From positions 1 through 37,882 of the forward strand of contig JAJXWQ010000035.1 in NCBI GenBank assembly GCA_021781555.1: a DNA stretch of 37,882 nucleotides, given 5' to 3'. Both the position numbers and the translations under genes were made by a program. Origin of the DNA: a bacterium (GTDB lineage: Bacteria; Cyanobacteriota; Sericytochromatia; S15B-MN24; VGJW01). Of this stretch, positions 1 through 37,882 are shown piece after piece. The notes below the pieces were generated by a model, which saw nothing but the letters and a program-made list of their open reading frames with translations, ran no database searches and was not told where the DNA came from. The stretch's first letter is position 1. The number at the start of each line of letters is the position of its first letter.

Positions 1-20
1 CGTGTCGCGCTTAAGAATGT

Positions 21-230
21 CCTAAGAGTGCTCCCGGTTTGAATGGATCGAGCCCGATGAGTCAAACGGGGCCCGGTTGCGCAGCGAAGCGACCGCGCAG
101 AGGGACCCGTTCAAACTGCAAAAGGCCTAAGAGTGCTCCCGGTTTGAATGGATCGAGCCCGATGAGTCAAACGGGGCCCGGTTGCGCAGCGAAGCGACCG
201 CGCAGAGGGACCCGTTCAAACTGCAAAAGG
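21..230 (+). repeat. Family A palindromic element, two tandem copies
   Basis: Two identical 105-bp units (21-125 and 126-230), each holding an 82-bp element (36-117 and 141-222) plus a 23-bp linker. The element begins GGTTTGAATGGATC and ends GACCCGTTCAAACT, so its ends are imperfect inverted repeats. Inside lies a second dyad around CGGTTGC and GCGACCG. A partial third linker (CCTAA) follows at 231. The same element recurs at ten or so other places in the window, always outside genes. The open frame running through these copies is only a 35-codon repeat caused by the 105-bp period, and I do not consider it coding. Confidence 0.9.
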
Positions 231-347
231 CCTAACAAAGCAAAGGTCCCCTGCGGCGGCGCGAGCAGAGCGTGCCACACGAGCCGCCGCTTGTCCGGGC
301 CACCCCGGAGACGGGCCCTCGCGAACCCCGCGCCCGGGTGCAAGCAG

Positions 348-376
348 TTGGCCGAAACGCCGGCATGCCGTATCCT
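348..376 (+). promoter_or_regulatory. Sigma-70-like promoter for the RHH-like gene
   Basis: TTGGCC (348-353), a 17-nt spacer and TATCCT (371-376) place transcription start near 383, about 29 nt before the ATG at 412. The rest of the stretch 231-347 between the repeats and this promoter shows only GC-rich sequence with a weak GCGGCGG/CCGCCGC dyad; I see no gene in it. Confidence 0.5.
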
Positions 377-411
377 TGAAGGCCACCCGACTCGAAAGGA
401 AGGATCTCGCC

Positions 412-1035
412 ATGAAGTCGTCCAACGATAAGCCCAAGAGCGGTAGCCCCAAGGGCAAGGGCGGATTCAAGAGCGATCGGGACAGGCCCTTCAAGGCTGA
501 CAGACCCTTCAAGGCCGACAGGCCCTTCAAGGCCGACAAGCCCTTCAACACCCGTACCTACCATCGTCCCGCCGCCGGTGCACAGACGGAAGGCTTCGAC
601 GCCGGGGCGGAGCGCGAGGAGCGGACCGAGCGTCACGATAGCCCGACCGGCACCAAGCACTATCAGGCACATGCCGGTGGCGCCGGGCGCTACCAGGTGG
701 CTGGCAAGGGTCCGGCGCGCGGCCCCAAGCCCGAGTTCAAGCGTTCGACCGGCGCAGCCGATCGCCCCTACCGGCCGCGGCGCCCAGCCGACGAGGCGGC
801 GCCCCGATGGGCCGCGGTCGAGGCCGATCGGAGCCACGAGGGCCGGCCCGAGCTTGCCGAGGCAGGTCCCGAGCCGCGTCGCCAGGCCGGTGGCCAGACC
901 GGCGATCTCGTGGAGCTGGTGCTGGCGATCCCCGCGCCCTTGCTGCACCAGCTCGAGAGCCGCGCCCGCGAGATCGGCGTGGAAGTCGGTCCCCTCGCGC
1001 AGGTCTGGCTCGCCGACAAGATCGCGCACCGGTAG
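412..1035 (+). CDS. Basic low-complexity protein with ribbon-helix-helix-like C-terminus
   Basis: A 207-residue protein in two parts. Residues 1-160 are charged, rich in K, R, P and G and probably disordered. They include a near-perfect RPFKAD hexapeptide repeated about three times (residues 25-46), encoded by tandem DNA at about 486-545. Residues 165-207 read as one strand (VELVLAIP), a helix (LLHQLESRAREIG) and a second helix (GPLAQVWLADKIAHR), the order and spacing of CopG/Arc-type ribbon-helix-helix domains. This suggests a dimeric DNA-binding protein with a basic tail. The ATG at 412 was chosen because AAGGAAGGA lies 7 nt upstream; a TTG at 376 has no such site and overlaps the -10 element. 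The gene is convergent with the 5'-nucleotidase gene. The domain call is my inference from pattern, not a known homologue. Confidence 0.6.
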   Translation: MKSSNDKPKSGSPKGKGGFKSDRDRPFKADRPFKADRPFKADKPFNTRTYHRPAAGAQTEGFDAGAEREERTERHDSPTGTKHYQAHAGGAGRYQVAGKGPARGPKPEFKRSTGAADRPYRPRRPADEAAPRWAAVEADRSHEGRPELAEAGPEPRRQAGGQTGDLVELVLAIPAPLLHQLESRAREIGVEVGPLAQVWLADKIAHR

Positions 1036-1038
1036 CAG

Positions 1039-1111
1039 GGATCAGGCCGCAGGAGTCAAGCGGGGCCCGGTTGCGCAGCGCAGCGACCGCGCAGAGGGAC
1101 CCGCTCACACT
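1039..1111 (+). repeat. Family A element, partial copy
   Basis: Matches the element from GGATC through the core to the right end (CCCGCTCACACT). The left inverted repeat is missing and several bases differ from the consensus, so it looks like an older copy. It lies between the convergent genes ending at 1035 and 1177, immediately before a strong terminator. Confidence 0.8.
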
Positions 1112-1120
1112 GCAAAACTA

Positions 1121-1161
1121 CAGGCCGCAAGCCCGGTTCAAATCACCGAGCTTGCGGCCTG
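1121..1161 (-). terminator. Rho-independent terminator of the 5'-nucleotidase gene
   Basis: A perfect 12-bp stem, CAGGCCGCAAGC (1121-1132) with GCTTGCGGCCTG (1150-1161), and a 17-nt loop. On the minus strand the stem starts 15 nt after the stop codon and is followed by TAGTTTTGC, a short U-rich run. On the plus strand there is no U run, so it mainly serves the minus-strand gene. Confidence 0.75.
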
Positions 1162-1176
1162 GCTTCTCGGGCGGGC

Positions 1177-2679
1177 CTACCGGGCCGCGGTCGGAGCGTT
1201 GTCGATGCGGTCCAGCTGCGGCGGGACGATCTCGGGGTGGCGCCGGATGCCGCGGATGATGGCATCGCGCAGGATCATGCCATCGTCTTTCTTGCTCTTG
1301 GCCAGGGGGAAGAACGTGTAGTGATCGTTCCCCTCGGCCAGGTAGTCGACCGTCGTCACCGTGTACAGCTGCGAGGGTTCGAGCGGCCGACCAGCCACCT
1401 TGATGTCGGTAGCCCGGCCATCGGCCACCGCGAAGGTCATCCCGGAGACATCCAGCATGCTGGCCTTGTGCGCCGCCACAGCGTCGAGCTGCCGCTGGAT
1501 CAGCGAGCCCGCCATGTCGAGCGTCACGACCCGGTCATCGAAGGGGAAGACGGTGAAGATATCCCCGACGCTGACCGGTCCGGGAGAGATCGCAGCGCGG
1601 AGGCCTCCGGCGTTGATCATGGCAATCTCGGAATGGGTCCCCTTGCGGAGGAGATCCGCCGCCCAGTCTCCCAGCTGGCTATCCCCCTGCCAGGCCCCGG
1701 CGACCGAAAGGCCCTGCGGCGCCTGGCCGATGACCGTGTCCATCCGGGCGGCGATCCGGGCCTCGTACGGCGCGATCAGGGCCGCCACCTTGGCATCGGC
1801 GGGGGTGTCCCCGGCGATGGGGATGAGGTAGCCGCCCTCCTTGACCAGCCTGCCGTGGTCGACCGTAAGGTCGACCCGGCCCAGGAAGCGATCGTAGCAG
1901 GCCGCCTGGGTGACGTAGGTGGTCCACGAGCCGTCGCGGACGGCCACCGGCGAGTCGACCTCGGTGTGGCTGTGCCCACCCACGATGAGGTCGATGCCCT
2001 TCACCCGGGCTGCCAGCGCCTTGTCCTCGACGAACCCGCAGTGGGACAGCAGCACGACCACATCCGCCCCCTTGGCCCGTAGCTCCTTGGCCATCTGGCG
2101 GGCCACGGTGACCGGATCCAGGATCTTCATCCCGCGCTGGTTGACCTTGGCCACGGCCGCCCAGGCGTCGTCGGGCCCCTGGTCCCCCAGCACGCCGAAG
2201 ACCCCGATCTTGACGCCCCCGCGCGCGAAGAGGTGATAGGGCGTGAAGAGGTACTTGCCCGTCCGGGGATCCACGAGGTTGCTGTTGATCAGGAGGAAAT
2301 GGCGATCGCGATCCTGCAGCTCGAGGTTGGCCAGGCCATCGTCCAGGTCGTGATTGCCGACGGTCGTGGCGGCATAGCCCAGCGCATCGAAGGCATCGTA
2401 CTCGACCTTGCCGTGGAAGAAGTTGAAGATGGGCGTACCCTGGAACACGTCGCCGGCATCGAGCAGCAGTACACGGCCCGGTTCCTGACTCTCGATGCGC
2501 TCCACGAGCGTGGCCTCGCGAGCCACGCCGCCGATGGACTTGAGGCCCTTGTAGTCGTACGGGACCAGGTGGCTATGCATGTCGTTGGTGTGCAGGATGG
2601 TCAACGAGACCGGGACCGCGAGGGCTGGCTGCGCGGCAACGAGGGCGAGGGCGAAGGCGGTGAGAAGGCGTCGGATCAC
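1177..2679 (-). CDS. Secreted 5'-nucleotidase / UDP-sugar hydrolase family
   Basis: A 500-residue two-domain metallophosphoesterase that releases phosphate from nucleotides outside the cytoplasm. A signal peptide (residues 1-21, ending AQPALA) precedes the N-terminal metal-binding domain. Its motifs are TNDMHSH (D33, H35), DAGDVFQG (D77), VGNHDLDD (N109, H110), LLSHCG and VGGHSH. The C-terminal 5_nucleotid_C domain has NAGGLRAAI and GDIFTVFPFDDRVV, which bind substrate in this family. Length is typical. The start is GTG at 2679, with AAAGGAG 9 nt upstream; a -10-like TAGGAT sits at 2705-2710. The gene stands alone and ends in its own terminator. The likely role is phosphate and nucleoside scavenging; exact substrate is unknown. 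Confidence 0.93.
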   Translation of the reverse strand: MIRRLLTAFALALVAAQPALAVPVSLTILHTNDMHSHLVPYDYKGLKSIGGVAREATLVERIESQEPGRVLLLDAGDVFQGTPIFNFFHGKVEYDAFDALGYAATTVGNHDLDDGLANLELQDRDRHFLLINSNLVDPRTGKYLFTPYHLFARGGVKIGVFGVLGDQGPDDAWAAVAKVNQRGMKILDPVTVARQMAKELRAKGADVVVLLSHCGFVEDKALAARVKGIDLIVGGHSHTEVDSPVAVRDGSWTTYVTQAACYDRFLGRVDLTVDHGRLVKEGGYLIPIAGDTPADAKVAALIAPYEARIAARMDTVIGQAPQGLSVAGAWQGDSQLGDWAADLLRKGTHSEIAMINAGGLRAAISPGPVSVGDIFTVFPFDDRVVTLDMAGSLIQRQLDAVAAHKASMLDVSGMTFAVADGRATDIKVAGRPLEPSQLYTVTTVDYLAEGNDHYTFFPLAKSKKDDGMILRDAIIRGIRRHPEIVPPQLDRIDNAPTAAR

Positions 2680-2905
2680 GGCTGGCCGCTCCTTTCAGGC
2701 GAACCATCCTAGCACGTGGTTCCCGGCATCGCCCGCCCGACGAGGCCTCCCACGTGGCAAGGAAAGTTGGCTCAGTCGTCTGATCGCGCGCGGCCAGGAG
2801 CGCGGCATGAGTCGAAGCTGTGAGAAAATCGCTGATACGAGACATTCTGCGGCTCCGGTTCGCCGGGTCTCCCGGGTGGAGCAAGCCGCGTGCAGGAGGG
2901 CTTCG

Positions 2906-3817
2906 ATGACGCTGACTGGCCCGATCAAGGAGTTCTGGTCTTTCTGGCGAGAGATCCAGAAGAAGAGCATGCGCCCGGCCGACGTGGCCCTGGTGGCAAC
3001 TCCCGGACCGGTCCGAGACCAGTGGCAAAAAGCGCTGCGGTACGGCAGCGCGTACCCCGAGCGGCTTGCGGTGATCGACCTCGACCGTCTTGAACCCGTC
3101 CATGCCGACGTCGCCCTGGTCGTCCTGGACGGCTCCGGGTCCATCCCTGCCGGCTCGTTTCCCGCGCTCGCCGGCTTCGACCGCAAGCGCCTGGCGGCGC
3201 TGGTGATCGAGCCCGTAGCGCCCCCCCCTCGCAAGGACGACGGGACCGCCCGGGCGCTCGACGATCCGCTGTTCCGGCGCCACCTGGCCACCGCGCTGGA
3301 CCTTTCGCCCGAGCAGCTTCTCGGTGCCGCGAGCCCCCAGGACGGAGCGGCGGAGCTGTGCGGGCACCTCACCGAGCAGCTGCACGAGTTCTTGATCCCG
3401 CTGGCTCGCCAGTTTCCGCTCTTCCGCGCCGCGGCCGCCTGGGACGAGATCAACGCCACTGCCAAGCAGAACGCCCTCGTGGGCCTGCTTCCCCTGCCTG
3501 GCAGCGACATGCCGATCATGACGGCAAACCAGATCAAGATGGTCCTGCGGCTGGCGGCCATGCATGACCTGGCCCTTACGGGCGATCGAGCCAAGGAGCT
3601 CATGGGCGTGGTGGTCGGCGGGTTCGGCTTGCGCACCGCGGCGCGGCAGCTCATCAAGCTGGTCCCGGGTCCCGGGTGGGCGATCGCGGGCGGGATCGGC
3701 TACAGCGGGACGGTCGCGATGGGCAAGGCCGCGCTCGAGTACTTCAAGCGCACGGCTTCGCCCCACATCCGCACCGGTGTTGTTGCTGCCGGGCAGGCAG
3801 GGACGGTCGAGTCGTGA
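2906..3817 (+). CDS. DUF697 domain protein
   Basis: A 303-residue protein. Residues from about 180 to 290 match DUF697, with a first helix ending in NALVGLLPLPGSDMPIMTANQIKMV followed by two hydrophobic hairpin segments (GVVVGGFGLRTAARQLIKLVPGPGWAIAGGIGYSGTVAMG). This domain is usually membrane-associated and is found in GTPase-linked proteins and in cyanobacteria. The N-terminal part has no GTPase motifs; it starts with an amphipathic stretch and a strand (ADVALVATPG). The ATG at 2906 was chosen over upstream starts because AGGAGG lies 6 nt before it. Its stop overlaps the GTG of tsaD (GTGA), so the two are probably co-translated. Function unknown. Confidence 0.75.
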   Translation: MTLTGPIKEFWSFWREIQKKSMRPADVALVATPGPVRDQWQKALRYGSAYPERLAVIDLDRLEPVHADVALVVLDGSGSIPAGSFPALAGFDRKRLAALVIEPVAPPPRKDDGTARALDDPLFRRHLATALDLSPEQLLGAASPQDGAAELCGHLTEQLHEFLIPLARQFPLFRAAAAWDEINATAKQNALVGLLPLPGSDMPIMTANQIKMVLRLAAMHDLALTGDRAKELMGVVVGGFGLRTAARQLIKLVPGPGWAIAGGIGYSGTVAMGKAALEYFKRTASPHIRTGVVAAGQAGTVES

Positions 3818-4869
3818 ACCACGACGGGCTGATCCTGGGGATCGAGTCGAGCTGCGACGAAACCTCGATCGCCGTGGTCAAGAACGGCTGCGAGGTCCGC
3901 TCCAACCGCATCAGCAGCCAGGTCGACCTTCACGCCCGCTACGGCGGCGTGGTTCCCGAGGTGGCCTCCCGCCGGCACATCGAGGTCATCTCCCCGCTCG
4001 TTGCCGAAGCCATGGCGGAGGCGCAGGTGGGTTGGGAAGACCTCGCTGCGGTTGCGACGACCCGCGGGCCAGGTCTTGCCGGGGCTTTGCTGGTCGGGAT
4101 GATGGCCGCGAAGGCGATCTCCTGGGCCCGCGGCCTTCCGCTGATCGGCGTCAACCATCTGGCGGCGCACATCTGGGCCAACAAGGTCGCCGATCCGCAG
4201 CTCGAGCTACCGTTCCTGTGCCTGCTCGTATCCGGCGGGCATACCTCGCTGGTCGTCGTGAGGGGCCCCGACGACATGCGCGAGATCGGGCGCACCCGCG
4301 ACGACGCCGCCGGAGAGGCCTACGACAAGATCGGCCGGCTCCTCGATCTCGGCTACCCGGGCGGCCCGGTGATCGATCGTCTGGCGCCCGCTGGCGATCC
4401 GACAGCGTTCGACTTTCCGCGCGGTCTGGCGGGCCCCGGGCACGCGGCGGACTCCGCGGATGCCTTCGACTTCTCGTTCTCGGGCCTCAAGACCGCGGTT
4501 CGGCGGGTCGTCGAGCGCCATCAGCTCTCGGGGATCCCCTTCCGGGTGGAGGATGTGGCGGCATCCTTCCAGGCGGCGGTGGTGGACGTCCTGGCACAGA
4601 AGGCCGTCGCCGCCACCAAGGCGCATGGACTCGGGATCCTGGCGATCGCCGGCGGAGTGGCCGCCAACCGGGGCCTGCGGTCCCGGCTCGAGCGCGAATG
4701 CGCCGCCAACGGCTGGCGGTTCGCCAGTCCGCCCCCCGAGCTGTGCACGGACAACGCCGCCATGATCGCGGGCCTCGGCCACGAGCTCTGGACGCGCGGG
4801 CACAAGGACTCCCTCGCCATGGCCGCGACTTCGCGCTGGCCCGTCGGGACCGCCCCGCCCTCGCCCTGA
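3814..4869 (+). CDS. tsaD: tRNA N6-threonylcarbamoyladenosine transferase TsaD
   Basis: A 351-residue enzyme that transfers the threonylcarbamoyl group from TC-AMP to A37 of ANN-decoding tRNAs, together with TsaB and TsaE, which are not in this window. Diagnostic motifs: GIESSCDETS at the N-terminus, the metal-binding NHLAAH (H115, H119), LLVSGGHTSL, GEAYDKIGRLL, FSFSGLKTAV, IAGGVAANRGLR and LCTDNAAMIA. Length and domain order are typical. The GTG start at 3814 overlaps the stop of the DUF697 gene. A probable terminator follows directly. Confidence 0.97.
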   Translation: MNHDGLILGIESSCDETSIAVVKNGCEVRSNRISSQVDLHARYGGVVPEVASRRHIEVISPLVAEAMAEAQVGWEDLAAVATTRGPGLAGALLVGMMAAKAISWARGLPLIGVNHLAAHIWANKVADPQLELPFLCLLVSGGHTSLVVVRGPDDMREIGRTRDDAAGEAYDKIGRLLDLGYPGGPVIDRLAPAGDPTAFDFPRGLAGPGHAADSADAFDFSFSGLKTAVRRVVERHQLSGIPFRVEDVAASFQAAVVDVLAQKAVAATKAHGLGILAIAGGVAANRGLRSRLERECAANGWRFASPPPELCTDNAAMIAGLGHELWTRGHKDSLAMAATSRWPVGTAPPSP

Positions 4870-4903
4870 AACCGGCGGTCATGGCCGGCCTCGGGCCGGT
4901 TTT
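4869..4903 (+). terminator. Probable terminator after tsaD
   Basis: AAACCGGC (4869-4876) pairs with GCCGGTTT (4895-4902), an 8-bp stem starting at the last base of the tsaD stop codon, with an 18-nt loop. The 3' arm runs into TTTTCCCC. Confidence 0.5.
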
Positions 4904-4920
4904 CCCCACCCGCCCGGGGG

Positions 4921-4929
4921 TGCTAAGAT
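4921..4929 (+). promoter_or_regulatory. Extended -10 element, leaderless start
   Basis: TGCTAAGAT, hexamer 4924-4929. The usual 6-nt gap to +1 puts transcription start exactly on the A of the ATG at 4936. No Shine-Dalgarno sequence is present. Confidence 0.5.
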
Positions 4930-4935
4930 CTGACG

Positions 4936-6201
4936 ATGGAGCCCACGATCCGTCCCTCGGCCCCCGTGCGCGGGGCTGCGGACGATCCCGGGACCTCGGC
5001 CTCGCATGCCCTCTTGACCCCCGAACGTCTGGCCGAGCTTGCCAGGGAACTCGCTCCCGGCACCGTCGCACGGCGACGCGACTTCCACATGTGGCCGGAG
5101 CTCTCGTTTCAGGAAGTCCGCACCGCGACCATCGTCGCGGGCGAACTCGGGGATCTGGGCCTCGAGGTTCAGACCGGTCTGGCCCGGACCGGCGTGATGG
5201 GCACGCTCCGGGGCGGCAAGCCCGGCCCCACGGTCCTGGTGCGAGCCGATATGGACGCCCTGCCGATCGACGAGCGGAACACGCACGGGTTCGTCTCGCG
5301 GGCGCCCGGAGTGATGCACGCATGCGGCCACGACGCGCACGCGGCCATGCTCCTCGCGGCGGCCCGGATCCTGGCGGGGCACCAGGACCAGCTCCACGGC
5401 AATGTCAGGTTCGTCTTCCAGCCGGCCGAGGAGGGCCCGGGAGGAGCCGAGCTGATGATCGAGGCGGGCTGCCTCGAAAACCCCGGCGTCGACGCGATCA
5501 TCGGCTTCCACATCTGGGCCGACCTGCCGGTGGGCATCATCGGGATCCGCTCGGGGCCGCTGATGGCCAGCTCGGACGAGGTCCGACTCACCATCACCGG
5601 GCACGGAGGCCACGGAGCCGATCCCCACCTTTCGATCGATGCCATGCTGGTGGCTGCCCACGTGCTGGTCGGCATGCAGACGATCGTGAGTCGAGAGATC
5701 GACCCGCTGATCCCTGCCGTCATCACCTTTGGCAAGGCCGAATCCGGCCGGGGGCACAACATCATCGCGCACGAGGCGATCCTCTCGGGGACGGTCCGCA
5801 CCTTCGACGAGGCCCTGCGCAAGACCATGCCGCAACGTATCGGGCGGCTGGCAGCAGGTATCGCCTCGGCCTACGGCGCCACCTGCAAGGTGCAGTACTC
5901 CCCGCAATACCCGGTGACCGTGTGCGATCGCCAGATGTGCGAGCTGGTGGGCCGCGCAGCTCGTACCGTGGTCAAGCCCGAGCAGGTCGTCGAAGCCGAG
6001 CCGACGATGGGGAGCGAGGACATCGCCTACTTCCTCCAGGAACGCCCGGGCTGCTACTTCCTCCTCGGAGCGGCCAACCCCGACAAGGGCATCGACAAGC
6101 CGCATCACCACCCCGAGTTCGACATCGACGAGGACGCCTTGCCGATCGGGGTGCAGATCATCGTTCGCTCGGTGCTGGACTTCCTCACCTCGCGCTCCTG
6201 A
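4936..6201 (+). CDS. M20D-family amidohydrolase (N-acyl amino acid hydrolase type)
   Basis: A 421-residue zinc peptidase-like hydrolase of the M20D (hippuricase/IAA-amino acid hydrolase) group, which cleaves N-acyl or N-aryl amino acids. Metal ligands are visible in HACGHDAH (C130, H132) and in the EE pair followed by GPGGAELM (E165-E166). GSEDIAYFLQ and the C-terminal HHHPEFDIDEDAL supply the later ligands. The dimerisation domain spans about residues 205-320. Cys rather than His or Asp in the first motif is typical of M20D. The N-terminal 25 residues are an unremarkable extension. The start is supported by the -10 element 6 nt upstream. Physiological substrate is unknown. Confidence 0.9.
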   Translation: MEPTIRPSAPVRGAADDPGTSASHALLTPERLAELARELAPGTVARRRDFHMWPELSFQEVRTATIVAGELGDLGLEVQTGLARTGVMGTLRGGKPGPTVLVRADMDALPIDERNTHGFVSRAPGVMHACGHDAHAAMLLAAARILAGHQDQLHGNVRFVFQPAEEGPGGAELMIEAGCLENPGVDAIIGFHIWADLPVGIIGIRSGPLMASSDEVRLTITGHGGHGADPHLSIDAMLVAAHVLVGMQTIVSREIDPLIPAVITFGKAESGRGHNIIAHEAILSGTVRTFDEALRKTMPQRIGRLAAGIASAYGATCKVQYSPQYPVTVCDRQMCELVGRAARTVVKPEQVVEAEPTMGSEDIAYFLQERPGCYFLLGAANPDKGIDKPHHHPEFDIDEDALPIGVQIIVRSVLDFLTSRS

Positions 6202-6237
6202 AGCCTGCGCCCCGGCCCCGCGGCGTGCCAGGGCGCG

Positions 6238-6246
6238 TGCTACCAT
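6238..6246 (+). promoter_or_regulatory. Extended -10 element before the PBP4 gene
   Basis: TGCTACCAT with only five bases (CGACC) between the hexamer and the ATG at 6252, so a nearly leaderless transcript is predicted. No Shine-Dalgarno sequence is visible. Confidence 0.45.
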
Positions 6247-6251
6247 CGACC

Positions 6252-7853
6252 ATGCGCCCGCCATCGTTGCTCGCCGCCTTGCTCCTGGCTGCAATCGTCG
6301 GCCAGCCGCTCCCGGCCCTCGCCCGGGCCGACTTGCCCGGAGGCCGGCCATCCCTGGCCAGGCGGCTGGACGCACTGCTGTCCGATCCGGCGCTCGCGGG
6401 CGATCAGGTCGGGCTGGTCGTGCTGGACCGCAAGGGCGAGGTGCGCTACGCCCGGAATGCCCGCAAACGCTTCCTGCCGGCATCCTGCCGGAAGGTCCTG
6501 ACGACGGCCTGTGCGCTATCTCTCCTCGGACCCTCCTACCGCATCCCGACCCGCGTCGAAGCGCTCGGCCCCCTCCACGGCGATACCGTGGAGGGCGATC
6601 TGGCCCTGATCGGCGCGGGAGATCCGTCGCTGGACGATGCCGCGCTGGCCGAACTCGCACGTCAGGTCGCTGACCTGGGAATCCGTCGGATCACGGGCCA
6701 GGTCGTGGGCGATGGATCGGCATTCTCGCCTGCGGTTTCGCGGCCGGTCGGCTGGTCCCAGGACGACCTTGCCTGGTACTACGCCCCCCCGATAGCGGCG
6801 CTCGAGGCCGACGAGGATCGCCTGCATCTCGAGATCCAGCCCCCGGCCAGCCCGACGCCGATCCGTCGGGGCGATCTGGCAGCCGACCCGCCGGCTGCCG
6901 GATCGCCCCGCGTCCTGGCCGCACCGTCCGACGCCCCGTACGTCACGGTGCAACCGGCCGGCACCCCGGGGAGCGATCTTCCGGACGCCCGGATTCCCGT
7001 GCGCGTGGCGCTCGCGTCGGGCCCCCAGGGGGTCGAGGTCGAACCCACCCGGAACGGCCTGATCCTCGAGGGCCAGGCGCAGGCGCGGGCTTTTCTCGAC
7101 CTCGCCGCGCCGCGACCGCTCCACTACGCTGCCTGGCGCCTGGAGCACGCCCTCGAGGCAGCAGGGGTCCGAGTCGAGGGCAGGCCTCCGGCGGACGACC
7201 CGGCATCCCGCTGGACCGACGCGTCGCCCCCTGGCTCCGCGCCGCCCCCCTCCGCCTGGCTCCCCCGGATCCTGGCGACCCACCGCTCGGCTCCGCTCTC
7301 CGGGTTGATCGCGCGCACGAACAAGCCCAGCGACAACCTCTATGCCGAGCTGCTTTTGCGGCAGATCGCGCTCGCGGCCCCGGATCGCCTGCCGGGTACG
7401 CCCCCGAGGCCCCGGGTCCTGCCGGGAGATACCCTCGGACGGGCGCTGGCCATCGAGCGAGACTGGCTCGGTTTCGATCCCGGGACCTTCCGTCTGGTCG
7501 ACGGCTCGGGACTCTCGCGGTACGACCTGCTCACCCCGCTCGAGCTCGCCGCCGTCCTGGAGCGGATGCGCAGCAACACGGATTTCGTGGCGTCGCTGCC
7601 GATAGCGGGGCGAGATGGCACGCTGGCCGGCCGCCTGATCGGCACGCCAGCGGCCGGCGTGGTGCGCGCCAAGACCGGCAGCATGAGCGGGGTCTCGACA
7701 CTTGCAGGCTACGTGGGCGATCGCTGGATACTGGTCTTCATGGACAACGGGCACGTGGGCTCCCTGGCGCCGGTGCGGGCGGTCGAGGATGCCGTCTGCC
7801 TCGCCCTGGTCAAGGCCCAGGACCGGCCCCGGAGGGCGCCCGCTTCGAATTGA
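6252..7853 (+). CDS. dacB: D-Ala-D-Ala carboxypeptidase/endopeptidase, PBP4 (S13) type
   Basis: A 533-residue secreted penicillin-binding protein that trims or cleaves peptidoglycan peptides. A signal peptide (residues 1-25, ending PALARA) is followed by the catalytic fold. All three active-site motifs are present: SxxK as S78-C-R-K81 (in LPASCRKVLTTA), SxN as SDN in TNKPSDNLYAELL, and KTG in VRAKTGSMSGVSTLAGYV. The insert between the first two motifs (about residues 100-340) is the extra domains typical of S13. Residues about 318-336 are a Pro/Ala/Ser-rich linker. It is followed by two family A repeats and then the histidine kinase gene, so it is probably transcribed alone. Confidence 0.93.
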   Translation: MRPPSLLAALLLAAIVGQPLPALARADLPGGRPSLARRLDALLSDPALAGDQVGLVVLDRKGEVRYARNARKRFLPASCRKVLTTACALSLLGPSYRIPTRVEALGPLHGDTVEGDLALIGAGDPSLDDAALAELARQVADLGIRRITGQVVGDGSAFSPAVSRPVGWSQDDLAWYYAPPIAALEADEDRLHLEIQPPASPTPIRRGDLAADPPAAGSPRVLAAPSDAPYVTVQPAGTPGSDLPDARIPVRVALASGPQGVEVEPTRNGLILEGQAQARAFLDLAAPRPLHYAAWRLEHALEAAGVRVEGRPPADDPASRWTDASPPGSAPPPSAWLPRILATHRSAPLSGLIARTNKPSDNLYAELLLRQIALAAPDRLPGTPPRPRVLPGDTLGRALAIERDWLGFDPGTFRLVDGSGLSRYDLLTPLELAAVLERMRSNTDFVASLPIAGRDGTLAGRLIGTPAAGVVRAKTGSMSGVSTLAGYVGDRWILVFMDNGHVGSLAPVRAVEDAVCLALVKAQDRPRRAPASN

Positions 7854-7939
7854 TGGGGCACTCCAGGGAAGGCCCCCGCGCCGTGCTCGTCGGCAAACTC
7901 CCACCGAGGCACGTGCGGCAGCAGGTGGTGATACATTCT

Positions 7940-8132
7940 AGGGTGCTCCCGGTTTGAACGGATCGGGCCCGGGGAGTCAAACGGGGCCCGGTTGCGCAGC
8001 GCAGCGACCGCGCAGAGGGACCCGTTCACACGGTAGATCAAGCTCTTCCCCGGTAAGCATCCGGCCCGGGGAGTCAAACGGGGCCCGGTTGCGCAGCGCA
8101 GCGACCTCGCAGAGGGACCCGTTCACACGGTA
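7940..8132 (+). repeat. Family A elements, two copies
   Basis: The first copy (about 7949-8032) is complete and has the best inverted-repeat end in the window, GTTTGAACGGATC. The second (about 8059-8132) lacks the left end. Both end CCCGTTCACACGGTA rather than CAAACT, so they are closer to each other than to the other copies and probably arose by local duplication. The pair lies between the PBP4 gene and the histidine kinase gene. Confidence 0.85.
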
Positions 8133-8144
8133 AAAGGTATACCC

Positions 8145-9866
8145 ATGAAGCTTCGCACCGAGTTGCTGGCGGTGCTCCTGACGGTCTCTCTGCTTCCAGT
8201 TGGTGTGATGGGCGGACTCGTGGCCTGGCACTACGGCCGGGGCACGGCCCGGGTCATCGCCGTGACGAAGCGGGAAGAGCTGTCGACCGCCCGGCTATCA
8301 GCCGACATCGTGGATCAGAGCCTCGAGGGGGCCCTCGATGGCCTGGACCTGGTCCGCCGTGAAGCCGAGCGACGGACGCTGTCGCCCAAGGCCCTTCGGG
8401 TCATGACACACGCGATCGATGGACTCGAGGGCCTGACGCTGACCTCGGCCCGCGGTAGCGTGGTCGCCTCATCCGGGCCGATCGAGCCGACGCGGCGGCT
8501 GCCCTGGCTCGACATGGCCACGTTGCGAATGACCGGCGGCCCGATCTACTCGCCCATCCATCCCAACGTCTCCACCGGGGCGCCGGTGATGAGCGTGGCG
8601 GTCGCCTACCGCCGCGGCGGCCATTTCGCCGGGGCCGTGGCGGGTGCGCTGGATCTCGATGCCCTGCGGATCGGTCTCGGAAACCGCCGGGCCCTGGCTG
8701 CCGATGAGCGCCTCGAGCTGGGAGACTCCTCGGGTCATTCCTTCGAACTCATCGCCCCACGCCAGGAATTCGGTTCCGGCGAGCCGGTCCTCCGCTACAC
8801 TGCCGCCATTCCTGGCACGCCGTGGCACGTCGCCGTCGTGCGCTCCATGGCGGCGGAGCTGGCCCGGCCGTGGCAGAGCGCCCTCCGGAGCGGCCTGGTC
8901 GTCGCCGTGTCGGCCCTGATCGTGGGACTGGTCGGCATCCTGGCCAGTCGCCGGATCGGCGGGGCCTTTGCCGACCTGGCGTCGGAGGTGGCGCACTTCT
9001 CGCCGGCGGATCCGGAGACACTGCCTTCTGCCGGGCCAGCGCGCTGGAGGTTGCAGGAGTACGAGGCCCTCAGAGGCACGTTCAGGACCCTGGCGCTCGA
9101 GCTCGTGGCCCGGTTCCAGGCCGTCGAAGAATCTCGCCGCAGCCTCGAGGCCAGCGTCGCCGAGCTCCGGCGCATCGACCGGGTGAAGCGGGACTTCCTG
9201 GCCAACATCAGCCACGAGCTCCGGACCCCGCTCAACCACATCGTGGCTTACACGTCCTCGCTCGACGAGGGGGTCTTCGGCGACGTGACGGCACAGCAAC
9301 ACGGGGCGATCGCCGTCGTTTTGCGGGCGGCCGACCATCTGCTCGACCAGATCGAGCAGCTCTTGCTCCTGTCTCAGCTGGAGGCGGGCGAGAAGGAGGT
9401 CCACCGGGACGAGGTCTCCCTGGCCGGAGCGCTCGATCAGCTGCACTCCGGCACCGAGCAACGGTGCCGCGCCAAGGGGATTCACCTGCACTGGGAAGTG
9501 CCGGACCGGGCCGTCCTGATCGACGTCGCCAAGGTCGCCCGGGTGATGATGGCACTGGTGGACAATGCCATCAAGTTCACGCCCGAGGGCGGTACGATCA
9601 GCGTCACGGCCGCCGGGGAGGGCGACGGCACGCGTATCGAGGTCGTCGATTCGGGAGTCGGCATCCCACCCACGGCACTCGACCACGTCTTCGAGAGCTT
9701 CTACCAGGCCGACACCTCCTCGACCCGGCGCTTCGGTGGCTTGGGCCTCGGCCTGCACCTGGCCTGGCGCCTGGTGGCCGCCATGGAAGGTCGAATCTCG
9801 GTCCAGGCGCGCCCTGAGGGCGGTACCCACGCCACCGTCTGGCTTCCCGCGACCATGCTAGAGTGA
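8145..9866 (+). CDS. Membrane sensor histidine kinase (orphan)
   Basis: A 573-residue kinase. A transmembrane helix at about residues 7-28, an extracytoplasmic sensor of about 220 residues (Cache-like by size and position) and a second helix at 250-268 precede a coiled-coil linker. HisKA carries the phospho-acceptor H357 in FLANISHELRTPLN. The HATPase domain has the N box (LVDNAIKF, N474), G1 (DSGVGIPP), F box (FESFYQ) and G2 (GLGLGLHLAWRLV). No response regulator is next to it. The start ATG has AAAAGG 7 nt upstream, and that site is formed by the tail of the preceding repeat. Its 3' end overlaps the -10 element of the permease gene, so the two may also be co-transcribed. Confidence 0.93.
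   Translation: MKLRTELLAVLLTVSLLPVGVMGGLVAWHYGRGTARVIAVTKREELSTARLSADIVDQSLEGALDGLDLVRREAERRTLSPKALRVMTHAIDGLEGLTLTSARGSVVASSGPIEPTRRLPWLDMATLRMTGGPIYSPIHPNVSTGAPVMSVAVAYRRGGHFAGAVAGALDLDALRIGLGNRRALAADERLELGDSSGHSFELIAPRQEFGSGEPVLRYTAAIPGTPWHVAVVRSMAAELARPWQSALRSGLVVAVSALIVGLVGILASRRIGGAFADLASEVAHFSPADPETLPSAGPARWRLQEYEALRGTFRTLALELVARFQAVEESRRSLEASVAELRRIDRVKRDFLANISHELRTPLNHIVAYTSSLDEGVFGDVTAQQHGAIAVVLRAADHLLDQIEQLLLLSQLEAGEKEVHRDEVSLAGALDQLHSGTEQRCRAKGIHLHWEVPDRAVLIDVAKVARVMMALVDNAIKFTPEGGTISVTAAGEGDGTRIEVVDSGVGIPPTALDHVFESFYQADTSSTRRFGGLGLGLHLAWRLVAAMEGRISVQARPEGGTHATVWLPATMLE
9856..9864 (+). promoter_or_regulatory. Extended -10 element inside the end of the kinase gene
   Basis: TGCTAGAGT overlaps the last codons and stop of the kinase gene. 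Six bases separate the hexamer from the ATG at 9871, so transcription would start on that ATG. Confidence 0.45.
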
Positions 9867-9870
9867 CCGA

Positions 9871-11265
9871 ATGCTCACTGCGGCCGGATGTGTCGTCGTC
9901 TTCGCGATCATGGCCCTGCTCATGGCGACCAATCGCCTGTCGGCCTTGCTGGCGCTGCCGATCATGGCGATCGCCATCGCACTGGTCGCGCGGGTGCCGC
10001 TGCCGGACATCTGCCACGGCGTCATCCAGAACGGGTCGACGATGCTTGCGGGTGCCATCATCACGACCATGGTGGGCGCCGTGCTGGCCCAGGTGATGAG
10101 TCGCTTCGGGATCGGGGATCGCCTGATACGGTGGGCGGCCGAGTTCAGTGGAGACAATCCCCTGGTGCTTGGACTCGTCATGCTGCTCGTGACGGCCGCG
10201 CTCTTCTCCACCATGGGCGGCCTTGGCGCCGTGATCATGGTGGGATCTATCGTGCTGCCGGTCCTCGCCTCGGTCGGAATGTCGGCCCCGACGGCCGCCG
10301 GGGTGATGCTCCTGGGGCTCTCGCTGGGCGGCCTTTTCAACCTCGCGAACTGGACCCTTTACATCGAGGTCCTGAAGGTGCCCAGGGAACAGATCGCGTC
10401 TTTTGCCTCGGTCTTCGGCGTCGCTTTCGCCCTGATCGCGATCGCCTTCCTCTTCTGGGAGGCCGATGCCCGGCAGCGAATCGGAGCCCTGCCGGTGGTT
10501 GGCGCCCTGGCCGCCCTGGCCGGAGGAGGTATGGCCCTGCTGCACGTCCTGCCGCCCCTGTCGCAGGCCGGAACCCACTGGCTGCACCTGGGCGGAGCGG
10601 TGGCGATCGGCCTCGGCCTGCTGGCCGCAGCGGTCCACCGCCAGCTCAAGCCGAGTTCGGACGTGCCCGCCTACGCCCTTCTGGCGCCCCTCGTGCCCCT
10701 GGTGCTGGTGCTGGGCTTCAACGTCGACATCATTCCTGCCTTCGTGGTCGGAATCGTGTTCGCACTGGCCGCCACCTGGCGCCGCGGCCACCTCAACGCC
10801 TTCACCCAGGCCGTGTTCGATGGCATCTCGGCCGTCGTTCCGGTGCTGGTGCTGATGATGGGCATCGGAATGGTCATTGCGGCGATGACCGACGACGCCG
10901 TCAAGCAGGCGCTGGCCCCCTACCTCTCGGCCCTCGTGCCCCATCAGCCGGCTGGCTACGTGATCGCCTTCGCGGCTCTGGCACCCCTGGCGCTGTACCG
11001 CGGCCCCCTCAACACCTTCGGCCTCGGCAGCGGGTTGGCGGGGCTGCTCCTGTCCACGGGCCTGTTGCCCGGAGCGGCCATCGCGGGGATGCTCCTGTCG
11101 GTCGGTCAGGTGCAGGGCGTCTGCGACCCGACCAACACCCAGAACATCTGGGTCGCCAACTTCTCGGGGACGACGACGACGCGTCTGCTCTTCAAGCTGC
11201 TGCCGTGGGCCTGGGGGGCGGCCGTGGTCGGCCTTGGCATCTCGGCTGCGAGATACCTGCCATGA
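9871..11265 (+). CDS. Permease of the ion-transporter (GntP/citrate-like) type
   Basis: A 464-residue integral membrane protein with about 11-12 hydrophobic helices and almost no soluble part. It has two halves with glycine-rich re-entrant segments, around TMGGLGAVIMVG and GLSLGGLFNLANW in the first half and LYRGPLNTFGLGSGLAG and VGQVQGVCDPTNTQN in the second. This matches the ion-transporter superfamily that includes gluconate, citrate and C4-dicarboxylate carriers; I cannot assign a family member. It overlaps the hyuA-type gene by 4 nt (ATGA), so the two form an operon and the permease probably imports the substrate of that enzyme, or a precursor. Confidence 0.7.
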   Translation: MLTAAGCVVVFAIMALLMATNRLSALLALPIMAIAIALVARVPLPDICHGVIQNGSTMLAGAIITTMVGAVLAQVMSRFGIGDRLIRWAAEFSGDNPLVLGLVMLLVTAALFSTMGGLGAVIMVGSIVLPVLASVGMSAPTAAGVMLLGLSLGGLFNLANWTLYIEVLKVPREQIASFASVFGVAFALIAIAFLFWEADARQRIGALPVVGALAALAGGGMALLHVLPPLSQAGTHWLHLGGAVAIGLGLLAAAVHRQLKPSSDVPAYALLAPLVPLVLVLGFNVDIIPAFVVGIVFALAATWRRGHLNAFTQAVFDGISAVVPVLVLMMGIGMVIAAMTDDAVKQALAPYLSALVPHQPAGYVIAFAALAPLALYRGPLNTFGLGSGLAGLLLSTGLLPGAAIAGMLLSVGQVQGVCDPTNTQNIWVANFSGTTTTRLLFKLLPWAWGAAVVGLGISAARYLP

Positions 11266-13580
11266 GCGAACCCCCGCGTTCCTGGCTGGGCCGATTGCGA
11301 GATTTCTTCGGCCATGCGGCCATCGAGAAGGCGATTCCGGCCGATCCGGCCTCAGGCCGCAGCCTCCGCATCGGCATCGACGTGGGCGGAACATTCACCC
11401 ATGCCGTCGCGCTGGACGCTGCGACGCTGGCCCTGACGGGCCGGATCAAGGTGCCGACCACGCATTTTGCGTCCGAAGGGGTCGCCGCCGGCGTGCTCGA
11501 GGCCCTCTCGCTCTTGATCGCGGACACCGGAGCCCGGACCGACGAGATCGGCCTCATCGCTCACAGCACCACGCAGGCCACGAACGCCCTGCTCGAGGGT
11601 GACGTCGCGACGGTCGGCATCCTCGGAATGGGTCGGGGCCCGGGCTCCTGGCTGGCCAGCCGCGCCACGCGCATCGGGCAGCTCGAGCTGGCTCCCGGGC
11701 GCTACCTCGAAACCGTCCACCGGTTCCTGGATGTCGGATCCGGCATCGATGAGACGGCCGTCCTGGATGCGACAAGAACGCTCGAATCCCTCGGCGCCCG
11801 GGCCTTCGTCGTCAGCGCGGCCTTCGGCGTCGACGATCCCGAGGCCGAGGCCCGGGCGGTCGATCGGCTGCGCGCGGACGGTCGGCTCGCCTGCGCGGGC
11901 CACGAGATCTCGCAGCTCTACGGCCTGCGGGCCCGGACTCGGACGGCGGCAATCAACGCCTGCATGCTCCCGCGGATGGTCGAGACGGCCGAGATGACCG
12001 AGCGCGCGGTCCGTGCGGCCGGAATCATGGCGCCCTTGATGGTGATGCGCTCGGACGGCGGCGTGATGACCCTGGCCGAGATGCGCCGACGTCCCATCTT
12101 GACCATGCTCTCGGGTCCCGCTGCCGGCGTGGCGGCCGCGATGATGGCCGTACGGCTATCCGATGGCATCTTCCTGGAGATCGGTGGCACCAGCACCGAC
12201 ATCTCGGTGATTCGCAACGGCAAGGCCCAGGTCAAGGCCGCCGAACTCGGGGGCAACCGGCTGTACCTCCGGACGCTCGACGTCCGGACCGTCGGCGTCG
12301 CCGGCGGATCCATGGTCCGGATCGCCCGGCCAGGGAGGCCCGCCCGGAAAACGCGAGCGGTGCCGCTCGAGCCGGAGGGCCAGGCCGCAAGCGGCCTGAT
12401 TCCGGGCTCCAGGCCGATCGCCGTCGGGCCGCGCAGCGCCCACATCGCAGGCCTGGCATACGCCGCCTTCCCGAAAGCCGACCTGAAGATGGGCGAGGTC
12501 ACGACCCTGGCCCCGCGCCCCGGCGATCCCGCCGACTACCTGGCCCTGCGGACAGGTCGCGACGTCTCGCATACGCTCACGACCACCTGCGCGGCCAACT
12601 TCCTGGGCCTGGTGCCAGAAGGCGACTGCGCACGCGGGGATGCCGAGTCCGTGCGCCTGGCAACCGAGCGCGTGGCGCGCGCGGCCGGAATGGAGGCAGA
12701 GGAACTCGCCACGCGCATTCTCCACCTTGCCACGGATCCCCTCGAAGCCCGCGTCAAGAAGTTGATCTCCGACTACCGACTCGACCGGCGCCTGGTGACA
12801 CTCATGGGCGGAGGCGGCGGAGCGGCGGCGCTCGTTCCCTACCTGGCGCGGCGCATGGGACTGCGCTTTGCCCTGGCGGACAACGCCGACGTGATCTCGG
12901 CGATCGGCGTGGCGCTGGCCATGGTCAGGGAAACGATCGAGCGCAACCTCACCCGGCCCACCAACGACGACCTCTTGCGGCTGCGCCGGGAGGCCGAGGC
13001 TGCGGTCCTGGCCGTGGGAGCGGCGGCGGGCACGGTCGAGGTCCAGATCGAGATCGACTCCGCACGGAACATCGTGCGCGCGGTCGCGACCGGGGCCACC
13101 GAGCTCCGGACCCGCGAGATGACCGCCGCGGCCCCGTCGCCAGAAGAGCTCCGGGCGATCGCCGCGCACGCCCTGGACGAGTCCGTCGACGCCATCGATC
13201 TCATGGCCCGTACCGACGGTCTCGAGGTCTGGGGCACGCAGCTCAAGGAATCCCGCTGGCGCGGCCTGCTCAAGCGCGAACGGATGGCGCTGCGGGTCAT
13301 CGATCCAGACGGTGTGATCCGGCTGCAGACCAACCGCGGGGCCGTCCTCGCCAGTCCGGCGGGGGATCTTTCGTCGGCCCTGGCAGGCTTCCTCGAGGAG
13401 CACGCGCACTTCGGCGATGGCGGCAAGGAGATTCCGGACTGCTTCGTGTTGCAGGGGCGCAAGCTCCTGGACCTCTCGGGCCTGCTGGATGCTTCCCAGG
13501 TCGTCTCCCTCGCCATGGCCGAGATCGAGGGCGTGGCCTCGGACGAGCCGATCGTGGTCGTGGGAGCGCTCCGCCACTAG
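11262..13580 (+). CDS. hyuA: Hydantoinase/oxoprolinase HyuA family protein
   Basis: A 772-residue ATP-dependent amidohydrolase-type subunit. An N-terminal extension of about 35 residues precedes the Hydant_A_N domain with its ASKHA phosphate loop (IGIDVGGTFTHAVAL) and AHSTTQATNALLEG. The Hydantoinase_A domain has MRSDGGVMTLAEM, LSGPAAGVAAAM and EIGGTSTDISVIRNGK. A C-terminal part follows with GGGGGAAALVPYLARRMGL. In this family HyuA works with HyuB to open hydantoin or 5-oxoproline rings using ATP; no HyuB gene is nearby. Start and operon context come from the ATGA overlap with the permease. The gene is convergent with the methyltransferase gene, separated by family B repeats. Confidence 0.9.
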   Translation: MSEPPRSWLGRLRDFFGHAAIEKAIPADPASGRSLRIGIDVGGTFTHAVALDAATLALTGRIKVPTTHFASEGVAAGVLEALSLLIADTGARTDEIGLIAHSTTQATNALLEGDVATVGILGMGRGPGSWLASRATRIGQLELAPGRYLETVHRFLDVGSGIDETAVLDATRTLESLGARAFVVSAAFGVDDPEAEARAVDRLRADGRLACAGHEISQLYGLRARTRTAAINACMLPRMVETAEMTERAVRAAGIMAPLMVMRSDGGVMTLAEMRRRPILTMLSGPAAGVAAAMMAVRLSDGIFLEIGGTSTDISVIRNGKAQVKAAELGGNRLYLRTLDVRTVGVAGGSMVRIARPGRPARKTRAVPLEPEGQAASGLIPGSRPIAVGPRSAHIAGLAYAAFPKADLKMGEVTTLAPRPGDPADYLALRTGRDVSHTLTTTCAANFLGLVPEGDCARGDAESVRLATERVARAAGMEAEELATRILHLATDPLEARVKKLISDYRLDRRLVTLMGGGGGAAALVPYLARRMGLRFALADNADVISAIGVALAMVRETIERNLTRPTNDDLLRLRREAEAAVLAVGAAAGTVEVQIEIDSARNIVRAVATGATELRTREMTAAAPSPEELRAIAAHALDESVDAIDLMARTDGLEVWGTQLKESRWRGLLKRERMALRVIDPDGVIRLQTNRGAVLASPAGDLSSALAGFLEEHAHFGDGGKEIPDCFVLQGRKLLDLSGLLDASQVVSLAMAEIEGVASDEPIVVVGALRH

Positions 13581-13594
13581 GGGGATTCTCCCGC

Positions 13595-13847
13595 GCTGCG
13601 CGCGGGCTGTGACTCGAGGGAACCCGCCGGTTCCCTCGAACTCTCTCCGGCTGCGGGCAAGCTGCTGCGCCGCGGGGATCCCTCGGTGGCGAGATTTCCG
13701 CTCGGAGCCGGGAGGCCGCCTGAGCTGCGCGCGGGCTGTGACTCGAGGGAACCCGCCGGTTCCCTCGAACTCTCTCCGGCTGCGGGCAAGCTGCTGCGCC
13801 GCGGGGATCCCTCGGTGGCGAGATTTCCGCTCGGAGCCGGGAGGCCG
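13595..13847 (-). repeat. Family B hairpin repeat, two tandem copies
   Basis: A 124-bp unit is present twice (13595-13718 and 13724-13847), a period of 129 bp. Each has an 11-bp perfect hairpin, TCGAGGGAACC with GGTTCCCTCGA and loop CGCC (stems 13614-13639 and 13743-13768). It is followed by the 20-nt core CTGCGGGCAAGCTGCTGCGC. A further 7-bp hairpin, CCCGCGC/GCGCGGG, overlaps the left edge at 13590-13606. The repeats fill the gap between the convergent hyuA and methyltransferase genes and may act as a two-way terminator. A diverged third copy is at the right end of the window. Confidence 0.9.
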
Positions 13848-13855
13848 TCCGGAGG

Positions 13856-15805
13856 CTATCCGGCGGCGATCGCCTGCTGGGCCGCGGTGAACGGATCGTC
13901 GTTCGAGGCGTAGCGCAGGAACGCCCGGGACACGCCCAGGCGCTCGGAGTCCGAAAGGCCGTACAGGTCCTCGACGCGATCGTCGAGTTCGCGCACGGCC
14001 GCCAGCGTCGAACCGTCGTCCTGGATCCGGGTCGCCAGCGCCTCGAGATCGGCCAGGGTTCCGGAATCGGGCTCCGGGCAGGGCAACTGGTCGAGGAACG
14101 CGGGCAGGTAGTGGTAGTAGCCCCCGCCGATGCAGATCCCACGAAAGAGCACCGCATAGAGGACCGAGACGAGGCGACTGTTCAAGATGGCTGCAAACGC
14201 GGCCGTGTAGCCGCGAGGCGCGCCCTCTGGCGCCAGGGCGATCGGATAGACGTCCTTCGTGACGAAGCGTCCCTCGACGTCCGAGAATGCGGCCAGCCGG
14301 CGGGCATGCTGGCAGAAGATGATCTTGGGCGATCGGAACTGCCAGAGCCCGGGCAGCGGGTTCCCGCGGACCGCGAGTTCGCCCTGGGCGTAGCGGATGG
14401 TGTGGCCGTCCCAGCGTACCGAGAACGGGGCGATCTCTTTTTCCCGCGCCCAGCTCTTGCCGCCAAGGTAGGGCAAAACCTGGCTGTCACCCTCCGTGCC
14501 GAGGACGCCGCCGCCCGGAATCAGGGCCGCCGAAGCCAGGCGCCTTGCGGGTCCGATGCTTGCTTGGCCGGGCGGATGCACGTAGCGTTCGCGCAGGCCG
14601 ACTTCGTGGAAAGAGACCGTACTGCGAATGGCCAGGAGGTCCTTGAGCCGAGGCAGTTCGCTGTCCAGGAGCCTGGCGAGCAGGCCACCGACGTCGGGAT
14701 CATCGGGAATGAACCAGGTGCAGGCCGCTCCCGACGAGGCCAGGGATGCCAGCGGAAGCTCCTGCCTGCGCAAAGACGGGCCGATCGCGGTGCAGGCTCG
14801 GGCAAGATCGGCTCCGGGCCGTGCCGGACGCTCCGCCCCCCCGGCACCGGACGCGCTCGCCCCGGCCTCGCGGCGGGCGTGGAGCGTGATCGGGTACACC
14901 CCCACGCGCACAAAGACCTCCCTCTCGGAGAGATCCCGCAGCGTGACCGGGGGACAGAGCTCCAGCATGCGCTGACGAAGTCCGCGTGCGTACCGGTTCA
15001 CCAGAAACTTGTTCGGCACGATCATACCCAGATCGCCGCCGGGCGTGAGCCACTCCAGCGCCAGTTCGAGAAAGCAGACGTAGAGATCGAACGCCCCGGC
15101 CAGGCGGGCGCCGAAGCGCTGGCGCCAGCGCTTCTTCTCGTCCTCTCCCGCGCGCTTGGCCTCGAGGTAGGGCGGGTTGCCGACAATCCAGCGGAAGTCC
15201 CCGCCGGGAGCAGGTATGGCGAGAGCATCCGCCGTGAGGACCTGCGGGGCCGGAAGTTCGCCGACCAGATCGAGGCGATCGTGGTCGGCCAGGTGGGCCG
15301 CGACGACCAGGGCGATCCGCAGGCGCGCCAGCGCGGCGGTCGGCGGGTCGATCTCGATGCCGACGACCTCGACAAGGGTCCGCCGGGCTGCGCTGGCAAC
15401 CGTGGGGGAAGGCATCCCACGCCCAGCCCGGCCGAGGATGCGACGGGCCGCTCGGGCCAGGAAGGCCCCCGTGCCGCAGGCCGGATCGAGGATCCGGCCT
15501 GGCTCCAGGCCGTCGAACCCGACGTCATCCAGGATCTCGTCGATGACCTCAGCGGGCGAGAATACCTGTCCCAGCGCCCGCCGGTCGGCCTCCGGCGCCT
15601 GCTCCCAGAGTGCGTCGCAGGCCGCCTCGAACCGAGCCAGCCCCCGGGTCCAGGAAGCTCGTGGCAGCGGCGCCTCGCCCGGCGCCGCCGCGGGGCGGTG
15701 CCCGCAGCGGCCGACATAGGCGAGCAGCGCCTCGCGATAGCCAGGAAAGGCGTCGACCAGGGCCGCGATCGCCTCGTCGGCCAGCTGCCAGACCGGCACT
15801 GGCAC
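13856..15805 (-). CDS. N6-adenine DNA methyltransferase, Eco57I/TaqI class
   Basis: A 649-residue putative DNA methyltransferase. The catalytic half has motif X (ALGQVFSP, residues 78-85), motif I (DPACGTGAF, 107-115), motif II (VGIEID) and motif IV NPPY (210-213), the hallmark of N6-adenine (gamma-class) enzymes. The C-terminal half (about 370-640) resembles the TaqI-like target-recognition domain: VTKDVYPIAL, AAILNSRLVSVLYAV, YYHYLPAFLDQLPCP. I see no PD-(D/E)xK nuclease motif and no restriction gene next to it, so it may be an orphan or a nuclease-free relative of type IIG enzymes. The GTG start at 15805 uses the last base of the preceding stop codon (TAGTG), so translation is coupled. Longer upstream reading would overlap that gene by 75 nt and is unlikely. 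Confidence 0.88.
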   Translation of the reverse strand: MPVPVWQLADEAIAALVDAFPGYREALLAYVGRCGHRPAAAPGEAPLPRASWTRGLARFEAACDALWEQAPEADRRALGQVFSPAEVIDEILDDVGFDGLEPGRILDPACGTGAFLARAARRILGRAGRGMPSPTVASAARRTLVEVVGIEIDPPTAALARLRIALVVAAHLADHDRLDLVGELPAPQVLTADALAIPAPGGDFRWIVGNPPYLEAKRAGEDEKKRWRQRFGARLAGAFDLYVCFLELALEWLTPGGDLGMIVPNKFLVNRYARGLRQRMLELCPPVTLRDLSEREVFVRVGVYPITLHARREAGASASGAGGAERPARPGADLARACTAIGPSLRRQELPLASLASSGAACTWFIPDDPDVGGLLARLLDSELPRLKDLLAIRSTVSFHEVGLRERYVHPPGQASIGPARRLASAALIPGGGVLGTEGDSQVLPYLGGKSWAREKEIAPFSVRWDGHTIRYAQGELAVRGNPLPGLWQFRSPKIIFCQHARRLAAFSDVEGRFVTKDVYPIALAPEGAPRGYTAAFAAILNSRLVSVLYAVLFRGICIGGGYYHYLPAFLDQLPCPEPDSGTLADLEALATRIQDDGSTLAAVRELDDRVEDLYGLSDSERLGVSRAFLRYASNDDPFTAAQQAIAAG

Positions 15806-17088
15806 TAGGGCCTGGGCACTCGGTAGGTTCGGGTCTGGCCGTCCGTGAGGGTCGCGGTCCCCTCGAGATCGGGTGCCCACTTCAGCGTGGCCGCCGGCAG
15901 GCCGTCGACCAACACGCTGCCGGTACCCGACTGGTCGAAGTTGTAGTCAAGCACATAGGCGATCGTATGCCCGTTGGAGTCGGTCCAGCTCGCCAAGCGA
16001 GTCCAGACGTCCGGGCCGGAGGTGGCCCCGGCCTCCCAGGTGGTGGCGATGGAATGCGTCGCCCCCCCCTCGGCCAAGAAGTAGCCGTTGCCTATCCACG
16101 TGTTGGTGCTGGGATCGTAGGCCCGATCGTCGTGCCACTCGGTACCCTTGGTCGCGTTGTAGTCGTCGGTGATGAACTCCAGGGGCTCCTTGACCGTGCG
16201 CAGCTGCGCATTGACTACCGTATGGTAATCCGTCGCGGCGTCGTAGTGGTAGACGGTGAAGCTGCCGGAAGCGTCGACCCGTGAGATCTTGAGGGCCCGC
16301 ATCCACGCCGAGATGGGGTAGTACGTCCCGGCCGTCGGTTCCACGCTCTCGTCGTAGGCGACCCAGCGGCCACCGACCGCCGTGTTGAGATCGCCGTCGG
16401 TATATCCGAAGACCGGGAAGGTGAGCGTGGCGGATCGGATGAGCGCCAGGGCGGGGATCCATCCGGAGCTCGCAAAGATCGCCGGCATGGAAGGGGTGGC
16501 CTGGAGCGCGATCGCGGCCGTGGCTTCCGGAGAGATGATTTCGTCCTCGTGCACCTTGCCGTCCGTGTTGCTGACGACCGTCCGCGTCGAACCGAAAGGC
16601 GGGAGATAGGTCTTGCTGCCCTGGTTCACGTAGTACGTGGTGGATATCGTCCACCCCTTGTTGCGGCTGACGACGGTGGCTGTGGGGGACTGGTCCTTGC
16701 TGGTCGAGACGAGCTCGTAGAGCCAGGAAGGGCGGTTGCTGGGGTCAGGAGCCGCCAGCAGGAAGGAGGCGGTTGACTGCGCGGTCGGCCAGGCGTAGGA
16801 CGCCGAGAGATTGCCCGCAAGGTCCTGGACCCCGCGGAGGGCCTGCACCGACACCCCGGCCCCCGAGCTGTCGTCCTGGGCGCTTGCCAGGAAACTCGTG
16901 GCGCCGGCGGGATCTCCGGAGAGATCCGCGGTGTCCTCGAACTCCATGAGCACCGTGTTGAGTGCCGACGATACCTCTGCTTGCTGACCCTGTGCGGAGT
17001 TGCCGACGTTGTTGACCGGCGAGCAGCCAGGGGTAACAAAAAGAGCCGCGAAGATCCCGGCGATGGCGCTGGCGTGGTGTCGGGCCAT
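15805..17088 (-). CDS. Putative secreted lipoprotein, function unknown
   Basis: A 427-residue exported protein. A signal sequence (residues 1-22) ends in VTPGC, a near-lipobox, with a Ser/Asn/Gln-rich stretch after it. The rest is rich in T, S, Y, W and D with alternating short strands (GSFTVYHYDAATDYHTVV, HTIAYVLDYNFDQSGTGSVLVDG), giving a beta-rich, repeat-like picture. I recognise no family or catalytic motif. The start ATG has GGAGG 7 nt upstream, and a -10-like TAGATT lies at 17167-17172. Its stop shares one base with the start of the methyltransferase gene, an odd pairing of an envelope protein with a DNA enzyme. Confidence 0.75.
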   Translation of the reverse strand: MARHHASAIAGIFAALFVTPGCSPVNNVGNSAQGQQAEVSSALNTVLMEFEDTADLSGDPAGATSFLASAQDDSSGAGVSVQALRGVQDLAGNLSASYAWPTAQSTASFLLAAPDPSNRPSWLYELVSTSKDQSPTATVVSRNKGWTISTTYYVNQGSKTYLPPFGSTRTVVSNTDGKVHEDEIISPEATAAIALQATPSMPAIFASSGWIPALALIRSATLTFPVFGYTDGDLNTAVGGRWVAYDESVEPTAGTYYPISAWMRALKISRVDASGSFTVYHYDAATDYHTVVNAQLRTVKEPLEFITDDYNATKGTEWHDDRAYDPSTNTWIGNGYFLAEGGATHSIATTWEAGATSGPDVWTRLASWTDSNGHTIAYVLDYNFDQSGTGSVLVDGLPAATLKWAPDLEGTATLTDGQTRTYRVPRP

Positions 17089-17228
17089 GGGTCGACCTCC
17101 TCTGTGTCAGTGCTTGCCCGGAAGACGGCTCAGGACGCCGATCTGGGCTTCCTCCTGCACCGTCCGAATCTACCACACGACGGAGGGTTCGGCGAACAGT
17201 TTTCGGGAGGATCGATGCTGCTCTGGAG

Positions 17229-17900
17229 CTAACGCAACCGCTCCAGGCGATCGGCCAGGGAAACAACGTGAAACCCCTGATCCCGGGCCTTCTCGAGCAG
17301 GGGTCCCAGCAGCGCGATCGTTGCAGCCCGCGAATCCCGCCGGGTGTTGGAACCGTCGTGCAGCAGCACGATGGCGCCCGGCACGAGCTGGGCCGAGAAA
17401 GCGGCCACGGCATCCTCAACCGAGGGGCCAAGCCAATCCCAGACCATGGCGGACCACTGCACCACCCGCAGACCGAGGCGATGGCACTCGGCCAGCACGC
17501 GATCGTCATAGCGACCGTAAGACGGGCGAAAGAGCGTGGGAGCCGCCCCCGAGACGGCCTGGATGGCTTCCTGGCAGGCCTCGAGCTCTGCCCGAAGGCT
17601 GGGGGTGTCGATTTCTGGCAGCTTGGGATGCGTGTCGGTGTGGTTGCCCAGCGCGTGGCCCTCGGCCTGCATCCTGCGCACGAGATCCGGGTTGCGGCGG
17701 ACGTTGTGACCGATGAGGAAGAAGGTGGCCCGCGCGTCGTACCGTGCCAGGATGTCCAGGATCGGCCCCGATGCGTCGGGGTGCGGGCCGTCGTCGAAGG
17801 TCAAGACGACCTCGCGATCCGCCGTCTCGAGGTGCGTTCCGACGCGGTGCGAAAGGAGGATGGGGACGCCGTGATACGGGTTGTCGAGCTGGGCCGCCAT
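17229..17900 (-). CDS. Polysaccharide deacetylase (NodB domain)
   Basis: A 223-residue protein, nearly all NodB domain, of the kind that removes N-acetyl groups from peptidoglycan or other GlcNAc polymers. It has the catalytic/metal motif TFDDGPHP (two Asp), the metal-binding NHTDTH (two His), the RPSYGRYD groove motif and a late HDGS. I see no signal peptide; either it is cytoplasmic or export uses another route. A -10 element precedes the ATG with no Shine-Dalgarno site. It lies between two secreted-protein genes on the same strand but with its own promoter. Confidence 0.9.
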   Translation of the reverse strand: MAAQLDNPYHGVPILLSHRVGTHLETADREVVLTFDDGPHPDASGPILDILARYDARATFFLIGHNVRRNPDLVRRMQAEGHALGNHTDTHPKLPEIDTPSLRAELEACQEAIQAVSGAAPTLFRPSYGRYDDRVLAECHRLGLRVVQWSAMVWDWLGPSVEDAVAAFSAQLVPGAIVLLHDGSNTRRDSRAATIALLGPLLEKARDQGFHVVSLADRLERLR

Positions 17901-17907
17901 GGGCCAA

Positions 17908-17913
17908 AGTATA
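17908..17913 (-). promoter_or_regulatory. -10 element before the deacetylase gene
   Basis: On the minus strand TATACT, preceded by GGC, lies 7 nt before the ATG at 17900. Transcription would start within a base or two of the start codon. Confidence 0.5.
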
Positions 17914-17938
17914 GCCTGCCGGCGACCCGCCGGGGGAA

Positions 17939-19423
17939 CTACTGCACGGCGAGATCGAGCCGGATCCGGCCGAAGCCAACCTTGTCGTTACGGCCGCCGT
18001 CCCAGACGTCGACCGCCTGGTCGATGCGCTGCTGGACAGCGTCGGCGTCGAATTCGGGATGCGCGGCCTCGATCAGCGCGGCCTCACCCGCGACCATCGG
18101 AGCCGCCATGCTGGTGCCCGAGAGCTTGGCGTAGCCGATGGCACCCGTCTCGTTGGGGGTCTCCGGAACGGTCGACCAGATGCCGCCGCCGGGTGCGCCG
18201 ACCTCGATCTTGGAGCCGCGGTTGGAGAACCACGACAGGTACTCCCACCAGAGGAACTTGCTGGTGCTGCTGACCGCGATGGCATTGGGATCGTTGGCCG
18301 GGGAGGTGACGGCACCGCCATCGTTGCCGGCGGCGCAGATGACCAGGACATTGTGCTGGCGAGCGTAGGCGATCGCCTGGCCGAGGGCGGGATCGATCGC
18401 GGTGTCGGACGAACCGAGGCTCATGTTGATGATGTTGGCCCCGTACTGCACGGCGTACTGGATGCCCTGGATGACGGCGTCGGTCGTGCCCTCGCCGTTG
18501 TCACCGAGCACCTTGATGGCCATCAGCTTGCAGGTATCACAGACACCCTCGAGGCCGCCGTCGCTGCCCTGGGCGCCGATGATGCCTGCCACGTGGGTGC
18601 CGTGGCCGAAGTGATCCGAGACGTCCTTGTTGCCATCGGCGAAATTCCAGCCAAGCTCGACGCGCCCCGCGAGCTTGGGATGGGTGTAGTCGATGCCGGT
18701 GTCGAGGACCGCGACCGTGATGTTGGAGGCGTCGATATTGTGTGCCCAGGCATCCGGGGCGTCGACCTGCTGCATTCCCCACTGCGAGGACTCGCCGGGA
18801 TCGTTGGGATCGCTGGACTGCACGCTGTAGTCCGAAACCGAGTAGACGTGATTCTCCTGGACCGAGGCGACCGCCGGATTCTCGGCGTAGATGGCCTCGG
18901 CCTGCTGGACCGTCATCCCGGACGGGATCTGCACGACCTGGTACGTGACCCCCACGTTGACCGAGGAGACGGTGCGGAACCCCGAGAGCGACTGGATCTG
19001 CCTGAGCTGCTGGCCCGGCTTGACCGCCACGATGATCTGGTTGGGCACGCTCGAGAGCGTCGGGGTGGCAAAGCATGACTCGTCGGCCTGGGCTCCGCTG
19101 GGGGCCGACCCGTCGTTGCCACCGGCCGAACATGAGCCGAGCTTGGGTGCGGGTTGATTGACCAGCGGGGCATCGATCGCCGCGTTGCCCAGAAGGCCCG
19201 AGAAGCTCGGCACGGAAACCGCAGGAACCGGCTCGGGGGCGGTGGGCTGAGCCTGCTGACCGGAATCGGCATTCCCGGAGGATGTACCTGCGCTCGACTG
19301 CGTGGCCTGAGCAGCCGCCGGGGCGAGCTGGGAGCCGAGGGGGCGGGGCAGCAGGATCGAGGGCGCCGCGCCGCAGCCGGACACAAGCAGCAAAGCCATC
19401 GCGGCTGCGTTATATCGCGGCAT
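17939..19423 (-). CDS. Subtilisin-like (S8) serine protease, lipoprotein
   Basis: A 494-residue secreted protease. The signal peptide ends in the lipobox LVSGC (C17). A Ser/Gln/Pro-rich linker (18-120) and an I9-like propeptide (about 128-192, IIVAVKPGQ through VASVQENHVY) follow. The catalytic domain (about 213-490) holds the full triad: D241 in VAVLDTGIDYTHP, H274 in GHGTHVAG and S438 in GTSMAAPMVAG. The oxyanion Asn is N367 in CAAGNDGG. Several Cys (98, 117, 295, 298) suggest disulfides. The start ATG is preceded by GGAGG. An untranslated leader hairpin and a PHO-box-like triple repeat lie upstream, pointing to regulated expression. Confidence 0.95.
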   Translation of the reverse strand: MPRYNAAAMALLLVSGCGAAPSILLPRPLGSQLAPAAAQATQSSAGTSSGNADSGQQAQPTAPEPVPAVSVPSFSGLLGNAAIDAPLVNQPAPKLGSCSAGGNDGSAPSGAQADESCFATPTLSSVPNQIIVAVKPGQQLRQIQSLSGFRTVSSVNVGVTYQVVQIPSGMTVQQAEAIYAENPAVASVQENHVYSVSDYSVQSSDPNDPGESSQWGMQQVDAPDAWAHNIDASNITVAVLDTGIDYTHPKLAGRVELGWNFADGNKDVSDHFGHGTHVAGIIGAQGSDGGLEGVCDTCKLMAIKVLGDNGEGTTDAVIQGIQYAVQYGANIINMSLGSSDTAIDPALGQAIAYARQHNVLVICAAGNDGGAVTSPANDPNAIAVSSTSKFLWWEYLSWFSNRGSKIEVGAPGGGIWSTVPETPNETGAIGYAKLSGTSMAAPMVAGEAALIEAAHPEFDADAVQQRIDQAVDVWDGGRNDKVGFGRIRLDLAVQ

Positions 19424-19449
19424 CTGGACCTCCTCTGCGCCGGCACCAT

Positions 19450-19482
19450 GGCGCCTTGAGACCTTGTCGTCTCCGCGGCGCC
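19450..19482 (-). promoter_or_regulatory. Leader hairpin upstream of the S8 protease gene
   Basis: GGCGCC (19450-19455) pairs with GGCGCC (19477-19482), and inside it GAGAC (19458-19462) pairs with GTCTC (19469-19473). The structure ends 27 nt before the ATG at 19423, next to the Shine-Dalgarno region. Confidence 0.4.
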
Positions 19483-19499
19483 CGACTTTGCGTCCCAGG

Positions 19500-19529
19500 G
19501 CTTTAAGCGGTGTTTAAGCTTGTACCAAG
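19500..19529 (-). promoter_or_regulatory. Three direct repeats resembling a cyanobacterial PHO box
   Basis: On the minus strand the 8-bp half-sites CTTGGTAC, CTTAAACA and CTTAAAGC follow one another with 3-bp gaps, an 11-bp period. Known cyanobacterial PHO boxes are CTTAACCT-like 8-bp direct repeats with 3-bp gaps bound by SphR/PhoB. The first half-site is weak. The site is about 80-110 nt upstream of the protease start codon. Confidence 0.35.
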
Positions 19530-19534
19530 ATCGC

Positions 19535-19640
19535 TAGAGTGCTCCCGGTTTGAATGGATCGAGCCCGATGAGTCAAACGGGGCCCGGTTGCGCAGCGAAG
19601 CGACCGCGCAGAGGGCCCCGTTCAAACTGAAAAAGGCCTA
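19535..19640 (+). repeat. Family A element, complete copy with linkers
   Basis: The 82-bp element occupies 19547-19628 and differs from the copies at 36-222 by about one base (GGGCCCCG for GGGACCCG). Linker sequence GAGTGCTCCC precedes it and AAAAAGGCCTAA follows it. The trailing CTA is the stop codon of the minus-strand gene that ends at 19638. Confidence 0.9.
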
Positions 19641-20666
19641 AAGGGCAGACTCGGTCCGGTCCATTTTCGGCCGTCGTGCCGCTTCCGACGGCGCGATCTC
19701 GTCCAGGTTGGGGAGCCGTACGACGAGCTCGCCGTGCTGCTTGAGGGTGCTCTCGCCGGCCGCCAGTTGCTTGCGGTAGCCCTGGAGTGAAAAGTCCAGG
19801 ACCTGCGCGTCCGCCGAGCGCGGCACGACCTGGAAGACGGCATCGCGGAGAAACATCTTGCCCACGAGCAGGGTATGCCCGATGCAAAACAGAAACGCCG
19901 GCGCGTCCTTTTCGACCAACGGCGGCCCGGCGATCGGCTCCGGCCAGTCATAGGACAGGAGCAGGGCACCGCTCGAAACGTCGACGGCCGCAGGCCGACC
20001 CCTGGCCCGGGGAGCGGGGAAGATCTGCTCGGGGTCGATCGCCAGTGCGTTTCCACGAGCGGACATCGGCGCATCCGGCGGAACCCGGAGCACCCGTTCG
20101 AGATCCGTCCGCAACAGGGACAGCAGGGGGCCGATGCCCATCCCTCCCGCCTCGACCCGTGCCACCGAGAGCTGGATCCGGCCCTCGTCGTTCAGCGTCA
20201 CCGGGCCAGCCAGCACGATCGGAACCCGCAGCGGCCCCCACGGGAGCTCGCCCTCCAGGCGCATTCCACGGTCGTCCAGGGCCACCTTGGGATCGCCCAG
20301 GGCCAGCGGTGCGGCCGCGAACAGGTAGCGGGACAGGAGAGCCTCGATCGCCGAGGCCTCCAGCCGCACGGTGCCCTTGAGGATGTGGAAGACGTACTGA
20401 TCCGTGCGCTCGGGGATGAGCGGCAGCTCCGGATCGTTCATCTGGATCTCGGCCACCAGATCGTCGAGTCCCAGGACGACGTCGCCCTCGAAGAAGAGGC
20501 GCACGTTGTGGGCCCAGATGCGCATGCGGCCCTCGGCCAGCGTTGCCATCTGCCGCTCGGCAGGCGTCAGGGCCATACCCGTGATCAGGGTCTTGCCGGC
20601 GGCCTCCACGAACGCCGAGAACACGGCCATGTTGTGGGCCAGGGTTCCGGTTTTGCGACCTTTCAT
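19638..20666 (-). CDS. DUF2993-like (LmeA) lipid-binding protein
   Basis: A 342-residue protein. The segment of about residues 100-205 (AIEALLSRYL, PKVALDDRGMRLEGELPWGPLRVPIVLAGPVTLNDEGRIQLSVARVEAGGMG) has the alternating-strand pattern of DUF2993, a phospholipid-binding domain common in cyanobacteria and actinobacteria. A second strand-rich part (about 235-320) may be a repeat of the fold. There is no signal peptide. The ATG at 20666 has a -10 element 6 nt upstream and no Shine-Dalgarno sequence; reading further upstream would cross that element. The C-terminal 20 residues are polar, and the stop lies in the family A repeat linker, so the natural end may have been altered by repeat insertion. 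Confidence 0.6.
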   Translation of the reverse strand: MKGRKTGTLAHNMAVFSAFVEAAGKTLITGMALTPAERQMATLAEGRMRIWAHNVRLFFEGDVVLGLDDLVAEIQMNDPELPLIPERTDQYVFHILKGTVRLEASAIEALLSRYLFAAAPLALGDPKVALDDRGMRLEGELPWGPLRVPIVLAGPVTLNDEGRIQLSVARVEAGGMGIGPLLSLLRTDLERVLRVPPDAPMSARGNALAIDPEQIFPAPRARGRPAAVDVSSGALLLSYDWPEPIAGPPLVEKDAPAFLFCIGHTLLVGKMFLRDAVFQVVPRSADAQVLDFSLQGYRKQLAAGESTLKQHGELVVRLPNLDEIAPSEAARRPKMDRTESAL

Positions 20667-20672
20667 GGAGCC

Positions 20673-20678
20673 AGTGTA
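20673..20678 (-). promoter_or_regulatory. -10 element, leaderless start of the DUF2993-like gene
   Basis: TACACT on the minus strand, then GGCTCC and the ATG at 20666: exactly six bases, so transcription would start on the start codon. Confidence 0.5.
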
Positions 20679-20689
20679 CCGCGGGACCC

Positions 20690-20719
20690 TTGCCCAAGGG
20701 GGCGGGCGCCTGCCACAAT
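20690..20719 (+). promoter_or_regulatory. Possible promoter for the M16-like gene
   Basis: TTGCCC (20690-20695), an 18-nt spacer and CACAAT (20714-20719), giving a leader of about 60 nt. It runs divergently from the -10 element of the DUF2993-like gene only about 12 nt away. The match is moderate. Confidence 0.3.
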
Positions 20720-20785
20720 CGAGCGACGGCAGTCCCGGGGCGCTCATTGCGTGGGGCGTGATGTGAGTTGAGCGGAGCGAGGGCG

Positions 20786-23578
20786 ATGGCAACGAGCAAG
20801 GCAACCCTGTGGAGTGCGATCGTCGCAACGGTCCAGCTGGCGACGAGTTTGTGGCTGGCGCCCGGCGCCCTCGCCCAGACCACCCCGGGGGGGCAAATGC
20901 CCGCCGTGCGGGAGATCAAGCTCCACAACGGACTTACTGTCCTCCTGTGCCCGGACCACGCCGCCCCGGTCGTGACGTGGACCGTCGCTTACCGGATGGG
21001 AGCGCGCGACGAGGGGCCCGCGGACGCGGGGGCCGCGCGGGTGCTCCAGCAGATGACGTTCGGGGCGACAGATCGCTTTGCACCCGGTCAGATCGCGGCC
21101 CTTCTGGATCGCAACGGAGCCAGGGTCCAGGCGACCTCTGGCGAGGACTACACCGGCTACACGGAGACCTACTCGGCCGATCGTCTCGACCTCGGCTTGC
21201 AGATCGAGGCCGCTCGCATGCGCCACGTGCAGTTCGACGAGCAGGCCCGCCGGAGCGCCCTGGCCGACGTCCGAGCTCGGCTCGCCAATCGGCAGGCGGA
21301 TCCGGCGCTTTCCCTCGATGACGCGGTCCAGGAGGCCGCCTTCGTCAGCCACCCCTACCACTTCCCCGCGGCGGGCTTCGCCAGCGATCTCGACCGGATA
21401 TCCCTGCGCACCCTCCACCGCCTCTACGACACCTATTACCGGCCCGACAACGCCGTGGCGGCACTCGTCGGCGACTTCGACATGACCTCGGCCCTGGCCC
21501 TCATCCACCAGGACTTCGATCCCCTCAAGCCAGGCCCGGTGCCCGTGGTGCGCTCCGTCGAGGAGCCGCAGACCGGCGAGCGGCGCGTGGTGATCCATCG
21601 ACCCGGTCCGGCAGATGCGGTCGAGCTTGCCTTTCACATCCCTGCCGCCACGTCGGACCAGACGCCCGCCCTGGCCGTGATCGCGCAGCTCCTGGCGGGC
21701 GGGGCCGGGATTCGCGGAGCGGACCCCGATGGCTTCGCCACCGGCCGCCTGCAACAGGGCCTCGTCAGCACCGGACTGGCCAGCTGGGTCTGGGCCACGG
21801 ACGATCGCACCCGGGACCCCGGGCTCTTCCGGTTGGGCGCCCAACTGCGCCCCGGCGTGGATCCGCAGCGCGCCGAAGCCGCCCTGGAAGCTGAGCTCGC
21901 CAGCCTGTCGAACCACGCCGTGCCCGCCCCTGAGCTCGATCGGGCCAAGGCCCAGGCCGAGGCGAGCGCGGTCTTCGACCACGCGGGTACCGCCGGGATC
22001 GCCTCGTTCCTGGATCGCTGGTCGATGCTGGCCACGTGGCAGGACGGCTACCGCGTGCTCGATGCGCTCCCGCAGGTCTCGGCCAGGGAGATCCGCCAAG
22101 TCTCTGCGAACACATTCTCGGCGGACAACCGCACGGCAGGCTGGTTCGTGACGAGCGGACCGGCCGTTCGCGTCTCGCCAGCCGACGCAAGCAGCCCGGA
22201 TTTTCGGTCCGCAGACCCGGACGCATCGGCGTCCGTGGCGCGCCTGCCCGAGCAGCCCTTCGAACTCGCCCCGAGCCTGCCGCAACAGCCCCGGGGCGTG
22301 CAGACGCTCTCCCTCCCCGGCGGCCTGACCGTGGTCGTCCTCCCCGATCCCCTGGACCGGACCGTTGCCGTGAGCGGCTTCGTACGAGCCGGCTCCCTCC
22401 TCGACAAGGTCGAGCCTACCGGTCATCGGGGGACGGCGGAACTCCTCGCCAGGCTCCTCGAAGCGGACGCGCACCAGGCCCTGGCCCGAAAGTTCCCCGG
22501 TGCGACACTCACCTTCGGCGCGAGCGCGGAAAAGACCACGTTCTCTGGCCGGGCCCTGGCCACGGATGCCCCCGAACTGCTGGCGACGCTGGCCCGAGAG
22601 CTCGTCCGGCCGACCTTTTCCGCGGATGCGGTCAGCGCTGCCAAGGCCGCCGCGATCGCCCGGATCCAGGCCAGTGAAGACGATCCTGACGCGGCCGCGG
22701 ACCGGCTCTTGATGGCGGCCCTGTACCCCACAGGCCACCCGCTGTCGCCGGCCGATCCCCAGGAGGCGATCGCCGACCTCTCGGCCATCACCACGGCCGA
22801 CCTGGCCAGCTTCCACCGGAGCTTCTTCGGGCCCAACGATACGGTCCTGGCGGTGGTGGGCGACATCGACCCGCAGCAGGTCGCATCTGCGCTGACGGGC
22901 CCGGTGACTTCCTGGAACCGCTGCGAGAGCGTCGACGCTTCGCGCCTCCCTGGTTGGCGTATCGCCCCGCTGCGGGAGACCGCGCCCCTGGTCGACACCC
23001 TGATGGATGGTGCCAAGGTCGCCCTGCGGCTGGGCGAGGTCGTGCCCCTGCGCCGCAACGCCCCTGGCTACTTTGCCGCTGACGTGATGAATGCCATCCT
23101 GGGCGGCTCGACACAACCAAACCGACTTTCCATCACCCTCCACGACGTGCTGGGGCTGGCCAGAAGTGCGGCGAGTTCGTTCGACGTCGGGCGCCTGGAA
23201 GGCGTCTGGACGGCCGGAGCCGAGGTCGATCGCGCCAACGTCGGGCCGGCCCTCGCGGCGCTGCGTCAGGTGATCCGCAATTTCCAGACCTACGGACCCA
23301 CGGACGCGGAGGTTGCCGATGCCAAGGGCCGCCTGATCGGCCAGAATGCCGTCGCCCTGTCCGATACCACCGGAATCGCTCGGGAGCTGGCGCAGGCCCT
23401 GTTCTACTACCCGCCTGCGCGTCCGGACGATGCCTTCGCGCCTGGCAATGCTTTTTCGACCTTCGTCCTGGATCTGGAAGCCGTGACTCCCGACGAGGTG
23501 GTAGACGCCGCCAGGCGCCTGCTCCGGCCCACGGTGGCGACGGTGGCGATTGCGGGTCCTTACGCGGGCACCAGGTAG
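20786..23578 (+). CDS. Tandem M16 peptidase-like protein lacking zinc motifs
   Basis: A 930-residue exported protein with two M16 modules. A signal peptide (residues 1-29, ending PGALAQ) leads to module one (about 40-450) and module two (about 485-920). Each opens with the family strand (EIKLHNGLTVLLCPDHAAPVV; TLSLPGGLTVVVLPDPLDRTV) and has the VVGD(F/I)D segment. Where active M16 enzymes have HxxEH, module one reads RVLQQ (in GAARVLQQMTFG) and module two reads AELLARLLE, so neither can bind catalytic zinc in the usual way. The R-Y pair typical of an inactive C-terminal half is not obvious. The protein may be a chaperone or binding partner rather than a peptidase. The ATG at 20786 follows GGAGCGAGG; a TTG six codons upstream is possible. 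Confidence 0.85.
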   Translation: MATSKATLWSAIVATVQLATSLWLAPGALAQTTPGGQMPAVREIKLHNGLTVLLCPDHAAPVVTWTVAYRMGARDEGPADAGAARVLQQMTFGATDRFAPGQIAALLDRNGARVQATSGEDYTGYTETYSADRLDLGLQIEAARMRHVQFDEQARRSALADVRARLANRQADPALSLDDAVQEAAFVSHPYHFPAAGFASDLDRISLRTLHRLYDTYYRPDNAVAALVGDFDMTSALALIHQDFDPLKPGPVPVVRSVEEPQTGERRVVIHRPGPADAVELAFHIPAATSDQTPALAVIAQLLAGGAGIRGADPDGFATGRLQQGLVSTGLASWVWATDDRTRDPGLFRLGAQLRPGVDPQRAEAALEAELASLSNHAVPAPELDRAKAQAEASAVFDHAGTAGIASFLDRWSMLATWQDGYRVLDALPQVSAREIRQVSANTFSADNRTAGWFVTSGPAVRVSPADASSPDFRSADPDASASVARLPEQPFELAPSLPQQPRGVQTLSLPGGLTVVVLPDPLDRTVAVSGFVRAGSLLDKVEPTGHRGTAELLARLLEADAHQALARKFPGATLTFGASAEKTTFSGRALATDAPELLATLARELVRPTFSADAVSAAKAAAIARIQASEDDPDAAADRLLMAALYPTGHPLSPADPQEAIADLSAITTADLASFHRSFFGPNDTVLAVVGDIDPQQVASALTGPVTSWNRCESVDASRLPGWRIAPLRETAPLVDTLMDGAKVALRLGEVVPLRRNAPGYFAADVMNAILGGSTQPNRLSITLHDVLGLARSAASSFDVGRLEGVWTAGAEVDRANVGPALAALRQVIRNFQTYGPTDAEVADAKGRLIGQNAVALSDTTGIARELAQALFYYPPARPDDAFAPGNAFSTFVLDLEAVTPDEVVDAARRLLRPTVATVAIAGPYAGTR

Positions 23579-23602
23579 TGGCGATCGGGCAGTATAGCTT
23601 GT

Positions 23603-23628
23603 GCAGCTTGAACGGGTCCCTCTGCGCG
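23603..23628 (-). repeat. Family A element, truncated copy
   Basis: Only the end survives, in reverse orientation: TTGAACGGGTCCCTCTGCGCG matches the right end and part of the core. It lies in the 100-bp gap between the M16-like gene and coaE. Confidence 0.6.
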
Positions 23629-23679
23629 CCCGCCCCCGCTCATGAAAACGGTTCCAGCGAAAGGATGGCCTGGCGCCCG

Positions 23680-24309
23680 ATGACGGAGCTACCCCTGCCG
23701 TTCCGGCACATCGGCCTCACCGGTGGGATCGCCTCCGGCAAGTCGAAGGTCGCGGAACTCCTCGCACGGCGAGGTGCGACGATCCTCGACGCCGACGTCC
23801 TGGCTCGCGAGGTCGTCGAGCCCGATCGGCCGGCGCTCGTGGCGATCCGCGAGAAATTTGGACCGGCCGTGGTGAAGCCGGACGGGACGCTCGATCGCCA
23901 GGCCCTGGCGGCCATCGTCTTCGCCGATCCGGCCCGGCGCAAGCAGCTCGAGGCGATCGTCCATCCGGCCGTGCGGGCGCTGGCACGCCTGCGGATCCGG
24001 ACCCTGGCGGAACTGCCGGAGGCCGATCGGCCCCGCTGGGTCGTCGAGGTCGTGCCCTTGCTCTACGAGGTCGGACTTCAGGGGGAGTTCGACGAGGTCT
24101 GGGTGGTGGGGTGCAGCCCGGAGGGGCAGCTTTCACGGCTGCGCCAGCGCGACGGTCTGGAGCTCGACGCGGCCAGGGCGCGGCTGTCGGCGCAGTGGCC
24201 GATCGCAGACAAGATCGCCCGCGCCGATCGCGTGATCGACAACGGCGGATCCCTTGCGGACCTGGAGCTGATTGTCGCCGCCGCCCTCCGGGACGCCGGC
24301 CTCGCGTAG
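23680..24309 (+). CDS. coaE: Dephospho-CoA kinase
   Basis: A 209-residue enzyme for the last step of coenzyme A synthesis, phosphorylating dephospho-CoA. The P-loop GLTGGIASGKS lies near the N-terminus. DADVLAREVVEPDRPAL, HPAVRALARLR, VVEVVPLLYE and the lid/substrate segment RQRDGLELDAARARLSAQ follow in the usual order. IDNGGSLADLE closes the protein as in the family. The ATG at 23680 gives a typical length; an ATG at 23665 is possible but has no room for a Shine-Dalgarno site. Confidence 0.95.
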   Translation: MTELPLPFRHIGLTGGIASGKSKVAELLARRGATILDADVLAREVVEPDRPALVAIREKFGPAVVKPDGTLDRQALAAIVFADPARRKQLEAIVHPAVRALARLRIRTLAELPEADRPRWVVEVVPLLYEVGLQGEFDEVWVVGCSPEGQLSRLRQRDGLELDAARARLSAQWPIADKIARADRVIDNGGSLADLELIVAAALRDAGLA

Positions 24310-24378
24310 CGTCCGATGCAGCGGCGAAACCCGGCGCTTTGGCTGATGACCGACACGGAGCATGGGCTCGATCCGCCC

Positions 24379-24384
24379 TACAAT
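24379..24384 (+). promoter_or_regulatory. -10 element, leaderless GTG start
   Basis: TACAAT followed by six bases and the GTG at 24391. This decides the start of the transglycosylase gene over an upstream reading from 24316. Confidence 0.5.
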
Positions 24385-24390
24385 TGGGAT

Positions 24391-25014
24391 GTGGCCAGGC
24401 CCCGGAAGAAAAGTTCCGCCGGCCCGCGGTTTGCCCGCGGGATCGCGGCGCTGGTCGTCGTCTGCGGGCTCGGCTGGGCCTTCCGTGACCCGTTGCTCCG
24501 CATGGGCGGGCGCTTGCTGTTCCCGTATCCCTTCCGCGCCGATATCGAGCGCGAGGCGGCTGCGGCCAACGTGGATCCCCTCTTGGTGGTCGCTGTCATG
24601 CGCGAGGAGAGCGGTTTCTCCCCGCGAGCCCGGTCCCGGGTCGGAGCCATCGGCCTGATGCAGCTCATGCCCCATACGGCGAGCTGGATCGCCCATCGCC
24701 TGAAGGATCCGCTGGGGAACAGTGTGCCCCTGGACGCCCCGAACGGGGCGCTGTACGACCCGCGCACCAACATCCACCTCGGCGTGCGTTACCTGGCCTA
24801 CCTCGAGCGCCATTTCAAAGGCGACACGGTCCGGGCCCTGGCGGCGTACAACGGCGGCGAGGGGAACGTGGCCCGCTGGCACAGCCTTGCCGAGGCCTAC
24901 CCCGAGACCCGCTCCTACGTCGAGCGCGGACTGCGCGCCTATGCGGTCTACCGGTGGCTTTACGGGCCGAGCCCCGGGCCCACGGTTCCGCCGGTATCGA
25001 ACTGGGGGCCCTAG
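24391..25014 (+). CDS. Membrane-anchored lytic transglycosylase (Slt/GH23 domain)
   Basis: A 207-residue peptidoglycan-cleaving enzyme. After a basic N-terminus, one hydrophobic segment (about residues 16-31) acts as membrane anchor or uncleaved signal. The catalytic domain has VVAVMREESGF with catalytic Glu73, IGLMQLMPHTA, DPRTNIHLGVRYLAYL and LAAYNGGEGNVARW, the full set of soluble lytic transglycosylase motifs. Such enzymes cut the MurNAc-GlcNAc bond, forming anhydro-MurNAc. It is followed 32 nt later by the DciA-like gene. Confidence 0.92.
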   Translation: MARPRKKSSAGPRFARGIAALVVVCGLGWAFRDPLLRMGGRLLFPYPFRADIEREAAAANVDPLLVVAVMREESGFSPRARSRVGAIGLMQLMPHTASWIAHRLKDPLGNSVPLDAPNGALYDPRTNIHLGVRYLAYLERHFKGDTVRALAAYNGGEGNVARWHSLAEAYPETRSYVERGLRAYAVYRWLYGPSPGPTVPPVSNWGP

Positions 25015-25046
25015 CTGGTGTTGACGATCGCAGGAAGCGCGCGGCC

Positions 25047-25631
25047 GTGACGATGCGGCGCCATCGGCCGACGGCCATCGGTTCGCTGGTTCGGCACACC
25101 GCAAGTTCGTGGCGAATGGGACCCGCGCTCGAGATCATGCGCCTCTGGCCGCAGGTGGCCGGCCCGATGATCTCGGCACACCTCAACCCGGTGCGCTTTC
25201 GCCAGGGCACACTGTTCGTCGTCGCCGACCAGTCCACCTGGGGCCACCAGCTGTCCTTCCTGGCGCCCGAGCTGCTGGCCCGCTACGAGCGCCTGGTCGG
25301 CCCGGAGCTGGTGCGCGAGCTGCGCCTTGCGACCCACGGCCCGCTGCCGGACGCCCCGGTCCCCCCCGAGCTGGCGCCGCCGCCGCTCGGCGAGTGGCGC
25401 GGACCCCGGAGCGCCCCCCTGGCAGCGAGCGAGGAGGCGGCGATCGCCCGCGAGGCCGCCGCCTACATCGCCAAGCCGGAGCTCGCCGAACGCTTCGCCG
25501 CGGTGCAAAGGGCCGTCAAGCGCCTCCAGCTCGGCCGCCGACAGGCCGGCTGCCGGCCTTGCACCGCCTGCGGAGTTCCGCACGACGGCCCGGGCCCGCG
25601 CTGTCCGCTGTGCCGTTTCGATCGGCCATGA
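25047..25631 (+). CDS. DciA-like (DUF721) protein with C-terminal zinc ribbon
   Basis: A 194-residue protein. Residues of about 12-95 fit DUF721/DciA: a helical start (IGSLVRHTASSW), WPQVAGPMISAHLNPVRFRQGTLFVVADQSTWGHQLSFLAPELLARY. DciA is the ancestral loader of the replicative helicase in bacteria that lack DnaC/DnaI. After a Pro-rich linker and a helix (AAIAREAAAYIAKPELAERFAAVQRAVKRLQ), the last 30 residues carry a CxxCxxC cluster and a CPLC pair, a probable zinc ribbon not usual for DciA. GTG at 25047 was chosen for the AGGAAG 9 nt upstream; an ATG two codons later is possible. Confidence 0.78.
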   Translation: MTMRRHRPTAIGSLVRHTASSWRMGPALEIMRLWPQVAGPMISAHLNPVRFRQGTLFVVADQSTWGHQLSFLAPELLARYERLVGPELVRELRLATHGPLPDAPVPPELAPPPLGEWRGPRSAPLAASEEAAIAREAAAYIAKPELAERFAAVQRAVKRLQLGRRQAGCRPCTACGVPHDGPGPRCPLCRFDRP

Positions 25632-25673
25632 TGGCACCGGCCGGACCACCTTCCGGTGCGCTGGCCAGGCGGC

Positions 25674-27065
25674 CTACAGTGCCGGGAGGCTCGCGGCGGC
25701 GATCGCCTGACCGTGCCGCCGGTCCTGCTCCTCGGGGAGGCGGAGGGAGATCTCGGCCGCCAGCTCGGGAAAATCCAAATCCAGAACCGACCGCGCCGAT
25801 TCCAGGATGATCTCGCCGGCCTCGCCGCTGGTGACCCGGCCCAGGACCAGGACGTGACGGAGGGTGTAGAAATCCGCGTAATGAGCGATGGCATAGCCGA
25901 GGTAGATGCCGATGGTCTCGAAGACCTGCCGTGCCCGCGGGTCGCCAGCAGCCAGGATGGCCTGGGCGTAGGCGAGTTGCTCGGCCGGCGGCATGCCGGC
26001 CGGCACCTCGATGCCGGCAATCGGTAGCAAGCGGACGATGGCCTGCTGGGAAAAATACTGCGCGCCCACGCCCGTGTCGCCCGACCACTCGTCCACGGGG
26101 GCGCCCGGGCGGTAGTCGACCGGCGCGAAGGCGAGCTCGTTGAGCCAGTCGGTGAGCTGGCCCTCCGGCGTGACATACCCCCCCGCCTGGCTCGTGCCCA
26201 TCGAGATACCCAGCACGGCGTGGGCGTCGAGCGACATCGAGGCCGCCAGAGCCGTGACCTCCCCGTCGTTGACCACCACGAAGGGCACGTCGCCCCAGGC
26301 CTTCTGGATCTCGAAGAACATGCCGCGGACGCGTTGCTCGAAGAGGTCCGGACCGACCCCGCGGAACAGCGACGCCACCCGGACCTCGTTGTTGACGTAG
26401 ACACCAGCGGCACTCCCGCCGATGGCATCCACGCGCGGCAGCTTTTCGGCGGCTCGCTTCAAGGTGTCGTGGATGCCCTCGAGGTGATAGTCCGGATCTT
26501 CCTGGAAGTAGGGATCCCAGACGACCTCTTCCGTGTGCACGACGACGCCGTCGATGAGGGCCGAGCACTTCCGATCGCTCCCGCCCAGGTCGAACCCGAT
26601 GCGACAGCCGCCGAGATGGCGGCCCAGCGGACTCGACGTCTCCGCGGGCTCGGGCGCCTCGTCGTAAGGAACGCAACCGAACGACATCGCCGCGCCGTAG
26701 ACTCGCCGTCCCAGAAACTCGAAATCGAAGGCGCGCTCACCCGCGGGGGAATAAACCCGCTCCAGGTGCCGGGCGATGGCGGGGTCTCCGGCCACGATCA
26801 CCCGGTGGCCGCCACGCTGCCACAAGAGAAACTTGAGCAACCGCTCCGCGTAGATCTCGTTGCGGGCCGCGAACTCGGGCGTGTGAGGGAAGATCTCGGT
26901 GTGGATCACCGAAACGCGGCCATGGGCCCGCGTCAGAGCCAAAGCGAGCTTCTGCCCCCCGCCGTGCGCTCGGACCGCCTCTCGGTAAGCACGATTCCAG
27001 AGCGACGCGGGAACGAACCCGGGATCGAGCGGCGGCGTACGGCGGGGCCGGGTTTCGAGCTCCAT
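25674..27065 (-). CDS. ROK-family protein with N-terminal extension
   Basis: A 463-residue protein. The ROK fold starts near residue 150 with the phosphate motif IGFDLGGSDRKCSALIDG. It continues with GGSAAGVYVNN, the catalytic-type NDGEVTALA and GISMGTSQAGG. ROK proteins are sugar kinases or sugar-responsive regulators. The usual zinc-binding CGxxGCxE is absent, and HYADFYTLRHVLVLGRV lies where the C-terminal lobe closes. The N-terminal ~145 residues have no DNA-binding helix-turn-helix that I can see and no family I recognise. The ATG at 27065 lies about 10 nt after a TATGAT element (27076-27081). The gene is convergent with the DciA-like gene, with about 40 nt between them. Confidence 0.75.
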   Translation of the reverse strand: MELETRPRRTPPLDPGFVPASLWNRAYREAVRAHGGGQKLALALTRAHGRVSVIHTEIFPHTPEFAARNEIYAERLLKFLLWQRGGHRVIVAGDPAIARHLERVYSPAGERAFDFEFLGRRVYGAAMSFGCVPYDEAPEPAETSSPLGRHLGGCRIGFDLGGSDRKCSALIDGVVVHTEEVVWDPYFQEDPDYHLEGIHDTLKRAAEKLPRVDAIGGSAAGVYVNNEVRVASLFRGVGPDLFEQRVRGMFFEIQKAWGDVPFVVVNDGEVTALAASMSLDAHAVLGISMGTSQAGGYVTPEGQLTDWLNELAFAPVDYRPGAPVDEWSGDTGVGAQYFSQQAIVRLLPIAGIEVPAGMPPAEQLAYAQAILAAGDPRARQVFETIGIYLGYAIAHYADFYTLRHVLVLGRVTSGEAGEIILESARSVLDLDFPELAAEISLRLPEEQDRRHGQAIAAASLPAL

Positions 27066-27222
27066 ATCGGGTGCCATCATAGCATCCGCCCGAAATCGCC
27101 TCCCTGGAGCGAAAGCTCGGCCCGACAGACGCGGGAGGCCTCCGTTTCCAGGTTCGGCACCCCGCTTCCCGACGCCTTCGGCGGTCGTATCCGCTAAACC
27201 CGCGGGTTTCCCGAGCCTCGGC

Positions 27223-27228
27223 TATGAT
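27223..27228 (+). promoter_or_regulatory. -10 element before the START-like gene
   Basis: TATGAT preceded by GGC, with five bases to the ATG at 27234; no Shine-Dalgarno sequence. Confidence 0.45.
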
Positions 27229-27233
27229 GGGGT

Positions 27234-27755
27234 ATGCTCACGATCGTCGGCGGCATGGCGCGGCAGGGCTATTTCCCCGCCCCGGCAGACCAGCTCAAGG
27301 ACCTCTTCATGGACCTCCCGAGGCTGCTGGAGCACGTCCAGAGCGTGGAGGAGGTCCGCAGCTTCGACGACGATATCCAGCGCATCCTCATGCGGCGCAT
27401 CGGGGCCCTGAACTACTACGTCTGGCTGGCCTTCGACGTGCGGATGGACGTCGCGGGCTCGGTCATCCGGGCCGCCAGCCTGCCCTTCGACCCGGCCGAT
27501 CCGTGGATCGGAGAGAACGTGCTGCTGTCCGAGTACACCAGCGAGACCCACCTGGTACCCGATGGCGAAGGAACGCGGGTCGATCACCGGGTCGACATCA
27601 AGGTCCACGTGCCGCTGCCGGGCTTTCTCCAGTTGATGCCGCTCGGCATCGTCAAAGGTGCGGCCGACGCCCTGATGCGAGCCGAGCTCGTGCGGATCCT
27701 CGAGGAGACCGAGGGCTCGGCGCTCAAGCAGCTCGCCTTGCGCCTGCAGAGCTGA
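27234..27755 (+). CDS. SRPBCC/START-like protein (DUF1997-like)
   Basis: A 173-residue soluble protein. Residue order fits the START/SRPBCC helix-grip fold: a strand and short helix (ADQLKDLFMDLPRLLEHVQSVEEVRSF), strands ending in YYVWLAFDVRMDV, SEYTSETHLVPDGEGTRVDHRVDIKVHVPLP, and a long C-terminal helix (LMPLGIVKGAADALMRAELVRILEETEGSALKQLALRLQ). Such domains hold lipids or other hydrophobic ligands. I cannot say which. It stands alone, facing the tmRNA gene. Confidence 0.6.
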   Translation: MLTIVGGMARQGYFPAPADQLKDLFMDLPRLLEHVQSVEEVRSFDDDIQRILMRRIGALNYYVWLAFDVRMDVAGSVIRAASLPFDPADPWIGENVLLSEYTSETHLVPDGEGTRVDHRVDIKVHVPLPGFLQLMPLGIVKGAADALMRAELVRILEETEGSALKQLALRLQS

Positions 27756-27764
27756 TCGTCCCGC

Positions 27765-27794
27765 AAAAAGACGGACCGGGTGAACCGGTCCGTC
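27765..27794 (-). terminator. Rho-independent terminator of ssrA
   Basis: A perfect 10-bp GC-rich stem (GACGGACCGG with CCGGTCCGTC, 27770-27794) with a 5-nt loop. On the minus strand it is followed by five U. It begins 7 nt after the mature tmRNA end. Confidence 0.9.
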
Positions 27795-27800
27795 TCGAGG

Positions 27801-28202
27801 TGGAGATGGCGAGAGTCGAACTCGCGTGCCAGAAGGGGGCCATGGAGGCCTCTACGAGCGTAGCCTCGGGTAATGTCTCGCGGCACGGCCCCCCTGGGCT
27901 CGGGCTTGGTGTCGCCAGTTGGTCGGTCTTAGCCTGGCTTGGCCAACGATCGGCCAGGAGCATCCAGCTTTGGTTGCCTACCTGCCGCGGCTGGCGCGCT
28001 GCAGAAGGCTTGGACTCCTATCTCGAAAGAGAGTTAGGCAGCCAGAACGGCTGCTTGACCCTTAACGCGAACAGGAGCCGCCGCAAGAACCATGTTGTTC
28101 TTCTTGGCGTTTTTTGTTTGCCACCTGATTTAACGGGGTCGGGTGACTCTCCCGGCTCGCACCCCCCACCACCTCACTCCCGGTCGAAACCGTTACATCC
28201 CC
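27801..28202 (-). ncRNA. ssrA: tmRNA (ribosome rescue)
   Basis: About 402 nt. The acceptor stem pairs 5' GGGGATG (28202-28196) with CATCTCC near the 3' end. The T-arm GCGAG-TTCGACT-CTCGC and the conserved CGGTTTCGACCGGG near the 5' end are present. CCA is not fully encoded (ACCT follows). The best tag frame starts at GCC within CAAAAAACGCC, near 28108. It reads AKKNNMVL, continues for 24 codons and ends QAAVLAA with UAA, and the stop lies beside the hairpin GCAGCC/GGCTGC. The AA ending is typical of tags and NNMV recalls the cyanobacterial NNIV. Starting at the nearby GCA would give a tag ending in Arg, which is less likely. Confidence 0.93.
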
Positions 28203-28227
28203 GAGGCGGCAGGTTCTGCCATGCGGC

Positions 28228-28256
28228 ATTATCACCCACTTTCAGACCCGTGTCAA
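28228..28256 (-). promoter_or_regulatory. Sigma-70 promoter of ssrA
   Basis: On the minus strand TTGACA (28251-28256), a 17-nt spacer and GATAAT (28228-28233). Transcription starts near 28221, leaving a precursor leader of about 19 nt before the mature 5' end. Confidence 0.85.
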
Positions 28257-28302
28257 GAGAGTCGGAGGGGGCAGCGATCGGGAACACGCTGCCGGGCCAT
28301 TG

Positions 28303-28317
28303 GGGGTACAGTACCCC
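28303..28317 (+). promoter_or_regulatory. Palindromic operator over the -10 of the MshEN gene
   Basis: GGGGTAC and GTACCCC are a perfect 7-bp inverted repeat around one A. The -10-like TACAGT (28307-28312) lies inside it, so a bound dimer would block RNA polymerase. Transcription would begin about 5 nt before the ATG at 28324. The operator role is inferred. Confidence 0.4.
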
Positions 28318-28323
28318 TGAAGC

Positions 28324-30156
28324 ATGAAGTCCTCGCTCTACGTTGGCCTCCAGGCCCTGAACGATGGCCGGTACGACCAGGCCGTCGCCATCCTCGAAGC
28401 TGTCACCAAGGTCGCCTCCCAAGATCCCAAGGTCTGGATGGCGCTCGGCCGGGCCTATTCCGGGGCTGGCGACAGCGCCAAGGCCCTGGCTGCGTTCCAC
28501 CTGGTCATCGCCCTCAATCCGGCCGAGGAGGACATCGAGGCCGCGCAGCGGGCCCTGGCTCGCATCCAGGATCAGAGCAAGGCCGTCATCGACGAGGCCC
28601 TGCGCGTTCCGTGCGGGGGTTGCGGAGCGCTGATTCCGACCTCGCGGTCAGGGCGTCCGTGGTGCATCTGCGGCTGGAATGCACGGACGCAGCCCCTGAT
28701 CGGCCGGCAGGTCTACCTGCACGACATCTTCGACTACGCTGCTCATCATGGCGTCTCGGTGATGTTCCGGCGGTGGCAGGATGTCTTCGTCGTGGCCAAG
28801 GGCCAGTTCTCGCTCCAGGGACTCGGGGTCAAGGCCTATCCGATGGATCCGCGCCTGGTGTTGCCCTCACGCGATCGCATGCCCATCGTGATGCAGAACC
28901 AGCTCAAGCCGATCTCGGCCGAAGCCGGACCCGAAGGGCTGTTCCGCGTCCGGCCGCTCGGCGATCCATCCGGGGGGAGGTACTTCACCTGGATTCAGAT
29001 GGTAGCCCACCTGTCGGAGCGAGAGGAGATCGACGTTTCCCACCGTTCCGTCGATCCGTCGATCGAATCGGTGCTCATGGCTCTCGGGCGCCTGGTTCCC
29101 GAGGATCTCGAGAAGGCGCGCCAGTTCAAGGCCCCGTCAGAGTCTCTGATTGCCGCCGCCGTGCGGTTCGGCTACGTTTCGCTCGAGGAGTTGCTCGATG
29201 CGGTCATCGGGCAAGGGCGGCTGACGGCGCGGACGGCGCGGGCCTTCGAAGATCGCATCGGCGCACGCCTGGTCGCCCGAGGCACGCTGGATCGCCAGCA
29301 GCTTCGTCACGCACTGTTCCTGCAAGCGCAGGTCCAGCGACCGCTCGGGGAGCTTCTCGTGGAGGCCGGATTCATCGGCCCGAAGCTGCTCGAATCCGCA
29401 CTCAGGCAGCAGCCAGCGCCCCCCCGGGAGCTTCCCGCCGCCGACGACCTGGGGGAGTGGCTGGCCGTCCATGATGTCATCACCTGGACGCAGCTCCAGG
29501 CGATCAAGGCGGATCTGGCTCAGTCGGGCGGCAGCGATTTGGCCGCATTGCTGCGGGCACGTCGGGAAGTGCCGGAGACCGAGATCGACCTCGCCCTGGC
29601 GTGGCGGCAGCGGAAGCTGGCTCGGATCGATGAGGGAAGCACACGCCTCGGCGCGGTGCTGCTCGGCCAACGTGCGATCACCCCGGAGGCCCTCGGCGAG
29701 GCCCTGATGGCGCAGGTCGAGACCCATCAGCCCTTGGGCCAGATCCTGGTTGCCCGGGGAGCGATTTCCCCCGAGATGCTGGTGGACGCACTCGAGGAGC
29801 AGATCCGACGCCGCGATCGCCTGGTCGCCGAGGAGCTGGGCATCGATCTCGCAAGACGAGCTCCGACGCGGACGCTCGGGCCGCCGACGGCCCTCCTCAC
29901 GCTGCCGCCCGGAATCCCTCCCGAGCGGCCTTCACGTCGACGACGCCGGCGCCGTTCCGCAAGCCGGCGCCGGACTGGCCGCATTGCTGGCATCACCGCG
30001 CTGCTGCTCGCCCTGACCGCGATCGTACTGGGAGCCGTTGCGGTCCGCTCGCGCAGCGCGAGATCGAGCACACACAAGCCCCCGTTCGTGGAAAAGACCG
30101 GGGGCCGGAAGGGAAACGCGATCGCCGCGAGCGCGCGGATTCCACAAGAGGGCTGA
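28324..30156 (+). CDS. TPR / zinc finger / MshEN-repeat membrane protein
   Basis: A 610-residue protein with an unusual domain string. Two TPR-like helical pairs fill residues 1-85. A four-Cys zinc site follows (C97, C100, C114, C116). Residues 120-240 are unassigned. Two MshEN modules come next (311-363 and 441-493). Each module holds two 24-residue motifs with the (R/P)LG...G...L...L..Q spacing known to bind c-di-GMP in MshE. The exact positions are R311/G313/L316/G320/L327/L331/Q334, G342/G349/L356/L360/Q363, R441/G443/L457/L461/Q464 and G472/G479/L486/L490/Q493. Degenerate copies seem present at about 249-296 and 377-430. A run of Arg (538-550) leads to one transmembrane helix (554-574) and a short polar tail. 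It is probably a c-di-GMP-responsive scaffold; no secretion ATPase domain is present. Confidence 0.78.
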   Translation: MKSSLYVGLQALNDGRYDQAVAILEAVTKVASQDPKVWMALGRAYSGAGDSAKALAAFHLVIALNPAEEDIEAAQRALARIQDQSKAVIDEALRVPCGGCGALIPTSRSGRPWCICGWNARTQPLIGRQVYLHDIFDYAAHHGVSVMFRRWQDVFVVAKGQFSLQGLGVKAYPMDPRLVLPSRDRMPIVMQNQLKPISAEAGPEGLFRVRPLGDPSGGRYFTWIQMVAHLSEREEIDVSHRSVDPSIESVLMALGRLVPEDLEKARQFKAPSESLIAAAVRFGYVSLEELLDAVIGQGRLTARTARAFEDRIGARLVARGTLDRQQLRHALFLQAQVQRPLGELLVEAGFIGPKLLESALRQQPAPPRELPAADDLGEWLAVHDVITWTQLQAIKADLAQSGGSDLAALLRARREVPETEIDLALAWRQRKLARIDEGSTRLGAVLLGQRAITPEALGEALMAQVETHQPLGQILVARGAISPEMLVDALEEQIRRRDRLVAEELGIDLARRAPTRTLGPPTALLTLPPGIPPERPSRRRRRRRSASRRRTGRIAGITALLLALTAIVLGAVAVRSRSARSSTHKPPFVEKTGGRKGNAIAASARIPQEG

Positions 30157-30176
30157 GGGGCGCGAGAGATCCCCCG

Positions 30177-30207
30177 AAAAAACGAGGGTGGGCTCTTGCG
30201 AGCCCAC
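30177..30207 (-). terminator. Rho-independent terminator of the HU gene
   Basis: GTGGGCTC (30188-30195) pairs with GAGCCCAC (30200-30207), a perfect 8-bp stem with a 4-nt loop. Six U follow on the minus strand, after CCTCG. Confidence 0.75.
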
Positions 30208-30250
30208 CACGAAACCTAGGAAACGAGCCGATTTGGAGTGGAAGGAAGAG

Positions 30251-30574
30251 CTACTTCTTCTTGGAGCCACCGGCGCTAGCGGTTGCTACCTTCTTGCCCT
30301 TGCCCTCGACGCGCTCCTTGAGGGTCTTGCCGGCGGTCCAGACCGGGCTCTTCTTGGCCGGGATCTTGAGGACCGAACCGGTGCGGGGATTGCGGCCCTC
30401 GCGGGCGGCACGCTGACGGACCTGGAAGGTGCCGAAGCCCACGAGCGTGATCTTGTCACCCTTGGCGAGGGCGTTGCTGATCGCGTCGATTGTAGCGTTC
30501 AGGCACTCGCCGGCTTCCTTCTGGCTGACCTTGGCCTTGGTACTGATCTGCTTGATGAGTTCCTCTTTGTTCAT
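30251..30574 (-). CDS. hup: HU-family nucleoid DNA-binding protein
   Basis: A 107-residue histone-like protein that bends and compacts DNA as a dimer. MNKEELIKQISTKAKVSQKEAGECLNATIDAI and VGFGTFQVRQRAAREGRNPRTG are textbook HU, with the arm sequence RNPRTG contacting DNA. The core ends near residue 90 (AGKTLKERVEG). About 17 further residues (KGKKVATASAGGSKKK) form a Lys-rich tail not found in ordinary 90-residue HU. A Trp replaces the usual Phe in KSPVWTAGK. The ATG at 30574 gives the standard N-terminus; an upstream reading to 30622 would add non-HU sequence. AAGGG lies about 9 nt before the start. Confidence 0.96.
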   Translation of the reverse strand: MNKEELIKQISTKAKVSQKEAGECLNATIDAISNALAKGDKITLVGFGTFQVRQRAAREGRNPRTGSVLKIPAKKSPVWTAGKTLKERVEGKGKKVATASAGGSKKK

Positions 30575-30619
30575 CCCACGTTTCCCTTCTGCCGACAAGT
30601 GGCGATGCGGTGCGGCGAA

Positions 30620-30654
30620 CACCGATCAAAATCGGTGAAAGCCGCGTCAGCGGC
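30620..30654 (-). promoter_or_regulatory. Two leader hairpins of the HU mRNA
   Basis: CACCGAT/ATCGGTG with a 4-nt loop (30620-30637) and GCCGC/GCGGC with a 4-nt loop (30641-30654) lie side by side in the roughly 97-nt untranslated leader. They could affect stability or translation of the HU mRNA. Confidence 0.45.
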
Positions 30655-30677
30655 CAGCTTCCTAGGTTGATTGTCGG

Positions 30678-30706
30678 ATTATAGTCAGGGGATCTGGGAA
30701 TTGCAA
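30678..30706 (-). promoter_or_regulatory. Sigma-70 promoter of the HU gene
   Basis: On the minus strand TTGCAA (30701-30706), 17 nt and a perfect TATAAT (30678-30683). It is the most consensus-like promoter in the window, fitting an abundant protein. AT-rich sequence (TTTTTAAGAAAATC) just upstream resembles an UP element. Confidence 0.85.
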
Positions 30707-30779
30707 GCGATTTTCTTAAAAATCTTGCACGAACCGCGGATGATTGGCGGATCCCCGGTACGGGTCTCGAGCACCATCG

Positions 30780-31260
30780 AACGTTTACGCCACGTTCAGG
30801 CCGGGGGAGCAGCGACCTGTGGATGGATATCAAGATGAAAACTGGATCGAGATATCGATCATGGAGGTAGGCGCACTTCGTCGCCCGAACGGGCCCCTCT
30901 GCGCGAGCGCTGTGCTGCGCAACCTGGCCCCTTTGGACTCTTCGGGCCCGATCCCTTCCAGGAGGCACCGTTCGGCTTTCGCGAGCCGCCACGCGTCGTA
31001 TCCCACACCGCCCGTGGGCAGGGCAACAGCGGGTGCAGGTACGAAGGCGAGATTCGCGGGGTCGATCTGATATTCGAAGAGGAAGACTGGATCGACATCC
31101 AGACTCTCGGATGGCCCGGACAAGGCGAGTTCATCGCGGCCACCATGTCCAAGGACGACGAGCGCCCGCGGAATTTCCGTGGCAGACCCTGCTGTTGCCG
31201 CCAGATCATGGAGATCTGGAGGACGCTGGCACCCCGGACTCGTTCAAACCGAGAACGAGC
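30780..31260 (+). other. Gene-poor stretch with a possible decayed, duplicated coding segment
   Basis: The 570 bp between the HU promoter and the sigma gene have no convincing intact gene. On the plus strand two peptide-like stretches resemble each other: VDGYQDENWIEISIMEVG (near 30820-30872) and GVDLIFEEEDWIDIQTLGW (near 31058-31114). They are in different frames and lie either side of a family A element. The second continues as PGQGEFIAATMSKDDERP. This could be a remnant of a duplicated acidic gene. A 97-codon minus-strand frame (30830-31123, TTG start, no Shine-Dalgarno) is an alternative. Hairpins CCAGATC/GATCTGG (31201-31219) and CTCGTTC/GAACGAG (31239-31259) lie after the sigma gene and might end its transcript, though no U run follows. 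Confidence 0.3.
30880..30955 (-). repeat. Family A element, diverged copy
   Basis: On the minus strand it reads GGATCGGGCCCGAAGAGTCC, then the GGTTGCGCAGC core and a GGGGCCCGTTCGGG end. It has more substitutions than most copies, so it is probably old. Confidence 0.7.
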
Positions 31261-31288
31261 CGCGCTCGAGCCGGCAGCGGGGGCTCGC

Positions 31289-32047
31289 CTACGGCATCGG
31301 ATGGCCGCCGCGCCCGCCCGGGGGCGTCAGCACGGCGCGAAGCTGCTTCTCGGCCTTCTTGAGGCGCCGACAGACCTCCATCTGGGAAATGCCAAGACGC
31401 CGCGAAAGCTCGGCCTGCGTGAGGTCCTGGAAGTATCGCAGTTCGAGGAGCTCGCGCTGGGAGGAGGGCAGACGGTTCATCGCCTCGGCCAGGACCAAGC
31501 GCTCGTCGAGCTCCTCGCGAGCGTCGCCCGAGAACCGGGGATCCGAGAGGCTCTCGAGGAGGGAGCGTTGCTCGTCGTCCTCGCCCTCGGAGCCCTCTTG
31601 GTCGAGCCAGAGCACCGTGACGCGGCGATCGTAGAGCTTGACCTCATCCACCTGCTCGGGCGTGACGTCCAGCGCCTTGGCAAGCTCCTGATTGGAGGGC
31701 TCGCGGCCAAATTCCTGGGTGAGCTTGGCCGTGACCTGGCTCAGGCGATACGACAGCTCCTGGAGCACGCGGGGACCCCGCAGGAGGTTCTGCCGGTCGC
31801 GCAGGTAGTGGCGGATATGGCCCGTGATGAAGTGGACGGCGTAGGTCTTGAATTCGGTGTTGTGGCCGGTCTCGTAGCGCTCGATCGCCTCGAGGAGGCC
31901 GATGGAGCCGACCTGGATCAGATCCTCGACCGGATCGGTGCTGCGCCGGGCGAGGCCGCGGGCGATTTTCTTGACCAGCGGCAGGTAGACGTTGACGAGC
32001 TTCTCTTTTTCTTGCGGGGGGGCGCCCTTGAACGCCTTTTCCATCAC
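31289..32047 (-). CDS. SigF/SigB-type (group 3) RNA polymerase sigma factor
   Basis: A 252-residue sigma factor of the SigB/SigF/SigG class. Region 2 is clear (KLVNVYLPLVKKIARGLARRSTDPVEDLIQVGSIGLLEAIERYETGHNTEFKTYAVHFITGHIRHYLRD). Region 3 follows (LTQEFGREPSNQELAKALDVTPEQVDEV). Region 4 has a typical helix-turn-helix (LPSSQRELLELRYFQDLTQAELSRRLGISQMEVCRRLKKAEKQL). There is no region 1.1. In cyanobacteria SigF-type factors direct pilus, motility and stress genes. No anti-sigma or anti-anti-sigma gene is next to it. GTG at 32047 was chosen because GGAGG lies 8 nt upstream; the ATG one codon later is the alternative. A -10-like TATGAT lies at 32154-32159. Confidence 0.93.
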   Translation of the reverse strand: MMEKAFKGAPPQEKEKLVNVYLPLVKKIARGLARRSTDPVEDLIQVGSIGLLEAIERYETGHNTEFKTYAVHFITGHIRHYLRDRQNLLRGPRVLQELSYRLSQVTAKLTQEFGREPSNQELAKALDVTPEQVDEVKLYDRRVTVLWLDQEGSEGEDDEQRSLLESLSDPRFSGDAREELDERLVLAEAMNRLPSSQRELLELRYFQDLTQAELSRRLGISQMEVCRRLKKAEKQLRAVLTPPGGRGGHPMP

Positions 32048-32225
32048 CAGATCAGCCTCCGCAACCGTGTCAAAGGATTCGGACGAACGACCACCGGCAA
32101 GCACACAGGTTCCCCAACCCGAAACTCGCCCGCCAAGACCCAACGGGCAGTCTATCATACGTATGGCTGGCGGCCAAGGGCCTGACAGACAAACGGGCCC
32201 GAGGCGAATCATCTGGAGATCAGGT

Positions 32226-32320
32226 CAAGGCCCGAGGCTCTTGCTGTGTGAACGGGTCCCTCTGCGCGGGCGCTACGCTGCGCAACCGGCCCCCGTCTGA
32301 CTCCCAAGGCCCGAGGCTCT
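32226..32320 (-). repeat. Family A element flanked by 16-bp direct repeats
   Basis: A reverse-oriented element occupies about 32246-32304. CAAGGCCCGAGGCTCT occurs immediately before it (32226-32241) and again at its other side (32305-32320), in direct orientation. The second repeat partly overlaps what would be the GGGCCC part of a full element. The direct repeats could be a target duplication or a recombination scar. It lies between the sigma gene and the ABC permease gene. Confidence 0.75.
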
Positions 32321-32336
32321 CCTCGCGGATAGTCTC

Positions 32337-33278
32337 CTACAGGGCGCCGCGATCCCGGAGGCGTGGATCGATGAGCGGATAGACCAGGTCGACGGCGAGA
32401 TTGATCGCCACGATCGCAGTTGCCGCGAAGAGAACCGTGCCCATGATCATCGGCACGTCGAGCGTGGCGATCGATTGCAGTGCCAGCTGGCCGATGCCGG
32501 GCCAGTCGAACACGGCCTCGGTCAGGACCGCACCCCCGAGCAACTGCGCGAAGTCGACGCCCAGGAGCGTGAATACAGGCAGGATGGCATTGCGCAGGGC
32601 GTGCTTCCAGAGCACCGTCCCCTCGCCGATCCCTTTGGCCCGCGCGGTGCGGACGTAGTCGCTACCGAGCTCTGCGGCCAGGCCCTGGCGCAGCAGTCGC
32701 ATGTAGTAGGCCGCCCCCGAGAGTCCCAGGGTGAGGGCAGGAAGCGCCAGGTGGTAGGCGGTGTCGAGGAAGCCGCCCTCCCCCGCGCCGCCCAGCGGAA
32801 AGATCGCAAGCTGCGACGCGAACAGGAACAGGAGCACCAGGCCGAGCCAGAAGCCAGGGACGCTCTTGCCCGCGAGGACGAAGACGGAGGCCAGGCGATC
32901 CGCCCAGCTACCCGGCCGGCTGCCCGCCAGGATCCCGAGCCCGCAGCCGAAGAGCAGGTACACGATGAGAGCTCCGAGCGCGAGCTCGAGCGTGGCGGGA
33001 AAGTGGGACAGGACGGTCCCCAGCACGGGCTCGCCGGTCAGGTAGCTTTGCCCCCAGTCGCCGTGCAAGAGGCCACCCAGGTAGGCCGCAAAGCGGATGA
33101 TCAGCGGCCGATCGAGCCCGAGCTGGGCGTGGATCGCTGCTACCGTGCTGGGATCGGCCTGGGCTCCGGCGAGGATCCGCGCCGGATCGGCCGGCACGAC
33201 GTACATGAGCCCGAAGACGATCGCCGCCACCCCGAGCCAGACTCCGATGGCCAGAGGGACGCGCCGCAGCAGGTTCAC
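32337..33278 (-). CDS. Peptide ABC transporter permease, DppB/OppB type
   Basis: A 313-residue inner-membrane permease with six transmembrane helices. It has the family N-terminus (LLRRVPLAIGVWLGVAAIVFGLMYVVPADPARILAG), the LGLDRPLIIRFAAYLGGLLHGDWGQSY loop and the ATPase-docking EAA-type loop (VRTARAKGIGEGTVLWKHALRNAILPV). PLIDPRLR closes it. With DppC it forms the channel for di/oligopeptides or nickel-chelates. GTG at 33278 follows GGAGG by 6 nt and overlaps the stop of the binding-protein gene (GTGA), so they are co-translated. It is the last gene of the unit; no ATPase genes are in the window. Confidence 0.93.
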   Translation of the reverse strand: MNLLRRVPLAIGVWLGVAAIVFGLMYVVPADPARILAGAQADPSTVAAIHAQLGLDRPLIIRFAAYLGGLLHGDWGQSYLTGEPVLGTVLSHFPATLELALGALIVYLLFGCGLGILAGSRPGSWADRLASVFVLAGKSVPGFWLGLVLLFLFASQLAIFPLGGAGEGGFLDTAYHLALPALTLGLSGAAYYMRLLRQGLAAELGSDYVRTARAKGIGEGTVLWKHALRNAILPVFTLLGVDFAQLLGGAVLTEAVFDWPGIGQLALQSIATLDVPMIMGTVLFAATAIVAINLAVDLVYPLIDPRLRDRGAL

Positions 33279-34990
33279 CGCTGGCCTCCGGCCACGTTTG
33301 GCCGGCACGGCGCTCCCAGGCAGATGTCCCAGAAAGCGAGCGGCCAGACCGGATGCAGGCGGAAGCCGTAGACCCAGGGCTGCACCAGCACGTAGTTCTC
33401 GGGATGGAAGAGCGGGGCCACGGGCATCTGCGCCATCAGCTCCCGCTCGGCTTGTCGGTAGATGACATCCCGGCGAGCGGCCGAGGGCTCGGCGGCCGCC
33501 CGCGCCAGCAGGGCGTCGTAAGCGGGATCGTGAAAGAAGGTGGTGTTCCGCGAGTTGACATCCTGGATGTCGGCCGACGAGAAAAGCGGCACCAGGAAGT
33601 TACTGGGATCCGGGTAGTCAGCCACCCAGTTGCCCTGGAAGATCTTGACGTTGCGGCGCTGGCCCACCGCCGTGAGAAAGGTCGGAAACGAAAGGGGCTT
33701 GAGGATGAGGTGGATCCCCGCTCCGGCGAGGTCCTGCTGGATGGCCATGGCGAGCTTCGTCGCGGTGCCCGAGTTGGGGCAGTAGTAGGTGGCCGTGATG
33801 CCGTCCGGGTGCCCGGCCTGGGCCAGCAAGGCCCGCGCCTCGGCCACGTCGTAGAGCGGGTCACGCCGGCCGGCCGGCGCGAGGCTGGCAGCCGGAGCGC
33901 CCAGGCCAGCAGAAGCCAGGCTCCCGGCGGCGCGACCCGGGCGTGGCACGGCTCGCTCGAGGGACTGGTCGATGCCGGGCAAGCCCGGAGGAAGGAAGCC
34001 AGAAGCGATGACGGCGCGGCCGTTGAGTAACTGCACCAGGCGGGCGCGATCCACCGCGAACGCAACCGCCTTGCGGACCCTGACGTCGTTGAACGGCGGC
34101 ATCTCGGTGTTCATGCCGATGTAGTAGGTGGCCATCTCGGGGCCCGCGACGAACCGGGACTTCCATTTGGGGTCGTGGAGAAGCCGGACGAAGTCCGGGC
34201 CATCGATCGGCCTGTGAACGCCGAGGAGATCGAGCTCGCCGCGCTCGAACTTGAGGTCCTCGACCTGCTCGCTTAGACCCAGTTCGAACTCGACGCGCCG
34301 AGGAGAATGTGGATCGGGGGCTAGCCGGGCGCGGTCGAAGATCATCTGCTGGCCGTGGATCCAGCGTGTCAGGGCAAAGGGCCCCGTGCCGATCGGATGC
34401 TGCGGATCGAGTTCGCCGTGCGGGAGCACCGCACAGAATGGCATGGCCAGGACCTGCAAAAGAAAAGGATCAGGCCGGACCAGGCGCATCTCGACCGTGA
34501 AGGGATCGGGCGCCGTAAGACCCGCGATGTGCCGCGAGCGGCCGGCGATGACGGCGTCGGCCCCGGCGATCGCCGAGTAGAACCGCGGGACCGGGCAACG
34601 TGTCTGCGGTCGCAACAGCCGGTCCATGCTCGCGACGACGTCGTCGGCCCGGCACACGGCGCCATTGCTGAACCGGAGGCCATGGCGAAGATGAAAAACT
34701 AGACGATCCGGCTCGACGCTCCACGTGGCCGCGAGATCCGGGACGATCCGCCCGGCGTCGTCATAATCGACGAGGCTGTCAAAGAGCAGCTTGTCGATGC
34801 TCCAGGTCGGAACGCTGTACCCGGTAGCCGGGTCGATCTTTCCGGGATCGTCGCCCAGCGCCACGCGCAGGGTGTCGTGTCGGATGCGAGCCGGCGCGCA
34901 GGCGGCCAGCATCGCCAGCGCCAGGACTCCGAGCGAGCGATAAAGAGCCGGTCGCGCTCCCGAGCCGCCGAGCCTCCGTCTGGCACGCAT
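33275..34990 (-). CDS. Extracellular solute-binding lipoprotein, family 5 (DppA/OppA type)
   Basis: A 571-residue lipoprotein that captures peptides or similar ligands for the permeases. The signal peptide ends in the lipobox LAAC near residue 31. The SBP_bac_5 domain follows: TWSIDKLLFDSLVDYDDAGRIVPDLAATWSVEPDRLVFHLRHGLRFSNG, the conserved IGTGPF, and RVRKAVAFAVDRARLVQLLNG. Residues about 395-430 (between GLPGIDQSLERA and YDVAEARALL) are an Ala/Gly/Pro-rich insert, longer than usual. The ATG at 34990 was chosen because a TATCCT element lies 5 nt upstream; reading further would translate two family A repeats. Confidence 0.92.
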   Translation of the reverse strand: MRARRRLGGSGARPALYRSLGVLALAMLAACAPARIRHDTLRVALGDDPGKIDPATGYSVPTWSIDKLLFDSLVDYDDAGRIVPDLAATWSVEPDRLVFHLRHGLRFSNGAVCRADDVVASMDRLLRPQTRCPVPRFYSAIAGADAVIAGRSRHIAGLTAPDPFTVEMRLVRPDPFLLQVLAMPFCAVLPHGELDPQHPIGTGPFALTRWIHGQQMIFDRARLAPDPHSPRRVEFELGLSEQVEDLKFERGELDLLGVHRPIDGPDFVRLLHDPKWKSRFVAGPEMATYYIGMNTEMPPFNDVRVRKAVAFAVDRARLVQLLNGRAVIASGFLPPGLPGIDQSLERAVPRPGRAAGSLASAGLGAPAASLAPAGRRDPLYDVAEARALLAQAGHPDGITATYYCPNSGTATKLAMAIQQDLAGAGIHLILKPLSFPTFLTAVGQRRNVKIFQGNWVADYPDPSNFLVPLFSSADIQDVNSRNTTFFHDPAYDALLARAAAEPSAARRDVIYRQAERELMAQMPVAPLFHPENYVLVQPWVYGFRLHPVWPLAFWDICLGAPCRPNVAGGQR

Positions 34991-34995
34991 GCCAC

Positions 34996-35001
34996 AGGAT
35001 A
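34996..35001 (-). promoter_or_regulatory. -10 element before the binding-protein gene
   Basis: TATCCT on the minus strand, repeated again 8 bp upstream, with five bases (GTGGC) to the ATG at 34990. No Shine-Dalgarno sequence. Confidence 0.4.
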
Positions 35002-35027
35002 CCAGGATACCGTTCCGGTCGGGCGCC

Positions 35028-35152
35028 CGGTTGCGCAGCGCAGCGACCGCGCAGAGGGACCCGTTCAAACTCCCGGAGAGGATCGGGCCAAAGGAGTCAA
35101 ACGGGGCCCGGTTGCGCAGCGCAGCGACCGCGCAGAGGGACCCGTTCAAACT
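35028..35152 (+). repeat. Family A elements, two copies
   Basis: A left-truncated copy (about 35028-35071) and a nearly full one (about 35080-35152) sit side by side. Their shared 47-bp core-to-end segment appears identical, so the pair is recent. The second ends 9 nt before the stop codon of the minus-strand gene that ends at 35162. Confidence 0.88.
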
Positions 35153-35161
35153 GCAACAGAT

Positions 35162-35722
35162 CTAATTCAAAGCCGGATCCAGCGCCAGGCCGCAATCGGC
35201 GAAGTGCTCCGAAAGGATGCGCTGGAAACGTGCCGCGGTGGCGCTCATGGCCGCCGACAGCAGGGCGCTGCCCGCAGCCTCGATCCAGCGGCCGGGAAGG
35301 AGGCCCGCGCCGGGAAACTCGGCGGTCACGACGGCATGCGTGGAGCAGGCCAGCGTGCACCCGTCCTCGTGAGGCTCGAAGCAGGCCTGCCCATCGAATG
35401 CGACCGCCAGCTCGAGCCCCGGGGGCCCTTCGACCACCTGGGTGCGGCAGGTCTCCATCGTCGTGCGATCGGCCGTATCGACGAAGGCAACGTCGAGTTC
35501 GGGGCGGATGACGAGGCCCGGGATCGAGAACCGCCCGAAACTGATTCGGTAGCGCCCTTCCCCCAGGGGGGATACCTGGCCGCCCGGGACCAGTGCGGAG
35601 AGCAGGTCGGTGTTCTGCGAGAAATGAGCCGCAACGACAGCAGGCGCGGCACCTACGACGAAGCTGCGACTCGTTGAGGCCTTGAAGAGCATCTGGTCCA
35701 TCACCTGTGCGTCAGTTGCCAT
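35162..35722 (-). CDS. DUF1997-like protein
   Basis: A 186-residue protein. FSQNTDLLSALVPGGQVSPLGEGRYRISFGRFSIPGLVIRPELDVAFVD and the later strands resemble DUF1997, a START-like family mostly of cyanobacteria and plastids, followed by a C-terminal helix (LIEAAGSALLSAAMSATAARFQRILSEHFAD-like). No signal peptide. It interrupts the peptide-transporter set, lying between the DppC-type and binding-protein genes. Start uncertain: ATG at 35722 or the ATG at 35701 (MDQMLFKAS), neither with a clear Shine-Dalgarno site. Function unknown. Confidence 0.6.
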   Translation of the reverse strand: MATDAQVMDQMLFKASTSRSFVVGAAPAVVAAHFSQNTDLLSALVPGGQVSPLGEGRYRISFGRFSIPGLVIRPELDVAFVDTADRTTMETCRTQVVEGPPGLELAVAFDGQACFEPHEDGCTLACSTHAVVTAEFPGAGLLPGRWIEAAGSALLSAAMSATAARFQRILSEHFADCGLALDPALN

Positions 35723-35845
35723 TGAAACACGCCAGGGCGATCGAATGCCAGGACGAAGCTGCCGAACTCAGTGTTCCGGCCATTTTCGACAAGACCGTGG
35801 CAATCGCCATCCGGGCGCCGCTACCGGCAGAACCGTGAGGCGCCG

Positions 35846-36706
35846 TCAGCTCGGGGCGCCACCCCGGGCGGCGCGCTCGCCGAGAAGGTTGCAGGCCACG
35901 ACCACGATGAAGATGGCCAGACCAGGCGCGGCCATCAACCAGGGCGCCGAGCGGAAGTAGTCCCGGCCGTCGAGGATCATGTTGCCCCAGCTCGGCGTCG
36001 GAGGCCGGATGCCGATACCCAGAAACGAAAGGGCGGCCTCGAGCAACAGCATGTCGCCGATCTTGAGCGTGAGGAGTGTGACGGCGGGCCCGGCAAGGTT
36101 GGGCAGGATGTGGCGGAGCATCAACGTCAGCTTCCCGGCGCCCACCGCACGGGCAGCCTCGACGAACTCCCGCTCTCGCAGGGCGATGGCCTGGCCTCGG
36201 ACGATCCGTGCAAGGGTGGTCCAGCCGACCAGGCCCAGCGTCAAGACGACCATCGCGGGGCTGGGCGGCAGCACCGCCGCCAGGCCGATCGCGAGCAGCA
36301 AGACCGGGAAGGCCATCACGATCTCGGTGAACCGCATCAGCACCAGATCCACCCAACCGCCGAAGAAGCCTGCGGCAAGGCCGATGGAGATGCCCAGGAA
36401 ACCAGCCAGCAGCGTCGCGAAAAAGCCCACCGCGAGCGATACCCGGGCGCCGAAGAGCAACCGCGAAAGGACGTCCCGCCCCAGGTCGTCGGTCCCGAGC
36501 CAGTGGGCCGGGCCCGGCGGCAGCGGCATGCCATCGGCATCCAGCCCACCCTTGAGCTGGGCGAGGGGATCGTACGGGGCCAGGTGACGGGCGAAGATCG
36601 CCGCGAGCACGAACAGCGTCAGCACCACGACGGGGACCACCCCCCGCCAGTCGATCCAGCGGCGGCGCTGGGCGGCCGGCGGTGGTGCGGGCGCGACGGC
36701 TTGCAT
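35846..36706 (-). CDS. Peptide ABC transporter permease, DppC/OppC type
   Basis: A 286-residue permease with a Pro/Ala-rich cytoplasmic N-terminus (residues 1-18), a first helix (VVPVVVLTLFVLAAIFA), the HLAPYDPLAQ and HWLGTDDLGRDVLSRLLFGARVSL segments of OppC_N/BPD_transp_1, and five further helices. The ATPase-docking loop is EFVEAARAVGAGKLTLMLRHILPNLAGP. It pairs with the DppB-type gene 2.6 kb away on the same strand. ATG at 36706 follows TAAGTT by 8 nt; a longer frame from 36976 would overlap the divergent carboxypeptidase gene and is not supported. Confidence 0.92.
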   Translation of the reverse strand: MQAVAPAPPPAAQRRRWIDWRGVVPVVVLTLFVLAAIFARHLAPYDPLAQLKGGLDADGMPLPPGPAHWLGTDDLGRDVLSRLLFGARVSLAVGFFATLLAGFLGISIGLAAGFFGGWVDLVLMRFTEIVMAFPVLLLAIGLAAVLPPSPAMVVLTLGLVGWTTLARIVRGQAIALREREFVEAARAVGAGKLTLMLRHILPNLAGPAVTLLTLKIGDMLLLEAALSFLGIGIRPPTPSWGNMILDGRDYFRSAPWLMAAPGLAIFIVVVACNLLGERAARGGAPS

Positions 36707-36852
36707 GGTATGCGAACTTAGCGCCGGCCACGTGGCGCCGTCAAGCCGTCGAACCGCGGCACCGAGGAAGCCTGGTAGCATGCCACGGAACGTCCAACCC
36801 GGCCAATCTTGATGCAACCAGGCGGCCATCCCGCCAGACCCACGCCGGGGTA

Positions 36853-36858
36853 TATAGT
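36853..36858 (+). promoter_or_regulatory. -10 element of the S11 carboxypeptidase gene
   Basis: TATAGT preceded by GGTA. Transcription would begin near 36865, giving a leader of about 37 nt that contains the GGAGG at 36889-36893. Confidence 0.45.
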
Positions 36859-36901
36859 GGACCGGAAGCTCGCCTTGCTCGCCATTCTGGAGGCCCTGCC
36901 C

Positions 36902-37726
36902 TTGCGAAGACTGTCGCTGCTGCTGATCGCCGCCCTGCTGCTGTCGGCCACCCCGGCCGTGGCCAGGGAGCCGCATCTCCGGCTGTCAGCCAGGGCTGCC
37001 ATCGTCGAGGACGGGCAGGGGAACATCCTTTTCGCCGAGAATCCCAACTTGCGGCTGCCCAATGCCAGCACGACGAAGGTGCTGACAGCCCTCGTGACCA
37101 TCGATAACGCCGCGCTGCAGGACGTCGTCACCATCAGTCCCTACGCGGCAAGCATGCCGCCCACCCGGCTCGGGGTACGCCCAGGCGAGACGTACACGGT
37201 GCTCGAGCTCCTCTACGCCATCCTGCTGGCGTCGGACAACGACGCGGCGGTGGCGCTCGCCGAGCACGTCGCGGGTTCGACCCGGCGCTTCGCCGATCTG
37301 ATGAACGCCAAGGCCCGGGCGCTGGGATGCGACAACACGCACTTCGTCACGCCGAACGGCCTGCCGGCGAAGGGTCACTTCACCACGGTCCACGATCTCG
37401 CCCTCATCATGCGGGCGGCCGCTCAAAATCCGGTCTTCGTGGCCATCGCCCAGACCCGGAGCGTCGACCTGGTGTGGCCGAATCACCACCGCCCACACCA
37501 TGTCACGAGCCTCAACCGGCTGCTGGCCCGGTATCCCACCCCGCTCCTGGGCAAGACGGGCTTCACCTACGCCGCCGGCCGCTGCTACGTCGCCGAGGCG
37601 GAAGGCACGGGGCTCACGGTGGCCATGCTTGGCAGCCGCGACCTGTGGGGCGACGCCCGGCGCCTGATCGACTTCGGCATGAAGGCATCCCGAGCGACCA
37701 CCCTGGCCCGCAGCGCCCTCTGGTAG
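36902..37726 (+). CDS. D-Ala-D-Ala carboxypeptidase, S11 (DacA/PBP5) type
   Basis: A 274-residue secreted DD-peptidase that removes the terminal D-Ala from peptidoglycan stem peptides. A signal peptide (residues 1-21, ending TPAVA) precedes the catalytic domain. The motifs are SxxK as S56-T-T-K59 in ASTTKVLTALV, SDN in LLASDNDAAVALAEH, and KTG in LLGKTGFTYAAGRC. The protein stops soon after the domain (SALW), without the usual C-terminal beta domain and amphipathic anchor of PBP5, so it resembles the shorter DacF/soluble forms. TTG at 36902 was chosen because GGAGG lies 8 nt upstream and it gives a standard signal peptide. It is divergent from the DppC-type gene. Confidence 0.93.
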   Translation: MRRLSLLLIAALLLSATPAVAREPHLRLSARAAIVEDGQGNILFAENPNLRLPNASTTKVLTALVTIDNAALQDVVTISPYAASMPPTRLGVRPGETYTVLELLYAILLASDNDAAVALAEHVAGSTRRFADLMNAKARALGCDNTHFVTPNGLPAKGHFTTVHDLALIMRAAAQNPVFVAIAQTRSVDLVWPNHHRPHHVTSLNRLLARYPTPLLGKTGFTYAAGRCYVAEAEGTGLTVAMLGSRDLWGDARRLIDFGMKASRATTLARSALW

Positions 37727-37762
37727 CTCGCCGCTGCCGGCGCCCGTCCATCTTCACCCCCC

Positions 37763-37858
37763 CGCCACCGCGAAAGCCGCGCCGCGCAGCAGCTTGCCCG
37801 CAGCAGGGCGAGTTTGAGAGGGGCTGCGGCCCCTCTCAAGTCACCGCCCGAGCACAGC
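37763..37858 (-). repeat. Family B hairpin repeat, third copy
   Basis: Read on the minus strand, GTGAC is followed by an 11-bp perfect hairpin TTGAGAGGGGC/GCCCCTCTCAA with loop CGCA (37814-37839), then ACTC. After about ten bases comes the core CTGCGGGCAAGCTGCTGCGC, then GC-rich sequence ending GCGGTGGCG. The order and flanks match the copies at 13595-13847 although the stem sequence differs. It starts 37 bp after the carboxypeptidase stop and could end that transcript. The last 24 bases of the window show nothing I can name. Confidence 0.85.
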
Positions 37859-37882
37859 GAGGGAGAACCAAAACCTCAAGCG

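Follow-up and report, generated by a model that had tools for sequence, protein, structure and literature searches.

The window analysed here, positions 1-37,882 of contig JAJXWQ010000035.1 (GCA_021781555.1), carries copies of a repeat, family B, whose hairpin stem changes in sequence from copy to copy and stays paired, and the question raised by the copy at 37763-37858 is what kind of element would keep such a fold. Read on the minus strand, this copy runs GTGAC, TTGAGAGGGGC, CGCA, GCCCCTCTCAA, ACTC and then the core CTGCGGGCAAGCTGCTGCGC. As the preliminary description had stated, its stem is perfectly paired, with five of the 11 pairs differing from the copies near 13.6 kb and all five of these differences compensated, while the 20-nt core and the GTGAC and ACTC flanks are unchanged.

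Anatomy and subfamilies

The repeat itself is real, but the limits 37763-37858 proved too narrow: they enclose the middle of a longer unit with a consensus of about 147-170 nt, which in this case occupies about 37727-37875 between two convergent stop codons (Table 1), the outer hairpins and true ends having been overlooked at first reading. The covariance model R1 matches this copy at 37759-37864. Likewise, the copies described at 13595-13847 are present on the plus strand, but physically form one element with a 129-bp tandem duplicate (13590-13847).

Three subfamilies, B1, B2 and B3, were distinguished from consensus sequences. The order in B1 is a four-base word, about 18 nt, hairpin 1, GCAGTGAC, hairpin 2, a linker, the core and a 3' part ending in GGCTGGCGGCGCTAG. 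In B2 and B3, the left half consists of CTCA, a start resembling (C/T)AAGAAACTC, hairpin 1 (CCGGCTGCGCCGG or CCCCTTCGGGG), GCAGTGAC and hairpin 2, and the right half of a linker, the core and a 3' part ending in GTCGGCGCAGACGGTGGGGGACTCA. Hairpin 1 is imperfect in the window copy at 37727-37875 and perfect at the equivalent place in other copies (e.g., CCCGTGCTTCGCACGGG, CCGGCTGCGCCGG, CCCCTTCGGGG). GTGAC or close variants precede hairpin 2 in nearly all copies, the core is the best-conserved stretch across the subfamilies, and stem type and linker travel together.

The ends of the element are sharp and asymmetric; beyond them the consensus drops to noise, and the flanks are unconserved. Each unit sits 3' of a four-base target word and carries a similar word at its own right end, the words being stop-like (CTAG, CTGA or TTGA) in B1 and CTCA in B2 and B3, where the exact CTCA is found as the left word in 33/47 copies and as the right word in 28/32. 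Subterminal hairpins are present, the right-end one from consensus folding only. Terminal inverted repeats are absent, the end consensus sequences of B1, B2 and B3 not being complementary, and family B fails the test for a classical MITE of the DDE transposase type on this ground.

Table 1. Repeat features located in the window (positions in nucleotides of the window)
Feature	Position	Strand	Basis
Family B array: one B1 element with a 129-bp partial tandem duplicate	13581..13855	+	sequence, gene calls
Stop codon TAG, directly followed by the array	13578-13580		
Stop codon of the minus-strand gene, at which the array ends	13856-13858	-	
Hairpin 2, copy 1: TCGAGGGAACC cgcc GGTTCCCTCGA	13614..13639	+	sequence
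Core, copy 1	13651..13670	+	pattern search
Hairpin 2, copy 2: TCGAGGGAACC / CGCC / GGTTCCCTCGA	13743..13768	+	sequence
Core, copy 2	13780..13799	+	pattern search
Family B whole unit, B1 backbone, stem type TTGAGAGGGGC	37727..37875	-	consensus ends and gene calls; limits inferred to within a few bases
Flanking stop codon TAG	37724-37726	+	
Flanking stop codon TGA	37876-37878	-	
Hairpin 1 region, CCCTCGCTGTGCTCGGG, imperfect	37847..37863	-	sequence
Hairpin 2	37814..37839	-	sequence and covariation
Hairpin 2, arm TTGAGAGGGGC	37829-37839	-	
Hairpin 2, loop CGCA	37825-37828	-	
Hairpin 2, arm GCCCCTCTCAA	37814-37824	-	
Conserved 20-nt core CTGCGGGCAAGCTGCTGCGC	37784..37803	-	pattern search
Family A copies (1)	25-235, 1019-1124, 7940-8142, 19536-19641		
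Family A copies (2)	23593-23633, 30887-30964, 32238-32322, 35022-35165		

Copy number and distribution

The window holds the core three times, where shuffled sequence averages 0.02, and with up to three mismatches the core is found at 49 places in the whole source genome (3.82 Mb, 181 contigs), the reversed control giving 0; a few of the separately counted places are one physical copy split over contig ends, as where C39 ends and C97 starts. A loose regular expression for copies also caught coding matches, and those aligning full-length to the sister genome, a second species of the same genus, were disregarded. A covariance model, which the preliminary description had proposed to build from the three window copies, was built from 29 copies and returned 54 matches in the source genome; in the sister genome it returned at least 150 (pattern count of the core, 225); family B is thus a large family, with about 50 copies in the source genome. 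Its spread within the genus is read from two genomes, the sister being the only other genome of the genus compared. The B2/B3 right-end pattern is found at 130 places in the sister genome versus 2 in the source genome, which points to a lineage-specific burst in the former.

Sixteen other genomes of the class, and the more distant relatives included in the search, gave no family B match under the covariance model. Matches to the core in other genera occur singly and score weakly with the model, which is expected of loci preselected by the core, and the viral contigs searched gave one match. No account of repeats turned up in a literature search on this genus or the class presumed for it.

Covariation of the hairpin 2 stem

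The pairing of hairpin 2 was assessed on 36 distinct B1-type rows of fixed geometry, one degenerate copy being excluded, against 500 shuffles. Paired stem cells amounted to 97.2% versus 86.8% in the shuffles, the covariation score was 0.358 versus 0.164, and doubly changed cells, which count sequences and not events, numbered 47 versus 12.8; none of the 500 shuffles reached the observed value of any of the three, and shifting the partner column by 1-3 positions destroyed all covariation measures. Five pairs show any double change, a number not above that in the shuffles. In the statistical check of covariation that the preliminary description had called for, the stem exceeds the shuffle controls on score, paired cells and doubly changed cells.

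When the stems are arranged as a minimum spanning network, 7 double changes connect six fully paired types, the fully paired types being multi-copy or joined through double changes, and the 11 one-sided changes fall nearly all within individual copies. B3 retains an A-C mismatch in about 37 copies. The preliminary description had held that stems breaking freely in other copies would speak against it; some copies are indeed broken on one side, so that this objection holds in part; the paired substitutions are real. One-sided breaks in single copies, together with the ladder of double changes, suggest a filter acting when copies spread, rather than constant selection on resting copies, and the matched changes probably arise because only folding copies can spread.

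Placement relative to genes and stop codons

Genes were called with a simple codon-model caller (840 genes, coding density 0.84), which replaced an ORF-only stop-codon test because of the high false-positive rate of the latter. Of 158 copies, only 2 extend over 50 nt into a called gene, and a coding remnant was rejected on that account. B1 lies downstream of a co-oriented gene in 29/38 cases in the source genome and in 43/48 in the sister genome, so that the position at gene 3' ends, first claimed for all copies, is borne out for B1, both window instances included. Where both neighbours were called, B1 occupies divergent gaps in 0/31 cases in the source genome (G000) and in 3/27 in the sister genome (G001); B2 and B3 do occur in such gaps and have no orientation preference relative to genes.

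The distance from the stop codon to hairpin 2 of B1 has its mode at 40-42 nt (18/63; 41/63 at about 30-46 nt), which places the left end of B1 at the stop codon. TAG stands at 17 of 30 B1 left ends versus 288 of 776 called stops, a small excess that carries no weight. CTCA gives the stop TGA when read from the other strand, and in 8 of 22 cases the terminal TCA of B2/B3 is the stop codon of a convergent gene. Both window instances span the interval from stop codon to stop codon of convergent genes.

Evidence for mobility

The source and sister genomes are syntenic, the surroundings of the compared loci being roughly 80-90% identical in DNA. Locus L333 of the sister genome holds a tandem B3 pair between GGAACCGCTCA and TTTCGTTCG, while L187 of the source genome is empty and reads GGATCCGCTCA-TCTCGTTCG; L144 holds a B3 element, its counterpart L290 being empty and reading GATAGCTGA-CAAGCTTCG; and L256 versus L205 is an additional filled/empty pair. 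At L259, two B2 units are nested in a B1 copy on the opposite strand, and deleting 310 nt rebuilds the B1 sequence CTCTCCGGCTGAGGGCAAGCCGC. Empty sites and the exact restoration of the target at the nested insertion show that family B moves. Empty sites carry one four-base word and filled sites two, and these words could also be a target duplication. Full tandem units are joined head to tail via the four-base word, and some arrays, the window one included, are partial duplicates.

A further repeat of the same genomes, family A (about 105 nt, at least 10 copies in the window, with a CTAG-like word at each end), has empty sites in the sister genome at L211/L142, L205/L256 and L184/L225 and so resembles another mobile family of this type. 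The window also contains a tmRNA gene (RF00023) at 27798-28202 on the minus strand and an 18-bp tandem repeat (GACAGGCCCTTCAAGGCC-like) at 481-548, which is possibly coding.

Proposed mechanism and candidate enzymes

With a probability of about 0.7, we read family B as a non-autonomous mobile DNA element moved as single-stranded DNA in the manner of IS200/IS605 or REP elements, the single-stranded mode being what we infer from its anatomy. Of the two readings first offered for selection on a folded nucleic acid, a structured RNA or a DNA hairpin recognised by a protein, the DNA one is favoured by the precision of the insertions, the empty sites, the tandem and nested copies and the fixed terminal words. 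Three features match Y1 single-strand DNA transposition: ends that are asymmetric and bear hairpins, insertion on the 3' side of a short word, and head-to-tail arrays. TnpAREP is known to cleave at CT or CA beside its hairpins, and in at least one system cutting suffers when a perfect stem carries a mismatch (PMC8266576). A putative HUH transposase of the one-tyrosine (Y1) type, supplied in trans, would excise and insert the element as folded single-stranded DNA; paired changes in hairpin 2 would persist, since copies that do not fold would not be propagated. One-sided breaks fit such an element, because spreading copies must fold and resting copies need not, and insertion at a stop codon would be harmless, as the junction word supplies the stop. 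Several points count against the mobile-element reading: no autonomous copy with family B ends was found, B3 keeps its A-C mismatch in about 37 copies, and the hairpin 2-core module, internal and kept across the subfamilies, is more than a transposase reading just the ends would require.

A single Y1_Tnp gene occurs in each genome at the same, syntenic place (L045:1456-1881, coding for 142 aa, and L279:1456-1881), with 91% protein identity, dN 0.046, dS 0.279 and dN/dS about 0.16; judged from these sequences, the gene is under purifying selection. It carries the Y...Q motif of the IS200 class and has no flanking B copies. QLH/QVH stands in place of HUH, and with Gln for the first His, the protein may be inactive as a nuclease; a survey of the superfamily set aside proteins without such motifs as probably non-functional (PMC6006769). 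Y1_Tnp is a possible domesticated enzyme. No autonomous insertion sequence with family B ends was found near PF01797 matches in either genome. Two other candidates were rejected: an IS91-like Y2 transposase (L282, G000:C75:901-1407, one copy), whose ends are unrelated to B and which was not found in the sister genome, and a TnpB/Cas12f-like gene (L284, G000:C87:77481-77669), single in the source genome and likewise not found in the sister genome.

A narrower version, which we hold as tentative and rather doubtful, makes family B a single-strand DNA family that targets stop codons, CTAG, CTGA and CTCA containing a stop that the right end restores, with subfamilies that would have switched the word and kept the hairpin-core module, and with the domesticated, altered-HUH Y1 protein as the mover.

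Alternative explanations

Rather unlikely is that family B is mobile and that hairpin 2 and the core act in addition as RNA in 3' untranslated regions, as an mRNA stabiliser or a protein-binding site, selection on the RNA keeping the stem. The sense orientation of B1 right after stop codons and the conservation of the core across subfamilies would suit such a role, and REPs elsewhere are regarded as transcribed and as functioning at the RNA level (PMC3733652). However, B2 and B3 have the same module without preferred gene orientation, stems are broken in individual copies, and when whole elements were folded with RNAalifold, hairpin 2 was the only part whose structure agreed between subfamilies. 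Nor did family B match Rfam, whether at the gathering threshold or at permissive ones, in agreement with the earlier remark that the repeat was not recognised as any named family. A chance spread of intrinsic transcription terminators is very improbable as the origin of the repeats: their gene 3' end position and strong GC-rich hairpins would be in keeping with it, but no T-run follows the hairpins, a scan of family B found neither intrinsic terminators nor promoters, and sharp ends, empty sites and nested copies require transposition.

Perfect stems might also arise without selection, by template switching from arm to arm (quasi-palindrome correction) or by gene conversion among copies, which we consider unlikely. 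Orthologous B copies after the same genes differ in stem type between the genomes at L187/L222 and L189/L237, and both tandem copies agree within each genome at L189 and L237; this and the joint movement of stem type and linker speak for such a process, and the differing stem types at these two loci indicate that copies are additionally altered by gene conversion or replaced by repeated insertion. The persistence of the B3 mismatch and of several one-sided breaks argues the other way, and correction or conversion accounts for pairing but leaves the insertions unexplained.

Comparison with known systems

Non-autonomous elements derived from IS200/IS605 have asymmetric ends, subterminal hairpins and no inverted repeats, insert at a fixed word and form head-to-tail arrays. 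PATEs are named among them (PMC3119063, PMC7290912). Family B passes the anatomical tests for this type, lacking inverted repeats and possessing subterminal hairpins, and shares the asymmetric hairpin ends, word-directed insertion and arrays; it differs in that no parent insertion sequence with its ends was found near PF01797 matches, and in conserving a long internal hairpin and core.

REPs lie mostly between unidirectional or convergent genes, their termini often supplying a TAG stop (PMC3733652), and their movement is attributed to a Y1 protein acting in trans (PMC8266576). With the REP/BIME system and its TnpAREP (RAYT), family B has in common high copy number, extragenic palindromes and the stop-codon habit, and REP-type extragenic placement in unidirectional and convergent gaps is found. 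However, a REP unit measures 20-50 nt versus 150-165 nt with several hairpins in family B, and its tag, an unpaired GTAG or CGTC at the palindrome foot, is replaced by GTGAC before hairpin 2; class 2 TnpAREP/RAYT (Y...NP motif) was not found in either genome, the sister genome being only 86% complete. Family B thus fails the REP tests on tag, unit length and partnered RAYT. Family A resembles family B in its CTAG-like word at both ends and its empty sites, and adjoins B copies, but differs in sequence and has no common core.

Family B offers a natural hairpin series in which the sequence changes stepwise and the fold is retained, an element filled or empty between two close genomes, and a clear example of how insertion at stop codons can leave the genes on both sides intact. 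It is a relative of known repeat families and not a new kind of RNA. We hold with fair confidence that it works like REP and IS200/IS605 elements, and file it as a member of neither; it is a longer unit without the GTAG tag that joins REP-like and IS200-like repeats and comes from a poorly known genus.
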